Source: Jannaschia aquimarina (GTDB taxonomy: Bacteria > Pseudomonadota > Alphaproteobacteria > Rhodobacterales > Rhodobacteraceae). Taken from it: a stretch of DNA of 64,000 nt. This document shows positions 1 through 64,000 of the stretch, one piece after another. The DNA lies in assembly GCF_000877395.1 (NCBI RefSeq), contig NZ_JYFE01000017.1, positions 1 through 64,000 on the forward strand, given 5' to 3'. Each line of letters begins with the position of its first letter. Within the stretch, counting starts at the first letter, position 1. The position numbers and the translations under genes are program-made. Under the pieces are notes generated by a model. That model did no database searches and was not told the origin of the DNA. It worked only from the letters and a program-made list of their open reading frames with translations.

Positions 1-783
1 CCCCCCCCGCCGCAACAGGCTGTCGGCCATTTCTCGCAGGACCTGACCGAGGCTCCGAAACTCCTGGCCGCCTTCGATCCTGATCGGCCCCGTCCAGTCT
101 CCTTTGCGGAACCGGGCAAGGATCGCCTCGGTCTGTTCGAGCGGATGCCGGATCATGCGCCGATGGGCGACGATGAAACCTGCGACCAACAGAAGCGCCG
201 AAGAAGACAGGGTCAGAAGGATCGCCCGAATCCTTTCGCGCAAGGCCGACGCCGTCGCTAGCGTCTCGTCCACCTCTTCCTGCTCTTCATCGAGGGCGGC
301 GTCGATCAGGGGGGCGACCCGCTCTTGGACCTGTTGACCGACGAAACCTGGCACAAGGGCCTCAGGAGGCGCCCGGCTCGCGGCGCTCGGTGCAAGCGGC
401 AGAAGACGGAAGACGGCCAGGATTTCCCGCTCGATCCGGGACAGGGCCGCGAGTTCCTCGATCTCTTCCTCGCCGACCAACTCGATCTCTGCGGCGATGA
501 TCGTCCGGATTGTCGCGATGTCGGCCAGGACATTTTCTTGCAACTCTTCCTGACGAGAATCCTCGCCCGCTCCGTCGATCGCCTGGGGGGCGGCATGGAA
601 GGCGATCAATTGGAACACGTCGGACTCGAGGCGGCGATGCGCCTGATAGCTCTGTTGAGCGAGCTGGATGCGCGCGTCCCAATAAGCCGATTTCTCGATG
701 CTGAGCAGGGCGAAACCGGCCAGCGCGGCGACGTTCACGAGGAAGAGAACCCCGAAGATGCCGAAAAGCCGTGTCGTACTCAT
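1..783 (-). CDS. Membrane sensor protein with HAMP domain (probable histidine kinase), N-terminal part only
   Basis: This is the first 261 codons of a protein that continues beyond the left edge; it starts at the ATG complementary to 781-783 (MSTTRLFGIFG). A hydrophobic segment at residues 5-27 and a second at about 187-207 frame an acidic, Glu-rich extracytoplasmic region of some 160 residues. After the second span comes RRMIRHPLEQTEAIL, a typical HAMP entry, with the rest of a HAMP domain up to the window edge. This architecture is usual for sensor histidine kinases and also for chemoreceptors; the deciding output domain lies outside. It is divergent from urtA, so control of urea uptake is a reasonable guess but only inferred from position. 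Confidence 0.75.
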   Translation of the reverse strand, partial: MSTTRLFGIFGVLFLVNVAALAGFALLSIEKSAYWDARIQLAQQSYQAHRRLESDVFQLIAFHAAPQAIDGAGEDSRQEELQENVLADIATIRTIIAAEIELVGEEEIEELAALSRIEREILAVFRLLPLAPSAASRAPPEALVPGFVGQQVQERVAPLIDAALDEEQEEVDETLATASALRERIRAILLTLSSSALLLVAGFIVAHRRMIRHPLEQTEAILARFRKGDWTGPIRIEGGQEFRSLGQVLREMADSLLRRGG

Positions 784-1190
784 CGCATTCCCGTCTGTCA
801 CACATTTGGCTCGACGCCAGATCGCCGAGCACGCCATGCAAGTCGCACGGGCGTGCCCCGGCGGCTGGCCGCTTCGCCTTCGCTCGCGCGTCCTTCGACG
901 CGAGTCTAACACGAGCGGAATGAACTCCGCTCGCCTGCCTCGATGAACGGGGGATGACGGGGCGACGGTTCGGCTTGCTCGCACGGTTTCGCAGACCGGC
1001 ATGTGCGGATGTGCCCGCGTTCGGTCCGCTTCGCGCTGATTTTCGCGCCGCAGCGCGTCGACGGCGCACAGGAAGCAGGCAAGGCCCGCTTTTCAGCCAC
1101 GGCGGCCGGACCGACCCTCGTTCCGGCGTCGGAGGTGGGTCTAACGATCCGTGCAATGTCGCTTTCTCAATCCGGAATGGGGGATCATCC
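784..1190. other. Divergent intergenic region between the HAMP sensor and urtA
   Basis: These 407 bases carry no convincing coding frame. The region must hold the promoters for the sensor gene (leftward) and the urt operon (rightward). I see one perfect dyad at 913-932 but no clear NtrC-type or sigma-54-type site. The purine-rich stretch GGAATGGGGG at about 1175-1184 probably serves as the urtA ribosome binding site. Confidence 0.5.
913..932. promoter_or_regulatory. 7-bp inverted repeat upstream of urtA
   Basis: The arms GAGCGGA and TCCGCTC are perfect complements separated by six bases (ATGAAC). The site lies about 260 bases before urtA and 130 bases before the sensor gene. It may be an operator or a small hairpin; there is no T-tract. 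No regulator family can be assigned from the sequence. Confidence 0.25.
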
Positions 1191-2474
1191 ATGAGAATTA
1201 CGCAGCTGACGCTTTGCAGCACGCTCCTTGCCTCGGCCGCTGGGCTTGCCAGCGCGCAGGACGCCGAATGTCCGATCAAGGTGGGCGTCCTCCACTCGCT
1301 GTCGGGGACCATGGCGATCTCCGAGACTACGCTGAAGGACACCGTCGAGATGCTCGTCGAGCAGCAGAACGAGGCAGGCGGCGTACTCGGATGTCAGCTT
1401 GAGGCCGTGGTCGTCGACCCGGCATCCGACTGGCCGCTCTTCGCCGAGAAGGCGCGGGAATTGCTGACCGTTCACGAGGTCGACGTGATCTTCGGCAACT
1501 GGACAAGCGTGAGCCGCAAGTCCGTCCTGCCGGTGATCGAAGAACTCAACGGCCTGCTGTTCTATCCGGTCCAGTACGAGGGCGAGGAGTCGTCCAAGAA
1601 CGTCTTCTACACGGGCGCCGCACCAAATCAGCAGGCCATCCCGGCCGTGGACTACTTCCTCGAAGAACTGGGGATCGAGCGCTTTGCCCTTCTGGGGACC
1701 GACTACGTCTACCCTCGCACGACCAACAACATCCTCGAAGCCTACCTGAAGGATAATGGCGTCGCCGAGGCGGACATCTTCGTCAACTACACCCCCTTTG
1801 GTCATTCCGACTGGGCCACCATCGTGTCGGACGTCGTCGCGATGGCCGAAGAAGGGCGCCCCGTCGGCGTGATCTCGACGATCAACGGCGACGCGAATGT
1901 CGGCTTCTACAAGGAACTCGCCGCGCAGGGCGTCGACGCCTCGGACATCCCGGTCGTCGCCTTTTCGGTGGGTGAGGAGGAGTTGTCTGGCCTCGATACC
2001 TCGGACCTGGTCGGCCACCTCGCCGCCTGGAACTACTTCCAGTCCGCCGATACGCCGGAGAACGAGGCCTGGGTCGCCGCCTGGAAAGAGCGCATGGGCG
2101 AGGATCGCGTGACCAACGACCCGATGGAAGCCCACTATATCGGCTTCAACATGTGGGTTCAGGCCGTGGAAGAGGCCGGTACGACCGATGTCGACGCCGT
2201 CCGCGACGCGATGTACGGCCAGGAGGTGCCCAACCTGACGGGCGGCACGGCGATCATGCTGCCGAACCATCATCTGACCAAGCCGGTCCTGATCGGCGAG
2301 ATCACCGAGGACGGGCAGTTCGACATCATCTCGCAGACCGAAGAGGTGCCGGGCGACGCGTGGACGGACTTCCTGCCGGAAAGCGCGGTCCTCGTGTCGG
2401 ATTGGCCGGGACTGGGCTGCGGCATGTACAACACCGAGACGGAAAGCTGCGTCCAGATCGAGTCGAACTACTGA
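1191..2474 (+). CDS. urtA: Urea ABC transporter, periplasmic substrate-binding protein
   Basis: The 427-residue protein opens with a secretion signal (MRITQLTL... ASA-QD, cleavage near residue 22). The mature part has the type I periplasmic-binding fold start IKVGVLHSLSGTMAISE and the UrtA-typical runs FGNWTSVSRKSVLPV and LFYPVQYEGEESS. It captures urea (or short amides) in the periplasm for UrtB-UrtE. The ATG at 1191 is chosen because the signal peptide starts there; the frame extends further upstream without signal-peptide character. It is first in urtA-urtB-small ORF-urtC-urtD-urtE. A strong hairpin just after the stop probably favours high urtA expression relative to the membrane parts. 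Confidence 0.95.
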   Translation: MRITQLTLCSTLLASAAGLASAQDAECPIKVGVLHSLSGTMAISETTLKDTVEMLVEQQNEAGGVLGCQLEAVVVDPASDWPLFAEKARELLTVHEVDVIFGNWTSVSRKSVLPVIEELNGLLFYPVQYEGEESSKNVFYTGAAPNQQAIPAVDYFLEELGIERFALLGTDYVYPRTTNNILEAYLKDNGVAEADIFVNYTPFGHSDWATIVSDVVAMAEEGRPVGVISTINGDANVGFYKELAAQGVDASDIPVVAFSVGEEELSGLDTSDLVGHLAAWNYFQSADTPENEAWVAAWKERMGEDRVTNDPMEAHYIGFNMWVQAVEEAGTTDVDAVRDAMYGQEVPNLTGGTAIMLPNHHLTKPVLIGEITEDGQFDIISQTEEVPGDAWTDFLPESAVLVSDWPGLGCGMYNTETESCVQIESNY

Positions 2475-2480
2475 GATGGT

Positions 2481-2503
2481 CGGGCCCCGGTCGCCGGGGC
2501 CCG
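2481..2503 (+). terminator. Strong intercistronic hairpin between urtA and urtB
   Basis: CGGGCCCCGG and CCGGGGCCCG form a perfect 10-bp stem around a three-base loop (TCG), seven bases after the urtA stop and 16 bases before the urtB start. Only a weak T-run follows (CTTTCGG). It is best read as a partial terminator or a 3' mRNA stabiliser, which is common after genes for abundant binding proteins; that role is inferred. Confidence 0.6.
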
Positions 2504-2519
2504 CTTTCGGGGGGCTCGT

Positions 2520-4478
2520 ATGATCCGCATCATTCTCGCATGTCTGGCGCTGCTCGCCTGGTCGGCAGCTTCGCCCGCGGCGGCCCAGGAGGGTCCGCTG
2601 CAGGCCGTCCTCCAGACCAACGCCTCCGAGGTGGAGCGGGCGTCCCGGCGTTCCGTGGGCGAGGTCCTGGAGGCCCTCGCCGAGACGGGATCGCCGCAAT
2701 TGCGCGCCTTCCTAGAAGCCTGGTCGGACCGCCGGATCGTGATGCGGGACGAGGACGGTCTCTTCTTCTTCGGCGAGCGGGACGGCGACATCTATCGTCT
2801 CAGCGATATCGACACGGGCGAGCCGGCCGGCGAGGTCGGTCGACGCGAGGCGACGGAGCTTCGTCCCAATGCGGGCGTGCGCAGGGTGATCGGCGCGGCG
2901 CTCGTCCGGTTCCAACTCACGGATCCGACGGCCCGTGTCCGGCGCGAAGCGGTCGAGGCCCTGGAGCGCGCGCCCTCGGCAGAGTTGCTCGAAATCCTTC
3001 GGGCCTCCATCGAAGAAGAGGAGGTCCCGTCGCTGCGCGCCTTCAAGCAGGCGGCGGAGCGGCGCCTGACCGCGCGCTTCGACACCGATCCCGCAGCCCG
3101 GATCGCCGCCATCGAGGATTTGTCCGGCAGCATCCGCATCGAGGATCGGGCCGCGTTGTCCCGCGTGCTCACCACGCGCCGGATCGTCGCCGAGAATGGC
3201 GAAGCCCCCGACGGGGCGAACGTCGCCGCACGGCTCCGTCCCGGACAAGATATCGGCACGGAAGACGCCTATTCCCTTTTGGTCGAAGCGGACCTTGTTC
3301 CGCCCCGTGTGACCCGCGAAGCCCGTGATGCGGCGCTGGTGGCCGCGATTTCCGAGGGTGCTGTCGCGGGATTTCCGGTCGCGCAGCTCGATGACGAGCA
3401 GACGCGCTGGGACGCATACGATGCGCTGGCGAGGCTGGACGCGGCCCCCGCGCGCCTGACGGATGACGGAATTGCCGAGGCGTTGGAAACGCACGCGATC
3501 CTCGACCTCTATGTCGAGGAGGATTCCGCGATCACGGATGCCGCGCGCGCGTCGATGGATGCCGTCGAAGGCCGCCTGGCCCTGCATCAGACGGCCGATC
3601 TGGGCCTCGATGCGCTGTCGCTTGCTTCGATCTATTTCCTCGCGGCGATTGGGCTGGCAGTCACGTTCGGCGTGATGGGGGTCATCAACATGGCCCATGG
3701 CGAATTCATCATGATCGGCGCCTATACGGGCTATGTCGTCCAACTGTTCGTGCCGGACTACACCCTGTCTCTGGTGATCGCGTTGCCGCTGGCCTTCTGC
3801 ACGGCGGGGCTGGCCGGCGTCGCGCTGGAGCGGTTGGTGATCCGTCATCTCATGCATCGCCCGCTGGAGACCTTGCTCGCGACCTTCGGCATCTCGGTCG
3901 CGCTGCAGCAGATCGCAAAGAACGTGTTCGGCACGCAGGCCCGCCCGCTGACCTCCCCGGACTGGCTGGCCGGAAGCTGGCAGATTTCCGAGGTTATTTC
4001 CGTCTCGTGGATCCGGGTGGCGATCTTCGTGCTGGCGCTGATCTTCCTTGCGGCCATCGTCTACGTGTTGCGGCGCACGCGACTGGGGCTGGAAGTGCGC
4101 GCCGTGACGCAGAATCCCGGTATGGCGGCCAGCATGGGCATCGACCCGGGCCGCATCGGGATGCTCACCTTCGGTCTTGGCTCGGGCATCGCGGGCGTGG
4201 CCGGCGTCGCGATCGGGCTCTATGCGCAGGTTACCTCTGAAATGGGGGCCGGCTACATCGTGCAATCCTTCATGACGGTCGTTGTCGGCGGCGTTGGCAG
4301 CGTGTTCGGAACGCTCGCCGGAGCCGGGCTGATCGGGGGGCTTCAGAAGGGCATCGAGTGGCTCAACCCGTCCAACACACTCGCCGCGCAGACCTTCATG
4401 ATCCTGTTCATCATCGCGTTCATCCAGTTTCGCCCCCGCGGGATCGTGCCCCAGAAGGGCCGGGCGGCAGGGGGATGA
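2520..4478 (+). CDS. urtB: Urea ABC transporter permease UrtB, long form with periplasmic N-terminal domain
   Basis: The 652-residue protein has a signal peptide (AAA-QE near residue 22), then about 335 residues of soluble, Arg/Glu/Ala-rich helical sequence, then a LivH-type permease from about residue 360 on. The permease part carries MGVINMAHGEFIMIGAY and the EAA-like loop around GIDPGRIGMLTFGLGSG. Long UrtB proteins with such an N-terminal extension are known in proteobacteria; the extension's job is not established and may be a contact for UrtA. It forms the heteromeric channel with UrtC. The start follows urtA by 45 bases. Confidence 0.93.
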   Translation: MIRIILACLALLAWSAASPAAAQEGPLQAVLQTNASEVERASRRSVGEVLEALAETGSPQLRAFLEAWSDRRIVMRDEDGLFFFGERDGDIYRLSDIDTGEPAGEVGRREATELRPNAGVRRVIGAALVRFQLTDPTARVRREAVEALERAPSAELLEILRASIEEEEVPSLRAFKQAAERRLTARFDTDPAARIAAIEDLSGSIRIEDRAALSRVLTTRRIVAENGEAPDGANVAARLRPGQDIGTEDAYSLLVEADLVPPRVTREARDAALVAAISEGAVAGFPVAQLDDEQTRWDAYDALARLDAAPARLTDDGIAEALETHAILDLYVEEDSAITDAARASMDAVEGRLALHQTADLGLDALSLASIYFLAAIGLAVTFGVMGVINMAHGEFIMIGAYTGYVVQLFVPDYTLSLVIALPLAFCTAGLAGVALERLVIRHLMHRPLETLLATFGISVALQQIAKNVFGTQARPLTSPDWLAGSWQISEVISVSWIRVAIFVLALIFLAAIVYVLRRTRLGLEVRAVTQNPGMAASMGIDPGRIGMLTFGLGSGIAGVAGVAIGLYAQVTSEMGAGYIVQSFMTVVVGGVGSVFGTLAGAGLIGGLQKGIEWLNPSNTLAAQTFMILFIIAFIQFRPRGIVPQKGRAAGG

Positions 4479-4561
4479 TCAATTGTTGACTCATTCAGTC
4501 GGGAATAACTACGGTCACGATGCGGGGAATCTTCCTCGTGTCGAAACCAGGATGATTTTCC

Positions 4562-4855
4562 ATGACAACCGTCGCTTTCCGACGGGCCGCACTGCTTGCG
4601 GCCTGCCTCTTTCCGTTCGCGCTTCCTGCCGTTGCGCAGGACGCATGCGCGCTGCCCTACGAGACATACGAGATCGCCGTGCCCCATACGGATCTCGAGA
4701 CCTGCCCATCGGCGATCGACGCGCCGGAGGGCAGCTATTGCCGCGTCAGTGTCGTGGCGGAGGTCGCCACGATCTTCGTCTTCGCAGAGGCCGACGACTG
4801 CCTCGTCTCGACACAGGCACTCTACGAGGAGGAGTTCGCTCTGACATTCGAGTGA
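4562..4855 (+). CDS. Small secreted cysteine-containing protein within the urt operon
   Basis: The 97-residue protein has a clear signal peptide (cleavage about AVA-QD, residue 25/26) and a short acidic mature part with four cysteines (Cys29, 48, 60, 80), so two disulfides are plausible in the periplasm. I do not recognise the family. It lies 83 bases after urtB and 22 before urtC, on the same strand. The gap before it contains TTGACT at about 4487, a possible secondary promoter. Position suggests an accessory role in urea uptake or sensing, but nothing in the sequence shows it. Confidence 0.7.
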   Translation: MTTVAFRRAALLAACLFPFALPAVAQDACALPYETYEIAVPHTDLETCPSAIDAPEGSYCRVSVVAEVATIFVFAEADDCLVSTQALYEEEFALTFE

Positions 4856-4877
4856 ACCGGTCCGGGGAGTGCGGGCG

Positions 4878-6107
4878 ATGACCCGTATTCCCCTGATCCG
4901 CCGTCCCGACGTGCTGGCCGTGCTCGTCGGGCTGACGGTCCTGACACTGCTCGCGACGATCGGGGCCGAGATGGGCCTTGTCTCGACCTCGTTCGTCAAG
5001 ACCCTCGGCAAGACGCTGTGTCTCTGTCTCGTCGCGGTGGCGATGGATCTGGTCTGGGGCTATTGCGGTATCCTCAGCCTCGGCCACATGGCCTTTTTCG
5101 GGATCGGGGGATACGCGATCGGCATGTGGCTGATGCGCGCGCGGACCGAGGACATCGTGGCAGCGCAACTCGCCAACCGCCCTCTGCCTCCGACGCCGGA
5201 GGAGATCGACCAGGCCGCCGCCACGCAGATCTTCGGCGTGGTCGGGTCGGATCAGTTTCCGTGGATGTGGGTACTGTCGGATGTTCTTGCCGTGCAGCTA
5301 ATTGCCGTGGTTCTGGTTCCGGGTCTCTTGGCACTGATCTTCGGATGGCTGGCGTTCCGCAGCCGGGTGACGGGCGTCTACCTGTCGATTCTGACGCAGG
5401 CGGGCACGCTCGCCCTGTCGCTGTGGCTGTTCCAGAACGACAGCGGCCTGCGGGGCAATAACGGACTATCCGGTCTCCAGAACATCCCCGGCCTGACGCA
5501 TGTGCCGCAATCCACGCTCTCGCTCTGGTTCCTCTGGGCCTCCGCGATCGCGCTTGCCGCGACCTACATCCTGGCTGCCTGGACGGTCTCCGGCCGCTTC
5601 GGCAGCGTTGTCCGCGGGATCCGGGACGATGAGGCCCGCGTCCGGTTTCTCGGCTACGATGTCGAAGGCTACAAGCTGGTCGTCTTTACCGGCACGGCGA
5701 TGATCGCCGGCGTGGCGGGCGCGCTGTACTATCCGCAGGCGGGCATCGTGAACCCGGCCGAGATCGCGCCGATCGCTTCGATCTATCTTGCGGTCTGGGT
5801 CGCGATCGGGGGCAGGGGACATCTCTGGGGGGCGATCCTCGGCGCGGCGGCGGTCTCGCTCCTGTCGAGCTGGTTCACCGGGGGCGGGGCTCCGGATATC
5901 GACCTCGGGATCTACGTTGTCCGCTGGACGGATTGGTGGCTCGTGCTGCTGGGCTTCGGTTTCGTCGCGGTCACCTTGCTGGCGCCCGAGGGTCTGGCGG
6001 GTCTGATCCTTCGCCTCACGCGCCGCCGGCCGGATCGCATCGGTGACATGGGACCGGACAAGGGCGCCTTGCGGCGCGAGGAAGCCTCGGCGGAGCCTGC
6101 GGAATGA
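4878..6107 (+). CDS. urtC: Urea ABC transporter permease UrtC
   Basis: The 409-residue protein is a LivM-type inner-membrane permease with about ten hydrophobic spans; it has GYCGILSLGHMAFFGIGGY near residue 58 and the conserved cytoplasmic loop RDDEARVRFLGYDVEGYK around residues 250-270. The ATG at 4878 is preferred over a GTG at 4869 because GGGGAG (4864-4869) sits eight bases before it. A Glu/Ala-rich tail ends the protein. Its stop overlaps the urtD start by four bases, showing translational coupling. It pairs with UrtB to form the urea channel. Confidence 0.94.
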   Translation: MTRIPLIRRPDVLAVLVGLTVLTLLATIGAEMGLVSTSFVKTLGKTLCLCLVAVAMDLVWGYCGILSLGHMAFFGIGGYAIGMWLMRARTEDIVAAQLANRPLPPTPEEIDQAAATQIFGVVGSDQFPWMWVLSDVLAVQLIAVVLVPGLLALIFGWLAFRSRVTGVYLSILTQAGTLALSLWLFQNDSGLRGNNGLSGLQNIPGLTHVPQSTLSLWFLWASAIALAATYILAAWTVSGRFGSVVRGIRDDEARVRFLGYDVEGYKLVVFTGTAMIAGVAGALYYPQAGIVNPAEIAPIASIYLAVWVAIGGRGHLWGAILGAAAVSLLSSWFTGGGAPDIDLGIYVVRWTDWWLVLLGFGFVAVTLLAPEGLAGLILRLTRRRPDRIGDMGPDKGALRREEASAEPAE

Positions 6108-6841
6108 GCGCGCTTCTGGAAGTGTCCGGCGTGTCGAAATCCTTCGACGGGTTCAAGGCGATCGACAACCTCTCCTTCGCCATCGGCGAGCCGGAACTCC
6201 GGGCGGTGATCGGCCCGAACGGGGCCGGGAAGACCACCTTCATGGACCTCGTTACCGGCAAGACGCGACCCGATAGCGGCACGATCCGCTGGGGAGAGTT
6301 GTCGCGCGACCTGACACGCCTGTCCGAAAGCCGCATCGCGCGCGAGGGGATCGGGCGGAAGTTCCAGAAACCCACCGTCTTCGAGGATCAGACGGTGTGG
6401 GAGAATCTGCGCCTCGCCCTGAAAGGCACACGCGGCCCGCTGACGGTGCTCACCTATCGGCGCGACCGGGCCGAGCGGATCGCCGCGCTGGCCGAAGAAG
6501 TGGGGCTGTCGGACCATCTGGCCCGCCGTGCGGGCGAGTTGAGCCACGGACAGAAGCAATGGCTCGAGATCGGTATGTTGCTGGCCGCCGAGCCGCGCCT
6601 TCTGCTGGTCGACGAGCCTGCCGCCGGCATGACCTCGGCAGAGCGCGAGCGGACGACCGCCATGCTGGTCGAGGCCGCCAAGACACGCGCGGTCGTCGTC
6701 GTCGAGCACGACATGGAGTTCGTGGCCCGCCTGAATTGCCGCGTCACCGTGCTGCACGAGGGGCGCGTCCTCGCCGAGGGCAGCCTGGCCCATGTCACGG
6801 CCGATGCGCAGGTCATCGATGTCTATCTGGGGCGCGGATGA
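6104..6841 (+). CDS. urtD: Urea ABC transporter ATP-binding protein UrtD
   Basis: The 245-residue ABC ATPase is of the branched-chain-amino-acid (LivG) type. Walker A is GPNGAGKTT at residues 37-45, the signature is LSHGQKQWLEIG near residue 147, and Walker B is LLLVDEPAAGM near 165, followed by the H-loop in VVEHDMEFV. It energises urea import together with UrtE. It overlaps urtC by four bases (ATGA) and urtE by four bases. Confidence 0.95.
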   Translation: MSALLEVSGVSKSFDGFKAIDNLSFAIGEPELRAVIGPNGAGKTTFMDLVTGKTRPDSGTIRWGELSRDLTRLSESRIAREGIGRKFQKPTVFEDQTVWENLRLALKGTRGPLTVLTYRRDRAERIAALAEEVGLSDHLARRAGELSHGQKQWLEIGMLLAAEPRLLLVDEPAAGMTSAERERTTAMLVEAAKTRAVVVVEHDMEFVARLNCRVTVLHEGRVLAEGSLAHVTADAQVIDVYLGRG

Positions 6842-7530
6842 TGCTGGCGGTGCGCGACCTCTCCCTGTCCTATGGCGGCAGCGTGATCCTGTCGGGGCTC
6901 GATTTCGAGGCGCGGACCGGAGAGGTGACCGCCGTCATGGGGCTGAACGGGGTCGGCAAGACGTCGCTCCTGAAGGCCCTCGCGGGGCGCCACCCGGCCA
7001 AGGGGCGCATGACGCTGGACAGTTCGCCCCTGCCGAGCGGTGCCAGGGCCCGAGCGCGGGCCGGTATCGCCTACGTCCCGCAAGGGCGAGAGATCTTTCC
7101 GATGCTCACCGTCGCCGAGAACCTCGAGACGGGGTTCGCCTGTCTGCCGAAGGCAGAGCGCAGGCTTCCGGACGACGTGTTCGACCTCTTTCCGGTCCTC
7201 GCACAGATGCGGGACCGGCGCGGCGGCGATCTGTCTGGCGGGCAGCAGCAGCAGCTCGCCATCGCGCGCGCCTTGGTGACAAAGCCACGGGTCCTGTTGC
7301 TGGACGAGCCGACGGAGGGGATCCAGCCGTCGATCATCACCGAGATCGGCAGGGTGATCGATCAGGTCCGCGCGCGGGGGGACATGGCGATCGTCTTGGT
7401 CGAGCAGCGGTTCGATTTCGTCTGGGCGCGCGCCGACCGGGTCGTGGTCCTGCGCCGGGGCGAGGTGATCCATGACGCCGCGCGAAACGAGGCGGACCGA
7501 GAGGCCGTCTTGGGCATGGTGTCCGTCTGA
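6838..7530 (+). CDS. urtE: Urea ABC transporter ATP-binding protein UrtE
   Basis: The 230-residue LivF-type ATPase has Walker A GLNGVGKTS at residues 35-43, the YVPQGREIFPMLTV Q-loop region, signature LSGGQQQQLAIARAL, Walker B VLLLDEPTEGIQPS and the H-loop region VLVEQRFDF. Two adjacent ATGs (6838 and 6841) are possible; 6838 gives the ATGA overlap with the urtD stop that is usual in such operons. It is the last recognisable urt gene. The urease genes are not in this window. Confidence 0.95.
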   Translation: MMLAVRDLSLSYGGSVILSGLDFEARTGEVTAVMGLNGVGKTSLLKALAGRHPAKGRMTLDSSPLPSGARARARAGIAYVPQGREIFPMLTVAENLETGFACLPKAERRLPDDVFDLFPVLAQMRDRRGGDLSGGQQQQLAIARALVTKPRVLLLDEPTEGIQPSIITEIGRVIDQVRARGDMAIVLVEQRFDFVWARADRVVVLRRGEVIHDAARNEADREAVLGMVSV

Positions 7531-7604
7531 ACGCGCCTCGCCACGGGATTTGGCATGGCGGCGCTCTTTTGGTAGCCTACTCCGGTAACGACGGGTGGAG
7601 CCTC

Positions 7605-8282
7605 ATGAGCAGGGATATCGGTGCCATGGTCGGATTGCCCTTGCGCGATCTGGCGCGGGGCCTGTCCGCCTTCACGCCAATCCGCGGCGTGGGCGCGGCG
7701 GGATTGCCGGCGCCGTTGCGCGAAGCGCTGCAACTCGTCTCTGGCGTCCTGCCCGACTCGCACCCTGAACGCGTCCCGCTTGAAGGTGTGGACGCGGCGT
7801 CCCTCGCGGCCGCGTCGGATTTTCTGTCGGTCGACGGCCCATCCGATCGCATGGAGGAGGCGTTCGTCCGGGTGCTTGCGTCGGCCATGCAGATGGCGCT
7901 CGACCAACTCGACGGTCCGGCCATTCCCCTCAGCGAGACCATCGCCACGATGCGCCTCCATTCGGGACCCGTCGCTGCGGGCGTTTCGGCAGAGCGGCGC
8001 GCGGCGCGGATCCTGCTGGACCTCTACCGGGCGCGCGCCTTCGGCCCGATGCCTGGTCTGCCGCTGCCGACCGATCCGGCGCAGGATCGTGCCGTGCGGC
8101 TGGCCGCCTTTGCCGCCTTCGCATGGCTGTTGACCAACCGAGAGGATGTCGTGTCCGAGGAACGCCTCGTCCTGGAGCTGTCGGTTGCGCTTTCGGTAAG
8201 CCTCGAGGCGGAAGTGTTGGCCCGCTTCGATGATCCGGACACCTTGGCCGAGATGCTGCGCTCGGTTTCCGCGAAGCTCTAG
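7605..8282 (+). CDS. Uncharacterised 225-residue protein
   Basis: The protein starts MSRDIGAMVGLPLRDLARGL at the ATG at 7605, preceded by GGGTGGAG at 7593-7600; the frame runs further upstream but without a better site. It is Ala/Leu-rich and probably all-helical, with no signal peptide, no clear membrane span and no motif that I recognise. It lies 74 bases after urtE and seven before the next gene, so it may be co-transcribed with urt or with the two genes that follow. Confidence 0.65.
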   Translation: MSRDIGAMVGLPLRDLARGLSAFTPIRGVGAAGLPAPLREALQLVSGVLPDSHPERVPLEGVDAASLAAASDFLSVDGPSDRMEEAFVRVLASAMQMALDQLDGPAIPLSETIATMRLHSGPVAAGVSAERRAARILLDLYRARAFGPMPGLPLPTDPAQDRAVRLAAFAAFAWLLTNREDVVSEERLVLELSVALSVSLEAEVLARFDDPDTLAEMLRSVSAKL

Positions 8283-8289
8283 CCGGGTC

Positions 8290-8916
8290 ATGCCGAAACT
8301 CGCCGCAACGTCGCCCCGGCCAATCCGAAAAGCCGCGCAGAGCCTGCGCTGGTTCGTGCGTGCGTTTGAAGACCAGGCGGCCCGCATTAGCGAGGAAACG
8401 GGGGTGGCCTATCAGGCCGATCACACAGATCTTGCGCGCGTCTTCGCCGAATGGCGCAAGGCGTTCGATGCGCAGAAGCCCCGCGACGCGACAGATTACC
8501 CGGCCTATGTCGGCTTTGCGGCCGGGCTGGTGCTGCGCACGCTTCTGCAGGTGAAGCCTGTTCAGGTGACGGGACTGCCCGAAGGGGCCGACACGACGAA
8601 CCCGGCCTATTACTGGCCCGAAGGCTATCTCTATGTCGTCTTCTGCCTCAACGTTCGTGGCCTCGTCCTGGAGACCGATTTCGACGGTCATCAGACCCCG
8701 CGGACGGACCTCGATGATGTTCGGACGTGGTGGAGTTTTCGGGAAAACGTGGAGGAGGACAGCGCCCTGGCGATCGCCTTTCTAGAGCATTTCGCCGGCG
8801 AGGACGCGCATTGGGAGACGCCGGAGATCTTCCATCCGGATCGGACGGCCCGGATCGCGGGACGGTTCTATGCTCCGAACCTGCATCCGCTGAACGGGAC
8901 GGTCGAGGATGCGTGA
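8290..8916 (+). CDS. Uncharacterised 208-residue protein
   Basis: The frame is open from 8230, but the ATG at 8290 is the first that does not overlap the preceding gene. The protein has a basic N-terminus and a centre rich in aromatic residues (NPAYYWPEGYLYVVFCLN, DVRTWWSF), and an acidic stretch ENVEEDS. There is no signal peptide. I do not recognise the family. It is tightly placed between the 7605 gene and ispD (24 bases), suggesting one transcript. Confidence 0.65.
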   Translation: MPKLAATSPRPIRKAAQSLRWFVRAFEDQAARISEETGVAYQADHTDLARVFAEWRKAFDAQKPRDATDYPAYVGFAAGLVLRTLLQVKPVQVTGLPEGADTTNPAYYWPEGYLYVVFCLNVRGLVLETDFDGHQTPRTDLDDVRTWWSFRENVEEDSALAIAFLEHFAGEDAHWETPEIFHPDRTARIAGRFYAPNLHPLNGTVEDA

Positions 8917-8940
8917 TCCCGCAAGTCCGGACGCCCTGGC

Positions 8941-9651
8941 ATGAGCGTCGCTGCAATCCTCGTCGCTGCCGGGCGCGGGCGCCGCATGTCTCGCGGGACG
9001 CCCAAGCAGTACCTGCCCGTCGCGGGGATCCCGATCCTGCGCCATACGATCGAGACCTTTCTCGGCCATCCCTCGATCGGGACGGTCGCGGTCGTGATCC
9101 ATATGGATGACCTCCCTCTCTACCGGCAGGCGGTCGCGGGGCTGACGGATGCCGGTCTTCTCGATCCCATCGCGGGTGGGGACAGCCGGGCGGCCTCCGT
9201 GCGGTGCGGCCTCGAAGCGCTTTCCGAGCGAAAACCGGAAAAGGTGCTGATCCACGACGCGGCGCGGCCCTTTTGCCCGCATGAGGTCATAGGCGCAGTG
9301 ATCGAGGGTCTGGATCGCGCCGATGGCGCCTGCGCGGCGCTGCCCGTCGTGGATGCCCTGTGGCGGACCGAAGGAGGACGGGCCACGGCGTCCGTCCCCC
9401 GTGAAGGACTTTGGAGAGCCCAGACCCCGCAGGGCTTTCGCTTCGACCGCATCGTCGAGGCGCATCGGGCCTGTCGGGATCCTTTGGCGGCGGATGACGT
9501 GGCGGTGGCTCGGGCGGCGGCTCTGGACATCGTTCTGGTCCCCGGCTGCGAGAGCAACTTCAAGATCACCACGCCGGCGGACCTCGCGCGTGCCGAAGAG
9601 ATCGCCGCCCGCGACCTGGTCGAACTCAGCGTGTCGGGGTCGTCCGGATGA
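8941..9651 (+). CDS. ispD: 2-C-methyl-D-erythritol 4-phosphate cytidylyltransferase, stand-alone IspD type
   Basis: The 236-residue protein has the IspD nucleotide-binding start (AAILVAAGRGRRM, residues 4-16), PKQYLPVAG at 21-29, HDAARPF, LWRAQTPQGF and the C-terminal NFKITTPADL. IspD joins CTP and MEP to give CDP-methylerythritol in isoprenoid synthesis. Many alphaproteobacteria carry IspD fused to IspF; here no IspF domain follows, and the last 26 bases overlap the 3' end of the convergent kinase gene. Its neighbourhood (DRL-type enzyme, sugar kinase, importer) raises the possibility that this is a second, pathway-specific copy. A cytidylyltransferase for another polyol phosphate cannot be excluded. 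Confidence 0.85.
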   Translation: MSVAAILVAAGRGRRMSRGTPKQYLPVAGIPILRHTIETFLGHPSIGTVAVVIHMDDLPLYRQAVAGLTDAGLLDPIAGGDSRAASVRCGLEALSERKPEKVLIHDAARPFCPHEVIGAVIEGLDRADGACAALPVVDALWRTEGGRATASVPREGLWRAQTPQGFRFDRIVEAHRACRDPLAADDVAVARAAALDIVLVPGCESNFKITTPADLARAEEIAARDLVELSVSGSSG

Positions 9652-10570
9652 AGTCGAGGGTCCGCTCCAGATCGACGACGCCCGCCTGAGACCCGAGACC
9701 CGTCGCGTTCTGTGCGGATGCGGCTTGCCCCAGCTTCACGCAATCCTCGGGCGGTTTGCCCAGATGCAGACCGGTGGCGAAGCCGGCATTGAAGCAATCG
9801 CCGCACCCGCAGGTGCACACGACGTCGATTGCGAAAGCCGGCACGTCGAAGGCACGGCCCTGCGCGTCGCGATACATGGCACCCTGCGCGCCCATCGTCA
9901 GGATCACCGCGCCCGCGCCCTGATCCAGCAGAAAGCGTGCGATCTCCTCGAAATCCGTCAGGCCTGAAAGGGCCATCGCCTCCTCTTCGGAGGGCATGAA
10001 GTAGTCCGTATGCGGCAGCAGGGGCGCGACCAGCTTCATGTCGTCGGCGGTCGCGGCGAAGACGTCCAAGGTCGTAATCACGCCGCGGGACTTGGCTTCG
10101 GCGAACAGTTCGACCGATCGTCCCTTGTCCATCGCGTCCATCAGTCCCACGCCGCCGATATGCAGGATCGACGTGTCCAGCACGCTCTCCATCGCGGTGT
10201 CGTCCACGAAGAACCCTGCCGTCGCGCCGCGCTTGTGCAGGGCGGGCCTCGCGCCGTCGGGGCGCGTCGTCACGATCGAGGACGAGGTCGCGAAGTCCTC
10301 GCAGGTCTGCATGTTGGCCGTGTCCACGCCGAAATCGCCCAGGCGGCGGATGACCCATTCGCCCATCAGGTCGGCGCCGACGCCGCCCACGGCCCGCACC
10401 TTCAGGCCATGCTTCGCCGCGACGATCGCCGCGCTGCCCGCTGCGCCCGAAACGGCCAGAGCGAAGTCCTCGACGAAATACGTGTCGCCGCCGGGCGGGA
10501 TCTGCGTGACCGGACGGCAGAGCGCGTCGAAGGTATAGAACCCCACCGACGTGTAGTCGAACTTCGTCAT
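9626..10570 (-). CDS. PfkB-family sugar/polyol kinase
   Basis: The 314-residue protein belongs to the ribokinase/PfkB family: an N-terminal GGDTYFVEDFALAVSGAAG substrate-binding region and the catalytic C-terminal motif, here CTCGCGDCFNAGF, with the anion hole and catalytic Asp at GCGD (residues 255-258) where the usual form is GAGD. It should phosphorylate a small sugar or polyol with ATP. It is the last gene of a leftward operon with the importer at 10572-15025, one base after the ATPase gene, so its substrate is probably the imported compound. Given the DRL enzyme across the divergent promoter, methylerythritol or deoxyxylulose are candidates; this is inference. Confidence 0.88.
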   Translation of the reverse strand: MTKFDYTSVGFYTFDALCRPVTQIPPGGDTYFVEDFALAVSGAAGSAAIVAAKHGLKVRAVGGVGADLMGEWVIRRLGDFGVDTANMQTCEDFATSSSIVTTRPDGARPALHKRGATAGFFVDDTAMESVLDTSILHIGGVGLMDAMDKGRSVELFAEAKSRGVITTLDVFAATADDMKLVAPLLPHTDYFMPSEEEAMALSGLTDFEEIARFLLDQGAGAVILTMGAQGAMYRDAQGRAFDVPAFAIDVVCTCGCGDCFNAGFATGLHLGKPPEDCVKLGQAASAQNATGLGSQAGVVDLERTLDFIRTTPTR

Positions 10571-10571
10571 C

Positions 10572-11621
10572 TTATCTGATCCGTTCCCCGCTTTCCCCGG
10601 CGAACAGATAGAGGCGATCCATGTCGAAGGTCACCCCCTGCGGCGTGTCCAGGTCCGCGCGGAAGTCGCGGTCGGCCTTCACCTCGATCAGCTTGTCGCC
10701 TGCCTTCACGGTCAGGTACGTCATGTCGCCCGTCGGCTCGATTCCGTAGACATGCCCGGTGAGATGGGCCGCCCCTTCGGCGACGTGGCAATCTTCCGGG
10801 CGGACGCCCAAGGTGACGGCACGACCCTCCGCGTGAGACAGGCCCGGAACGGAGATGCCCGGCGCGCTGAAGGTGCCGCCCTCGACCCGACCTTCGATCA
10901 GGTTCATCGGCGGCGACCCGATGAACCCCGCGACGAACGTGTTCGCCGGATCGCGATAGATCTGGTCGGGCGTGCCGATCTGCTGGATCGACCCTCCGGC
11001 CATGACCACGATCCGGTCCGCCAGCGTCATCGCCTCGATCTGATCGTGCGTGACGTAAACTGTGGTGATCCTGAGCTGGCGTTGGAGGTGCTTGATCTGG
11101 ACCCGCATCGCCTGGCGCAGCTTGGCGTCGAGGTTCGAAAGCGGCTCGTCCATCAGAAAGACCTGCGGCTTGCGGACGATGGCACGGGCCAGCGCGGCCC
11201 GCTGGCGCTGGCCCCCCGACAAGGCGCCGGGCTTGCGGTCGAGATAATCCTCCAGTTCGACCATGGCGGCCGCCTCGCGGATCAGGCGGTCCTGATCGGC
11301 CTTGGGCACGTCGCGCATCCGCAGGGGAAAGCGAATGTTCTCGTAAATGGTCATGTTCGGATAGAGCGCGTAGCCCTGGAAGACCATCGCAACGTCGCGG
11401 TCGCGGGCGTCGACCTCGTTCATGACTTCGCCGTCCATGCGGATCTCGCCTTCCGACGGGTCTTCGAGCCCGGCGATCATCCGCATCGTGGTGGTCTTCC
11501 CGCAGCCGGACGGTCCCAGGAAGACGACCAGCTCCTCGTCGGCGATGTCCAGATCAACGTCACGCACGCCGACCACGGCGCCCCACCGCTTCTCCACGTT
11601 CTGCAATTCGATGCGTGCCAT
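10572..11621 (-). CDS. Carbohydrate ABC transporter ATPase (MalK/UgpC type)
   Basis: The 349-residue protein has Walker A GPSGCGKTT near residue 36, signature LSGGQRQRAALARA, Walker B VFLMDEPLSNLDA, the H-loop region VYVTHDQIEAM, and a C-terminal TOBE-type regulatory domain of about 110 residues (VTLGVRPEDCHV). This is the layout of ATPases energising carbohydrate importers of the CUT1 group. The start ATG at 11619-11621 gives MARIELQNVEKRWG. It is five bases from the permease gene ahead of it and one base from the kinase after it. Confidence 0.92.
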   Translation of the reverse strand: MARIELQNVEKRWGAVVGVRDVDLDIADEELVVFLGPSGCGKTTTMRMIAGLEDPSEGEIRMDGEVMNEVDARDRDVAMVFQGYALYPNMTIYENIRFPLRMRDVPKADQDRLIREAAAMVELEDYLDRKPGALSGGQRQRAALARAIVRKPQVFLMDEPLSNLDAKLRQAMRVQIKHLQRQLRITTVYVTHDQIEAMTLADRIVVMAGGSIQQIGTPDQIYRDPANTFVAGFIGSPPMNLIEGRVEGGTFSAPGISVPGLSHAEGRAVTLGVRPEDCHVAEGAAHLTGHVYGIEPTGDMTYLTVKAGDKLIEVKADRDFRADLDTPQGVTFDMDRLYLFAGESGERIR

Positions 11622-11626
11622 GTGCT

Positions 11627-12469
11627 TCAGCCCTTGACCGCGCCCATCGTCAGGCCCCGGCTCAGATGTTTCTGGATTGCCACGACCACCAGGAAGACCG
11701 GCAGGAAGGCGAGGAAGGCCACCAGAGCGATCGCGTTGTAGATCACCCCGTCCGAGCCTCCGGTGAAATTCGCCAGAGCCATTGACATCGTATAGGCGTC
11801 GGGGGTCGAGGCGATGAGCAGGGTGAACAGGAATTCGTTGATCGCGAAGATCATCGCGATGACGGCGGCCGTGATAATGCCGGGCAGGATCGCGGGGATG
11901 ATGATCTCCCACAGGATGCGCAGGTCGGAGGCGCCATCCGTGCGGGCCGCGTCTTCCAGCTCCTTCGGGATGTCCAGCATGTAGGACCGGATGATCCATG
12001 TGACAAAGCTGAGATTGATGGCCGCGTAGACCAGCATGAGCGCCCAGATCGTGTCGAGCAGGCCCAGATTGCGGAACAGGAAGAAGATCGGGATCGCCAC
12101 GATGGCGGGCGCCATCATCCGCGTGGACAGGATGTAGAACGCGATATCGTCGCGCCCGCGAAACTCGTAGCGGGCCAGCGCGTATGCCGCGGGGATCGCC
12201 AGCACGAGGTCGATCAGCACCGAGCCGAGGATCGCCAGCACCGAGTTGCGGAGGTACTGCCACATCGGCCAGTCCTCCCAGATCATGTGCCAGGCATCCA
12301 GGCTGAAGGTCGGCCAGTAGATCGGCTGGGGCGTGATGATCTCCGTTCGCGGACGCAGGCCGATGGAGAGGAACCACAGGACGGGAACCAGACAGAACAG
12401 CGCCCACCCCCCCAGGATCAGGTAGCGGACCAGAAGGTTCTCGCCCTTCTTTCTGCGGACCGAAGCCAT
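11627..12469 (-). CDS. Carbohydrate ABC transporter permease (MalG type)
   Basis: The 280-residue inner-membrane protein has six predicted spans, a long periplasmic loop after the first, and the EAA motif ELEDAARTDGASDLRILW, which contacts the ATPase. The C-terminus LSRGLTMGAVKG is typical of MalG-like permeases. It pairs with the permease at 12473-13411, whose stop is three bases away. Confidence 0.92.
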   Translation of the reverse strand: MASVRRKKGENLLVRYLILGGWALFCLVPVLWFLSIGLRPRTEIITPQPIYWPTFSLDAWHMIWEDWPMWQYLRNSVLAILGSVLIDLVLAIPAAYALARYEFRGRDDIAFYILSTRMMAPAIVAIPIFFLFRNLGLLDTIWALMLVYAAINLSFVTWIIRSYMLDIPKELEDAARTDGASDLRILWEIIIPAILPGIITAAVIAMIFAINEFLFTLLIASTPDAYTMSMALANFTGGSDGVIYNAIALVAFLAFLPVFLVVVAIQKHLSRGLTMGAVKG

Positions 12470-12472
12470 GGC

Positions 12473-13411
12473 TCAGTTCCTCGCCGACACGAAGGCGCGC
12501 TTCACGACGACCTGCGCGATGATGATGGTCAGGATCAGCATCACAACCGAAGCCGCCGAAGCATAGCCGAAATTGAAGAACTTGAAGCCCGTCCGGTAGA
12601 TGAAATAGCTGATCGTCTCCGTGCCGAAGGCCGGGCCGCCCTTGGTGATGATGAAGACGTTGGTGAACATCGTCGTGATGTCGATCCCCCGCAGGATCAG
12701 CGCGACGGCGATCACCGGCTTCATGAGCGGCAGGGAGATGTTCCAGAAGATCGAGAACCACGAAGCCCCGTCGAGACGCGCGGCCTCCTCGACCTCTTCG
12801 TCCTGACCCTGAAGGGCTGCGACGAAGATGATGAAGAGGAAGGGGGTCCATTGCCAGACATCCGCCAGGATCAGCAGGGCGCGGCTGCCCCAGACCGACG
12901 ACTGGATCGCGAGGTTCCCGTCGATCAGTCCGATCCGCTGCAAGAGATCCGAGAAGACGCGGGCATCGAGAAACGACAGCTTGTAGATGAAGGCCACCGC
13001 CGACGGCATGAACAGCATCGGGACCAGAAAGACGATCCGCCAGCCCTGCACCCAAGGGTCGCGGTAGGCGTAGAAGGCGAGGATCAGCGCAAGCACGCAT
13101 TGCAGCGTCAGGCTGATCGAGCCAATCACGAACGTATTCCAGAGCGCGCCCCAGAATTGATAGTCGCCCATCAGGCGGACGTAATTGTCGAACCCGACCG
13201 GTTGCCAGGGGCCGAACTTCACGGCGTGAAAGCTCTGGATGATGGCGTAGATGCCGGGATAGAGCGTGATGCCCAGCAGGTAGATCACCGCGGGCGCGAC
13301 CAGCAGGTACGGGAACAGCGCCTTCATGCGGCGGGACCGACGGCGGCGGATCTGTGAGGCGGGCCCCGCGGCCGCTGCCGGTCCCACATCGCGCAGGGGG
13401 GTGTCCGTCAT
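12473..13411 (-). CDS. Carbohydrate ABC transporter permease (MalF type)
   Basis: The 312-residue protein starts MTDTPLRDVG at 13411; the frame extends 15 codons upstream but those residues look non-coding. A basic segment (RRRRSRRMK) precedes the first of six membrane spans. The EAA loop is EVEEAARLDGASWFSIFW. It forms the translocation pore with the MalG-type partner. It follows the binding-protein gene by 66 bases. Confidence 0.92.
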   Translation of the reverse strand: MTDTPLRDVGPAAAAGPASQIRRRRSRRMKALFPYLLVAPAVIYLLGITLYPGIYAIIQSFHAVKFGPWQPVGFDNYVRLMGDYQFWGALWNTFVIGSISLTLQCVLALILAFYAYRDPWVQGWRIVFLVPMLFMPSAVAFIYKLSFLDARVFSDLLQRIGLIDGNLAIQSSVWGSRALLILADVWQWTPFLFIIFVAALQGQDEEVEEAARLDGASWFSIFWNISLPLMKPVIAVALILRGIDITTMFTNVFIITKGGPAFGTETISYFIYRTGFKFFNFGYASAASVVMLILTIIIAQVVVKRAFVSARN

Positions 13412-13477
13412 GCTCGTTCCCGGTGGTCGGCTGAAAGGGTATGGTCCCACGGACACGAGGCCCGTGAGACCATCATA

Positions 13478-15025
13478 TCAGAAGGGCAGGTCCTTGCCTT
13501 CTCCGACATAGAGGCCGGGCGCCGCCGCGGCATACTCGACCGGATCGTTGCCCGCGTAGAACCCGTTCTCGGACATGATCTGGCGCACGGCGGCGGCTGC
13601 GTTGTCCAGCGCCTCCTTCGCGGTGATCTGGCCGACGACGGCGCGGTTGATCTCGTTGCCGATGGCCTGCTCGATCGGGAAGGCGCCGGGCAGGCGCGGG
13701 CTGCACCAGGCATGATCGAGGCTGTCACCCCAGACCTTTGCCGGCTGGCTGACCTTCTGCAGTTCTTCGTTTGTCAGGACCGAGCGATAGCCGGGTGCCA
13801 CGCCGTTCGCATTGGCCTCGTTCATGGCCATGATCGACGCTGTCGTCAGGAAGCCCAGCATCAGGAACGCGCCTTCGGGGTTCTGCGCCGAGGCACTGAC
13901 GCAGGAGGTCGACCCGGCGATGTTAGGCGGTGCGAAGCGGCCGCCTTCGATCCGCGGCTCGTAGATCGTGACGAAATCGTCGACGATTTGGCTCTGGTCC
14001 GGGCGCATCGCCTGCGTGCCGCTATCCTGCCAGGAGATGTTGGTCGCCACCTGCCCGCCCAGCCACGCGGCGCGGTTCTCGGGCCAGCCGGCGCCGGCAT
14101 GGCCTTCGTTGGCGTTCTCGGTGAGGGCGAGGATGATCTCCAGGCCCTTCATGCCTTCCTCGCCGTTGAAGATCGGTTCCCAGTTCTCGTCGAACAGCAT
14201 CATGCCGGCCTGGGCGGCGATATGCTCCCAGGTGTAGGTCGACCAGAAGCCGGGCGCGGCCATCAGACCGACGCCCGCGACGCCCGGTTCGATCCGGTTC
14301 AGTTCCCGCGAAACGCGGATCAGTTCGTCGTAGCTCGGCACCGAGTTCACCCGGTCCACTTCGCCGCCCAGAAGCTGCTCCATGTAGCCCTTGCGGACAT
14401 GGACCATCTGGATGTCGCAATCGAAGGGGATGCCGTACATCCGGCCGTTGAAGAAGCCGTAGTTCAATCGGTACGTGTCGTAGAAGTCGTCGAGCGGCAG
14501 GCCCCACTTCTCGGCGAAGTCGTCGAGGGGGAACAGGAAGCCCGGTGCCGCGAAATCTCCCATCCATGGAGAGAAGAACTGCAATGCGTCGAAGCTCGCA
14601 TTGCCGGAGATGAACTCGGCCAGCGCCTTGTCGTAGAAGCTGTCATCCGGGATCGGAACCAGCTCGACCGTGATGCCCGAAAGCTGCTCGAAGGGGACTA
14701 GACCCTCTGCCGCGGACTCAGCGTCCGCCGCGCCGACCGCGAACCGGACCGACGTGCCGGCAAGCTCTTCGCGAACCCGCTCCCAGTCGACGGTGCGGAT
14801 CCAGTCCTTGTTCGGATCCCAGAGCGGCGCGTCGCTCATGTTGTAGAGCTGACGGTAGTCTTCGCGGACATAGCCGGGCACCGAGATACCCTCCAGCACA
14901 CTGGCCGGGTCGGGAAGGTGCGCGTCGGCTCGTGCGATGCGGGGCATTAGCAGGCCCGAGGACCCTGCCGCGCCGACTGCCGCGGTTGATGCGAGGAACC
15001 CCCTCCGGGATAAGCTTTTGGACAT
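13478..15025 (-). CDS. Carbohydrate ABC transporter substrate-binding protein, Tat-exported
   Basis: The 515-residue extracellular solute-binding protein starts at 15025, where GGAGGAAGGAA sits directly before ATG. Residues 6-12 (SRRGFLA) with the following hydrophobic run form a twin-arginine signal, so it is probably exported folded. The mature part is a large SBP_bac_1-type protein rich in aromatic and acidic residues (NYGFFNGRMYGIPFDCDIQ). Ligand specificity cannot be read from sequence. It is the first gene of the leftward importer-kinase operon and is divergent from the DRL operon. Confidence 0.9.
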   Translation of the reverse strand: MSKSLSRRGFLASTAAVGAAGSSGLLMPRIARADAHLPDPASVLEGISVPGYVREDYRQLYNMSDAPLWDPNKDWIRTVDWERVREELAGTSVRFAVGAADAESAAEGLVPFEQLSGITVELVPIPDDSFYDKALAEFISGNASFDALQFFSPWMGDFAAPGFLFPLDDFAEKWGLPLDDFYDTYRLNYGFFNGRMYGIPFDCDIQMVHVRKGYMEQLLGGEVDRVNSVPSYDELIRVSRELNRIEPGVAGVGLMAAPGFWSTYTWEHIAAQAGMMLFDENWEPIFNGEEGMKGLEIILALTENANEGHAGAGWPENRAAWLGGQVATNISWQDSGTQAMRPDQSQIVDDFVTIYEPRIEGGRFAPPNIAGSTSCVSASAQNPEGAFLMLGFLTTASIMAMNEANANGVAPGYRSVLTNEELQKVSQPAKVWGDSLDHAWCSPRLPGAFPIEQAIGNEINRAVVGQITAKEALDNAAAAVRQIMSENGFYAGNDPVEYAAAAPGLYVGEGKDLPF

Positions 15026-15284
15026 TTCCTTCCTCCCTGCTGTGTCGCCGCACAGTTGGCCCTTGCGCATCGCCTCCTCCGCGACCACAGGGGCAGAACA
15101 AAAGTTCTAAAAAGTATCGTTATGTTCGGGCAGCCGTTCCTGTCAACGTTATTCTTGTTATGACTACCAGCACAAGTTCGCGGCCTAGCCTGACCACCGC
15201 CCGGCTTGCCGCCCTGAACATATAGATTGACAGATAAGCAGATGTTCAAATAACCCCTCTGCACGGCCACCCGGAGATCTCGAC
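15026..15284. promoter_or_regulatory. Divergent control region between importer-kinase operon and DRL-aco operon
   Basis: This 259-base region is visibly A+T-richer than its surroundings, as expected for a two-way promoter. It contains several GAAC/GTTC half sites: a short dyad AGAAC-AAAA-GTTCT at 15095-15108, GTTC at about 15124 and 15136, and a long dyad at 15215-15248. The last gene of the rightward operon encodes a SorC-type regulator, so this is its likeliest binding region. Confidence 0.55.
15215..15248. promoter_or_regulatory. Candidate SorC-type operator overlapping a TTGACA -35 box
   Basis: TGAACAT (15215-15221) and ATGTTCA (15242-15248) are a perfect 7-bp inverted repeat 20 bases apart. 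A consensus TTGACA lies between them at 15227-15232, and AATAAC/ATAACC follows at a 16-17-base spacing as a weak -10. The DRL gene starts 37 bases after the repeat. SorC/DeoR-like sugar regulators are known to bind repeats with TGAAC/GTTCA arms, so binding here would block or control the DRL promoter. The assignment is inferred. Confidence 0.45.
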
Positions 15285-16622
15285 ATGGCGAGCAACGTTG
15301 AACTGACAGGTTTGGCCCGCGACCTGTCCGCCCGCGCGGCCGACGGACGTCCCGTACGAATTGGCCTCGTCGGGTCGGGGGAGATGGGAACCGATATCGT
15401 CACCCGTGCCGCGCTGATGGACGGCGTCGATGTCGCGGCGGTCGCCGATCTCGATCCGGCAGCCGCGCATCGGGCCGTCGAGATCGCTTACGGTGAGAAG
15501 GGGCATTCGAACGACGCCGCGACGAGCGTCGCGCTCGACAGCGTGATCGAGGGAGGGCGGACCGCGGTCGCTCCCGATGCGCAGGCGATTCTGGAAAGCG
15601 GGTTGATCGACGTGGTGATCGACGCGACCGGCGTGCCTTCCGTCGGCGCCGAGATCGGCCTGGCGGCGATGGAGCGCGGCAAGCACCTCGTGATGATGAA
15701 CGTCGAAGCCGACGTCACCATCGGCGCCTATCTCCGGGCCGAGGCAGAGCGTCTGGGCGTCGTCTATTCCCTTGGCGCAGGGGACGAACCGTCCTCTTGC
15801 ATGGAGCTGATCGAGTTCGCCAGCGCCATGGGCCATCGGATTGTCTGCGCGGGCAAAGGCAAGAACAATCCTCTTAACGTCGAGGCGACCCCGGACGCCT
15901 ATATGGACGAAGCCGCGCGCCGGAACATGAACGCCCGGATGTTGGTCGAATTCGTGGATGGTTCGAAGACGATGGTCGAGATGGCCGCCATCGCCAACGC
16001 GACCGGCCTGATCCCCGACAAGCCCGGTATGCACGGCCCTGCCGCGGGACCGAAGGATCTGGCAAGCACCCTGATCCCGAAAGCCGACGGCGGCGTCCTG
16101 AGCGCGGCCGGACGGGTCGATTTCTCCGTCGGACAAGGGCTCGCGCCCGGCGTCTTCGTCGTGATCGAGGCTCAGCACCCCCGCATTCACGAGCGGATGA
16201 CCGACCTCAAGATGGGCGACGGCCCCTATTTCAGCCTGATCCGCCCGTATCATTTGACGTCGCTTGAGGTGCCCCTGACCTGCGCGCGCGCGGTCCTCTA
16301 CGGCAAGGCGGACATGGTGCCCCTGCGCGAGCCGGTCGCGGAGGTCTGTGCCGTCGCCAAGCGCGACCTCTCGCCCGGAGAGACGCTGGATCAGATCGGC
16401 GAGTATTGCTACCGCGCCTGGATCATGGAGGCGGCCGAGGCACGGCAGGCCGAGGCGATCCCCTGCGGTATCCTGACCGGATGCGCGGTCACGGCTCCGA
16501 TCCGCAAGGGGGACCTGATCACCCGGCGCAACGCCTCGGTTCCGGCCGACTCGAAGATCGCCGCCCTGCGTGCCCGTCAGGACGAGATGGTGTTCGGCAA
16601 GCGGGAGCCCGCCCATGCCTGA
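15285..16622 (+). CDS. drl: DXR-like (DRL-family) oxidoreductase with SAF domain
   Basis: The 445-residue protein has a homoserine-dehydrogenase-like NAD(P) fold (GLVGSGEMGTDIV, residues 27-39; LVMMNVEADVTIG near 135; GAGDEPSSCMELIEF near 164) and a C-terminal SAF-type domain (about 350-440). The whole matches, from memory, the DRL enzymes first shown in Brucella abortus, which convert 1-deoxy-D-xylulose 5-phosphate to 2-C-methyl-D-erythritol 4-phosphate in place of classical DXR. Automated annotation often calls them SAF-domain or homoserine-dehydrogenase-like proteins. GGAG eight bases upstream supports the ATG at 15285. Its 3' end overlaps the E1 alpha gene by eight bases, tying it to an acyloin-cleaving complex. 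Substrate and direction in this organism are inferred. Confidence 0.78.
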   Translation: MASNVELTGLARDLSARAADGRPVRIGLVGSGEMGTDIVTRAALMDGVDVAAVADLDPAAAHRAVEIAYGEKGHSNDAATSVALDSVIEGGRTAVAPDAQAILESGLIDVVIDATGVPSVGAEIGLAAMERGKHLVMMNVEADVTIGAYLRAEAERLGVVYSLGAGDEPSSCMELIEFASAMGHRIVCAGKGKNNPLNVEATPDAYMDEAARRNMNARMLVEFVDGSKTMVEMAAIANATGLIPDKPGMHGPAAGPKDLASTLIPKADGGVLSAAGRVDFSVGQGLAPGVFVVIEAQHPRIHERMTDLKMGDGPYFSLIRPYHLTSLEVPLTCARAVLYGKADMVPLREPVAEVCAVAKRDLSPGETLDQIGEYCYRAWIMEAAEARQAEAIPCGILTGCAVTAPIRKGDLITRRNASVPADSKIAALRARQDEMVFGKREPAHA

Positions 16623-17625
16623 CACCGCCCAGGCGAACGTCCCCTTCGCCATTGCGACCTACGATCCCGACCGACTGCGCGCGGCGCTGCGGAAGATGTA
16701 CCTGATCCGCAAGTTCGAGGAAGGGGCGGAAGACAGCTACACCCGCGGCCTGATCCACGGGACCATGCATCTGAGCATAGGGCAGGAAGCCAGCGCCGTC
16801 GCCTCCTGCATGGCACTTACGGATGACGACAAGATCACGTCGACGCATCGCGGCCACGGGCATTGCGTAGCAAAGGGCGCGGATGTCGCTCGCATGTTCG
16901 CAGAGTTCTTCGGCAAGGAAGAAGGCTATTGCCGCGGCCGCGGCGGTTCCATGCACATCGCGGACGTCGAAAAGGGGAATCTGGGCGCCAACGGTATCGT
17001 GGGCGGTGGGCTTCCCATCGCGGTGGGCGCGGCGCTCTCTGCCAAGCGGTTGGGGACCGGCGCGGTCACCGTCTGCTTTTTCGGGGATGGCGCCAACAAC
17101 GAGGGGGCGTTTCACGAGGCGCTGAACATGGCCGCCATCTGGAAGCTGCCCGTCGTCTTCGTTTGCGAGAACAACAAGTACGGGATGTCCACGTCCACAG
17201 AGCGGTCCACCGCTGTCGCGAACATCGCCGATCGCGCGGCCGCCTATGCGATGCCGGGGGTCACGGTGGACGGGAACGACTTCTCGGAGGTCGCCGAAGC
17301 GGTCGAGACCGCGGTAGCCCGCGCGCGACGCGGCGAGGGGCCGTCCCTGATCGAGAACGTGACCTACCGCTGGCGCGGCCATTCGAAGTCGGATCGCAAT
17401 CGCTACCGCACGAAGGACGAGATCGCCGGCTGGGTGAAGAAGGATCCGATCGCGCGGATGGGGGCCATGCTGGTGACGCATGGCATCATGGCCGAAGAGG
17501 ATATCGCCGCCATGGAAACGGACGTGGACGACGAGATCGCCGAGGCGATCGAGTTCGCCCGCAGCGGAACCGATCCCGATCCGGCCGAGGTGACACGGGA
17601 CGTGCATACGGATCGCGCCGCATGA
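16615..17625 (+). CDS. acoA: Thiamine-dependent dehydrogenase E1 alpha subunit, acetoin dehydrogenase type
   Basis: The 336-residue protein has the AcoA/PdhA signature: [30 protein letters not shown], and the thiamine-diphosphate motif beginning GDGANNEG and ending in CENN. It starts at the ATG at 16615, overlapping the DRL stop by eight bases, and its stop overlaps the next start (ATGA). With E1 beta it should cleave a 2-oxo acid or an acyloin and pass the acyl group to lipoate. AcoA-type E1 acts on acetoin; DXP has the same CH3-CO-CHOH core, which makes it a candidate substrate in this operon. Confidence 0.9.
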
Positions 17626-18632
17626 ACGCCGCTGCCGGGGTCAGGACGCGCGAGATGTCCTATGCCGAGGCCATCCGCGACGCGATGGACATCGCGCTGA
17701 CCGAGGATGAGCGTGTCGTCCTGATGGGCGAGGATATCGGCGTCTATGGCGGCGCCTTTCAGGTCACCGGCGACCTTGTGGAGCGTCATGGCCCCGATCG
17801 GGTGATCGACACGCCGATCTCCGAGTTGGGCGGGGCCGGTGTGGCCGTCGGGGCTGCCATGACGGGCCTGCGCCCGATACTGGAATTCCAGTTCTCCGAC
17901 TTCGCGACCCTCGCGATGGAACAGATCGTCAATCAGGCCGCCAAGGTGCGCTACATGCTGGGTGGGGCGGTTTCCGTTCCTGTCGTCATGCGCTTTCCCG
18001 CCGGATCCGGCACCGGAGCGGCGGCTCAACATTCCCAAAGCCTCGAAGCGTGGCTCGGGCACGTGCCCGGCCTGAAGGTCGTCCAGCCGACGACGCCGGA
18101 AGATGCGAAGGGAATGCTGCTGGCCGCGCTCGACGATCCGGACCCGGTGATGATCTTCGAGCACAAGCTGCTCTACAAGCTGAAGGGGCAGGTGCCGGAG
18201 GGGCGGTATACGACGCCGCTCGACAAGGCGGTCGTCCGGCGTGCGGGTGATGCGGTCACGGTCGTGGCGTCCGGCATCATGGTTCACAAGGCGCTCGAAG
18301 CGGCGGGTCAACTGGCTGAAGATGGCATCGAGGCCGAGGTCATCGACTTGCGCTCGGTTCGCCCCATCGACCGCGAGACGATCCTTGAAAGCGTGCGCAA
18401 GACCGGACGGCTGCTTTGCGTCTACGAGGCGGTCAAGACGCTGGGCATCGGCGCCGAGATCAGCGCAATGGTCGCCGAAAGCGATGCGTTCGATTTCCTG
18501 GACGCGCCGATCGTCCGGCTGGGCGGGGCGGAATGCCCGATCCCTTACAATCCGGATCTGGAAAAGGCGGCAGTGCCCCAGATCGCCGACATCCTGGATG
18601 CCGCCCGCGCGTTGGCGACGGGCCGGCGCTGA
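17622..18632 (+). CDS. acoB: Thiamine-dependent dehydrogenase E1 beta subunit, acetoin dehydrogenase type
   Basis: The 336-residue protein shows the E1 beta transketolase-like pyrimidine domain ([55 protein letters not shown]) and the C-terminal transketolase domain ([15 protein letters not shown]). It starts with an ATGA overlap on the E1 alpha stop. It forms the alpha2beta2 decarboxylase/acyloin-cleaving component with 16615-17625. It ends three bases before the E2 gene. Confidence 0.9.
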
Positions 18633-18635
18633 CCC

Positions 18636-19931
18636 ATGCCGGTCGAGGTCATCATGCCCAAGGTCGACATGGATATGGCCGAGGGCACCATCGCGAAGTG
18701 GCACGTATCCGAGGGCGAGAAGGTCGCGCGCGGGGACCCGCTCTTCGATATCGAGACCGACAAGGCCGCGATGGAGGTCGAAGCCCCCGGCGAAGGCACA
18801 TTGCATCATGTGCTCGCCGGCGAGGGCGATACCGTCGCCATCGGATCGGCCGTCGCGTTTCTGTATTCCGAGGGCGAGGAGGTCGGCGATCCCCCAGCCG
18901 GTGCAAAGCCGGCCATGGGGTCCGAAGAGCCGACAGGGCGACGTGGCGAGACACGTTCCGACACGCAGCCGGTGCAAGAGGAACCCGCCGCCCCGCCGGA
19001 TGAGAAACGGAAGATCGAAGCCGGGCCCCGCGCGACGCCCCTTGCCCGCCGCTTGGCCCGCGAAGCCGATCTGCGGCTGAGCGACATCCCCGGCACCGGC
19101 CCCCGGGGACGGATCCAGGGCGAGGATGTGCGCGAGGCTGTCCGCGCGACCGACATGCGCGCCAGCCCAGACCCGGAACCTAAGGGGCGTGCAGGAGCGC
19201 AGACCGGTCCGCCCCTTGTCCTGATCCACGGCTTCCTGTCCGATGCGCAAAGCTGGGGGCCACTGGAAAAGGCTTTCGGATCGGGACGCCCGATCCACAA
19301 GCTGGAATTACCGGGCCACGGGCGCGCAACGCGCAAGCCGCCCGCCGATTTCTCCGCGCTGGTTTCCCACATGCGCCGCGGACTGGATGAGTTGAACCTC
19401 GAAGCAATGCATCTTGTCGGCCATTCGCTCGGCGGGGCCGTCGCATTGGCCCTTGCGGATACCCGGCCGCGCCGTGTGGCGAGCCTGACGCTGATCGCTC
19501 CCGCCGGGCTTGGGCCGCAAATCGACGGAGCGGCGCTTGATGGCATGTTGCGTGCGACACGTGCCGAGAGCTTGGCGCCCTGGCTCAAACGGCTCGTCGC
19601 CGATCCCGACCGGATCAGTTGGAACTATGTGCAGGCCGTTCTTGCCGGCCGATCCGACGAGGACTTGCGCGACGCGCAACGCCGCATGGCCGAGACGCTG
19701 TTCGCCGACGGAACGCAATGCTTCGATCTGCAGGCCGCGCTGGGCCGTGTCGAGATGCCGACCCGTATCATCTGGGGCCGCCGGGACGGCATCATCCCGT
19801 GGTCCCACGCCCTGTCCGCCCCGGGCCGCGTGTCGCTGAACCTGTTCGACGATCTGGGACACATGCCCCAGATCGAGGCCCCCGAAGCGGTTGCCGACCT
19901 GTTGGCTGCGTCGGTAGGATTGGCGCCGTAA
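18636..19931 (+). CDS. acoC: E2-like protein: lipoyl domain, E3-binding domain and alpha/beta hydrolase
   Basis: The 431-residue protein has an N-terminal lipoyl domain with the modified lysine in FDIETDKAAMEVE (about residue 43), a Pro/Glu-rich linker, a peripheral subunit-binding domain (ATPLARRLAREADLRLSDIP, about 130-165), and then an alpha/beta-hydrolase domain (LVLIHGFLSD; nucleophile elbow GHSLGG). It lacks the usual chloramphenicol-acetyltransferase-like E2 domain. This layout is known in AcoC proteins of acetoin catabolism. No E3 gene is nearby, so a dihydrolipoamide dehydrogenase from elsewhere must serve. Confidence 0.88.
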   Translation: MPVEVIMPKVDMDMAEGTIAKWHVSEGEKVARGDPLFDIETDKAAMEVEAPGEGTLHHVLAGEGDTVAIGSAVAFLYSEGEEVGDPPAGAKPAMGSEEPTGRRGETRSDTQPVQEEPAAPPDEKRKIEAGPRATPLARRLAREADLRLSDIPGTGPRGRIQGEDVREAVRATDMRASPDPEPKGRAGAQTGPPLVLIHGFLSDAQSWGPLEKAFGSGRPIHKLELPGHGRATRKPPADFSALVSHMRRGLDELNLEAMHLVGHSLGGAVALALADTRPRRVASLTLIAPAGLGPQIDGAALDGMLRATRAESLAPWLKRLVADPDRISWNYVQAVLAGRSDEDLRDAQRRMAETLFADGTQCFDLQAALGRVEMPTRIIWGRRDGIIPWSHALSAPGRVSLNLFDDLGHMPQIEAPEAVADLLAASVGLAP

Positions 19932-19949
19932 GCCGCAGGAGGGCCCCGC

Positions 19950-20918
19950 GTGAAAGAGCAACGGACCGCCTCCCAACCCGACGAATCCCAGCGCGATCTG
20001 CGCATCCGGGCCGCGTGGATCTACTACGTCGAGGGCCACACCCAGAGCGAGACCGCGCGCATGATGGGGCTCAACCGGATCGCGGTTACACGTCTCCTCT
20101 CGGAGGCGCGGCGCCGGGGCGAGGTGACCATCACCATCGCGTCCGACCTGACCGAGACCGTCACGCTGGAGCGTGACCTGGAAGAGCGGTTCGGACTGGA
20201 AAAGGCGATCGTGGCCCCGTTCTCGGATGCCGGTGGCGATCCGACCAACGCGATCGCGGCAATCGCCGGTCCCTACATCTCGTCGATCCTGCGGCCCAAC
20301 ATGACGCTGGGCGTGGGGTGGGGGCGGACGTTGCATGCGACGCTATCCCATCTGCGCCCGCGTGCGATCGAGGGATTGCGGGTCGTCTCCCTTCTGGGTG
20401 GCATCGCCGAGGCCCGCCGCTTCAACCCGGCCGAATTCGCGTGGCAGTTCGCCGAGGCTTTCGACGCCGAGGGCTTCCTCGTCCCCGCCCCCGCCTTGGT
20501 CGACAGCCCGGCGACGCGACACGCTCTGCTGGAGCATTGCGGGATCGAACAGGTCTTCCAACAGGCCGAGTCCAGCGACGTCGCGTTGATCAGCTGCGGT
20601 GGCATCGACGGGCTGACGACGTCGTACCGGATCGGGCACATCCCGGAGCCCGCGCGGCGATCCCTCAAGGAGGCCGGTGCCATCGGTGACATTCTCTACA
20701 ATTTCGTCGATGCGTCCGGTGCCCTGGTCGAGCACGGGATCAACGAACGTTGCGTGTCCATGCCGCTGGAGCGGCTCCAACGTATCCCCAGCCGGATCCT
20801 CATGTCGGGTGGCGTCGAGAAGGACGTGATCCTGCGCGCCGCGCTGGCATCGGTGCGCCCGACGACAATCATCACGGACGAGGCGTCGGCCCGTCGCCTT
20901 CTGGACGGGTCACCCTGA
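19950..20918 (+). CDS. SorC-family sugar-responsive transcriptional regulator
   Basis: The 322-residue protein starts at GTG 19950 with CAGGAGGG upstream. An N-terminal helix-turn-helix (QSETARMMGLNRIAVTRLLSEA, quoted in part) is followed by the sugar-binding domain typical of SorC regulators (LRPNMTLGVGWGRTLHATL; VSLLGGIAEAR). EryD of erythritol catabolism in Brucella and rhizobia is of this type. These proteins usually bind a phosphorylated sugar as effector. It closes the DRL-aco operon and probably controls both divergent transcripts through 15026-15284. Confidence 0.88.
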   Translation: MKEQRTASQPDESQRDLRIRAAWIYYVEGHTQSETARMMGLNRIAVTRLLSEARRRGEVTITIASDLTETVTLERDLEERFGLEKAIVAPFSDAGGDPTNAIAAIAGPYISSILRPNMTLGVGWGRTLHATLSHLRPRAIEGLRVVSLLGGIAEARRFNPAEFAWQFAEAFDAEGFLVPAPALVDSPATRHALLEHCGIEQVFQQAESSDVALISCGGIDGLTTSYRIGHIPEPARRSLKEAGAIGDILYNFVDASGALVEHGINERCVSMPLERLQRIPSRILMSGGVEKDVILRAALASVRPTTIITDEASARRLLDGSP

Positions 20919-21010
20919 CCTGCTCACCCTGACCGGCATCGAAACTGCCGCTAGACGATAGGGGCAGGGCACCTATCCTCTGACACGAGCCAATCGAACG
21001 GACCGGACAC

Positions 21011-22639
21011 ATGGAAAGCCTTGCGCAAGACCTTCGCACGATGGTCCGAACCCCCCTTCACGACGAGCATGTTGAGGCATTGCGCCGCATCGGCGAGGAG
21101 ATCGAGATTCCGGCGGGCGAGTGGGTCTTCAAGCTCGGGGACCCGACCGACAGGTTCCTCTATTGCCTCGAGGGCGAGGCGGAAGCGGTCGATCCGCTTC
21201 TGAACCAGCGCTACGGCGACGGGGCGACCCTGGGCCCGACGCAGTTCGTGGGCGAAGTCTCGTTCCTGACCGGCGGCCTGACCCTCCTGCCGATGCGGAC
21301 CATCAAGGACAGCCGTTTTCTGTGCGTCCCCCGGGACAGGATGCTGGAACTGATGTCCCGCGTTCCCGAGATGTCGGACATCATCGTGACCGTCTTCGCC
21401 GCCCGGCGGAGACGCCTGCTCGAGTCGAATTCCGCCAGCCTGACATTGATCGGTCTCGATGAGGATCGGGATATCCGGCGCCTCGCCGCCTTCGCCGGCC
21501 GCAACCGGATTCCCTTTCGCGTTCTGGACCCTGAATGCTCCGAAGCGATGCGCCTTGCGGACAGATGCAATGTCATCCGTCCGCCCGCCGTCCTCTATGG
21601 TGCGGACAAGGTGCTGGAAAACCCGACGCCCCATGAGGTTGCGCGGCTTTTCGGTCTGGATCTCGACCTTGGGGGTGAAACGGAGTGCGACGTCCTGATC
21701 GTCGGCGGCGGTCCCGGCGGGATCGCGGCGGCCGTCTATGCGGGGGCCGAGGGGCTGTCCGCGCTGGTAATCGACGACGAGACGATCGGCGGACAGGCCG
21801 GGCAATCCAGCCGGATCGAGAATTACATGGGCTTTCCGACCGGCATTTCCGGTGCGGATCTGTGCTGGCGCGGCGAGGTGCAGGCAATGAAGTTCGGCGC
21901 CCGCTTCGCCGTGCCCCGCCGGGCTGTGTCGCTGGTCTGCCGCAAGGACGGAAGCTTCGATGTCACCTTGGCCTGCGGGACCATCGTTCATGCGGGTGCC
22001 GTTGTCGTGGCATGCGGCGTGCAATATCGCCGCCTGCCGCTGGATCGGTTGGAGGGCCTGGAAGGCGCGGGCGTCTACTACGCCGCCACCGACGTGGAGG
22101 CGCGGTTCTGCCGGGATACCGAGGTTCTGATCGTCGGCGGAGGCAATTCCGCGGGGCAGGCCGCCATGTTCCTGAGCCGCTATGCCAAGTGCGTGAACCT
22201 TCTCGTTCGCGGCGACAGTCTGGCTTCGTCGATGTCGTCCTATCTGAGCGAGCGGTTGGAGGCCGATCCCCGCATCCGCATCCGGTACAGAACCGAGGTG
22301 GCCGCGCTGCATGGGGATGAGCATCTCGAACGCGTGACCCTCACGGGGGAGGGGGTGGACGGCGGAGAGGAGGTCGTGGAGACCCGCGCCCTCTTCATCA
22401 TGGTCGGCGCCTCGCCCAACACCGACTGGCTCGGCGACGATGTGGCCACCGACGCAAAAGGCTTCATCCTGACCGGCGAGGCGATCGGCACGGACTCTCC
22501 TTTCGCGACATCGGTACCGGGCATCTATGCGGTCGGCGATGTAAGGGCGGGCTCCGTCAAGCGGGTCGCGAGCGCGGTGGGCGAAGGCTCCGTCGTCATA
22601 TCGAAGGTGTGGGAGCATGTGCGCGACGAGGGGAATTGA
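21011..22639 (+). CDS. cNMP-binding / thioredoxin-like / thioredoxin reductase-like fusion lacking the CxxC
   Basis: The 542-residue protein has three parts. Residues 1-125 resemble a cyclic-nucleotide-binding barrel (GEWVFKLGDPTDRFLYCLEG; VGEVSFLTGG). Residues 138-212 look thioredoxin-fold-like (IPFRVLDPECSEAMRLADRC). From about 225 on it is thioredoxin-reductase-like with an FAD site GGGPGGIAAA (231) and an NAD(P)H site IVGGGNSAGQAA (about 374). Where TrxR has CxxC, this protein has GVYYAATDVEA, so the redox disulfide is missing. It may transfer electrons by another route. It is monocistronic by spacing; I see no further context clue. Confidence 0.85.
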   Translation: MESLAQDLRTMVRTPLHDEHVEALRRIGEEIEIPAGEWVFKLGDPTDRFLYCLEGEAEAVDPLLNQRYGDGATLGPTQFVGEVSFLTGGLTLLPMRTIKDSRFLCVPRDRMLELMSRVPEMSDIIVTVFAARRRRLLESNSASLTLIGLDEDRDIRRLAAFAGRNRIPFRVLDPECSEAMRLADRCNVIRPPAVLYGADKVLENPTPHEVARLFGLDLDLGGETECDVLIVGGGPGGIAAAVYAGAEGLSALVIDDETIGGQAGQSSRIENYMGFPTGISGADLCWRGEVQAMKFGARFAVPRRAVSLVCRKDGSFDVTLACGTIVHAGAVVVACGVQYRRLPLDRLEGLEGAGVYYAATDVEARFCRDTEVLIVGGGNSAGQAAMFLSRYAKCVNLLVRGDSLASSMSSYLSERLEADPRIRIRYRTEVAALHGDEHLERVTLTGEGVDGGEEVVETRALFIMVGASPNTDWLGDDVATDAKGFILTGEAIGTDSPFATSVPGIYAVGDVRAGSVKRVASAVGEGSVVISKVWEHVRDEGN

Positions 22640-22765
22640 CCCCGCGCCCCGGCTGCCGCGTTCCGATATGTCCCTCGCTTCGGCGCCGTGCATATTCGGA
22701 GCGGCATCGCCTTGCATCCACGCGGCGGCCCTGTAGCACTCGGCGGGCCCAACCCGAGGATCGCC

Positions 22766-23527
22766 ATGACCATCTCCGTGGAGCGCGACGCGCGCGGCGT
22801 TGCCACCGTCACCCTGGATCGGCCGGACGTCCACAACGCGCTGGATGCCGCGACGATGGATGATCTTCGGGCCTTCGCCGAGGCGCCGGATGCCCGCGTC
22901 GTCGTCCTGACCGGGCGAGGTGTCAGCTTTTGCGCGGGCGGTGATCTGGGATGGATGCGGGCGCAGTTCGATGCCACGCCGGATCAGCGACGGCAGGAAG
23001 CTTCACGTCTGGCGCACATGCTTCAGGCACTGGACGCGATGGATGCGCCGCTGATCGGCAAGGTGAACGGCGCGGCTTTCGGCGGGGGCGTGGGGATGAT
23101 CTCGGTCTGCGACGTCGCGGTCGCGTCCGAGACGGCCAAGTTCGGGCTGACCGAGACGCGGCTGGGCCTGATCCCGGCGACCATCGGGCCCTATGTCGCC
23201 GCAAGGCTCGGGCCGGGGACGCGCCGCGTCTTCATGTCGTCGCGCCGGTTCGACGCGGCCGAGGCGGTCACGCTGGGCCTCGTGTCGCGCGCCGTTCCCG
23301 TCGATGCGCTGGACGAGGCCGTCGAAGCGGAGATCGCCCCCTATCTGGCCTGCGCCCCGGGTGCGGTCCGCGATGCAAAGCGTCTTGCGCGCCGTTTGTC
23401 CAGCGCGGACCGGGAGGCCGAGATCGAGGCCTCCATCGAGGCGTTGATGGCACGATGGGAGGATCCAGAGGCACGCGAAGGTGTAGGCGCGTTCTTCGAC
23501 AAGCGAAAGCCGGACTGGATCGTCTGA
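22766..23527 (+). CDS. Enoyl-CoA hydratase/isomerase family protein (crotonase)
   Basis: The 253-residue protein starts MTISVERDARGVATVTLDRP at 22766, with CGAGGA just upstream. The oxyanion-hole regions (FCAGGDLGWM; GAAFGGGVGMI) and the catalytic Glu region (FGLTETRLGLIPATIGPYV) are intact. The last motif resembles methylglutaconyl-CoA hydratase of leucine degradation, but no other leucine-pathway gene is adjacent, so the substrate is left open. Confidence 0.85.
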   Translation: MTISVERDARGVATVTLDRPDVHNALDAATMDDLRAFAEAPDARVVVLTGRGVSFCAGGDLGWMRAQFDATPDQRRQEASRLAHMLQALDAMDAPLIGKVNGAAFGGGVGMISVCDVAVASETAKFGLTETRLGLIPATIGPYVAARLGPGTRRVFMSSRRFDAAEAVTLGLVSRAVPVDALDEAVEAEIAPYLACAPGAVRDAKRLARRLSSADREAEIEASIEALMARWEDPEAREGVGAFFDKRKPDWIV

Positions 23528-23680
23528 CCGGATCGTCGCCGACCGTCGAGGGCGAAACGGATCGGGGGCTTCGGCGGCGTCGGGGGCAGCGTGCTATTGC
23601 CTAACGTCGAACCAATCCCGACGTCGGACGCATCGGAACCCGCGCTTTCCGCGTTGGTCCGTCAGGTCAAAGGACGTTTC

Positions 23681-24361
23681 ATGTTTCGCGCTCTCATGCT
23701 GTTCACCGTCATCGCTGCACCGGTCTGGGCTCAGGGCTTTGCGCCGGGCCAAATGCTGAGCAACACCAACGCGCTTTCCCTTCCATTGCGCGAAGCGCCG
23801 GGGCAGGGGATGCTCGTCGTGGGGCGCGCGGAGCCCGGCGAGGTGGGCGTGGTGCAGGGCTGCGCCGAGGGCGGGTCGTGGTGCTTCGTCGATTTCGGCG
23901 AGGCGGTCGGCTGGGCGGACATGTCGGCGATGCTGGCCGGGCAGGGGCGGGCCCCGTCCTCCGTTCCCGTTGTCCGCGACCCGGTGCCGGAGGTGACGAC
24001 CCGTCAGCTTCCACCACCCATCACCGTCTCGCCGCTGGATCAGGCGGTCGATCCGTCAATCGCGGATGATGTGCGGGCGGCGCTGGCCCGCACGGCCCCG
24101 CGTGATCCGCTGCCTTCGCCGCACATGATCGACTGGCGCGATTTCTGGACGCCCGAGATGATCTACGTGAACCGGGGCGACGGCCGGGTGAATCTACGCG
24201 AAGGGCCGAGCACCGATCTCGCCGTTGTGGGAAGCCTCGAGCCCGGTGAGGGCGGGCGCGTGCGGACATGTGATCCTTTTGCCGGGTGGTGCCAGTTGTC
24301 TCTCGACAGTGGCGGGCGCGGCTGGGTCCGGATGGATCTGGTGGTGGCCCGCGCATTCTGA
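23681..24361 (+). CDS. Secreted protein with two bacterial SH3-like domains
   Basis: The 226-residue protein has a signal peptide (MFRALMLFTVIAAPVWA-QG). Two SH3b-like repeats are visible, one at about residues 30-90 (SLPLREAPGQGMLVVGRAEP) and one at the C-terminus (VNLREGPSTDLAVVGSLEPG), joined by a Pro-rich linker. Such domains bind peptidoglycan or proteins in the periplasm. It lies 94 bases before a lytic transglycosylase gene, which fits a wall-related role. Confidence 0.78.
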   Translation: MFRALMLFTVIAAPVWAQGFAPGQMLSNTNALSLPLREAPGQGMLVVGRAEPGEVGVVQGCAEGGSWCFVDFGEAVGWADMSAMLAGQGRAPSSVPVVRDPVPEVTTRQLPPPITVSPLDQAVDPSIADDVRAALARTAPRDPLPSPHMIDWRDFWTPEMIYVNRGDGRVNLREGPSTDLAVVGSLEPGEGGRVRTCDPFAGWCQLSLDSGGRGWVRMDLVVARAF

Positions 24362-24455
24362 GACCCCGGCGAGGAAACGCTGTCGCCTTTCGTTCCGCTT
24401 GCCCCCGACTCGCGGGCCGCTAGGCTCTCGCTCTGATCCTGCACCGGAGCATCCG

Positions 24456-25571
24456 ATGAATGTGACCCGTCGCCTCGTCGTCCTCGCGCCAGTCGCGCTC
24501 GCCGCCTGCAACGCTGCGCCCGCCGCCGGGCCCGCCTCTTCGCGGGATCCGGACCTCGTGCCACGGGCGACGCCCGGCTGGTTGGCCTGGGTCGAGGGCT
24601 ACAAGACGCGCGCCGCCTCGCGGGGGCTGTCGCCCTCCGTAATCGATCGGGCCTTTCGCGGCGCGGGTTTCGTGCCCGGCGTGGTGGCGCGGGACCGCAA
24701 CCAGACCGAGTTCCGCCGCAGCTTCGAGGACTATCTCCAGATCGTCGCGTCCGAAGAGCGGGTGGCGCAGGGTCGCGCCGCCTTCGCCCGCCAGCGCGGC
24801 ACTCTGGACCGGATAGAGGCGCGCTATGGCGTGCCCGCGCAGATCGTCGCCGCGATCTGGGGTGTCGAAAGCCGGTACGGCGCACGGCGGGGCGACATCC
24901 CCGTCATCTCTTCGACCTCGACACTCGCCTTCGACGGGCGACGCGGGCGGTTCTTCGAAAGCCAGCTCGACGCCGCCCTGCGGATCCTGCAATCCGGCGA
25001 CACGACGCCGGACCGAATGGTCGGGTCCTGGGCGGGTGCGATGGGGCATACGCAGTTCATCCCGACCTCTTATCTGTCCAACGCGGTCGATTTCACCGGC
25101 GACGGACGACGCGACATCTGGGGCGAGGACCCGACCGATGCGCTGGCCTCGACCGCGGCCTATCTGGCCAATGCGGGCTGGCGGCGGGGCGCACGCTGGT
25201 CCGACGAGGTGCAAGGCGGCAATCTGCGCCCCGATGCAGGCGGGCCCGCCTTCCGGACGGGGCCGAATTTCCGGGTGATCAAACGCTACAACAATTCCGA
25301 CAATTACGCCTTGGCGGTGGGCTACCTGGCCGACCGGATCGCGGGCGCCGGGCCGCTCCGCACCGGCTTCGGCGCGGACCGGTTCGGCATGACGCTTGAA
25401 CAGCGGATCGCTCTGCAACGGCGTCTGACAGCTGCGGGATACGATGCGGGCACCCCGGACGGGGTGATCGGTCGGGGAACGCAGGCGGCGATTTCGGCCT
25501 ATCAGCGGGCGAATGGGCTTGCGGTGACGGGCGACCCATCGCCTGCGCTTCTGCGCGCGCTGGGCGGGTGA
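24456..25571 (+). CDS. Lytic murein transglycosylase lipoprotein (MltB type) with peptidoglycan-binding domain
   Basis: The 371-residue protein has a lipoprotein signal (VALAAC, acylated Cys about residue 18). The catalytic SLT_2-type domain contains IVAAIWGVESRYG with the catalytic Glu, and AGAMGHTQFIPTSYL. The last 60 residues are a PG_binding_1 domain (LTAAGYDAGTPDGVIGRGTQ). It cleaves the glycan chain of peptidoglycan to 1,6-anhydro products at the outer membrane. The frame extends upstream into the previous gene; the ATG at 24456 is chosen for the lipobox. Confidence 0.92.
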   Translation: MNVTRRLVVLAPVALAACNAAPAAGPASSRDPDLVPRATPGWLAWVEGYKTRAASRGLSPSVIDRAFRGAGFVPGVVARDRNQTEFRRSFEDYLQIVASEERVAQGRAAFARQRGTLDRIEARYGVPAQIVAAIWGVESRYGARRGDIPVISSTSTLAFDGRRGRFFESQLDAALRILQSGDTTPDRMVGSWAGAMGHTQFIPTSYLSNAVDFTGDGRRDIWGEDPTDALASTAAYLANAGWRRGARWSDEVQGGNLRPDAGGPAFRTGPNFRVIKRYNNSDNYALAVGYLADRIAGAGPLRTGFGADRFGMTLEQRIALQRRLTAAGYDAGTPDGVIGRGTQAAISAYQRANGLAVTGDPSPALLRALGG

Positions 25572-25915
25572 GCCGCTATACCGACCTGCATGGATGGTGG
25601 GTCGAGACGGATACGGGCTTTCGCACGATCAAGCCGATCTTCTGGGAGGTCGGGCGCAAGGGGTCGCGTCTGTGGGTCATCGTTCCGATCGGCTACGATT
25701 TCGACGTCTCGATCCCGGTCTGGGCGCGGTGGCTCTTCGATCCGCGCGATCCCCGATACCTCAAGGCCGCCGCGCTTCATGATTGGCTGCTCGACGACGA
25801 ATGGGAACGTGTCACCGCCGGAGGCATCTTCAACCGGGCGCTGCGTGCGGACGGCGTCGGGGTCCTCCGGCGGCTGGCGATGACGCTTGCCGTGGTGCTG
25901 TTTCGCTTCGGGTGA
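25568..25915 (+). CDS. DUF1353 family protein
   Basis: The 115-residue protein starts at GTG 25568, overlapping the transglycosylase stop by four bases (GTGA). It has the DUF1353 pattern: a strand-rich N-terminus ending in [15 protein letters not shown], then [13 protein letters not shown] with a conserved His-Asp. The family occurs mostly in phages and is of unknown function. The coupling to a lytic transglycosylase suggests the two work together or came in together. Confidence 0.75.
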
Positions 25916-25991
25916 TGGACATTCAGGCCGCATTGACGCGGCCCGATGCGCGACCTATCCCCATTCGCGACCGGACCGACAGGAGGCCCCC

Positions 25992-26357
25992 ATGGACGAG
26001 ATGCTGCGCGAGTACCTGCCCATCCTGATGTTCCTGGGCGTGGCCGTCGGCCTTGGCCTCGTGCTGATCCTCGCCGCGGTCGTCCTGGCCGTGCGCGCGC
26101 CTGATCCCGAAAAGGTCTCGGCCTATGAATGCGGCTTCAACGCCTTCGACGATGCGCGGATGAAGTTCGACGTGCGGTTCTACCTCGTGGCAATCCTGTT
26201 CATCATCTTCGACCTCGAGATCGCGATGCTGTTCCCCTGGGCCGTGAGCTTTGCGGGCCTGTCGGACGCGGCCTTCTGGTCGATGATGGTCTTCCTCGGC
26301 GTCCTGACCGTCGGCTTCGCCTATGAGTGGAAGAAGGGCGCGCTCGACTGGGAGTGA
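25992..26357 (+). CDS. nuoA: NADH-quinone oxidoreductase subunit A
   Basis: The 121-residue membrane protein has three spans and the NuoA signature [24 protein letters not shown] (quoted in part: YECGF and MKFDVRFYL), which lies at the quinone site of complex I. AGGAGG at 25981-25986 precedes the ATG perfectly. NuoA normally heads nuoABCDE in this group, but here the next gene is convergent and no nuoB follows. The protein itself looks intact and functional. Confidence 0.93.
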
Positions 26358-26370
26358 GCGGGCCGGCCGT

Positions 26371-27063
26371 TCAGGCGGTCGCGTCTCGGCTCAGCCGGTG
26401 GAACAGATGCGTGAAAGCCGCCGCGCCGACGACCGGAACCAGCAGGTTCAGCACCGGGACGGAAAGCGGGATCGCCATGAGGATGCCCGTCGCCCAGATC
26501 CGCCCGCGATGACGTAGCCGGAAGCTGCGCGCCTCCTCGGCGGGCAAGCGCCGTGCGGCAACCATCTGCGCGTATTCCCGGCCCAGAAGGAACCCGTTGA
26601 CCCCCCAGAAGATCAGCAGCGCAAAAGGGGCGAAGACCAGGTAGGCAATCAGCGCCAGAAGGTTCACGACCACGACGAGGCTCAGGAAGCCGGCCGTCTC
26701 CCGTGCCATCTCGGACCATCCCTGTTCGCGGGCCGGGGGAAGGGGGGAATAGTGTCTGTCCTCGACTGCCTGGGCGATCCGGTCGAGGAACAGGCCGGTA
26801 AAGGCAGAGGCGACCGGAACCATCAGAAAGACCGACAGGATCATTACCAGCGGGATCGTGGCCCAGAAGGTCACGTCGTCGAGCCACGTCACCTCTCCGA
26901 TCCAGGGCAGGCTCACCGATGGCCCGACGAGCGCTTGAGCGCCCCAGACGACGAGGGCCGAGAACGCCGCCAGCAAGGCGAGTGACAGACCCACGCCTCG
27001 GGCGAGGACGCCGCGAAAACGCGGGTCGCCGAGCTGGTTGAGCGCGAGGCGGATCTCCTTCAC
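26371..27063 (-). CDS. EI24/CysZ-like membrane protein
   Basis: The 230-residue protein has four to five hydrophobic spans, the start of an EI24 family domain (LGDPRFRGVLARGVGLSLAL) and a conserved NGFLLGREYAQMVA segment. Family members include sulfate transporter CysZ, but the motifs here do not prove sulfate as substrate. GTG at 27063 is preferred because it overlaps the nitroreductase stop (GTGA) and has GGTGGA seven bases upstream. Confidence 0.75.
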   Translation of the reverse strand: MKEIRLALNQLGDPRFRGVLARGVGLSLALLAAFSALVVWGAQALVGPSVSLPWIGEVTWLDDVTFWATIPLVMILSVFLMVPVASAFTGLFLDRIAQAVEDRHYSPLPPAREQGWSEMARETAGFLSLVVVVNLLALIAYLVFAPFALLIFWGVNGFLLGREYAQMVAARRLPAEEARSFRLRHRGRIWATGILMAIPLSVPVLNLLVPVVGAAAFTHLFHRLSRDATA

Positions 27064-27653
27064 GTCTCGATCCACCGGGTGATGCGGTCGAGGTCCGGGC
27101 GCGGGCGTTCCGGCGGAACGGCGCCTTCGGTGCCGAGCACGATGAAGCCTGCGACGGACTGGCCTTCCTCAAGGTCCAGCCCTTCTGAGAGAAAGACCGA
27201 ATCCGTCGCCATGGCGCCTGTCAGCCAATTCGCACCCCATCCGGATGCGAGGGCCATGTTGACGAGCGCCGTACAGGCCGCTCCCGCACTGAGAAGCTGT
27301 TCCCGGTCCGGGATCTTGTCGCTGTGCTGGGGGGCGCAGATGACGGCGACGATACAGGGCGCGTCCGCGAACATCGCGCGGGCCTTCTGCGCCTTCGCCC
27401 CGTCTTGCCCGAGATCCGACATGCGGCGATGCGCAAGATCCGCCAGTCGACCGAGCGCATCGCCTTCGATCACGATGAACCGCCAAGGTTCGAGTTTCCC
27501 ATGGTCGGGAACCCGAGCGGCGGCGGTCAACACCTCCCTGAGGGCCTCACGGTCCGGCCCGGGTGCACGAAGGCTCTTGGCCGGGCGAGACCTGCGCGAC
27601 AGCAGGAAGTCGACCACCTCCGGTTGGTGGCGGAGGGGAGCTATCTCAGGCAT
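27060..27653 (-). CDS. Nitroreductase family protein
   Basis: The 197-residue protein has the FMN-binding RRSRPAKSL near residue 20, PDHGKLEPWRFIVIEGDAL, and the ASGWGANWLTG segment usual for YdjA-like nitroreductases. It probably reduces nitro or quinone compounds with NAD(P)H. The ATG at 27653 is used because the residues upstream (Cys- and His-rich) look non-coding. It is coupled to the EI24 gene downstream. Confidence 0.86.
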   Translation of the reverse strand: MPEIAPLRHQPEVVDFLLSRRSRPAKSLRAPGPDREALREVLTAAARVPDHGKLEPWRFIVIEGDALGRLADLAHRRMSDLGQDGAKAQKARAMFADAPCIVAVICAPQHSDKIPDREQLLSAGAACTALVNMALASGWGANWLTGAMATDSVFLSEGLDLEEGQSVAGFIVLGTEGAVPPERPRPDLDRITRWIET

Positions 27654-27733
27654 CGGCGCGCAACTTGAAGCATGGCAACGATGTCGCAATGCCGATGGAA
27701 GAGTTCAAGGCGCGCCGGGTCCGTCCCTCGGCG

Positions 27734-27943
27734 TCAGTCCAGTGTGACGAGGTCTACCGCAGAGGAGCGTCCGTCACGTCCCTCGCGCAGTTCGAACTGG
27801 ACTTTCTGATTGTCCCGCAGGCCGGTCAGGCCCGCCCGTTCGACAGCGGAAATATGGACGAAAATGTCGTTGCCGCCATCATCTGGCGCAATGAAGCCGT
27901 AGCCTTTGGTGGTGTTGAACCATTTGACGGTTCCGGTGGCCAT
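27734..27943 (-). CDS. Cold-shock domain protein
   Basis: The 69-residue protein is a single cold-shock domain with RNP1 (KGYGFIAP) and RNP2 (DIFVHIS) motifs. It binds single-stranded RNA or DNA. GGAGGGCCCCGG precedes the ATG. About 150 bases lie upstream before the next gene, enough for the structured 5' leader common in csp genes, but I could not define a fold. Confidence 0.95.
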
Positions 27944-28096
27944 CCGGGGCCCTCCTTCGTGGTCGTTCCGCCACCGGCCTGCACGGAGCGGCGTTGTATC
28001 GCGTGACCGCCTGCTTTGTTGGAATATCGGACACGATCAACAGCTATCGCGGGCACCCATCAGGTCAAGCGAAAGGTGACCCCGCGTAACCTAGTG

Positions 28097-31000
28097 TTAC
28101 GTGCGGGGCATCTGAAGGACGATATTGCGGCCGCCACGCTGGTAGCGAAGCTCGCCGTCTCCGATGGCCACGACGCGTCCACGGTCGAGCCGGTCCCCGA
28201 CTTCGACCTTCACGTAACGCCCGTTCGACAATCGGACGAGGGCGCGCCTTGCCGACGGTCGGCCATACGTACCGATCAGGTTGATCCGGTTCAGGCGGAT
28301 CGCATTCTCGTCGGTCGCGGCGTTCGCGACCCCGCCGCGGCTGGGCGTGATGCGTTGGGTGCTGGCGGCGGCCTGCTGGGGCGCCGGGCTCGCCGCCGCA
28401 GCTTCGCGTCGGCGCGTGACGATCTGCGCGGCTTCGCGTTCGACACCACGCGGACGGACACTCGGGCGCCGGGAGGCCGCGAGGGCCAGCGGGGAAACGG
28501 GTTCGCTGTCATCAACCGAGGTCTCGACCTCTGCCGTCTCCGCCGTCGTCCGGTTGCGTCTGGCGGCAAGCGACGCGAGGGCCGCTTGTTGAGCAGCGAT
28601 AACGGCGGGGTCGTCCTCGTCGGTGGCCGCCCCGGCATCCTGCTGCGGCTCGGGTTCAGTTTCTGGGGCCAGCCCTGCCGGACGCGGTGTCGGCCGGATC
28701 GTGGGCGGCGTGGCGGCCTGGTCCTCCGTTTCGGGTGTCGTTTCCGTCGGCTCCGCGGCTTCGGTATCCGGCAGGCCCAGATCGCCACCATCGGGGCGGA
28801 GCTGCGGGCGAACGCGCGACAGGATCTCCCTGCGTGCGGCTTCCTCCGGATCGACCTCCGGCACCGTCTCGGGTTCGGTGGTGGAGAGGGCGGCGGGCGT
28901 CACGACCTCTTCGCCGCCGGGACGCGGCGTTGGCAGGATCGACGGCCGGCCGGCGACCACTCTGTAGCCACCGGGCGCAACTGTGCCTTCCGGCGTGGCG
29001 GCGACGAGCTGCACGCTCTCCGATTCGGACGGGACCGGTGCGTCGTCGTCCTGGGCAACGTCCGGCACGAGGGCGGAGCCTGCGTTCGGCGCCTCCTCCT
29101 CCGGGGTGTCGGTGGAGGCGATCGCGGGCCCTTCGTCCGCCGTCGGTGCGGCAGGCGTTTCGGTCGCCGGCGCGTCCTCGCTTGACGCGCGCGACGACGC
29201 TGTCTCGGTCGAGAGTTCCGGCTCAGTGGGCGTGTCGGTCGTCTGAGCCGATGCCACGGCGGTTTCAGTCTGCACGACATCCGTCGGCGAAGCCGGACCT
29301 GGCGCCTCGGTCGTCTCGCTCTCGGGCAGAGGCTCGACCGGAACGGTCGTCTCGATCACCTCCGCCTCGGCACTCTGAGGCGCCTCTGGTTCGGAAGGTG
29401 TTTCGATCGTTGCGATCTCGGGCTGTTCAGACGGTGCATCCGTGGGGGTGGCCAAAGGGGCGTCTTCCAAATCGGACGTACCGGCGACCGCGGTGTCCGC
29501 GGGCGCGACGGCCTCGGGCTGGTCGGGCGGCGCGGGTTCGTCCACCACATCGGACGTCCGCGGTGGCGCGGCTTCCTCGGTGGAGGGCGTCTCGACCGCG
29601 ACAGGCGCAACGCTCCCGACGACGAGCGGCTGCGGCGGTGGCAACCGGTCGGTCGGAGCCGTTCCGGCACCGGGCAGCAGCGCGGCGTCTCCCCGAGGAG
29701 TGCCCGCGAGCTGTGTCTCTTCCGGAAGGTCCGCAACCTCCTCGCCATCGAGGAGCAGCGACCCTCCAGCCACGGCCGCCATCACGGCGATCAGGCCGAG
29801 TGTCAGCCACAGACCCATCCCGCCCCGGCGAGCGCCATCTTGCTGCGCGGCGATCTCGGCGGCAGCGGTGTCTTCATCGTCACGCGTGGGCAAAAGCGCG
29901 CTGATCCGACGGCGGATCGGACTTTCTTCCGGCTCTTCCTCGGCCGGGTTGGAGGCGGTGAGATGCGGACGCCTCCGCGCGGGCGGAAGGGTTTCGCGGG
30001 TCGCCATGATTGGCGGCGGCGCGGTTCGTAGGGGTTCGGCGCCGCGATCGTCGTCTTGCGGGCCTTCGTCGGTCTCGTCCTGCCGGGGCTCTTCTGTGGC
30101 CTCGGACATCTCTGCCGTTCGTTCGGCCAGATGCGGTTCCGGGTCTGCAGGTTCGTCAGACACGACGTCCGGTGCGGGCGTATCGGCAGGCTCCTCGTCG
30201 GACGAGTCTAAAGTCTCTATCGTCGGCTCTGCATCCGGATCCGGAGTATCTGCCTGTTCGCCGGCCTCTGGCGCCTCGACCTCCAGCAATTCCGGAGCGT
30301 CCCCCGCCAGATCATCGTCGGAGGGCAAATCGACGATCGGGGTGAAGACCGTTTCACCGGGAGGCGTGCTGAGGTCTGCATCGGCCTCCAACTCTCCCGG
30401 CTCCGGCTCTACCTGTTCCCGGTCCGATTCCTCATGCCGTTCGGGATCGAGATATGCCTGGTCGGGGGCGGCCTCCACCTCGGGCTCCTCGACCGGCGCG
30501 GGCATATCGGCAGGCAGCGGATCAAGGACTTCACGTGGTTCGGGCGCCGCGTCCAGCTCAGGCTCGGACGGGTCGATTGCGACATCGGGTTCCGCTGGAG
30601 GCTCCGGGTCCGGCGAAGGCGCCGGCACGGCGACGGGTGGCGGAACGGCCGCGCGCCGCGGAGGGACCGGATCGCGTGTCACACCGCTGAGCCGTGGAGC
30701 GATCCGCGACAGGCGCGGAGACGCCTCGGCCGGGATCGACCTCCGCGTTGCGAATGAAGGCGCGCGATCTTGCTCGGTGCGGTCCTCGGCCGGGGCCGGT
30801 GGGTCAACGTATTCGGGTTCCGGCGGCGTTTCGGCCGGCGGCGAAGGGGTCGGAGCGCCAAAAAGCTCACCCTGCGGCAACTCGCCAAGCCCCATCCCCA
30901 GCCCGGGGCCCGGCAAGGGCGGTGCGGCATGGATGACGAACGGACTTTCCGGTTTCGGCGGGGCCTCGCCGTTCAGCAGGTCGTTGGCGAGGCCCGTCTG

Positions 31001-31459
31001 ACCGAACCAGGGGACGCCGCGATAGTTCGAGGGATCGGGCGACGCGACGAAGGCGACCGGACGGAAACCGTGCTCGGCGGCGAAGGTCTCTGCCTCCATG
31101 AGCGTTTCCAGAGCGACCACCGCAACCTGGAGGCGGTCGCCTATCTGCAGGAAGTCGAACGCCAGATCGTCCACGTCGTAGGGAGTGCGGCCTGTCAGGT
31201 TCTGCCGGATCGTCACCTCGGCCTTGCGATCGTCGCGCTCCAGCGTCGTGAACAGAAGCTGACTGTCCGGGAGGATCAGATAGGAACAGGCATCCGCGCC
31301 GACACGCGCCAGTCCCCGGTCACGCAGTTTCTGGACGGCCGTCGTGAAGGCGGGATCGTCCAGCGTCACCGCACCCTCACGCCACCACGTGCCGTCCGGC
31401 GCCCGCGACAGGAGCGCGATTCCATCGACCGAGAGTTCGAGCGCGAGGCGAGGCGTCAT
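28097..31459 (-). CDS. 1120-residue acidic single-span protein with PilM/GspL-like and PilP/GspC-like ends
   Basis: The N-terminal 165 residues (MTPRLALELSVDGIALLSR; FLQIGDRLQVAVVALETLM) resemble the actin-like scaffold proteins of pilus and type II secretion systems. Then come about 370 residues of Pro/Glu/Ala-rich acidic linker, one membrane span at about 547-570 (LWLTLGLIAVMAAVAGGSLL), about 480 residues of similar linker, and a compact C-terminal domain (about 1052-1120) with YVKVEVGDRLDRGRVVAIGD, close to PilP/GspC domains. It would thus link cytoplasm and periplasm. No pilus or secretion genes are adjacent. The family assignments are by eye; function unknown. Confidence 0.75.
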   Translation of the reverse strand: MTPRLALELSVDGIALLSRAPDGTWWREGAVTLDDPAFTTAVQKLRDRGLARVGADACSYLILPDSQLLFTTLERDDRKAEVTIRQNLTGRTPYDVDDLAFDFLQIGDRLQVAVVALETLMEAETFAAEHGFRPVAFVASPDPSNYRGVPWFGQTGLANDLLNGEAPPKPESPFVIHAAPPLPGPGLGMGLGELPQGELFGAPTPSPPAETPPEPEYVDPPAPAEDRTEQDRAPSFATRRSIPAEASPRLSRIAPRLSGVTRDPVPPRRAAVPPPVAVPAPSPDPEPPAEPDVAIDPSEPELDAAPEPREVLDPLPADMPAPVEEPEVEAAPDQAYLDPERHEESDREQVEPEPGELEADADLSTPPGETVFTPIVDLPSDDDLAGDAPELLEVEAPEAGEQADTPDPDAEPTIETLDSSDEEPADTPAPDVVSDEPADPEPHLAERTAEMSEATEEPRQDETDEGPQDDDRGAEPLRTAPPPIMATRETLPPARRRPHLTASNPAEEEPEESPIRRRISALLPTRDDEDTAAAEIAAQQDGARRGGMGLWLTLGLIAVMAAVAGGSLLLDGEEVADLPEETQLAGTPRGDAALLPGAGTAPTDRLPPPQPLVVGSVAPVAVETPSTEEAAPPRTSDVVDEPAPPDQPEAVAPADTAVAGTSDLEDAPLATPTDAPSEQPEIATIETPSEPEAPQSAEAEVIETTVPVEPLPESETTEAPGPASPTDVVQTETAVASAQTTDTPTEPELSTETASSRASSEDAPATETPAAPTADEGPAIASTDTPEEEAPNAGSALVPDVAQDDDAPVPSESESVQLVAATPEGTVAPGGYRVVAGRPSILPTPRPGGEEVVTPAALSTTEPETVPEVDPEEAARREILSRVRPQLRPDGGDLGLPDTEAAEPTETTPETEDQAATPPTIRPTPRPAGLAPETEPEPQQDAGAATDEDDPAVIAAQQAALASLAARRNRTTAETAEVETSVDDSEPVSPLALAASRRPSVRPRGVEREAAQIVTRRREAAAASPAPQQAAASTQRITPSRGGVANAATDENAIRLNRINLIGTYGRPSARRALVRLSNGRYVKVEVGDRLDRGRVVAIGDGELRYQRGGRNIVLQMPRT

Positions 31460-31585
31460 GCAGGGGCCTGTCCGTTCGGGGGCGGGCGGCTCTGGGGCCG
31501 CCTCTCGGTTTTGGCGATCTTAGGGCGCTTGTGCGGCGAGGGGAAGGCGTGGTTCCGGCCGGATGGCACGCCCTCGCCTATCTTC

Positions 31586-32353
31586 CTATGCGAAAGGATC
31601 CGCCGGATAGCTTACACCCGTCAATGTCAGGCCGTCGGGCGGCGCGACCGGTCCACAGGCCGCGCGGTCGCGCGCGGCGAGTGCATCGGCGACACGCTCC
31701 GGCGTCCATGATCCGGCGCCGACACGCTCCAGTGTCCCGACGATGGAACGGACCTGGTTATGAAGGAAGCTGCGGGCCCGGATGTGGAAGGTGAAAAGGC
31801 GTCCGCCCGGGTATTCTGCTTCGCTTATCCGGATCTCGTCGAGCGTGCGGACGGGGCTGTCCGCCTGGCATTGCACGGCGCGGAACGTGGTGAAGTCGTG
31901 CCGCCCTGTCAGGTGGGTGGCGCCTTCCCGCATCGCGTCGGCGTCGAGCGGCCCGTGCACGCGCCAGGCGAGGCCCTTGTCGACCGTCAAGGGCGCGCGC
32001 CGCGCGATAACCCGAAACGCGTAGCGTCGTTCGACGGCTGTGAAACGCGCATGCCAGTCGGTCGTCACACGGGCGCAGGCGGTCACGGCGATGGGAGCAG
32101 GCTTCAGATGCCAGTTCAGCGCCTCGGACAGGCGGAACGGGTCCCAGTCCCGTGCAAGATCCGCTTGCGCCACCTGTCCCGTGGCATGCACGCCGGTATC
32201 CGTGCGCCCCGCCGCCGCGATCCGGTGCGGGCCTGACTCGAGCGCCGCGAGCGCCGTCTCGATCCGTTGCTGCACGCTGTCCGGCCCATCCTGGCGCTGC
32301 CAGCCGGCGAAGGGACGACCGTCATATTCGATGCGGAGTGCGTAGCGGGGCAT
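31586..32353 (-). CDS. truA: tRNA pseudouridine(38-40) synthase
   Basis: The 255-residue protein has the TruA start [19 protein letters not shown] and the catalytic aspartate in [11 protein letters not shown] (Asp52), with [17 protein letters not shown] near the end. It converts uridines 38, 39 and 40 of the tRNA anticodon arm to pseudouridine. Length matches the family. It sits 126 bases upstream of the next leftward gene region and reads in the same direction as the 1120-residue protein gene. Confidence 0.95.
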
Positions 32354-32703
32354 GGGCGCGGGCTAGGACCAGCGGCGCGCGGTGTCCAGCGGCGCGCGGG
32401 ATGCACCGAGCCGTAACCGTTCCTGTTGGGATGTTGTCTTGCTGCGATCCGGCTCGTCGGAGGGCGTTCCACCTGTATCGGCCTCCGCGTCCGACTTCGC
32501 CGGGCGCCTCGATCGGAGCCGGTTCCGCAAAGGCATCGCCGCCTTAACCGATTGTCAACGAAATGGCGCGAGGACGGGAGAATGTCGTTCGCCTCGCTTC
32601 TCCGATTGCTGTCCCCGCCACCGGATCCACCGCCTCTCAGCGCGCGCGAGCCGAAGGAGAGGAGCGGGGCTTCCACCCCGGCCAAGACGGTCAATTCCAG
32701 GTG
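32354..32703. other. Intergenic region between truA and a lipoprotein gene
   Basis: These 350 bases lie between divergent genes. A reading frame joined to the lipoprotein gene is open from 32563, but its residues look random and contain no signal. I see no repeat, RNA gene or clear promoter box. Confidence 0.4.
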
Positions 32704-33003
32704 ATGCGCGGGCTTGTCTTTCTGGCGTTTGCGGGCCTTGCGGCCTGCGGATCGCCGCATCCGCTTGATGGGTTGGATCGGACCGGCACCGCGCGGGTAG
32801 AGGGACGGGACTATCGCGTGAACTGGAACGTCTCGACGGCGCAGGTGACGCGTATGACGCCTGAATGGCGCCCCGCCTTCGCTTCGGTTGCCCGCGGGGC
32901 CGCAATCGCCGCAGAGCAGGTGACCGGCTGCAAGGTCGTCCCAAGCAGCGTGAGCGGCGACATCGCGATGCTTAACATGGCACTGGACTGCACGGCCTCC
33001 TAG
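32704..33003 (+). CDS. Small lipoprotein of unknown function
   Basis: The 99-residue protein begins MRGLVFLAFAGLAAC, a short lipoprotein signal with acylated Cys at about residue 15. The mature part is strand-rich (RDYRVNWNVSTAQVTRM) with two further cysteines that may pair (GCKVV; LDCTAS). The family is unknown to me. Its stop overlaps the stop of the convergent DUF302 gene. Confidence 0.7.
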   Translation: MRGLVFLAFAGLAACGSPHPLDGLDRTGTARVEGRDYRVNWNVSTAQVTRMTPEWRPAFASVARGAAIAAEQVTGCKVVPSSVSGDIAMLNMALDCTAS

Positions 33004-33491
33004 GGAGAGGTCGCCGCCTCTGCGAGGCTTTCCAGCAGGTCGGCGTAGAACGCGACGTCTTCTGGCGGGTAGTCCAGTCCGTGTCGTGCGAAGATGGTCT
33101 CGTAGAGATACTCGGCTGAATTGTAGGCCAACCAGACCCGGCCTTGCGGATCCTCGTAGGCCAGTGCTTTCGGCGGGAAATCGATCCCGGCCAACTGGTT
33201 TTCACGTATGAACCGCGTCCCGTAGCCGGGATTGCCGACGGCGATCACGATCGTCGGCGACAAGGTCTCTTCATATTCGCGCGCGGCCTCGGTGTGGTTG
33301 TGGCGGGCGAAGACGCGGATGCCCCGCTCTCGCGCGGCGTCCTCGTACCTGTCGGCGGTCACTTCGACGGAATGTGCACTTTCCACACGTATGATGCCAT
33401 TCTCCCCGGGCGTTTGTGCGGCAGAGGGGTGGGCGGACAGGTATAGCGCGGCAAAGGCGGCCGGCGCGATGCAGAGGGAGAGTCGTCTCAT
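33000..33491 (-). CDS. DUF302 domain protein, secreted
   Basis: The 163-residue protein has a signal peptide (MRRLSLCIAPAAFAALYLSA; cleavage near residue 28) and a DUF302 domain (RVFARHNHTEAAREY, IVIAVGNPGYGTRFI, FPPKALAYED). DUF302 proteins are small alpha/beta proteins of unknown role in the periplasm. The ATG at 33491 follows GTCCTCCCG on the plus strand, i.e. a GGGAGGAC site on the coding strand. Confidence 0.82.
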   Translation of the reverse strand: MRRLSLCIAPAAFAALYLSAHPSAAQTPGENGIIRVESAHSVEVTADRYEDAARERGIRVFARHNHTEAAREYEETLSPTIVIAVGNPGYGTRFIRENQLAGIDFPPKALAYEDPQGRVWLAYNSAEYLYETIFARHGLDYPPEDVAFYADLLESLAEAATSP

Positions 33492-33712
33492 CGGGAGGAC
33501 CTCGGAAGTGGGGTGACATGACGATACGCCGCGCGGGCCGCGGGTCGTGCTTTGGCCGGGGCCGTGCGCAGGATGGGCTGGATCCCGCTGCTGAGATCTG
33601 TCCGATGCGGCCGACCGCGCTGCCAGATCGGTTCGCCTGCCGTGACGCATTGCGCCGGGCAAATCCGTTCGAACACTGTTGCGTCCGTCCGCCGGGGTGG
33701 CATGAGGGACAC

Positions 33713-35856
<2,144 letters not shown>

Positions 35857-35866
35857 GGCCAAGCCC

Positions 35867-35903
35867 GCTTTGCTGCGCTTCCCGACTTGAAGCGCGGCAG
35901 AGC
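35867..35903 (+). terminator. 15-bp hairpin after trxB
   Basis: GCTTTGCTGCGCTTC and GAAGCGCGGCAGAGC pair along 15 bases in RNA (two G-U pairs) around a seven-base loop, 10 bases after the trxB stop. No T-tract follows, so it may be a terminator of the T-poor kind or a stabilising 3' hairpin. Confidence 0.45.
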
Positions 35904-35945
35904 CCGGCCTACGAGATCGGGAACGCCGTCAGAGAGGTTTGTCCC

Positions 35946-36245
35946 ATGTCTCGCATCGCGCTTGTTCCAGTTCTCGTCATCCTCGCCGCGTGTAATCCGG
36001 TGACCGCAGGCAACCCGTCGGTCGAGCAGGCGCTGGCCCTGGCCGCCGACCGGACCTGCCCCCTGCCGGTTCCCGAGCGCGACAGCTTGCTGGCCGCGGC
36101 GGTCGCCGCCGACGACGCGACGCCGGTCGAAGCGTTTCTCGCGCAGCGCCCCGAAGATGCGACGGCCCAGGCGACGGCGCAACTGATCGCCGGGGAACCG
36201 GTCGTCGATCCGGACCGCATCGCCTGCCTTTCGCCGTACCTTTGA
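35946..36245 (+). CDS. Small lipoprotein of unknown function
   Basis: The 99-residue protein has a lipoprotein signal (LVPVLVILAAC, Cys about residue 16) and a mainly helical, Ala/Asp-rich mature part with two cysteines (RTCPLPVPE; RIACLS). I do not recognise it. It is 89 bases after trxB and 104 before sat. Confidence 0.65.
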   Translation: MSRIALVPVLVILAACNPVTAGNPSVEQALALAADRTCPLPVPERDSLLAAAVAADDATPVEAFLAQRPEDATAQATAQLIAGEPVVDPDRIACLSPYL

Positions 36246-36349
36246 TCGCCGAGTGGTTTCGCCACGCGCATAGCCGCGTTTCCGCTCCCGCGCTTGTCTT
36301 TCGCCGCACTGCAGCGTAGGCGGCGCCCGTCCTTGTCCCGGAGTCACCC

Positions 36350-38071
36350 ATGTCCATGTCCGCGCCGAACCTCGCCCCCCTGCCCGAACTCTACGTCTCC
36401 TGGGAAAGCGCGCAGAAGCTGAAGCACGAGGCGGGCGAACTGCCGAGCTGGGACATGACCGCGCGCCAGGTTTGCGATCTGGAGCTTCTGATGAATGGTG
36501 GCTTCTCGCCATTGACGGGCTTTCTGGGCAAAGCCGACTACGAAAGCGTGGTCGAGGACATGCGGTTGGCGGACGGCGCGCTGTGGCCGATGCCGATCAC
36601 GCTGGACGTGTCCGAGAAATTTGCCGAGGGCGTCGAGGAAGGACAGGACATCGCCTTGCGCGACGCCGAGGGCGTGATCCTTGCCATCCTGTCGGTCACC
36701 GACAAGTGGAGCCCCGACAAGGCGCGCGAGGCCGAGAAGGTATTCGGCGCCGACGATCTGGCGCATCCGGCCGTCAACTACCTGCATAACGTCGCTGGGC
36801 CGGTCTATCTGGGGGGGCGCATCACCGGCCTCCAGCCGCCGACGCATTATGATTTCCGCGCCCGCCGCGACACGCCCAACGAACTGCGCGCCTATTTCCG
36901 CAAGCTGGGCTGGCGCCGCGTCGTCGCCTTCCAGACGCGCAACCCGTTGCACCGCGCTCATCAGGAACTGACTTTTCGTGCCGCGCGCGAGGCGCAGGCG
37001 AACCTGCTGATCCACCCGGTCGTCGGCCTGACCAAGCCCGGCGACGTGGATCACTTCACCCGGGTGCGATGCTACGAGGCGGTGCTCGACAAGTATCCGG
37101 CCTCGACCACCACGATGAGCCTTCTGAACCTCGCCATGCGGATGGCAGGTCCGCGCGAGGCGGTATGGCACGGCATCATCCGCCGCAATCACGGCTGCAC
37201 GCACATGATCATCGGCCGTGATCATGCGGGACCGGGCAAGAATAGCCAGGGAGAGGACTTCTACGGTCCCTACGATGCGCAGGACCTGTTCCGGAAGCAC
37301 GAGGACGAGATCGGCATCGAGATGGTCGATTTCAAACACATGGTCTACGTCCAGGAACGCGCCCAGTACGAGCCCAACGACGAGATCGAGGATCGCGACA
37401 GCGTCACGATCCTGAACATTTCGGGCACGGAGCTGCGCCGTCGCCTGCGTGAGGGCCTCGAGATCCCGGAATGGTTCTCGTTCCCCGAAGTGGTGCGTGA
37501 ATTGCGCCGCACCTCGCCCCCGCGTTCGCAACAGGGGTTCACCGTCTTCTTCACGGGTCTGTCAGGATCGGGCAAGTCGACCATTGCCAACGCGATCATG
37601 GTCAAGCTGATGGAGATGGGAGGCCGTCCCGTGACGCTGCTGGACGGCGATGTCGTCCGCAAGCATCTGTCGTCCGAGTTGACCTTTTCGAAGGAGCATC
37701 GCGACATCAACATCCGCCGGATCGGCTATGTCGCGTCCGAGATCACCAAGAATGGTGGCATCGCGATCTGTGCCCCCATCGCCCCCTATACGGCGACACG
37801 GCGTGCCGCGCGCGAGATGATCGAAGCCTACGGCGCGTTCGTGGAGGTCCATGTCGCGACGTCGCTAGAAGAATGCGAGCGTCGTGATCGCAAGGGTCTG
37901 TACAAGTTGGCGCGGGAAGGGAAGATCCCCGAGTTTACCGGTATTTCGGACCCCTACGAAGCTCCGACGAATGCGGAATTGGTTGTCGATACCGAGGGCG
38001 CAGAAGTCGACAACTGCGCTCAACAGGTCCTGCTGAAGCTGGAAAGCATGGGGCTGATCGGGAAGAACTGA
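36350..38071 (+). CDS. sat: Bifunctional sulfate adenylyltransferase / adenylylsulfate kinase
   Basis: The 573-residue protein joins a PUA-like plus ATP-sulfurylase part (residues 1-390; QTRNPLHRAH active site, IIGRDHAGPG) to an APS kinase domain (Walker A GLSGSGKST near residue 403; LLDGDVVRKHL; ICAPIAPYTATRR). Together they turn sulfate and ATP into APS and then PAPS in the cytoplasm for assimilation or sulfation. The fused form is common in Rhodobacterales. A second ATG lies two codons in; either could be used. No other cys gene adjoins. Confidence 0.95.
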   Translation: MSMSAPNLAPLPELYVSWESAQKLKHEAGELPSWDMTARQVCDLELLMNGGFSPLTGFLGKADYESVVEDMRLADGALWPMPITLDVSEKFAEGVEEGQDIALRDAEGVILAILSVTDKWSPDKAREAEKVFGADDLAHPAVNYLHNVAGPVYLGGRITGLQPPTHYDFRARRDTPNELRAYFRKLGWRRVVAFQTRNPLHRAHQELTFRAAREAQANLLIHPVVGLTKPGDVDHFTRVRCYEAVLDKYPASTTTMSLLNLAMRMAGPREAVWHGIIRRNHGCTHMIIGRDHAGPGKNSQGEDFYGPYDAQDLFRKHEDEIGIEMVDFKHMVYVQERAQYEPNDEIEDRDSVTILNISGTELRRRLREGLEIPEWFSFPEVVRELRRTSPPRSQQGFTVFFTGLSGSGKSTIANAIMVKLMEMGGRPVTLLDGDVVRKHLSSELTFSKEHRDINIRRIGYVASEITKNGGIAICAPIAPYTATRRAAREMIEAYGAFVEVHVATSLEECERRDRKGLYKLAREGKIPEFTGISDPYEAPTNAELVVDTEGAEVDNCAQQVLLKLESMGLIGKN

Positions 38072-38113
38072 ACGGATCCCTCGGCCTGATCCGGCCTGCG
38101 ATCCATCAGACAT

Positions 38114-38165
38114 TGTTGCAGGTATGCCGTGCGGTCCGAATTCGGACGACGGCACGCCTGCAACA
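38114..38165. repeat. 52-bp near-perfect inverted repeat between sat and the response regulator
   Basis: Three paired blocks are nested: TGTTGCAGG/CCTGCAACA at the outside, TGCCGT/ACGGCA in the middle, and a central palindrome GTCCGAATTCGGAC (38134-38147). Only two short internal loops interrupt it. It begins 42 bases after the sat stop; no T-run follows, so it is not a classical terminator. It could be a palindromic repeat element, a protein binding site, or a 3'-end stabiliser. Confidence 0.7.
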
Positions 38166-38240
38166 GGGGAACTTTGGCATTGGTGCTCGTGTTGGTCTCG
38201 TCGAATGTACCTTTGTATGAGCGAGCCAAAGGCTGGACCA

Positions 38241-38624
38241 ATGCTCGATGACATGAAAATCCTGATCGTGGAGGACGAGGCCCTCCTCGCCGTCGACCTC
38301 TCGATGACCCTGGAAGACGAAGGGGCCGTCGTCGAAGGGCCGTGCATGACGATAGACGATGCGTTGCGTAATCAGTCCCACGTCGACGCCGCGGTATTGG
38401 ACGTCGATATCCGCGGTGAGCCAGTATTTCCGGTCGCCGACCGTCTTGCCGAGGAGGGAACGCCATTCGTCTTCCACACGGGTCGTGCAAACCTCGCAGA
38501 ACTGCGCGAGCGTTACGGCGACGACGTCCCGATCATCTCCAAGCCCTCGAGCCCCGCGCGGCTGGTGAAGATCCTGTGTGACGCGGTCGCTTCGCAGTCG
38601 GAAAAGGCGACGGCAGCCAAGTAG
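38241..38624 (+). CDS. Single-domain response regulator (receiver only)
   Basis: The 127-residue protein is a receiver domain: acidic pocket VEDEALL, phosphoacceptor Asp in AAVLDVDIRGE, the Thr in FHTGR and the Lys in IISKPSS. No output domain follows, so it acts by protein contact or as a phosphate sink. Start choice is uncertain: ATGs at 38217, 38241 and 38253 are in frame; 38241 has AAGG eight bases upstream. No kinase gene adjoins. Confidence 0.85.
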   Translation: MLDDMKILIVEDEALLAVDLSMTLEDEGAVVEGPCMTIDDALRNQSHVDAAVLDVDIRGEPVFPVADRLAEEGTPFVFHTGRANLAELRERYGDDVPIISKPSSPARLVKILCDAVASQSEKATAAK

Positions 38625-38672
38625 GATCTGCAATCGAATTTGCAGGCTCTTTCGACATCCTCATCTAGCATG

Positions 38673-38703
38673 AAAAAGCCGACCGCATCGTTTTGCGGTC
38701 GGC
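38673..38703 (-). terminator. Rho-independent terminator of the Hsp20-DUF1150 operon
   Basis: Read leftward, a perfect 10-bp stem (GCCGACCGCA/TGCGGTCGGC, 38678-38703) with a six-base loop is followed by five T residues (the A-run at 38673-38677). It lies 28 bases after the DUF1150 stop. It may also slow rightward transcription from the response regulator gene. Confidence 0.82.
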
Positions 38704-38730
38704 CGAACGTTTTGACCCGAACAACTTCGC

Positions 38731-38961
38731 TCAGTGAACGCTTACGGGGTGAAGATCATTCTGCCGGGCAAGAGTGAAAGCCAATCGCCGATCTCCGACA
38801 AGCGCGACTTGTTCTCCATCCGTCCGATGCAGGGCATAAAGTTCTTCCAGCCCGCCTTCCCGCGCTTCGCGCTGGACGTCGCGGGGGAGATCCTCGACGA
38901 GGACCTTCCGCACATAGACCGTCGCGCTTCCGACGGCGTCGATGTTCCAGTTCTGTGTCAT
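38731..38961 (-). CDS. DUF1150 family protein
   Basis: The 76-residue protein matches DUF1150 (TVYVRKVLVEDLPRDVQ; LYALHRTDGEQVALVGDR), a short alphaproteobacterial family of unknown function. It lies 19 bases after the Hsp20 gene on the same strand, a pairing common in this group, so a stress-related role is likely by association only. Confidence 0.85.
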   Translation of the reverse strand: MTQNWNIDAVGSATVYVRKVLVEDLPRDVQREAREGGLEELYALHRTDGEQVALVGDRRLAFTLARQNDLHPVSVH

Positions 38962-38980
38962 GCTCGAACCTCCTCGTCGC

Positions 38981-39397
38981 TCAATCCTGCGCGGTTTCGA
39001 TACGGATCGACTTCACAACGTTTTCGGGGATGGATCGTTGCAGGTCGATGTGAAGCAATCCGTTCTTCATCGTCGCACCCGTCACCTCGACGCCATCGGC
39101 AAGCACGAAGGCACGCTGAAACTGTCGGGCGGCGATGCCGCGGTGAAGCCAGATCCGCTCTCCCTCATCGCGCGCGCGCCCGCGAACGACGAGTTGTGCA
39201 TCTTCGAGTGTGATCGACAGATCCTCCATCGAGAAACCGGCCACCGCGAGCGTGATGCGGAACCCGGCTTCGCCGGTCTGTTCGATGTTGTAAGGCGGAT
39301 ACCCGTCCGAGGATCGCGCCGTGCGTTCCACCAGACGCTCCAACTCATCGAAGCCGAGCAGGAAAGGGTGTGTGCCGAAGGTCGGCTTGGTCATCAT
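38981..39397 (-). CDS. Hsp20/IbpA-type small heat-shock chaperone
   Basis: The 138-residue protein has the alpha-crystallin domain (YNIEQTGEAGFRITLAVAGF; LVVRGRARDEGERIWLHRGI) and the terminal G-L-L-I/D-L strand motif (GLLHIDLQRSIPE). It holds unfolding proteins in the cytoplasm. Two adjacent ATGs at 39397 and 39394 are possible after AAAGGA. The upstream region has a possible heat-shock promoter. Confidence 0.93.
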   Translation of the reverse strand: MMTKPTFGTHPFLLGFDELERLVERTARSSDGYPPYNIEQTGEAGFRITLAVAGFSMEDLSITLEDAQLVVRGRARDEGERIWLHRGIAARQFQRAFVLADGVEVTGATMKNGLLHIDLQRSIPENVVKSIRIETAQD

Positions 39398-39461
39398 CCG
39401 GATCCTTTGTCCAAAAAGCGAACCGCGTGCCACGACCCGTCATCGGCATCGTCGCATGACC

Positions 39462-39491
39462 AATGTGGGTGCAGTTCCGTGCACCCGCAAG
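39462..39491 (-). promoter_or_regulatory. Possible RpoH-type promoter and dyad upstream of Hsp20
   Basis: Reading leftward, CTTGCG and CCCACATT are 16 bases apart, similar to the CTTGAA / CCCCATTT pattern of heat-shock sigma factor sites. The spacer contains part of a perfect 7-bp dyad GGGTGCA-N6-TGCACCC at 39467-39486. Both are about 65-95 bases before the Hsp20 start. The match is partial. Confidence 0.3.
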
Positions 39492-39557
39492 CCCGGAGCG
39501 CTTGGACGCCGCCGCGCAATCCGGTAGGTCGAAACCGAGAACCGCCAGGATAACGCC

Positions 39558-39779
39558 GTGACCCTGCCCCCGGACGAGATGTCCCATGAAGACGTGCTGC
39601 GCGCCGAACTGACGGTGTTGCGCCAACAGCATCGTGATCTGGATGACGCGATAGCCGCTCTGGAACAGGGGCCGTTGCCGGACATGCTTCAGATCCGGCG
39701 ACTCAAGAAGCAGAAGCTGGCCCTGAAAGATCGCATCGGACGCATAGAGGACGAATTGACCCCGGACATCATCGCATGA
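39558..39779 (+). CDS. DUF465 (YdcH-like) small coiled-coil protein
   Basis: The 73-residue helical protein has the DUF465 core ([34 protein letters not shown]). Start GTG 39558 has AGGA eight bases upstream; an in-frame ATG at 39579 is the alternative. Its stop overlaps purE by four bases, so it heads the purEK operon. Function is unknown. Confidence 0.82.
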
Positions 39780-40249
39780 GCGCGCCCGTCGGTATCATCA
39801 TGGGCTCGACCTCGGATTGGCCGACCATGAAGGCCGCCGCAGAGATCCTCGACGAACTGGAGGTCGGCTACAAGACCGCGATCGTCTCGGCACACCGGAC
39901 CCCGGACAGGCTTTGGGAGTATGGGACGTCGGCGGTGGAGCGTGGGCTCAAGGTGATCGTCGCCGGGGCAGGCGGGGCGGCGCATCTTCCTGGCATGATG
40001 GCGTCCAAGACGCGCCTGCCGGTAATCGGCGTTCCGGTCCAGACGAAGGCGCTGGGTGGCGTCGACTCGCTTCATTCCATAGTCCAGATGCCGCGCGGCT
40101 ATCCGGTCGCGACCATGGCGATCGGCGGCGCGGCCAATGCGGGTCTGATGGCGGCCGCCATCCTCGCGGTTTCCGACGATGCGTTGGCCACTCGCCTGGA
40201 GGCGTGGAGGGCGGCCTTGTCCGCCTCCATCCCGGAGCGGCCCGAATGA
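39776..40249 (+). CDS. purE: N5-carboxyaminoimidazole ribonucleotide mutase
   Basis: The 157-residue protein has the PurE motifs [35 protein letters not shown] and LLSIVQMP-like [20 protein letters not shown] (quoted in part). It converts N5-CAIR to CAIR in purine synthesis. It overlaps both DUF465 and purK by four bases (ATGA). Confidence 0.96.
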
Positions 40250-41310
40250 CCGCGTTGCGACCCGGCGCGACGATCGGAATTCTGGGCGGTGGGCAACTCG
40301 GGCGAATGCTTTCCGTTGCGGCCAGCCGGCTCGGCTACAAATGTGCGATCTACGAACCGGGCGGCGACTGTCCGGCGTCGCACGTCGCCAATTACCATCA
40401 CAAGGCCGCCTGGGACGATGTCGAGGCGTTGACGGCATTCGGGGGCGCCTGCGACGTCGTGACATACGAGTGGGAAAACGTGCCGGGGACCGCCCTCGAC
40501 GTCATCGGAAAGCTCGCTCCGATCCATCCGGGACGGCGCGCACTGGAGGTCGCACAGGACCGGCTGACCGAAAAGGATTTCCTGACCGGACTAGGACTTC
40601 GCACCGCACGGTATCGGGCCGTCGCGGACGCGGCCGAGCTACGGGAGACGCTGGCGGAGTTCGGCGGCGAGGGCATCCTGAAGACCCGGACTTTGGGGTA
40701 CGACGGCAAGGGGCAGGTTCGCCTGTCCTCTGCGGACGAGGCAGAGGATGCGATGGACGCCATGGGCGGTGCGCCCGCGATCCTGGAGGCCATGGTCCCG
40801 TTCGAGCGAGAGGTCAGCGTCATCGCGGCCCGTGGCCCGTCAGGAGAGGTCGTCGCCTTCGATCCGGGCGAGAACGTCCATGCCGGGGGGATCCTCCGAA
40901 CGACGACCGTACCTGCGACGTTGAGCACCTCTCAGCGGACCGATGCGGCCTTGCTCGCCGGACGCATCCTGAACGCCCTCGATTATGTCGGCGTCCTGGG
41001 GGTCGAGCTTTTCGTGACCGGCACGGAAATGCTGGTCAACGAGATCGCGCCTCGCGTCCACAATTCCGGACATTGGACCCAGCTCGGCTGCGCAACGGAT
41101 CAGTTCGAACAGCATATCCGCGCGATCGCCGGTCTGCCGCTGGGCGACGGGGCACGGCATGCGGATGTGCGCATGGAGAACCTGATCGGCTACGACATGG
41201 ACGGGATCCCGGCAATCCTCTCGGAGCGTGGCGCGCAATTGCATCTTTACGGCAAGGCCGAGAACCGCGCGGGTCGCAAGATGGGGCATGTAAACCGGCT
41301 GATCGGCTGA
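40246..41310 (+). CDS. purK: 5-(carboxyamino)imidazole ribonucleotide synthase
   Basis: The 354-residue ATP-grasp enzyme has [16 protein letters not shown] near the start, [23 protein letters not shown] and [14 protein letters not shown]. It carboxylates AIR with bicarbonate and ATP, supplying PurE. It starts with an ATGA overlap on purE. A GC-rich imperfect hairpin just after the stop (about 41311-41343) may end transcription from this side and from the convergent DUF1501 gene. Confidence 0.96.
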
Positions 41311-41374
41311 CGGCCGGTCCCCCGCGCGAGGCGGGCTGGCCGGCATGAGACAGAAGTGGCGCGACCGGGCCGAT

Positions 41375-42517
41375 CTAAGCCAGGACGTTCGGATCCTCAC
41401 CCATCTCGAGACCCGGGAAGACCGTCGTCTCAAGCTCATACCGGCCAAGACCGAAGAGGCCGGCCATCGCCCATGCGGCATAGGCGCGGACGTCCCGCAT
41501 CGGCATCACGTCGCGGCCGTCCAAGAGATCGGACTCGGCCAGACCGGGATATGCACCAAGCACGCGCCCGCCCCGGATCGCGCCTCCGGCCAGAAGCAGG
41601 GTCCCACCGGTCCCGTGATCGGTTCCCTTCGTGCCGTTCTCACGCACGGTGCGACCGAATTCCGTGACGGCCAGAACGGCGGTCCGGTCCCAATACGGTC
41701 CGAGCCCCTGGCGGAGAGCCGCAAGCCCGGTGGCGAGCCGTTCGAGCGGCTGCCTGATGCGTGCCGCCTGTGATTGGTGCGTATCCCACCCGCCGATCGA
41801 CAGCGCGGCGATCCGGGCATCGGCGCGAAGCTGTGTCGCGGCGAAGTCGAACAGTGCCTCGTGCGGCTTCAGATCGGCACTGCCCGGATCCTCCGCCGAC
41901 AGGATCAACGCCTCCTGCGCGCTGCGCCGGAACAGGGAATCGTCGTGGTAGACGTGGCGCAGCAGGTCGGCCGTGGCCGCCGACAGCTCCAGGCGGGCAT
42001 CGGGAGCCCAGCGCGAATGCGCCGCCTCGCCACGGAGGATCTTCATGTTCTCCCGTCCGATCGCGAAGGCGGTCCGGCCATGCGCACCGGGCACAACGCC
42101 CACAAGGCGGTTCAACCACCCGTCCCGCTGACTTAGCGGCAAGAGGCCCGGTGTTCCGGCTTCGAGCAGATCTTGGCCGTCGAAATGGCTGCGCTTGCCC
42201 CGGTAGGGGGTGCTGACGGCCTGGGCGAAGGCAAGGTCGCCTCCTGTCCACCAACTGGTCAGAGGCGCAAGCGACCGGTGAAGCGCGTGAAACCCGTCGA
42301 GATCCGGGTTGCCTGCCGCCGGGCCGATCTCGAAGCTCGGTCTGAGGCCTGCCAGAACCGGGTCGCCGTAGGGTTGGAGGATATCCAGACCGTCCATCGC
42401 GCCGCGCAGGATCACGACGACCAGCCTCCCATCGCCCGGCGCCGCGGCGAAAGAGACTGGCGTTACCAGAGGCGAGGCCGCGAGGGAGCATCCGATCAGG
42501 AAGGCACGACGGTCCAT
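41375..42517 (-). CDS. DUF1501 family protein, Tat-type signal
   Basis: The 380-residue protein starts MDRRAFLIGCSLAAS, a short twin-arginine-like signal, and continues with DUF1501 features (VVVILRGAMDGLDILQPY; SIGGWDTHQSQ; VTEFGRTVRENGTKGTDHGT). The start at 42517 is preferred over 42523 because AGGAG lies six bases upstream. DUF1501 proteins are sulfatase-like in fold and nearly always pair with DUF1800, as here. Function unknown, probably periplasmic. Confidence 0.85.
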   Translation of the reverse strand: MDRRAFLIGCSLAASPLVTPVSFAAAPGDGRLVVVILRGAMDGLDILQPYGDPVLAGLRPSFEIGPAAGNPDLDGFHALHRSLAPLTSWWTGGDLAFAQAVSTPYRGKRSHFDGQDLLEAGTPGLLPLSQRDGWLNRLVGVVPGAHGRTAFAIGRENMKILRGEAAHSRWAPDARLELSAATADLLRHVYHDDSLFRRSAQEALILSAEDPGSADLKPHEALFDFAATQLRADARIAALSIGGWDTHQSQAARIRQPLERLATGLAALRQGLGPYWDRTAVLAVTEFGRTVRENGTKGTDHGTGGTLLLAGGAIRGGRVLGAYPGLAESDLLDGRDVMPMRDVRAYAAWAMAGLFGLGRYELETTVFPGLEMGEDPNVLA

Positions 42518-42519
42518 GC

Positions 42520-43863
42520 TCATCTCCTCTGGAACTCGGGTGAGGCGAGGACGAGGCCGATCGCGGCCTCGGCGGTTTCGGCGGCCTCGACCGCGAATCT
42601 GGTCCGGCCCGAGGCGAGGGGCCCGAGGGCCGTTTGCAGGACGTCCCGCGGTTGCGGCTGGCTCTGCATCCGCACCGGAGCGCGCATCGACCATTCGATC
42701 CGCGCGGCCAGGGCTTGCGGCGTGATCCAGGCCTCGGCCTCTTCCGGCCAGCCGTCCGGGGCCGGGGCGCCGGGCAGGCTCTGACCCATCAGGTTCAGCG
42801 GCCCCCGAAGGATCGCATTCGTCAGTCTGCGCCCACGGGGGACCGGAACATCGAGCGCGCGGAACGCGGCCGTCAGATACTCGACCGGCCTGCGCACTTT
42901 CTCCAGCCGTTCAGACCAGGCAGCCGGATGATCCAGCATCGCGGAATAGACGGCACGCAGATCGCCATCGGTCGCCAGCCATTTTGCGGCCATCGCATCG
43001 ACGAGGCCCCGGTCGGGTCTGTCGGAGACGAAATGTCGCGCCAGCTTTCCGGACAGGTGCCAGGCCGTGTCGGGGTGGCGCGCGAGGTCGCGCAGGACGG
43101 CACGCAGGTCATCGGGCGCTGCAGGGTCGCCGCCATAGGTCCGACCGAGTACCGTCTCGGGGCCGGGTTCGGCCGCCTTGGGGTTGAAAGCCGGCGACCC
43201 GTCGCGGTTCACGGTCAGGCCGGTCAGCAATTCCGCAAGCTCCGTGACATCCGCCTGCTTGTATCCCGCGCCCACGCCGAGCGTATGCAACTCGAGGACC
43301 TCTCGGGCGAGGTTCTCGTTCAACCCGCCATAGCGGTTGCGGGCTTTTTGGGAGTTCGGGCCGACCGAGCGGCTCTGATCCAGGTAGATGACCATCGCAG
43401 GATGGGTGACAGCGGCCTCCAGCAGATCGGCGAAGCGGCCCGAGAGGTGGGGCCGTAGCTCTGCCTGATAGCTGGGAACCGAAGCGCGCAGATATCCCCG
43501 TCCGGGCGTGACCGTGAAGTGATCGGCCCAGAACCAGGCCAGCCTCTCCCGGAATGGTTGGTCCGTGACGGCGCCCCGCGCGATGATGTCGCCGACCTCG
43601 TTGGCGTTCCGTTCTGCGATGTGGCGATTGTGCTGGGTATAGGCCTCGCGCTCCGCCGGGCCGTCACGCCGAGCGCGTCTCAGACGAGACCAATCGCGGG
43701 CCTCGGCCGCCGCCTCGCTCCAGGCCAGTGCCGGGAAAGCCTCCAGGGCTCGATCCGGGCCTTCCAGTTGCGCTATCACGTCGCCCGGTCCGTCCGGCGC
43801 CGGGATCCGTGGGGAAAGGCCGGTCCCGAAACGGATCGCGGCAAGGGCGGAATGCATATCCAT
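42520..43863 (-). CDS. DUF1800 family protein
   Basis: The 447-residue protein shows DUF1800 motifs: RFGTGLSPR at the start, RLAWFWADHFTV, NENLAREVLELHTLGVGAGY, and LARHFVSDRP. It has no clear signal peptide at this start. In-frame ATGs at 43863 and 43857 are both possible. Its 3' end is at the DUF1501 start, so the two are coupled. The role of the pair is unknown. Confidence 0.87.
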   Translation of the reverse strand: MDMHSALAAIRFGTGLSPRIPAPDGPGDVIAQLEGPDRALEAFPALAWSEAAAEARDWSRLRRARRDGPAEREAYTQHNRHIAERNANEVGDIIARGAVTDQPFRERLAWFWADHFTVTPGRGYLRASVPSYQAELRPHLSGRFADLLEAAVTHPAMVIYLDQSRSVGPNSQKARNRYGGLNENLAREVLELHTLGVGAGYKQADVTELAELLTGLTVNRDGSPAFNPKAAEPGPETVLGRTYGGDPAAPDDLRAVLRDLARHPDTAWHLSGKLARHFVSDRPDRGLVDAMAAKWLATDGDLRAVYSAMLDHPAAWSERLEKVRRPVEYLTAAFRALDVPVPRGRRLTNAILRGPLNLMGQSLPGAPAPDGWPEEAEAWITPQALAARIEWSMRAPVRMQSQPQPRDVLQTALGPLASGRTRFAVEAAETAEAAIGLVLASPEFQRR

Positions 43864-43945
43864 CCCGCAAAGATAGGTGGAGTATCGGCAGAAAGGGAGG
43901 GGGCGGAAAAGCGGGCACTGCAAGATCGGCGGCGCCCGCCTGGCG

Positions 43946-44008
43946 TCACGACCGGCGGAGCCGCTTGAACAGCTTCCACAGGGCCAGATACTTGATCAGC
44001 TTGCGCAT
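43946..44008 (-). CDS. 20-residue cationic amphipathic ORF
   Basis: The frame encodes MRKLIKYLALWKLFKRLRRS and is preceded by AGGAG seven bases before the ATG, an excellent ribosome binding site. Eight of 20 residues are Lys or Arg and hydrophobic residues recur every three to four positions, as in a membrane-binding helix. It lies between aspS and the DUF1800 gene on the same strand. I do not know a family for it; translation is inferred from the site and composition. Confidence 0.5.
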   Translation of the reverse strand: MRKLIKYLALWKLFKRLRRS

Positions 44009-44052
44009 GTTTCGTCTCCTGTATGCAGGTAACATACCAACGCACAAGCGGC

Positions 44053-44072
44053 GGATCGGTTTGATCCGATCC
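44053..44072. terminator. Small hairpin downstream of aspS
   Basis: GGATCGG and CCGATCC pair perfectly around a six-base loop, 18 bases after the aspS stop (read leftward). The T-run (ATTTTT at about 44075) is on the rightward side, so for the aspS transcript the hairpin is preceded by A residues and not followed by T. It is a weak terminator candidate only. Confidence 0.3.
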
Positions 44073-44089
44073 ACGATTTTTCCGGCGGA

Positions 44090-46024
44090 TCAGTCCTTGG
44101 GGACGACCCGGAGGCCCAATTCCATCAATTGGCCGGGCATCGGTTCCGTAGGGGCGCCCATCATCAGGTCTTCGGCGCGCTGGTTCATCGGGAAGAGCAT
44201 CACCTCGCGGATGTTCTCCTCTCCGGCCAGCAGCATGACGATGCGGTCGATCCCCGCCGCGCAGCCGCCATGGGGCGGAGCGCCGTACTGGAATGCCTTC
44301 ACCATGCCGCCGAAGCGTTTTTCCACTTCGTCGCGGCCGTAGCCCGCGATCTCGAAGGCGCGGTACATCACGTCCAGCTTGTGGTTCCGGATGGCGCCGG
44401 AGACCAGTTCGTAGCCGTTGCAGGCCAGGTCGTACTGGTAGCCGAGCACCGCTTCGGGATCGCCGTCCAGAGCTTCGAGGCCGCCCTGCGGCATCGAGAA
44501 CGGGTTATGGGAGAAGTCGACCTTCCCCTCGTCGTCGCGCTCGTACATCGGGAAGTCGACGATCCAGGCAAAGGCGAAGCGGTCCTCGTCGATCAGGCCC
44601 AGTTCCTGCCCGATCACGGTGCGGGCGCGGCCCGCGACGGCCTCGAAGTCTGACGCCTTGCCGCCGAGGAAGAACGCAGCGTCGCCGACGCCGAGGCCGA
44701 GCTGCTGGCGGATTGCCTCGGTGCGCTCGGGGCCGATGTTCTTGGCGAGGGGGCCGGCGGCTTCGACAGAGTACTCGATTGATTCCAGATCATCCCGAAG
44801 TCGCCCCAGCACTTCTGAACGATCTCCTTGGATAGTCTGTCCGTCACTAGCCTTTACAGCGATCATCGCCATGCCAGTCGAGTTCTGCTCGATTTCATTT
44901 ATTCTTGCGATCACCTGCGCTGCTTTGTCATTGTCAGGACGCCAGAAGATATACCCCATCCCCGGCAGGCCCTGCTCTTGGGCGAACTTGTTCATCCGGT
45001 CGCAGAACTTGCGCGACCCGCCCGTGGGCGCGGGGATGGCGCGGATCTCGGTGCCGTCCTTCTCCAGCAGCGAGGCGAAGATGGCGAAGCCCGAGCCCCG
45101 GAAATGCTCGGACACGTCCTGCATCTCGATCGGGTTGCGCAGGTCGGGCTTGTCGGTGCCGTATTTCAGCGCCGCCTCGGCAAAAGGGATCTGCGGCCAG
45201 GTCTCGGGCGCATCGACGCGCTTGCCGCCGCCGAAGCGTTCGAACGTGCCGGCCACCACGGGCGCGATCGTGTCGAACACGTCCTGCTGGGTGGCGAAGC
45301 TCATCTCCATGTCGAGCTGGTAGAAGTCGGTGGGCGAGCGGTCGGCGCGCGGATCCTCGTCGCGGAAGCAGGGCGCGATCTGAAAGTACTTGTCGAAGCC
45401 GGCCACCATCAGCAGCTGCTTGAACTGCTGCGGTGCCTGCGGCAGCGCATAGAGCTTGCCCGGATGCAGCCGTGACGGGATCACGAAGTCGCGCGCCCCT
45501 TCGGGAGAGGACGCGGTGATGATCGGCGTCTGGTATTCGCGGAAGTCCAGATCCCACATCCGCTGCCGCAGGTCGCGCACGACGTCCGAGCGCAGCTTCA
45601 TGTTGTCCTGCATTGCCTCGCGGCGCAGGTCGAGGAAGCGATAGCGCAGGCGTGTCTCTTCGGGATATTCCTGATCACCGAAGACGATCAGTGGCAACTC
45701 GTCCGCCTTTCCCAGAACTTCCATATCGCGGATGAAAACCTCGACCTCGCCGGTCGGGATCTTGGGGTTGATCAGGCTTTCGTCGCGCGCCTTCACGTTG
45801 CCGTCGATGCGGATGCACCACTCGCTGCGCACCTTCTCGACCTCGGAGAAGACCGGGCTGTCGGGGTCGCACAAGACCTGCGTGACGCCGTAATGGTCGC
45901 GCAGGTCGATGAACAGCACCCCGCCATGATCGCGGATCCTGTGGACCCATCCGGCCAAGCGGACCGTATCGCCCACATTCTCGCGGGTCAGTTCGGCGCA
46001 GGTATGGGTGCGGTAGACATGCAT
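44090..46024 (-). CDS. aspS: Aspartyl-tRNA synthetase with an extra in-frame segment
   Basis: The 644-residue class II synthetase has the OB-fold anticodon domain, motif 2 ([19 protein letters not shown]), the GAD insertion domain and motif 3 ([13 protein letters not shown]). It charges tRNA with aspartate; the relaxed (Asp/Asn) specificity common in alphaproteobacteria is possible. It starts at 46024 (MHVYRTHTC). Bacterial AspRS is usually about 590 residues. The excess is one block, residues 363-420 (44765-44938), between GYIFWR and EAAGPLAKN in the GAD domain, with clearly lower G+C than the flanks. The reading frame is intact throughout. Confidence 0.95.
44765..44938 (-). other. Lower-G+C in-frame insert inside aspS
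   Basis: By count, 44761-44940 is 90 of 180 bases G+C, against about two-thirds around it. The encoded 58 residues look like two helices around a strand ([43 protein letters not shown]). Only a short inverted repeat (TCGAG/CTCGA) is visible, no direct repeats. It may be a mobile in-frame element or a lineage-specific domain. Confidence 0.65.
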
Positions 46025-46090
46025 GGCGGGACCCCCGGAGAAAGCCGCGCCTATGCACACAAGGGGGGGCGGAGTGTCAACCGGGCGCGA

Positions 46091-46774
46091 TCATTCCGCC
46101 GGGACCGGCATGCCGAGATCCAGCAGGCGCGGCTGAAGCCGGTCGACGACCAGCAACCCGGTCTGGAACTCCCTGCGCCGCGCGGCGGCTCCCGGAAAGG
46201 CGAGGACGCGGAGACCCGCATCCAGGGCCGCCTGGGCCGCCTCTGGCGTGTCCTCGATGGCGAGGACGCGCGCCGGATCCAGATCCATTCGCCCCAAGGC
46301 GCCCCGATAGATGTCGGGCGCGGGCTTGGGCCTTGCGGCATGGGTCGCGTCGCCGATCCATTCGAATGCGTCCATATCGACGAACCGTTCGAGCCCCGAC
46401 AGCACCGCGTGGATCTGATCGGGCGATGTCGTGGAGCAGACCGCGATCCGCAGGCCCCGCGCCGTCGCGGCGGCGATCATCTCGGGAACGCCCGGGCGCG
46501 GGCGTATGCCGTCCTGCCGGACGAGCGCCGCGAAGTGACGGCACTTCGCGGCGTGGAGGCTACGGATATCGACACGGTCGCCTGCATCCTCGGCATATCT
46601 CGCGAGCCGTGCACGCCCGCCGGGATGGTGCAGCATCCGAAGATAGCTCTCATGGTCCCAGACCCAGTCGAGATCCGCTTCGGCAAAGGCTCGGTTGTAG
46701 GCGCGACGCTGCAGTTCGGTCGTCTCGGCCAGCGTGCCGATCGCACCGAAGAACAGCGCGGATGCTGACAGCAT
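46091..46774 (-). CDS. HAD-superfamily protein lacking the catalytic nucleophile
   Basis: The 227-residue protein is HAD-like of the CbbY/PGM kind: cap domain from about residue 18, motif II CSTTS, Lys in RPKPAPDIY, acidic motif IEDTPEAAQAA. But motif I, normally FDxDGTL, reads FFGAIGTLAE, so both aspartates (positions 10 and 12) are replaced by Gly and Ile. Phosphatase activity is therefore unlikely; a binding or regulatory role is possible. GGGGGGATC precedes the ATG at 46774. Confidence 0.82.
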   Translation of the reverse strand: MLSASALFFGAIGTLAETTELQRRAYNRAFAEADLDWVWDHESYLRMLHHPGGRARLARYAEDAGDRVDIRSLHAAKCRHFAALVRQDGIRPRPGVPEMIAAATARGLRIAVCSTTSPDQIHAVLSGLERFVDMDAFEWIGDATHAARPKPAPDIYRGALGRMDLDPARVLAIEDTPEAAQAALDAGLRVLAFPGAAARRREFQTGLLVVDRLQPRLLDLGMPVPAE

Positions 46775-46847
46775 CTGCGATCCCCCCATATCCCGGCGCG
46801 TCCTGCCCACGCGCTACGAACGGAGGGTGACATACCCCCCGCGAAAA

Positions 46848-47492
46848 TCAAGGAAATGCGTGACTGCGCCGCCGTGCCAGCCAGAGTTCCAAGGCCATCA
46901 GCCAGGGCAGGTAGAAGGCCAGCACCTGGATGCGATCGAACCATCCCGTGAAATCCTCGCGCACCCCGATGCCACCGGTCCCCAGTTCCCACAGCCCGTA
47001 TTGCACGCGGTACAGCCAGGAGCCGAGTGCCAGAACCACCATCCGTGCGGCCCAGTCGGGATGGGTCGGAGAGCGATCGACGGCACTGCGCCACGTGGCC
47101 CAGGCGACCGCGATCACGAGTGCGCCGTAGAGGGCGAAACCGAAGCTCATCCAAAGCCCGCCGATGGTTCCCAACGCGCCGATATAGATCAGTCCGCCCA
47201 GCCCCGTGATACCCGCTAGCCCCAAGGTCACGCGGCCGGTTCCGCGATGGATCGCCGGCCAGCGACGACGGACCGCCCCCAGCAACTGCAGCGGCGCCAG
47301 AATGCTCAGCGCGCCGCCCGCCACCATGTGGAGATAGAGCGCAGCCGTTGGCGCCAACGCGTCTTCGTGGAACAGGCGTGAAGCGACCTCGTCCGGGGTG
47401 CCGAGGGCCGCGCCGCGCAGGAGGGAGTAGAGCCCGAACGGCAGCACTGCGAGCATTAGAAGAAGCACAGAACCGATGCGGATCGCCGCCAT
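46848..47492 (-). CDS. DUF2306-type membrane protein
   Basis: The 214-residue protein has about six hydrophobic spans (SVLLLMLAVLPFGLYSLL; ALYLHMVAGGALSILAPLQ; a His in the second span, and IHRGTGRV after the third), matching predicted membrane proteins of the DUF2306 kind. The function is unknown. The ATG at 47492 is chosen because the open frame upstream belongs to antisense sequence of carB. Confidence 0.72.
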   Translation of the reverse strand: MAAIRIGSVLLLMLAVLPFGLYSLLRGAALGTPDEVASRLFHEDALAPTAALYLHMVAGGALSILAPLQLLGAVRRRWPAIHRGTGRVTLGLAGITGLGGLIYIGALGTIGGLWMSFGFALYGALVIAVAWATWRSAVDRSPTHPDWAARMVVLALGSWLYRVQYGLWELGTGGIGVREDFTGWFDRIQVLAFYLPWLMALELWLARRRSHAFP

Positions 47493-47536
47493 GGCGCGAC
47501 TGTCCCCATCGCGCCCGGCAAGGTCAATGCGGACGA

Positions 47537-47641
47537 TCAGCGCGGCACGGTCACCGGGGCGGGTGCTGCAAAGGTGGCGTGCCCGGCGACCGCGAGGGCG
47601 CCACCGAGAAAGATCGAGAGAATGATAAGAAAGCTGGGCAT
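47537..47641 (-). CDS. 34-residue membrane peptide ORF
   Basis: The frame encodes MPSFLIILSIFLGGALAVAG followed by 14 residues ending PVTVPR. GAGG lies six bases before the ATG. One hydrophobic helix with a short Ala/Pro-rich tail fits a single-span membrane peptide or a cleaved signal peptide. It ends 45 bases before the DUF2306-type gene on the same strand and may be co-transcribed. No family is recognised. Confidence 0.4.
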   Translation of the reverse strand: MPSFLIILSIFLGGALAVAGHATFAAPAPVTVPR

Positions 47642-47801
47642 GACAGACCTCGCAGAAGCAATGACCCCAGCCTAGCGTTCGCCCGGGATGTGGCCGATAC
47701 CGGTTTTCCTGACCTTCGGGGCCGGTCGCCCGGGGTGCCCTTGCGCCCCCTCGCCACCCCCCTATAACGCCGCGAGTTTGGCCAGCGCGGGAGTCGGGAC
47801 C

Positions 47802-50800
47802 ATGCCGAAGAGGACGGACATCCAGTCCATCATGATCATCGGTGCGGGCCCCATCGTCATCGGGCAGGCCTGCGAGTTCGACTATTCCGGCGCGCAAGCC
47901 TGCAAGGCGCTGCGCGAGGAAGGTTACCGGGTCATCCTGGTCAACTCGAACCCGGCCACGATCATGACGGATCCCGGTTTGGCCGACGCCACCTACATCG
48001 AGCCGATCACTCCGGATGTCGTCGCGAAGATCATCGAGAAGGAACGTCCCGACGCGCTCCTGCCGACGATGGGCGGTCAGACGGGGCTGAATACGTCGCT
48101 GGCGTTGGACGATATGGGCGTGCTCGAGAAATTCGGCGTCGAGTTGATCGGGGCCAAGCGCGCGGCCATCGAGATGGCCGAGGATCGCAAGCTGTTCCGC
48201 GAGGCGATGGACCGGCTGGGCATCGAGAATCCGAAGGCCACGATCGTGGATGCGCCCAAGCGCGAGGATGGGAGCTACGACATTGCCGCCGGTATGGGCA
48301 TCGCCATGGAAGCGCTCGAATTCGTCGGCCTGCCCGCGATCATCCGCCCCGCCTTCACACTCGGCGGGACCGGCGGTGGCGTCGCCTACAACCGGGCGGA
48401 CTACGAACGCATCTGCCGGACGGGGCTGGAGGCCTCTCCGGTCGCCCAGATCCTTGTCGACGAAAGCCTTCTGGGCTGGAAGGAATTCGAGATGGAGGTG
48501 GTCCGCGACAAGGCGGACAACGCGATCATCGTCTGTTCGATCGAGAACGTCGATCCGATGGGCGTGCATACGGGCGACTCGATCACCGTCGCGCCTGCGC
48601 TGACGCTGACCGACAAGGAGTATCAGCTCATGCGCACGCACTCGATCAACGTGCTGCGCGAGATCGGGGTCGAGACCGGCGGCTCGAACGTGCAATGGGC
48701 GGTGAACCCCGCCGACGGGCGCATGGTCGTGATCGAGATGAACCCCCGCGTGTCGCGATCTTCGGCGCTGGCGTCCAAGGCCACCGGCTTTCCCATCGCC
48801 AAGATCGCCGCGAAACTGGCCGTGGGATACACGCTGGACGAACTCGACAATGACATCACGGGCGTGACCCCGGCCTCGTTCGAGCCGTCCATCGACTATG
48901 TCGTCACCAAGATCCCCCGATTTGCCTTCGAGAAGTTTCCGGGCGCGGAGCCGCTGCTGACCACGGCGATGAAATCGGTCGGCGAGGCCATGGCCATCGG
49001 CCGGACGATCCACGAGTCGCTCCAGAAGGCGCTGGCGTCGATGGAGACGGGTCTGACCGGCTTCGACGAAATCGCGCTTCCCGACGATCCCGCCGCCGTC
49101 AAGGCGGAGTTGTCCCGCCAGACCCCCGACCGGCTTCGCGTGATCGCCCAGGCGATGCGGCAGGGCCTCTCGGACGACGAGATCAACGCCGTCACCCATT
49201 TCGATCCATGGTTCCTGTCCCGCATTCGCGAGATCGTCGAGGCCGAGGCCCAGATCCGCAAGGACGGCCTGCCGGTGACCGAAGACAGCTTGCGCCGGCT
49301 AAAGATGATGGGCTTCACGGATGCACGCCTCGCCAAGCTGACCGGCCGGAGCGAGGACAACGTGCGCCGCGCCCGCCTGAACCTCGGTGTGACCGCGCAA
49401 TTCAAGCGCATCGACACCTGCGCCGCCGAGTTCGAGGCGCAGACGCCCTACATGTACTCGACCTATGAGACGCCGGTGATGGGCGAGGCGGAATGCGAAA
49501 GCCGCCCCACCGACGCCAAGAAGGTGGTTATCCTGGGCGGTGGCCCCAACCGCATCGGGCAAGGGATCGAGTTCGACTATTGCTGCTGCCATGCCTGCTT
49601 CGCGCTCAGCGATGCCGGCTACGAGACCATCATGGTCAACTGCAATCCCGAGACGGTCAGCACGGATTACGACACCTCCGACCGCCTCTACTTCGAGCCG
49701 CTGACCTTCGAGCACGTGATGGAGATCCTGCGCGTGGAGCAGGAGAACGGCACGCTTCACGGGGTGATCGTGCAGTTCGGCGGGCAGACGCCGCTGAAGC
49801 TGGCCAATGCGCTGCACGATGCGGGCATCCCGATCCTGGGGACGACGCCCGACGCGATCGACCTGGCCGAGGACCGCGAACGGTTCGCCGCCCTGGTCGA
49901 GCGACTGGGCCTCAAGCAGCCGCGCAACGCCATTGCCCACTCGGACGACGAAGCCCGCATCCGGGCCGAGGAACTGGGCTATCCGCTGGTCATCCGCCCG
50001 TCCTATGTGCTGGGCGGCCGCGCGATGGAGATCGTGCGCGATACGGCGCAACTGGAGCGATACATCCGCGATGCGGTCGTCGTCTCGGGCGACAGCCCGG
50101 TCCTGCTCGACAGCTATCTTTCGGGCGCGATCGAGGTGGATGTCGACGCCCTGTCCGACGGCAAGGAGGTCCATGTCGCCGGCATCATGCAGCATATCGA
50201 AGAGGCCGGGGTTCATTCCGGCGACAGCGCGTGCTGTCTGCCGCCGCACAGCCTGCCGGACGACGTCGTGGCCGAGATCCGGCGCCAGACCGAGGCGCTG
50301 GCGAAGGCGCTGAAGGTCGTCGGTCTGATGAATGTCCAGTTCGCGGTGAAGGACGGAGAGATCTACCTGATCGAGGTAAATCCCCGTGCGTCTCGGACGG
50401 TGCCTTTCGTTGCGAAGGCGGTCGATAGTGCCATCGCCTCGATCGCAGCACGGTTGATGGCGGGTGAGCCTCTGTCGAACTTCCCGCTGCGCGATCCCTA
50501 TCCCGAAGGCACCGTGGACCATCTGCCCATGGGTGACGCGATGATGCTGGCCCATGCCCATACGCCTTGGTTCTCGGTCAAGGAAGCCGTTCTGCCTTTC
50601 GCGCGCTTCCCAGGTGTCGACACGCTGTTGGGGCCGGAGATGCGGTCCACGGGCGAAGTGATGGGATGGGACCGCAGCTTCGCCCGCGCGTTCCTCAAGG
50701 CGCAGCTCGGTGCGGGGACGACGTTGCCCGAGAACGGGACGGTGTTCCTGTCGATCAAGGACGCCGACAAGACCGATCAACTGGTCGAGACCGCGACGCT

Positions 50801-51119
50801 GCTGCGCGATCAGGGCTTTCGGATTCTCGCGACGTCGGGCACGGCCGCTTTCCTCGCGGAGCACGGCATCGAGGCCGCGACCGTCAACAAGGCCTACGAG
50901 GGCGGTCGCACTATCGTCGATGTCCTCAAGGACGGGGAGGTGGCGCTGGTCATGAACTCCACAGAAGGCGCGCAAGCGGTCGAGGACAGCCGCTCCATGC
51001 GCGCGGTCGCTCTGTCGGACCGGATCCCGTACTACACGACGCTGGCCGGTGCCCATGCCGCCGCCCGCGCCATGGCCGCTCGCGCCGAGGGCGCGGTGGA
51101 GGTCCGGTCGCTGCAATGA
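47802..51119 (+). CDS. carB: Carbamoyl-phosphate synthase large subunit
   Basis: The 1105-residue protein contains two ATP-grasp halves ([20 protein letters not shown] at the start; [19 protein letters not shown] near residue 570), an oligomerisation domain between them, and a C-terminal MGS-type regulatory domain ([15 protein letters not shown] on). It makes carbamoyl phosphate from glutamine-derived ammonia, bicarbonate and two ATP for arginine and pyrimidines. The ATG at 47802 matches the usual MPKRTDI start. carA is not adjacent. Confidence 0.97.
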
Positions 51120-51305
51120 TCGGGCAGTGGTGAGATCCAGCGGAGTCTTCGGTCAGCCGTGAACTCGCTGGGCATGTCGGCGAGGAAAGTGGCGCTCGTG
51201 CCGCATTCTTGGGCCATCAGCCAATAATTCACCTAAATCCCGCCGCGACTGCGCGATGATCGGGGCGTAGGTGTCATGTCTTGAACATAGCCGATGGAGG
51301 ATGGA

Positions 51306-51854
51306 GTGGACCCGCTGAGCCTGTCACTCATGTCTCTTGGTGTATCTGGTATGGCGACCCGACGTGTTATCGCCTCGATGGAAGCGAAGGAAGCGGAAGT
51401 CCGCGAGAGGACGGGGGTCAACGTTCCTCCGGCCCACAAGCTCATCCTTCACACGCTTGCCGAAGCCGCGCTGCGCGCCAGCCGTGACGAGACCTGCGAT
51501 ACCGCATGGCTCTTGGTGGAGCTTTCGACCCTGCCGGCTTACTGGGACCTCTTCGTCGAACTGGACGTCCCGCTCGACGAGCTTTTCACCCTGGAGGGTG
51601 TCGGGCTTGCAGGTGTGGTCTCCGTGCTGTCCCAGCGGATGGTGGATGCGGTGGTCTACGCCGAGGACGGGACGCCGCTCTGCGCTCTGCGCCTGCCCGA
51701 AGGTGGCAGCAAGACCTTCGCGCCGAAGCTGTTCGAAATGACGGGCATTCCTTTGATTACCGTCCCGCAGGGCCTGCATTGGCGCGATGGGATGGAGCGT
51801 GTCGACCGCGCGTTCGGCACGAACATCGTCATCCCGTTCGGGACGGCGGCGTGA
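51306..51854 (+). CDS. Uncharacterised 182-residue protein
   Basis: The GTG at 51306 has GGAGG five bases upstream; an in-frame ATG at 51294 is the alternative. A short hydrophobic N-terminus (LSLSLMSLGVSG) is followed by a helical region and a C-terminal part DAVVYAEDGTPLCALRL... FEMTGIPLITVPQG that faintly recalls DUF2726/nuclease-like folds. I would not assign a function. It stands alone between carB and the KAS III-like gene. Confidence 0.6.
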   Translation: MDPLSLSLMSLGVSGMATRRVIASMEAKEAEVRERTGVNVPPAHKLILHTLAEAALRASRDETCDTAWLLVELSTLPAYWDLFVELDVPLDELFTLEGVGLAGVVSVLSQRMVDAVVYAEDGTPLCALRLPEGGSKTFAPKLFEMTGIPLITVPQGLHWRDGMERVDRAFGTNIVIPFGTAA

Positions 51855-51987
51855 TGGACCGTTCGTAGGGGCCTCACTTCGCTGAAGGGGCCGCGTCCGG
51901 CGCGGGCGCGCACGGCGCGTGCCGTCGCGGTGGGTTGACCCGATCCGCCTGCAGGTCCATCCCGTCCCGACCCGCAGGAGCCCCGCC

Positions 51988-53085
51988 ATGACCAAGGCTG
52001 CCATCACCGGAACGGGCGTCTTCACGCCGTCGAACGTCATCACCAACGACGAGCTGGTCGCCGCCTTCAACGCCTATGCCGAACGACGGAATGCCGGCGG
52101 GGCGGAACCGCCGGTGCCGATGTCGAATGCCGATTTCATCAAATCCGCCAGCGGGATCGAAAACCGCTTCGTGATGGACAAGGACGGTGTGCTGGATCCG
52201 GATCGGATGTATCCCCGATTGCCCGAACGTGCGGACGACGAACCCAGCCTGATGGCCGAGATGGCGCTGGACGCCGCGGGCAAGGCGCTGGCACAGGCGG
52301 GCGTCGAGGCCTCCGAGATAGACCTCGTGATCTGTGCCGCATCGAACCACGAACGGGCCTATCCGGCCATCGCGGTCGAGATCCAGAACCTGCTGGGCTG
52401 CGGCGGCTTCGCCTTCGATATGAATGTCGCCTGTTCCTCGGCGACCTTCGGCATCCAGACCGCGGCCGACATGATCCGCGCCGGCTCGATCCGCCATGCG
52501 CTCATGGTCAACCCGGAAATCTGTTCCGCCCATCTCGAATGGCGGGATCGCGACTGCCATTTCATCTTCGGCGATGTCTGCACCGCCGTCGTGATCGAGG
52601 CCGAGGATCTGACGAAGGGACCACACTTCGTGATCGACTCGACCCGCTGCGCTACCCAGTTCTCGAACAATATCCGCAACAATGACGGGTTTTTGCGACG
52701 GACGCGGGACGCCATGGACGACCGGCGCGACATGCAGTTCGTCCAGGAGGGACGGAAGGTCTTCAAGGAAGTCCTGCCGCTGGTCAGTCGGCATATCGCC
52801 GCTCACATGGACGAGGAGGGGGTTGCAGCGGACGATCTGAAGCGCCTTTGGCTGCACCAGGCCAACAAGGCGATGAACGACTATATCGGCAAGCGCGTCC
52901 TTGGGCGCGATCCAGAGCCGGGCGAACAGCCGAATATCCTTCAGGATTACGCCAACACGTCTTCGGCGGGGTCGATCATCGCCTTTGCGAAGTTCTCTGA
53001 AGATCTGAAGCCGGGCGACCGAGGGCTCATCTGCAGTTTTGGCGCCGGCTATTCGGTCGGCTCCGTGCTCCTGACGCGCGCCTGA
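51988..53085 (+). CDS. 3-oxoacyl-ACP synthase III-like enzyme
   Basis: The 365-residue thiolase-fold protein has the KAS III triad: Cys149 in NVACSSATFGIQ, His290 in LWLHQANK and Asn323 in DYANTSSAGS. It should condense an acyl-CoA with malonyl-ACP or another acyl acceptor. It is longer than E. coli FabH (317) and lacks the plsX-fabH neighbourhood, so it may be a specialised homologue. GCAGGAG precedes the ATG at 51988. Confidence 0.9.
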   Translation: MTKAAITGTGVFTPSNVITNDELVAAFNAYAERRNAGGAEPPVPMSNADFIKSASGIENRFVMDKDGVLDPDRMYPRLPERADDEPSLMAEMALDAAGKALAQAGVEASEIDLVICAASNHERAYPAIAVEIQNLLGCGGFAFDMNVACSSATFGIQTAADMIRAGSIRHALMVNPEICSAHLEWRDRDCHFIFGDVCTAVVIEAEDLTKGPHFVIDSTRCATQFSNNIRNNDGFLRRTRDAMDDRRDMQFVQEGRKVFKEVLPLVSRHIAAHMDEEGVAADDLKRLWLHQANKAMNDYIGKRVLGRDPEPGEQPNILQDYANTSSAGSIIAFAKFSEDLKPGDRGLICSFGAGYSVGSVLLTRA

Positions 53086-53097
53086 TTTCCAGGCCGG

Positions 53098-53556
53098 TCA
53101 GTCGGTCGCCGCTTCGAGGTGCAGCTTCATCTCGACCAGGACCTTCTGGAGTTCCATCGTTTCGGCAAGCATCTGCCGAGCTTCGGCCGTCGTGATCACG
53201 TTGTCGGCGATCGCTTCGGCATAGGCCTCCATGAGCAAACCGAACCGGCGACTCAAAAGCGCGACGTCGCTGGTCACATGACCATCCCTCGCGGACGGGT
53301 CGTTCCGTGACCGGGCAAGGTGCAAACCGGCCAATTCCGCCAGCGCCGTCGTGACGTGCGGGTATCCGGCCGCGTCCTCCAGATGGGCGACAGTATCGAT
53401 CGGCATGTAGCGGTTCGCATGCTCGTCGTGGTGCGAATAGTAACGTCCAAGCGTCGCCTTCGACTTGCCCGTGATCGCACAGGCCGCCTCGACGCCGACA
53501 TCCTTCACCAGCGCTTCGGTGTGATTCTTGAGATAGGAACTGAAGTCGCGTGTCAT
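53098..53556 (-). CDS. Phage CII-like helix-turn-helix regulator
   Basis: The 152-residue protein has an N-terminal HTH region (VEAACAITGKSKATLGRYYS) like the phage CII/CP76 regulators, a helical middle and a Leu/Glu-rich C-terminal helix. It is a lone gene convergent to the KAS III-like gene; there are no other phage genes, so it is probably a domesticated regulator. Targets are unknown. Confidence 0.65.
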   Translation of the reverse strand: MTRDFSSYLKNHTEALVKDVGVEAACAITGKSKATLGRYYSHHDEHANRYMPIDTVAHLEDAAGYPHVTTALAELAGLHLARSRNDPSARDGHVTSDVALLSRRFGLLMEAYAEAIADNVITTAEARQMLAETMELQKVLVEMKLHLEAATD

Positions 53557-53764
53557 TCGGCGCCTCCTTGTGGAGACGATAGCTTACGTAGGGGAACGGG
53601 GAAAGCTTGCTTCCCTTTTCCCGTTACCCGCCCCGGTTTTCGCGGATAGGGTCCGGCCATCCCCCCAAAACGGTTTGGGTCCGACACCACGGGAAGCGCC
53701 ACACACGGAACGATGGCGAGAGGACGGACCGACCGGGGGCGCCGCTTGACCGCGCCGGCGCCCG

Positions 53765-53800
53765 CCTGCCCCTTGCATCTCCTCCTATGCAAGGGGCAGG
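53765..53800 (+). promoter_or_regulatory. 14-bp perfect hairpin immediately before tdk
   Basis: CCTGCCCCTTGCAT (53765-53778) and ATGCAAGGGGCAGG (53787-53800) are perfect complements around an eight-base loop CTCCTCCT. The right arm holds AAGGGGCAGG, the only purine-rich stretch at ribosome-binding distance from the tdk ATG (53811). Folding would hide that site, so it is a candidate translational control element; it could also be a terminator of an upstream transcript. Confidence 0.65.
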
Positions 53801-53810
53801 AACCGCGGTG

Positions 53811-54413
53811 ATGGCGAAGCTCTACTTTCACTACTCCACGATGAATGCCGGCAAGAGCACGCTGCTGCTGCAGGCCAGCTACAACTATGTCGAACGTGGA
53901 ATGGAGACCTATCTTCTAACCGCGGATTTCGACGATCGAGGTGGACAGGGCAAGATCGCGAGCCGGATCGGCATCGAGGCACGGGCGGATACCTACGGCG
54001 CTGAAAGCGACTTGTTCGACATGATCGACGACCGGCTGAAGAGAGGGCCCTGCGCCTGCGTCCTGGTGGACGAAGCGCAATGGCTTAGCCGAGAACAGGT
54101 CTGGCAGCTTGCGCGGGCCGTGGATGATCTGAGCGTTCCAGTCATGGCCTACGGACTGCGGGTCGATTTCAGGGGCGAGCTCTTTCCCGGATCCGCCGCC
54201 TTGCTCGCCCTGGCCGACGAGATGCGCGAGGTGCGCACGATCTGCCATTGCGGCCGGAAGGCGACGATGGTCATCCGCATGGGGGCGGATGGGCAGGCCC
54301 TGACCGAAGGCGCCCAGGTCGAGGTCGGTGGCAACGAGCGCTATGTCAGCCTGTGCCGCCGCCATTTCCGCGAGGCCACCGGCGACCGTGTCCCGCCCGA
54401 AATGCCGGTATGA
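53811..54413 (+). CDS. tdk: Thymidine kinase
   Basis: The 200-residue type II thymidine kinase has Walker A MNAGKST (residues 11-17), the DEAQ segment VLVDEAQWL, the lid region and zinc-site cysteines (TICHCGRKA; YVSLCRRHF). It phosphorylates thymidine with ATP for salvage. An in-frame ATG at 53787 would add eight residues but would start inside the hairpin; 53811 is preferred. The stop overlaps the HAD gene by four bases. Confidence 0.94.
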   Translation: MAKLYFHYSTMNAGKSTLLLQASYNYVERGMETYLLTADFDDRGGQGKIASRIGIEARADTYGAESDLFDMIDDRLKRGPCACVLVDEAQWLSREQVWQLARAVDDLSVPVMAYGLRVDFRGELFPGSAALLALADEMREVRTICHCGRKATMVIRMGADGQALTEGAQVEVGGNERYVSLCRRHFREATGDRVPPEMPV

Positions 54414-55063
54414 GCAGGCCCCGGATCGAGGCGGTCGTGTTCGACATGGACGGCCTGCTGCTCGATAGTGAGGGGCTCTACCGCGAGGGGTTTCGTCGCG
54501 CACGGACTGCTATGGATCTTCCGCCTGACGACGATCTGTTCCACAGCCTGATCGGCACGAACCACGAAAGCGGTGGCCGGATGCTGCGCGATGCGATGGG
54601 CGAGGCAGCGGAACCCTTCACCGACGCATGGCATCGTGAGAACGCGGAGCTGCTATCGGGGCCCATCCCCCTCAAGCCCACCGTCCGCGCCTGTGTCGAG
54701 GCTCTGTCTGCGGCGGGCGTTCCTGTGATCGTGGCCACCAGCACGCGGCGCGAGATCGCGCTCCGCCGGTTGGAACAGGCCGGTCTGGCGGACCATCTGC
54801 CCGATCTCGTCGGCGGTGATCAGGTCTCCCGCGGCAAGCCACATCCGGAGATCTATGTCGCTGCGGCCGCGCGACTGAGCATAGGCGCAGAAATGTGTGC
54901 CGCCTTCGAAGACAGCGCCAACGGCGTGCGTTCCGCCGTGGCAGCGGGGATGGTCGTGACGCAGGTGCCGGATCTCGTTCCGCCGACCGACGATTTGCTC
55001 GCTCTGGGCCACCGGGTCGCGCCGGATCTTCACAGTGGGTTGCGGGCGCTCGGGCTGCTGTAG
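54410..55063 (+). CDS. HAD-superfamily phosphatase (beta-phosphoglucomutase-like)
   Basis: The 217-residue protein has an intact motif I VVFDMDGLLLDSEGLY, motif II VATSTRRE, a Lys in GKPHPEIY and motif IV FEDSANGVRSAVAAGM. It should hydrolyse or transfer phosphate from a small sugar or nucleotide phosphate. ATGA overlap with tdk suggests translational coupling and possibly a nucleotide-related substrate. Confidence 0.9.
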   Translation: MSRPRIEAVVFDMDGLLLDSEGLYREGFRRARTAMDLPPDDDLFHSLIGTNHESGGRMLRDAMGEAAEPFTDAWHRENAELLSGPIPLKPTVRACVEALSAAGVPVIVATSTRREIALRRLEQAGLADHLPDLVGGDQVSRGKPHPEIYVAAAARLSIGAEMCAAFEDSANGVRSAVAAGMVVTQVPDLVPPTDDLLALGHRVAPDLHSGLRALGLL

Positions 55064-55068
55064 GCCGG

Positions 55069-56394
55069 TCAGGCCATGAGCTGCGCGACCAACCGCGTGG
55101 CCCGTTCGATCTCTGCCCTCAGGTCGATCGTCACGAGATGCCCCGAGGCGACCACGCGCCGCCCCTCGACGAACAGGTCCCGCACCCGGCGCGGACCGGC
55201 CAGCAGTAAAGCGGCCTTGTCCCAGCTTCCGGCGGCTTCGATCGATCGCATATCCCAGATCGCGATGTCGGCTCGCATCCCGGGCACGAGCATCCCGATA
55301 TCGTCGCGGCCCAGCACTGCAGCCCCTCCGCGCGTCGCGAGATGCAACGCTTCGGTGGACCCCATCGCATCGGCCCCGCGCGAGACCCGCTGCAAGAGCA
55401 TCGCCTGCCGCGCCTCGTCGATCAGACTGGCCGCATCGTTGCTGGCGGAACCGTCCACGCCCAGCCCGACCGGGACACCGGCATCCACCATAGCGCGGAC
55501 CGGCGCGATACCCGAGCCGAGCCGGCAATTCGAGCAGGGACAATGTGCCACTCCGGTACCCGTGCGCGCAAACAGACCGATTTCGCCAGCATCCAGTTCG
55601 ACGCAATGGGCGTGCCAGACATCGTCGCCCGTCCAGCCCAACTCCTGCGCGTACTGGCCCGGACGGCAGCCGAAGGTGGCCTCGGAATAGGCGACGTCCT
55701 CGGCATTCTCGGCCAGATGTGTGTGGAGGCGGACGCGCTTGTCGCGGGCGAGAAGCGCGGCATCGCGCATCAACTCCCGGCTTACCGAGAATGGAGAGCA
55801 GGGTGCGACGCCCACCCGGCACATCGATCCCGGGTCCGGGTCGTGGAACGCGTCGATCACCCGGATGCAATCGTCGAGGATCGCGGCCTCGTCCTCGACA
55901 AGACTGTCGGGCGGAAGCCCGCCCGCGCTCTCGCCGATGGACATTGCACCGCGCGTCGGATGAAAGCGAAGGCCGACGTCGGCCGCGGCATGGATCGTGT
56001 CTTCCAGCCGGACCCCGTTCGGAAAGAGATACAGGTGGTCGGACGACGTGGTGCAGCCGGACAGCGCCAGTTCGGCCAGGCCGATCCGGGTGGCGCAGGC
56101 GACGTGATCCGGCGTGAACCGTGCCCAGATCGGGTACAGTGCCTTGAGCCAGCCGAAGAGAAGCGCGTCCTGTCCTGTCGGAACGGCGCGGGTAAGGGTC
56201 TGGTAGAGGTGGTGGTGCGTATTGACGAGGCCGGGCGTCAGCAGGCAGCCTTCCGCGTCAATCACCTCCCCCGAAGTGCCGAGCCCACCGCCCGTCTGGG
56301 TGATCACACCGTCCCGGATCAGGACGTCACCTTCGGTGGCGGCCGTCCCGTCCATGGCAAGCAGGGTGCCGCCACGGATCAGCGTCTCAGCCAT
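55069..56394 (-). CDS. Amidohydrolase, probable 8-oxoguanine deaminase
   Basis: The 441-residue metal-dependent hydrolase has NTHHHLYQTLTRA (metal His pair, about residue 59), LHTHLAENAEDV, HCVELD and the catalytic Asp in LGVDGSASND. The HHHLYQTLTR pattern and CPCSNCRLGSG are typical of 8-oxoguanine deaminases; related enzymes act on other aminated heterocycles. It overlaps hisN by eight bases, downstream of it. Confidence 0.85.
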   Translation of the reverse strand: MAETLIRGGTLLAMDGTAATEGDVLIRDGVITQTGGGLGTSGEVIDAEGCLLTPGLVNTHHHLYQTLTRAVPTGQDALLFGWLKALYPIWARFTPDHVACATRIGLAELALSGCTTSSDHLYLFPNGVRLEDTIHAAADVGLRFHPTRGAMSIGESAGGLPPDSLVEDEAAILDDCIRVIDAFHDPDPGSMCRVGVAPCSPFSVSRELMRDAALLARDKRVRLHTHLAENAEDVAYSEATFGCRPGQYAQELGWTGDDVWHAHCVELDAGEIGLFARTGTGVAHCPCSNCRLGSGIAPVRAMVDAGVPVGLGVDGSASNDAASLIDEARQAMLLQRVSRGADAMGSTEALHLATRGGAAVLGRDDIGMLVPGMRADIAIWDMRSIEAAGSWDKAALLLAGPRRVRDLFVEGRRVVASGHLVTIDLRAEIERATRLVAQLMA

Positions 56395-57172
56395 TCAGGA
56401 CATCCATTGCCGCACGGTGCAACTCGGGTGTTGCTGCGGCCAGCGCCGCGCCCCCGTCGAGCGCCGGCTCGCCTTGCCAGGAGGTGACTACTCCGCCCGC
56501 CGCCTCGATCACCCCGATGGGCGCGCAGATGTCGTAGGGATGAAGGCCCGCTTCGACCACCAGATCCACATGTCCGGCCGCCAGAAGCGCATAGGCGTAG
56601 CAATCGAGCCCGTAGCGCGTCAGCCGGCACTTCTCCGACAACTTCCGAAAGGCGGCGCCTTCAGCGTCAGTGCCCACTTCGGGAAAGGTCGTCAGGATCG
56701 TCGCGTCTTCTAGGTTCGTCGTCTTGCGAACGGCCAGCGGCCGCGTTCCGGAGCTATGAGTCCACTCGGCCGTCCCAAAGCCCCCCTCGAACCGCTCGCC
56801 CGTGAATGGCTGATCGATGATCCCATGGAGAACCTGTTCGCTATCTCTCAAGCCGATCAAGACGCCCCATGTCGGAGTTCCAGAGATGAACGCGCGCGTC
56901 CCGTCGATGGGATCGAGAACCCAGGTCAGGCCGGATGACCCACCGATCGCGCCGCCCTCTTCGCCGAGTATGCCGTCCTCGGGTCGCTCGGCCGCGAGGA
57001 TCGCCCGCATGGCTTCCTCCGCCCGCCGGTCGGCCAAAGTGACCGGGTCGAATGCGTCCGACTTGCTTTCTATCGAAAGGGGCGTCCGGAAGAGAGGAAG
57101 GATCGCCTCCCGCGCGGCATCGGCCAGCGCATGGGCCGTCGCGAGGAGTGCTTCAATGTCCAGGCTTCTCAT
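56387..57172 (-). CDS. hisN: Histidinol-phosphatase, inositol monophosphatase family
   Basis: The 261-residue protein has the metal-site motifs DPVTLADRRAEE, GEEGGAIGG, VLDPIDGTRAFISGTPTWG and YDICAPIGVIEAAGG. In this group the HisN branch of the family removes phosphate from L-histidinol phosphate; close relatives use inositol or fructose phosphates. No other his gene is adjacent. Confidence 0.86.
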   Translation of the reverse strand: MRSLDIEALLATAHALADAAREAILPLFRTPLSIESKSDAFDPVTLADRRAEEAMRAILAAERPEDGILGEEGGAIGGSSGLTWVLDPIDGTRAFISGTPTWGVLIGLRDSEQVLHGIIDQPFTGERFEGGFGTAEWTHSSGTRPLAVRKTTNLEDATILTTFPEVGTDAEGAAFRKLSEKCRLTRYGLDCYAYALLAAGHVDLVVEAGLHPYDICAPIGVIEAAGGVVTSWQGEPALDGGAALAAATPELHRAAMDVLNG

Positions 57173-57281
57173 TCCGTCGCGGGTCGCACGGGAGCGCGAT
57201 GCCGGTCAACGGACTTTCGCGAAGTCGTGCGCCTGCCTGTAAAACTGCACGCGTCCGGCCCGGCGGCGAAAGGAGATCCCG

Positions 57282-57641
57282 TCAGGCCGCGCTTTCAGAG
57301 AGGACGCGCGCCAGGTCGAAGAGACGCTTCCGCTGATGCTCTGGGATGGCGTAGTAGCTGCGGATCAGTTCCATCGCTTCCTTGTCGGACAAGAAGTCGC
57401 GGTCAGCATCGGCCTCGGCGCCATCTTCAAGGCCGTCGAAGAAGTGGCTGATCGGAACGTCGAGCGTGCGCGCGATCTCCCAAAGCCGGGACGCGCTGAC
57501 GCGGTTCATCCCGGTCTCGTACTTCTGGATCTGTTGAAACTTGATTCCGACGTTTTCCGCGAGCTGCTGCTGGGTCATCCCCACCATCCAGCGGCGGTGC
57601 CGGATACGCTTACCTACATGTATGTCGACCGGGTGCTTCAT
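57282..57641 (-). CDS. XRE-family transcriptional regulator
   Basis: The 119-residue protein has a clear helix-turn-helix of the Cro/CI type (KRIRHRRWMVGMTQQQLAE; FQQIQKYETGMNRVSASRL). The C-terminal half is helical (DKEAMELIRSYYAIPEHQR). This short form is very common in Rhodobacterales and rhizobia (PraR-like). The ATG at 57641 gives the family-typical MKHPVDIHVGKRI; the frame upstream is not used. Confidence 0.9.
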   Translation of the reverse strand: MKHPVDIHVGKRIRHRRWMVGMTQQQLAENVGIKFQQIQKYETGMNRVSASRLWEIARTLDVPISHFFDGLEDGAEADADRDFLSDKEAMELIRSYYAIPEHQRKRLFDLARVLSESAA

Positions 57642-57892
57642 AGTCACACTCCTCAACTGTGTTCGTTCTGACGAGTCTGCGCGCTCAACGCGGCGTCCCG
57701 GCGGGAAGTTCACGCCGCGGCAATCGCGACGGGATCGGCACGAGCCGCGCGGTCCGGCCTCTCGCACCGGTTGAGGCAGCATATGGGCGTGCTGACTCAA
57801 AATCCAATGGGGTCGCTTCGCTCCGATTGTAGCCGCTGGCTTGACGAGCCGCCGCCCTCCCGTCACCCCTCGGGCGGCGAAAGGGGATCGGC

Positions 57893-58852
57893 ATGCGTCA
57901 CTATCTCGTTCACACCAAGGGAGAACCGCCCGAACTGAGGGACGCGCCCGAACCTGAACCGGGCCCGGGAGAAGTCCGCCTCCGGATCGAGGCTTGCGGT
58001 CTGAACTTCGCCGATCTCCTGATGGTCGACGGGACATATCAGGACACGCCCGATCTGCCGTTCGTTCCCGGCATGGAAGTCTGTGGGACAGTCGAGGCGT
58101 TGGGCGAAGGCGTTGAGGCGCCTGCGATCGGCAGCCGCGTCGCCTGCTTTGCGGGGCAGGGCGGTCTTGCGGAGGCGGGGCTCTTTCCGGCCCGCGCCTG
58201 CGTGGCGGTTCCCGCAGCGATGCCCTCGGAAATCGCTGCCGGGTTCATCGTGGCCTACTCGACCAGCCATGTGGCCCTGACCTGGAAGGCGCGATTGCAG
58301 GCAGGTGAGCGATTGGTCGTCCTCGGAGCTGCCGGGGGCGTGGGTCTTACGGCTGTCGAACTTGGCGCACGTATGGGGGCGGACGTCGTGGCCGTCGCGC
58401 GGGGGCCCGACAAGCTGGAGGTCGCGCGGGCGGCCGGGGCCCACCACCTGGTCGACGCGGAAGCGCCGGATCTGCGGAACCGTCTGCGGGACCTGGGCGG
58501 CGCTGACGTTGTCTATGACGCGGTCGGCGGCAAGCTGCATGATGCTGCCTTTCGCGCGATGCGGCCCGGTGGACGCCTGTTGGTGATCGGCTTCGCGAGC
58601 GGCGAAGTGCCGCAACCCAAACTGAACCACCTGTTGGTGAAGAATGTAGACCTTCTCGGGCTCTACTGGGGCGGTCTGCTGAAATCGCATCCGCACGTCG
58701 TGACCGACAGTATCGCGTCGCTCTTCTCCATGTACGAACGGGGGGACATCGCGCCCCATGTCTCTCACGTTCTGCCGCTCGAAAAAGCGGACGAGGCGCT
58801 GGAACTGCTGCGCAGGCGCAAGTCCACTGGCAAGGTCGTCGTCCGCCCGTGA
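57893..58852 (+). CDS. NADPH:quinone oxidoreductase-like, zinc-free medium-chain dehydrogenase
   Basis: The 319-residue protein has the MDR fold: ACGLNFADLLMVDGTYQ, VPGMEVCGTVEALGEGV, and the Rossmann motif VLGAAGGVGLTAVELG near residue 145. The zinc ligands of alcohol dehydrogenases are missing, as in quinone oxidoreductases. It should reduce quinones or enones with NADPH. Convergent with the LysR gene. Confidence 0.9.
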   Translation: MRHYLVHTKGEPPELRDAPEPEPGPGEVRLRIEACGLNFADLLMVDGTYQDTPDLPFVPGMEVCGTVEALGEGVEAPAIGSRVACFAGQGGLAEAGLFPARACVAVPAAMPSEIAAGFIVAYSTSHVALTWKARLQAGERLVVLGAAGGVGLTAVELGARMGADVVAVARGPDKLEVARAAGAHHLVDAEAPDLRNRLRDLGGADVVYDAVGGKLHDAAFRAMRPGGRLLVIGFASGEVPQPKLNHLLVKNVDLLGLYWGGLLKSHPHVVTDSIASLFSMYERGDIAPHVSHVLPLEKADEALELLRRRKSTGKVVVRP

Positions 58853-58928
58853 TCGAGGAGGAGCGCGGCTGATCGGCCGTCACCCGTTCGATCGCCCCTT
58901 TCTCGGCCCGATGACCGGCATGTGAGGA

Positions 58929-59816
58929 TCAGCCCGCGACGGTGAGCCGGGGCCTTGAACGAAGAGCGCCGTATTCCTGCGTCAGAAGGTCAGCCAGCCG
59001 GTCGCGCACGGGATCGGGCTCCGCATCCCGGCGGTAGAGGGTGATCGCCATCTCGCCGAGATCCGGGAGTGCCCCTGCATGCGGTATCGCTTCCATGTCG
59101 CGACCGTCGAAGAAGCCGTCGAGGACAGTCTGTACCGCGAGGTCGGCGCTCACGCCCGCATCGATGGAACGGCTGCTATCCGCCTCGACCCCCATCACCC
59201 ACGGAATCCCCGCCGTGTCGAGCGCGGCCTGCGCCGCAGCCCGGAAGAGGCAGGTAGAGGGGAAAGCCAATGGCAGGGGGCGGCGGGTCCATGCCGTCCC
59301 GCCGGCGGCGCCGACCCAGATCAGGGGAAGGCAGGCAATGACCCGTCCGCTTGCGTCCGCGGCGGCCTCGGTGCCGAGAATCAGGTCCTGTTCGCCGCCG
59401 GCAAGCTCCTGCTTGAGCCTGTTCGTGCTGCTCGCCGTAAGAGCGACGCGGACATGGGGATATTCGGCGGCGAACGTTCGAAGGACGCGGGGGATGACAC
59501 CCGAGACGATGTCGTGGGGCACGCCCAGCCGCAATTGACGCGCCGGCGCCTCTGACCGCATGCGCTCGAGCAATTCGTCGTTAAGCGCGCAGAGGCGCCT
59601 GGCGTAGCTCAGCGTCTGTTCGCCTTCCGGGGTGAGCATCACGCCGCGCGCAGTCCGGACGAAGAGCTGAACGCCGAGTGCCTCTTCCAGTCGTTTGACC
59701 TGCATCGAGACCGCCGATTGCGTCAGATTGAGGAGGCCTGCAGCGCGCGTGACCCCGCCCGTCGAGGCGACCGTTGCGAAGGCGCGGAGCGTATTGAGGT
59801 CGAGGTTCCGGGGCAT
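58929..59816 (-). CDS. LysR-family transcriptional regulator
   Basis: The 295-residue protein has the LysR HTH (LNTLRAFATVASTGGVTRAA; LTQSAVSMQVKRLEEALG) and a substrate-binding domain (RQLRLGVPHDIVSGVIP). A 7-bp dyad lies 47 bases upstream in the gap to the Bax-inhibitor-1 gene, where an autoregulatory site would be expected. Target unknown. Confidence 0.92.
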   Translation of the reverse strand: MPRNLDLNTLRAFATVASTGGVTRAAGLLNLTQSAVSMQVKRLEEALGVQLFVRTARGVMLTPEGEQTLSYARRLCALNDELLERMRSEAPARQLRLGVPHDIVSGVIPRVLRTFAAEYPHVRVALTASSTNRLKQELAGGEQDLILGTEAAADASGRVIACLPLIWVGAAGGTAWTRRPLPLAFPSTCLFRAAAQAALDTAGIPWVMGVEADSSRSIDAGVSADLAVQTVLDGFFDGRDMEAIPHAGALPDLGEMAITLYRRDAEPDPVRDRLADLLTQEYGALRSRPRLTVAG

Positions 59817-59862
59817 CGCCTGAACTCCTTTCGGACGGGAGCCTTCTACCGCGCCCCGGTGT

Positions 59863-59879
59863 CATTCCGAAACGGAATG
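59863..59879. promoter_or_regulatory. Dyad CATTCCG-AAA-CGGAATG upstream of the LysR gene
   Basis: A perfect 7-bp inverted repeat with a three-base centre lies 47 bases before the LysR start, in the 288-base gap to the rightward Bax-inhibitor-1 gene. LysR sites often have the T-N11-A pattern within such dyads, and T-N11-A can be placed here. Candidate autoregulatory operator. Confidence 0.35.
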
Positions 59880-60104
59880 GCATGATGGCTGCCATCAGAG
59901 ATGCTGATATGTCGGGCGGGTGGATGGCCGAATTGCGGCAGTGCTGCGTCTCTTCGGGAGCTTCGTGGCCGCTTATAGAAAATATCAATCGAAATGCCGT
60001 GCCTGCGCAGGCCGAGCGACTTGAAATGCACGGTATCTCTGCCGATATTCCCATCCGAAGGGGCAGGCATGCCCTAGAGAAGTTTTATCCCTGGAGGAGT
60101 TCCG

Positions 60105-60887
60105 ATGGCTCAATTCGACGCCCTTCGCGCCACCGGCGTGACCGGCGAACGCGCGGCCCAGATCGACGAGGGTCTGCGCGCTCACATGAACAAGGTCTAC
60201 GGCACGATGTCCGTGGGCATGTTGATCACGTTTGCCGCCGCCTGGGCCATTTCGGGCCTGTCCGTGACCAGCGACCCGTCGCAGGCCGTCGTGCAGCTCG
60301 GGAACGGGACGCTTCTGACGAGCCTTGGCGCTGCGATCTATACGTCGCCCCTGCGCTGGGCCCTGATGTTCGCGCCGCTGCTGTTCGTGTTCGGCTTCGC
60401 AGCCAGCATCAATCGCTTGTCGGCAGCCACGGCTCAGGTCGTCTTCTACGCCTTCGCCGCAGTCATGGGCGTGTCGATCAGCTCGATCTTCATCGTCTTC
60501 ACCGGCATGTCGATCGCCAGCACCTTCCTCGTGACGGCCATCGCTTTCGCGAGCCTGTCGCTGTGGGGCTACGTGACCAAGAAGGATCTGTCCGGCTGGG
60601 GCACCTTCCTGTTCATGGGCGTGATCGGCCTGATCGTCGCGTCGCTGGTGAACATCTTCTTCTTCGGCGGGGCCTTCGCTCAGCCGATCGCGTTCATCGG
60701 TGTGCTGCTCTTCGCGGGCCTGACGGCTTACGACACGCAGAACATCAAGAACACCTACCTGGAGCATGCGGTGCATGGTGATCAGGAGTGGCTCGGCAAG
60801 GCGGCCATCATGGGCGCGCTGAACCTCTACCTCGACTTCATCAACATGTTCATGTTTCTGCTGCAGCTTCTCGGCAACCGCGAGTGA
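60105..60887 (+). CDS. Bax inhibitor-1/YccA family membrane protein
   Basis: The 260-residue protein has seven hydrophobic spans and the family motifs MNKVYGTMSVGMLITF and the C-terminal TAYDTQNIKNTYLEH with the acidic pair. Bacterial members are calcium-leak channels or FtsH-linked proteins. CTGGAGGAG precedes the ATG at 60105. A strong terminator follows the stop. Confidence 0.93.
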   Translation: MAQFDALRATGVTGERAAQIDEGLRAHMNKVYGTMSVGMLITFAAAWAISGLSVTSDPSQAVVQLGNGTLLTSLGAAIYTSPLRWALMFAPLLFVFGFAASINRLSAATAQVVFYAFAAVMGVSISSIFIVFTGMSIASTFLVTAIAFASLSLWGYVTKKDLSGWGTFLFMGVIGLIVASLVNIFFFGGAFAQPIAFIGVLLFAGLTAYDTQNIKNTYLEHAVHGDQEWLGKAAIMGALNLYLDFINMFMFLLQLLGNRE

Positions 60888-60909
60888 TCGCAGCATCATG
60901 GACCAGATC

Positions 60910-60938
60910 GGGCCGCCCCTCGGGGCGGCCCGTTTCGT
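60910..60938 (+). terminator. Terminator after the Bax-inhibitor-1 gene
   Basis: GGGCCGCCC and GGGCGGCCC form a perfect 9-bp stem around CTCG (extendable by one pair), followed by GTTTCGTT. It lies 23 bases after the stop and 36 before the convergent esterase gene end. Confidence 0.75.
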
Positions 60939-60972
60939 TAGGGGCTGTCGGCCTTTCGGACGGGAATGACGT

Positions 60973-61563
60973 TCAGGACAGGACCGCGCGGGCTGCCTCC
61001 AACCCGTCCGGCATCGGATGGTGCCCGGGGCCCGGATGCTCAATGAACCGGGCATCGGCCCCAAGCCGTCGGAGCACGTCGGCGCTGTCGCGCGCGCGTT
61101 TGATCGGAATGTGCGGATCGGCCGCATGGCATGTGATCACCGCACGGGTTCCCGTCAGATCGGTGCGATAGTCGAACGCCTTTCCCGCCGCGCCGTAGAG
61201 CGCCGGATCTGCACCTCCCTGGTCCTCTGTCCCGACCAGGCCACCCGACAGGGCGACCACGCCGCCGATCCCGCGTCGTGCCGCATATTCCAGGGCGAGG
61301 CATGCCCCTTGGCTGAACCCGACCAGCGCGACCTCACCCCGCGGGAGGGCGAGATCTCTCAGACTGGTCTCGACCGCGTGAAGCCCGCGCTCGACCCACG
61401 GCTCCATCTGCGCGCTGGGCGCGAGAAAGGACGTCGGCCACCATGAGTTGTCCGCGGCCTCGGGCGCTGCGACCTTGAGGCCGGATGCGCCGAGCGCTGG
61501 AATAAGTCCCGTGATGTCGGCCGCGGACCCGCCGCGGCCGTGAAGCAGGATCAGCCCCTTCAT
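60973..61563 (-). CDS. Alpha/beta-hydrolase, phospholipase/carboxylesterase type
   Basis: The 196-residue protein has LILLHGRGGSAADI (oxyanion region), the nucleophile elbow GFSQGACLALEYA, and a catalytic Asp/His pair near HAADPHIPIKRA and PGPGHHPMPDGL. It is a small serine esterase of the YpfH/carboxylesterase group. It overlaps the dioxygenase gene upstream by four bases. Such hydrolase-dioxygenase pairs recall the mhq quinone-response genes of Bacillus. Confidence 0.9.
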   Translation of the reverse strand: MKGLILLHGRGGSAADITGLIPALGASGLKVAAPEAADNSWWPTSFLAPSAQMEPWVERGLHAVETSLRDLALPRGEVALVGFSQGACLALEYAARRGIGGVVALSGGLVGTEDQGGADPALYGAAGKAFDYRTDLTGTRAVITCHAADPHIPIKRARDSADVLRRLGADARFIEHPGPGHHPMPDGLEAARAVLS

Positions 61564-62474
61564 GCGTGGATCGGGGGCAGGATGGCTTCGATCCGGTCCC
61601 GGATCGGTTCGTACTGCTCCGGAAGCTTCAGCGTTTCACCGAGGCTCTCCAGGGGTTCATCGCGTGTGAAGCCGGGCGGATCCGTCGCAATCTCGAACAG
61701 CACACCGCCTGGTTCCCGGAAGTAGATCGCGTTGAAATACTGCCTGTCGATCACCGGGGTCACATTCATGCCGGCGGAGATCATTCGTTCCCGCCAGTCG
61801 AGTTGATCGGCATCGTCCGTCGCGCGGAAAGCCACATGGTGGATGCTGCCCGCACCCTGCCGTCCGGGGGCGGCGCCGTCCTTGCGGTACAGATCGACGA
61901 CGGTGCCGCGGGCATCGCCCGGCACTTTCAGGCGCAGCCGCTCTTCGCCGTTCGCTGCCTCGTGACCCGTTTCCGCGTATCCCATGTGGTCCGTCAAAAG
62001 ACGCTGCGTCGGTCCGAGGTCGTCCACCCACAGCGTCACGCCATGGAAGCCACCTTGTGCCGGGCCGTGATCGCCCGGGGTGGACACGAGCTCGACCGTG
62101 GCGCCGTCCGGGTCCATGACCGTCGCAACCTGCGCACCGAACCGCTCGACCGGGGCCGAGACGTCGGAGCCTCGGGCCCGCATCTCGGCCAGCCAGTCGT
62201 CGAAGACCCTGTCGCCGACCGCGTAGGAATAGGCCGTCGCCATTCCCGGACCGATGCGGCCCGGTGCGGCGCCGACGAACGGGAAGAAGGTCAGGATCGT
62301 GCCGGGTTCGGCATCGTGATTGCCGTAATATAGGTGATAGGTGCCCGGATCGTCGAAGTTGACGGTCTTCTTCACAAGCCGCTGGTCCATCAGCTTGGTG
62401 AAGAAATCGACATTTGCCTGCGGTGGACCGCTGATGGCGGTGACATGGTGCAGGCCGGTGATGCTTTTGGTCAT
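61560..62474 (-). CDS. Ring-cleaving dioxygenase, glyoxalase/extradiol fold (MhqO-like)
   Basis: The 304-residue protein has two vicinal-oxygen-chelate modules (GLHHVTAISGPPQANVDFF at the start; GSIHHVAFRATDDADQLDW in the second), with His and Glu metal ligands in the expected places (IYFREPGGVLFEIATDPPGF). It probably opens hydroquinone- or catechol-like rings. AGGAGG precedes the ATG at 62474. Coupled to the esterase, it fits quinone detoxification. Confidence 0.9.
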   Translation of the reverse strand: MTKSITGLHHVTAISGPPQANVDFFTKLMDQRLVKKTVNFDDPGTYHLYYGNHDAEPGTILTFFPFVGAAPGRIGPGMATAYSYAVGDRVFDDWLAEMRARGSDVSAPVERFGAQVATVMDPDGATVELVSTPGDHGPAQGGFHGVTLWVDDLGPTQRLLTDHMGYAETGHEAANGEERLRLKVPGDARGTVVDLYRKDGAAPGRQGAGSIHHVAFRATDDADQLDWRERMISAGMNVTPVIDRQYFNAIYFREPGGVLFEIATDPPGFTRDEPLESLGETLKLPEQYEPIRDRIEAILPPIHA

Positions 62475-62516
62475 GGCGACCTCCTGTTCGTTTGGAGTTG
62501 CCAGATAGATCGGGCG

Positions 62517-62547
62517 GCGCCGGGCGCGAGAAAACCGCGCCCGGCGC
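62517..62547 (-). terminator. 12-bp GC hairpin between GNAT and dioxygenase genes
   Basis: GCGCCGGGCGCG and CGCGCCCGGCGC are perfect complements around a seven-base loop. It lies 23 bases after the GNAT stop and 42 before the dioxygenase start (leftward reading). No T-run follows. It probably separates the two transcription units. Confidence 0.55.
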
Positions 62548-62570
62548 ACAGGATCGGTGCGCCTATGGCG

Positions 62571-63059
62571 TCAAAGCGGCTGAGACATCTCGACCGCCGG
62601 GAAGCGCGGACCTTCAGGGAAGGCGATGCGGAACTGCTTTTCTCCGATGAAGCCCATCGTCCGGTAGAAGGCTGTGGCCGTCAGCGTCGAAAAGCAATGG
62701 AGCCCGGCAACGCCAGCCGCGCGCGCCTGAACCATGGCGTTCTGCATGATTGCGCTGGCCACGCCGCGCCGCAGATGGTTCCGCGATGTGATGAAGTGGC
62801 GGACGTGACCCCATGAGCCTGTTTCCTGGCCCTGCGGTCCGCCGACGCTCCACCCGCCGGCGCCCAGCAGTTCGTCCCCGTCCCATGCGGTCCAATACCG
62901 GCCAGACCCGATCAGTTCGGGCTGGGGGCGGGTGATGATCGGCAAGGCCTCCGTCAGCGTCCGTTCATCATAGGCGCCCCGCAGGAGCGGCGGAAAGTTC
63001 TCCTTCAATAGCCGGGCGACCGCCGGCACGTCGTCTATCGTGGAAGGACGTATGTCCAT
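62571..63059 (-). CDS. GNAT-family acetyltransferase
   Basis: The 162-residue protein has the GNAT fold: MDIRPSTIDDVPAVARLLKE at the start, and an acetyl-CoA-binding segment RNHLRRGVASAIMQNAM followed by FSTLTATAFYRTMGF. Substrate unknown. GAGGAGAGACC precedes the ATG at 63059. Confidence 0.88.
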   Translation of the reverse strand: MDIRPSTIDDVPAVARLLKENFPPLLRGAYDERTLTEALPIITRPQPELIGSGRYWTAWDGDELLGAGGWSVGGPQGQETGSWGHVRHFITSRNHLRRGVASAIMQNAMVQARAAGVAGLHCFSTLTATAFYRTMGFIGEKQFRIAFPEGPRFPAVEMSQPL

Positions 63060-63361
63060 CTTGGTCTCTCCTCTGTTCAATGACCCCGCATCGCGATTGC
63101 GGAGCGGGGCCATGTCGTCGGAGAACCGGTAAGAATGGTAAACAGATGGTTAACGCGCCTGCCGGATCGGAGCGCGGCCGCTTGGAGATAGCGGAGGTTT
63201 GCCTCGCGCGGGTCGCCTGAAGGGACGTTGGAGCAGGACGATAAGGCCAAGGGGGAGTGGCTTGCCGATCACGGCCTCGTTCGGCGGCGGATCATTGGAA
63301 TTTTGAAACGAAAAGGGCCGCACCCTTCGGCGCGGCCCGACAAATCGAAAGGTCGGCGATC
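63060..63361. other. Gap between the GNAT gene and rpmG
   Basis: These 302 bases hold the rpmG terminator (63307-63338) and presumably the GNAT promoter, with an A+T-richer patch at 63128-63155. I see no further gene; the frame open from 63228 on the plus strand is antisense to rpmG. Confidence 0.4.
63307..63338 (-). terminator. Terminator of rpmG
   Basis: Read leftward, GGGCCGCGCC and GGTGCGGCCC form a 10-bp stem with one G-U pair around GAAG, followed by TTTTCGTTT. It begins 24 bases after the rpmG stop. Confidence 0.82.
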
Positions 63362-63529
63362 TTACTTGATCTTGCCTTCCTTGTACTCGACGTGCTTGCG
63401 CGCGACGGGGTCGTACTTACGGACGACCATCTTTTCGGTCATCGTGCGCGCGTTCTTCTTGGTCACGTAGAAATGGCCGGTTCCGGCGCTGGAGTTCAGG
63501 CGGATCTTGATGGTGGTGGGCTTCGCCAT
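63362..63529 (-). CDS. rpmG: 50S ribosomal protein L33, zinc-free form
   Basis: The 55-residue protein reads [20 protein letters not shown] and continues with [14 protein letters not shown] and [16 protein letters not shown], the L33 pattern. It has no cysteines, so it is the non-zinc-binding form. GGAGAGACGAG precedes the ATG. It is a large-subunit protein near the E site. Confidence 0.97.
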
Positions 63530-63647
63530 CTCGTCTCTCCTCGTGGGCGTGGCGGATCGGGAACGCGTCCCGCACCCCGCCTACGGAAAAATCAGGAGGC
63601 TGCCATCTACCAGATCCGATCAGCCCGTCAAGCGCCTCGATCGGCGG

Positions 63648-64000
63648 TCAGGCAGGCACTCCGATCCGGATCAGGATAAGTCCGTCGCCGCAGGGTGAGA
63701 AGCTGGCTTCGGCCATGCCGTCGGAACCCAGTGGCGACAGGTCGAGGGACACCGTGACGGTCTCGCCGCGCCGGGCACGATGGATCGCCGACTGCGCGGA
63801 GAGCCTCTCGGGAAACGTCCAGAGCGAAACGACCGCCAAGCCGCGCAGATCGTCCGAAGGTGCGAAGCCGAGGGCAACTAGGGAGGCGCGGTTCATCAAC
63901 TCGATGCGCCCGTCCCGACCGACGAGCACGAGACTGGCATGGCTCCGCCCAACCGCCCTGAGGGCCTCTACCGGAGGAGCAATCCGAGCCTCGGAGGCCG
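63648..64000 (-). CDS. PAS-domain protein, C-terminal part only
   Basis: The last 117 or so residues of a protein that begins beyond the right edge. They show a PAS-like fold: SLVLVGRDGRIELMNRASL, the helix ALGFAPSDDLRG, and strands VTVSLDLSPLG and GLILIRIGVPA. It ends without a kinase or GGDEF domain after the PAS, so this PAS is the terminal domain. The ligand and the rest of the architecture are unknown. Confidence 0.65.
   Translation of the reverse strand, partial: ASEARIAPPVEALRAVGRSHASLVLVGRDGRIELMNRASLVALGFAPSDDLRGLAVVSLWTFPERLSAQSAIHRARRGETVTVSLDLSPLGSDGMAEASFSPCGDGLILIRIGVPA

Follow-up and report, generated by a model that had tools for sequence, protein, structure and literature searches.

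Why does a gene of the DRL (DXR-II) family, whose known role is the conversion of DXP to MEP in isoprenoid synthesis, lie among genes for sugar import and an acetoin-dehydrogenase-type complex in Jannaschia aquimarina? The locus was analyzed in the window, i.e., the whole stretch of 64,000 nucleotides from contig NZ_JYFE01000017.1. Judged from sequence comparison, the cluster is probably a pair of operons for the catabolism of 2-C-methyl-D-erythritol (ME), in which the first two isoprenoid steps run backwards and the DRL would convert MEP to DXP.

Gene organization

The preliminary description had reported a carbohydrate importer with a PfkB kinase, a DRL, an E1alpha/E1beta/E2 set and a SorC regulator in two divergent operons. 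All of these genes were found, open and in that order. On the minus strand, the order was a periplasmic solute-binding protein (SBP, 13478..15025; PF01547, 96 bits), two CUT1-type ABC permeases (12473..13411 and 11627..12469; both PF00528), a MalK/UgpC-type ABC ATPase (10572..11621; PF00005 and PF17912) and a PfkB/ribokinase-family kinase (9626..10570; PF00294, 132.6 bits), which is the proposed methylerythritol kinase. The ATPase scored 431.8 bits against NF008653, just below the cut-off of 432. The SBP start was assigned to the ATG ahead of an SRRGFL Tat-like signal, and the start of the permease at 12473..13411 was also set at an ATG.

The plus strand carries, divergent from the importer genes, drl (15285..16622), E1alpha, a ThDP-dependent subunit of the proposed acyloin-cleaving complex (16615..17625; PF00676, 311 bits), E1beta (17622..18632; PF02779 and PF02780), an AcoC-type E2 (18636..19931) and a SorC-family sugar(-phosphate)-sensing regulator (19950..20918; PF04198 Sugar-bind, 173 bits). 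The drl and E1alpha genes overlap by 8 nt, and E1alpha and E1beta by 4 nt. The gap between the SBP gene and drl (15026..15284) was assigned as the divergent promoter region of the two operons, and no inverted repeat of at least 8 nt, i.e., an operator palindrome, was found in it. The Pfam scan covered 13 window proteins, i.e., the products of ispD, the ten cluster genes and two orphan genes.

DRL protein

The window DRL matched the Pfam family DRL_cat (PF21135) with 226 bits and the Brucella DRL (3upl/3upy) with 616 bits over residues 1-441. K191, K193, T229, H250 and R320 were present, and these were invariant in an alignment of 19 DXR-II proteins. By sequence and by these residues, the window protein belongs to the same family as the Brucella enzyme. 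According to a previous study (PMC3847144), K191, K193 and T229 anchor the inhibitor or substrate, H250 is DXR-II-specific and R320 lies at the dimer interface; DLO proteins are described there as lacking these five residues, and DXR-II proteins as complementing the loss of DXR. A DLO-type oxidoreductase was rejected, as the DRLs of the loci compared showed at least 217 bits and 49-80% identity, versus at most 209 bits and at most 37% for DLO proteins.

E1/E2 complex

The E2 protein passed the NCBIfam model of acetoin dehydrogenase E2 (NF011457) with 373.2 bits against a cut-off of 307. The complex shares with acetoin dehydrogenase (AcoABC), which cleaves an acyloin and yields acetyl-CoA, the E1alpha and E1beta subunits and an E2 with lipoyl, E3-binding and alpha/beta-hydrolase fold domains. 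Unlike AcoABC, it is linked to a DRL and to a sugar kinase or, in other genomes, a PTS, and this context argues for a phosphorylated acyloin rather than acetoin. The proposed substrate is DXP, a phosphorylated methyl acyloin.

The E1alpha and E1beta subunits are distinct in their genome, where the nearest paralogues, on contigs C20 and C60, were only 43-44% identical. On C20, a lipoyl domain was matched between the E1alpha and E1beta genes, and this paralogue was read as PDH. The E1alpha entrance loop is basic, with K258 in 89, R261 in 92 and R263 in 90 of 92 rows, a set that includes duplicate places and four plasmid copies, one of them (L257) without drl. At the three positions the PDH of the same genome has M, P and K. 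Such a loop fits a phosphorylated substrate, but it is not unique, because in the C60 paralogue the first two of these positions are R and K.

No E3 gene was detected among the window cluster genes scanned; lpdA adjoins E2 in other copies of the cluster, and the E3 of the window genome would presumably be encoded elsewhere. It also agrees with the proposed chemistry that PDH is described as able to join pyruvate and glyceraldehyde to deoxyxylulose, and that DXP is formed in vivo by aceE mutants (PMC3424233).

Linkage of drl and E1/E2 genes

Of the 80 named loci nearest the window DRL, 73 had e1a directly behind drl. Since these loci are the best 80 of at least 563 confirmed matches and are biased towards the window DRL, this proportion does not describe the wider family. 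Within the 73 linked loci among the matches listed, e1b was present in 71 and e2 in 65; the genes were called by a codon-score script with approximate starts, so e1b or e2 may have been overlooked where they are counted as absent. In less biased family and class samples, drl was followed by e1a in 11 of 19 genomes, was not in seven, and was cut by a contig end in one. One locus (L079, genome G485), in which no drl was called by the script, was taken as non-linked from BLAST.

Seen from e1a, 32 of the 33 close places in plasmid records were directly beside a drl. In a control set, e1a was found within 1.5 kb in none of 40 loci of related DLO oxidoreductases. A chance neighbourhood was ruled out by these three counts, i.e., 73/80 among the matches listed, 32/33 and 0/40, and it is nearly certain that the DRL and the E1/E2 complex work together in these alphaproteobacteria.

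The Agrobacterium plasmid pAtCFBP7129b is collinear, with importer, kinase, drl, E1a, E1b, E2, lpdA and lipA, and its PfkB kinase gene immediately precedes drl in the same orientation. The cluster is also intact in Sinorhizobium meliloti Rm41, on pRM41A, and in Defluviimonas denitrificans. Priestia has a DRL with E1b-E2-lpdA and an FGGY kinase. No E1/E2 genes were found in the stretch read at the drl loci of Listeria innocua, Ligilactobacillus and Enterococcus, and neither PTS nor E1/E2 at the locus of a Natronococcus homologue. The Firmicutes side of this comparison rests on plasmid records. GlpD-like, Zn-ADH and second kinase modules accompany some of the loci.

Second DXR in the genomes

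If the clustered DRL is catabolic, another DXR should serve isoprenoid synthesis, as the preliminary description had anticipated. An ordinary DXR-I was found on contig C41 (127 bits). The window DRL is thus not the only DXR of its genome, which would be the mark of a biosynthetic role, and it can be regarded as spare. Also as anticipated, drl, acoABC-type genes, importer and kinase are again found linked in other genomes with a DXR-I.

A DRL without linked E1alpha was found in none of 37 genomes with DXR-I versus 26 of 28 without it, one cut locus (G227, identical to G683) being left out and G010, identical to G679, being counted once. Of the 39 genomes in which every DXR-II copy is linked, 37 had DXR-I. 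The relation was first noticed in 19 genomes, among which the DXR-I calls for G157 and G162 rest on fragments, and was then tested in 49. For the latter set, 50 of the 80 named loci were chosen, near relatives and short contigs being thinned out (30 loci), and 49 genomes were searched, with L190 left out. Among the matches listed, 43 of the 45 linked-DRL genomes in this set had another DXR, i.e., DXR-I in 27 and a second, non-linked DXR-II in 16. In one of these 16 (G709), the linked drl appears in two pieces. In two of the 49 genomes (G705 and G710; matches listed), only a linked DRL was present and DXR-I was not detected; a linked DRL may therefore have a biosynthetic role as well.

The tree was made from 111 of 115 rows after removal of identical ones, the window protein not being a row, and the contrast used 80 rows of known status, with L076 (cut) and L235 dropped. 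Across seven independent linked/non-linked pairs, the absence of any other DXR candidate went the same way in 6.9 pairs on average and never the opposite way (p 0.016). With plain DXR-I absence, 3.1 pairs went the same way and 3.9 showed no difference (p 0.25, not significant), so significance is reached only if a second DXR-II is included among the other DXRs, and thus depends partly on definition. For several non-linked DRLs nested within linked clades, the genome showed no other DXR.

These results bear on the reading that the DRL is an isoprenoid-biosynthesis enzyme, i.e., a redundant or condition-specific DXR, whose neighbours serve an unrelated acyloin or sugar. The frequency of DXR-I beside linked DXR-II copies and the recurrent drl-e1a linkage in the closest named loci speak against it, as do the overlapping genes of the window and the collinear run with importer and kinase. 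In addition, Enterococcus and Ligilactobacillus, which use the mevalonate route, have drl linked to a glucitol PTS. A biosynthetic role would agree with the complementation of DXR loss by DXR-II proteins, with the sole IspD of the genome as neighbour and with G705 and G710, but on balance it is very unlikely.

The catabolic reading can be extended to the family. We lean, with slight preference, to the view that DXR-II was catabolic at its root, that Alphaproteobacteria and Firmicutes consume ME imported by ABC, PTS or MFS systems, with many of them cleaving DXP, and that use as the sole DXR reflects repeated recruitment after DXR-I loss. We know of no accepted explanation for the scattered, apparently redundant distribution of DXR-II, and such an origin, if true, would explain it. 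Other 2-methyltetrols, from plants and isoprene-derived aerosol, would then perhaps be consumed too.

Import module and substrate

Among 51 linked loci with full flanks (matches listed), 18 carried a close PfkB kinase, i.e., at least 63% identical to the window kinase, 19 carried a glucitol/sorbitol PTS and none carried both. Two of the 19 PTS loci also had a more distant kinase (50-63% identity), and six of the 51 had none of the three scored input modules. The import module is interchangeable between ABC importer plus kinase and glucitol PTS. Whether a locus has the PTS or the kinase depends in part on lineage.

The DRL gene also lies beside a glucitol PTS in L. innocua, Enterococcus and Ligilactobacillus. 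Testa et al. reportedly described, in 2004, transport of 2-C-methyl-D-erythritol by the sorbitol PTS in Salmonella. The replacement of importer and kinase by a PTS of this type therefore points to methylerythritol. The window differs from the Salmonella system in having an ABC importer and a PfkB kinase, and in other bacteria a gut-type PTS serves the drl-e1-e2 cluster as its alternative import module. We know of no catabolic route for ME in Salmonella.

Since we infer ME from homology and the PTS report, the same architecture and chemistry might serve another methyl-branched or 1-deoxy polyol, e.g., 2-C-methyl-threitol or another diastereomer. Phosphorylation and oxidation by the DRL would turn it into a methyl acyloin phosphate, whose cleavage would give acetyl-CoA and an aldose phosphate. 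Related substrates may exist, as DRLs of approximately 52-54% identity also occur with E1/E2 and glucitol PTS, and the GlpD-like, Zn-ADH and second kinase modules at some loci would suit such variation. However, all checked DXR-II residues are kept, and because no other DXR was found in the genomes with nested non-linked DRLs, close relatives must handle DXP and MEP. On balance, another polyol is unlikely.

The preliminary description had left the nutrient as methylerythritol or deoxyxylulose; the former fits better and the latter less well, because the DRL would not be needed for the catabolism of deoxyxylulose. Salvage of 1-deoxy-D-xylulose, with import, phosphorylation to DXP by the kinase, conversion to MEP by the DRL for isoprenoids and removal of the excess by E1/E2, is most improbable. 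In its favour, ispD adjoins the cluster in the window and in Oceaniradius and is the sole IspD in both. On a Rhizobium plasmid, e1a-e1b-e2 accompany a galactitol-type PTS EIIC, and no drl was detected to a distance of 19 kb, as expected for direct entry of DXP. Against it, a DXR-I or a further DXR-II is already present in most linked genomes, and the glucitol PTS that takes the place of the kinase is a polyol system.

Proposed pathway and related systems

For ME, the genes can be arranged as follows. Methylerythritol would be imported by the ABC system in the window, or by a PTS in other genomes, and phosphorylated to MEP by the PfkB kinase or the PTS. The DRL would oxidize MEP to DXP, and the acetoin-dehydrogenase-type E1/E2 complex would split this methyl acyloin into acetyl-CoA and glyceraldehyde 3-phosphate. 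The equilibrium of the DXR reaction lies on the side of MEP, which counts against this direction, but cleavage of DXP may pull the unfavourable oxidation forward. SorC may sense a phosphate of the pathway. Thus the catabolic reversal of the DXS and DXR steps, first suggested in the preliminary description, gains support at the sequence level from the second DXR, the recurrent linkage and the PTS replacement. In contrast to the known role of DXR-II proteins, the window DRL would belong to a catabolic operon and have a DXR-I beside it in the genome.

Two known systems resemble the cluster. Catabolism of AI-2 (Lsr) shares with it an SorC/LsrR-type regulator, ABC import, phosphorylation and an end in acetyl-CoA and triose phosphate. 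That system is defined by LsrF, LsrG and an LsrK-type FGGY kinase, none of which was present among the 13 window proteins scanned with Pfam, and cleavage is by a thiolase, versus the ThDP complex proposed here. The erythritol (Ery) operon is defined by the FGGY kinase EryA and the GlpD-like dehydrogenase EryB; the window kinase is of PfkB type, and no DAO-family dehydrogenase was found among the 13 proteins scanned.

No report of ME catabolism by such a cluster was found in the open-licence literature, which is not proof of absence. The pathway, if true, would provide a bacterial sink for 2-methylerythritol and a DXP-cleaving ThDP complex with a use in engineering the MEP pathway, forwards or backwards. 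The compound is a known marker of isoprene-derived aerosol, described in passages that leave its stereochemistry unstated (PMC11618991).

ispD and orphan genes

The stand-alone ispD (8941..9651, plus strand; TIGR00453, 204 bits, cut-off 181) is convergent with the kinase gene, with a 26-nt overlap. In the genome search, it was the sole full-length IspD, whereas the preliminary description had expected ispDF elsewhere. IspF stands alone on contig C2, and no IspD remnant better than E 0.85 was found next to it. The ispD gene was not accepted as a proven pathway member, because it is convergent and not co-transcribed. Among the called genes of 99 loci, i.e., L062-L080 and L111-L190, ispD occurred only in L116 (57% identity, stand-alone) and L174 (39%, 410 aa, approximately 8 kb downstream of drl). 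One of the 99 (L080) is a DLO locus, and by contig at least four places occur twice (L062/L115, L069/L125, L073/L117 and L076/L124).

Upstream of ispD lie two orphan genes on the plus strand, c31 (7605..8282) and c6 (8290..8916). Neither matched a Pfam, NCBIfam or PHROGs family above cut-off. Their AlphaFold models, all-helical for c31 (pLDDT 85.6) and mostly helical for c6 (pLDDT 89.6), gave no match at E<=0.001 in PDB fold searches. A Doc-like topology was set aside, with matches only at E>=3.6. Homologues of c31 were found in 32 and of c6 in 48 of the 99 loci read, L121 being doubtful among the latter, and the families of both genes accompany the cluster in other genomes.

The drl gene cluster and the proposed pathway

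The genome holding the window, which lies on contig C17, is 4.1 Mb in size. Import genes were recognized by gene reading and profile matches at 9626-15025 on the minus strand, i.e., a solute-binding protein, two CUT1-type permeases, a MalK-type ATPase and a PfkB-family kinase. Divergent from these, drl (DXR-II family), E1alpha, E1beta and E2 (e1a, e1b and e2 of an acetoin-dehydrogenase-type complex) and a SorC regulator were assigned in the same way at 15285-20918 on the plus strand. The overlap was 8 nt between drl and e1a and 4 nt between e1a and e1b. The DRL protein scored 226 bits against Pfam DRL_cat and 616 bits against Brucella DRL (residues 1-441). E2 showed lipoyl, E3-binding and alpha/beta-hydrolase domains and was above the NCBIfam acetoin-dehydrogenase cut-off. 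The genes and both divergent operons of the preliminary description were thus found as described, by window reading, Pfam and NCBIfam.

DRL and the E1/E2 complex almost certainly act together in a sugar-alcohol catabolic pathway of these alphaproteobacteria. In the best-supported reading, the pathway likely runs from 2-C-methyl-D-erythritol (ME) through MEP and DXP to acetyl-CoA and glyceraldehyde 3-phosphate. No description of such a pathway was found in a search of open-licence papers. Where a 2013 survey (PMC3847144) and a 2026 review (PMC13001223) treat the scattered, redundant distribution of DXR-II, it is left without explanation; ME catabolism, if true, would answer it.

That the window DRL is instead the biosynthetic DXR is probably not so. 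By genome search, an ordinary DXR of isoprenoid synthesis (DXR-I) was found on another contig, C41 (127 bits), so this genome has another DXR. The DXR-II residues named by the 2013 survey (PMC3847144), i.e., K191, K193, T229, H250 and R320, are all kept in the window DRL and were invariant across 19 aligned DXR-II proteins. With DXR-I elsewhere and these residues intact, the window DRL looks, as judged from sequence, like a competent DXR-II with another job.

Conservation of the linkage

PF21135 searches covered 295 genomes of the family and 385 of the class. DXR-II-type proteins (at least 217 bits) were found in 19 genomes, and 40 lower-scoring loci that were compared were at most 37% identical. 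In a scan of the genome collection, at least 563 DRL relatives were confirmed and the best 80 were taken, so this sample leans towards the window DRL. The drl-E1/E2 linkage recurs: among these best 80 of at least 563, e1a lay directly behind drl (linked) in 73, against 0/40 control loci of the related oxidoreductase family DLO with an e1a homologue within 1.5 kb. The 73 linked loci held e1b in 71 and e2 in 65; of the other seven, six were non-linked and one (L124) was cut by a contig end.

In the plasmid collection, a close e1a was found in 33 records, and by coordinates 32 of them directly adjoin a drl. Fifteen of the 47 records with drl had no close e1a, i.e., 5 Phyllobacterium, 1 Pararhizobium and 9 Firmicutes or archaeal. 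The sole e1a without drl was on plasmid pHM3 of Rhizobium sp. SSA_523 (locus L257), arranged e1a-e1b-e2-sorC beside a galactitol-type PTS EIIC, EI-HPr and both orphan genes described below. No drl was found in 19 kb of this plasmid, which is what direct entry of a deoxyketose as DXP would predict. L257 may represent a direct route by which deoxyxylulose reaches the same E1/E2 complex.

Two proposed roles of DXR-II, distinguished by gene context

DXR-I was found in 11 of the 19 genomes (two as fragments only), and drl-e1a was linked in all 11. The eight without DXR-I comprised seven with non-linked drl and one cut. A second set, drawn from the best 80 of at least 563 relatives, comprised 49 genomes searched of 50 submitted. 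Every DXR-II copy was linked in the 27 with DXR-I. Of the 22 without it, 16 combined a single linked copy with one or more non-linked copies, two had linked only, three non-linked only, and one was cut. In G709, which belongs to these 16, the linked drl is read in two pieces, possibly owing to a frameshift. When both sets were merged, non-linked DXR-II was present in 0/37 genomes with DXR-I and 26/28 without (Fisher p 4e-16, ignoring relatedness).

In a tree of 111 rows, the linkage label needs 11 changes, at least seven of them forced by well-supported branches, and seven independent linked/non-linked pairs were available. Absence of any other DXR candidate in the genome, a partly definitional state, went with the non-linked copy in 6.9 of the 7 pairs on average and never the opposite way (p 0.016). 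Plain absence of DXR-I did so in 3.1 of 7 without reaching significance (p 0.25), since DXR-I is also missing from genomes that have a linked and a non-linked copy. Several non-linked copies are nested within linked clades, some placements being unsure due to long branches. This nesting suggests that a catabolic DXR-II was recruited to biosynthesis more than once.

Import modules and substrate

The import modules point to the pathway substrate. They were counted where both flanks of a linked drl extended for 9 kb or more, which was so in 51 loci. A window-type kinase (at least 63% identity) was found in 18, of which 17 had a CUT1 binding protein, and a glucitol/sorbitol PTS in 19, its parts (EII-GUT, EIIBC-GUT, EIIA, GutM and EI-HPr) being identified by Pfam on representatives. 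The two never occurred together (0/51; p 3e-5, ignoring relatedness). Another eight loci had neither of these but a kinase of lower identity (50-63%), frequently accompanied by RbsC-type ABC, GlpD- and ADH-like genes; this kinase was also in 2/19 PTS loci, and six of the 51 lacked all three. The PTS would deliver a phosphorylated polyol, i.e., MEP, the partner metabolite of DRL.

Terrarubrum, Pseudoroseomonas and Paracoccus versutus have a 52-54% DRL with glucitol PTS and E1/E2, and Priestia a 42% DRL with E1beta, E2, lpdA, an MFS transporter and an FGGY kinase. On Agrobacterium pAtCFBP7129b, a single strand carries importer, PfkB, DRL, E1alpha, E1beta, E2, lpdA and lipA in one collinear run, and these genes form two divergent runs on S. 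meliloti pRM41A. DRL homologues of 34-38% identity adjoin a glucitol PTS in Listeria innocua, Ligilactobacillus and Enterococcus, with no E1/E2 complex in the stretch read. Neither PTS nor complex was at the Natronococcus locus, and one Phyllobacterium plasmid drl had sugar ABC genes alongside and no complex.

A Ligilactobacillus salivarius plasmid (L242) carries DRL, glucitol PTS, fructose-6-phosphate aldolase and transketolase, with no E1/E2 in the stretch; this set is a possible other way to split DXP. A second module lies beside many linked drl (L129, L132, L144, L172, L187 and others), i.e., distant PfkB kinase, GlpD-like FAD enzyme, Zn-ADH, RbsC-type ABC and SorC, and other stereoisomers may enter the pathway through it. 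Distant SAF-domain DRL relatives of Persicobacter pPP3 (L259) and Deinococcus (H98-H101) adjoin or overlap rfbC annotations, with rfbG also in Persicobacter, and could act as reductoisomerases on branched nucleotide sugars.

Proposed cleavage step and neighbouring genes

Since DXP is a methyl acyloin phosphate, the acetoin-dehydrogenase-type complex would split it into acetyl-CoA and glyceraldehyde 3-phosphate. In the alignment, cluster-type E1alpha proteins share an entrance-loop signature, i.e., K258 (89/92), R261 (92/92) and R263 (90/92). In human PDH, the aligned stretch is 'RYHGHSMSD', the phosphorylation loop at the active-site entrance. The corresponding residues are M, P and K in the PDH of the same genome and R, K and P in its paralogue on contig C60, so the first two positions are not unique. 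We infer that K258, R261 and R263 may bind the 5-phosphate of DXP. As precedent for a PDH-type E1 on this skeleton, purified PDH makes deoxyxylulose from pyruvate and glyceraldehyde, and DXP is formed in vivo by aceE mutants, the output of wild-type PDH being too low to replace DXS (PMC3424233).

The window ispD (8941-9651) encodes the one complete IspD that this genome has, as a stand-alone protein, and IspF is on contig C2. A stand-alone ispD, again the sole full one, lies beside the cluster in Oceaniradius (L116:2190-2939), and at locus L174 a gene of 410 aa that contains ispD lies roughly 8 kb away from drl. This adjacency is compatible with diversion of some MEP to isoprenoids and proves nothing. 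In 16/18 other genomes compared, IspD open frames were at least 385 aa, long enough for fused IspDF.

For two orphan genes at 7605-8282 and 8290-8916 on the plus strand, no family of Pfam, NCBIfam or PHROGs exceeded its cut-off. Their predicted structures were confident and helical, and a PDB fold search with both models gave no significant match. Homologues were found in 32/99 and 48/99 loci, respectively, a few loci being counted twice. Both families persist beside the E1/E2 cluster even in L257, without drl.
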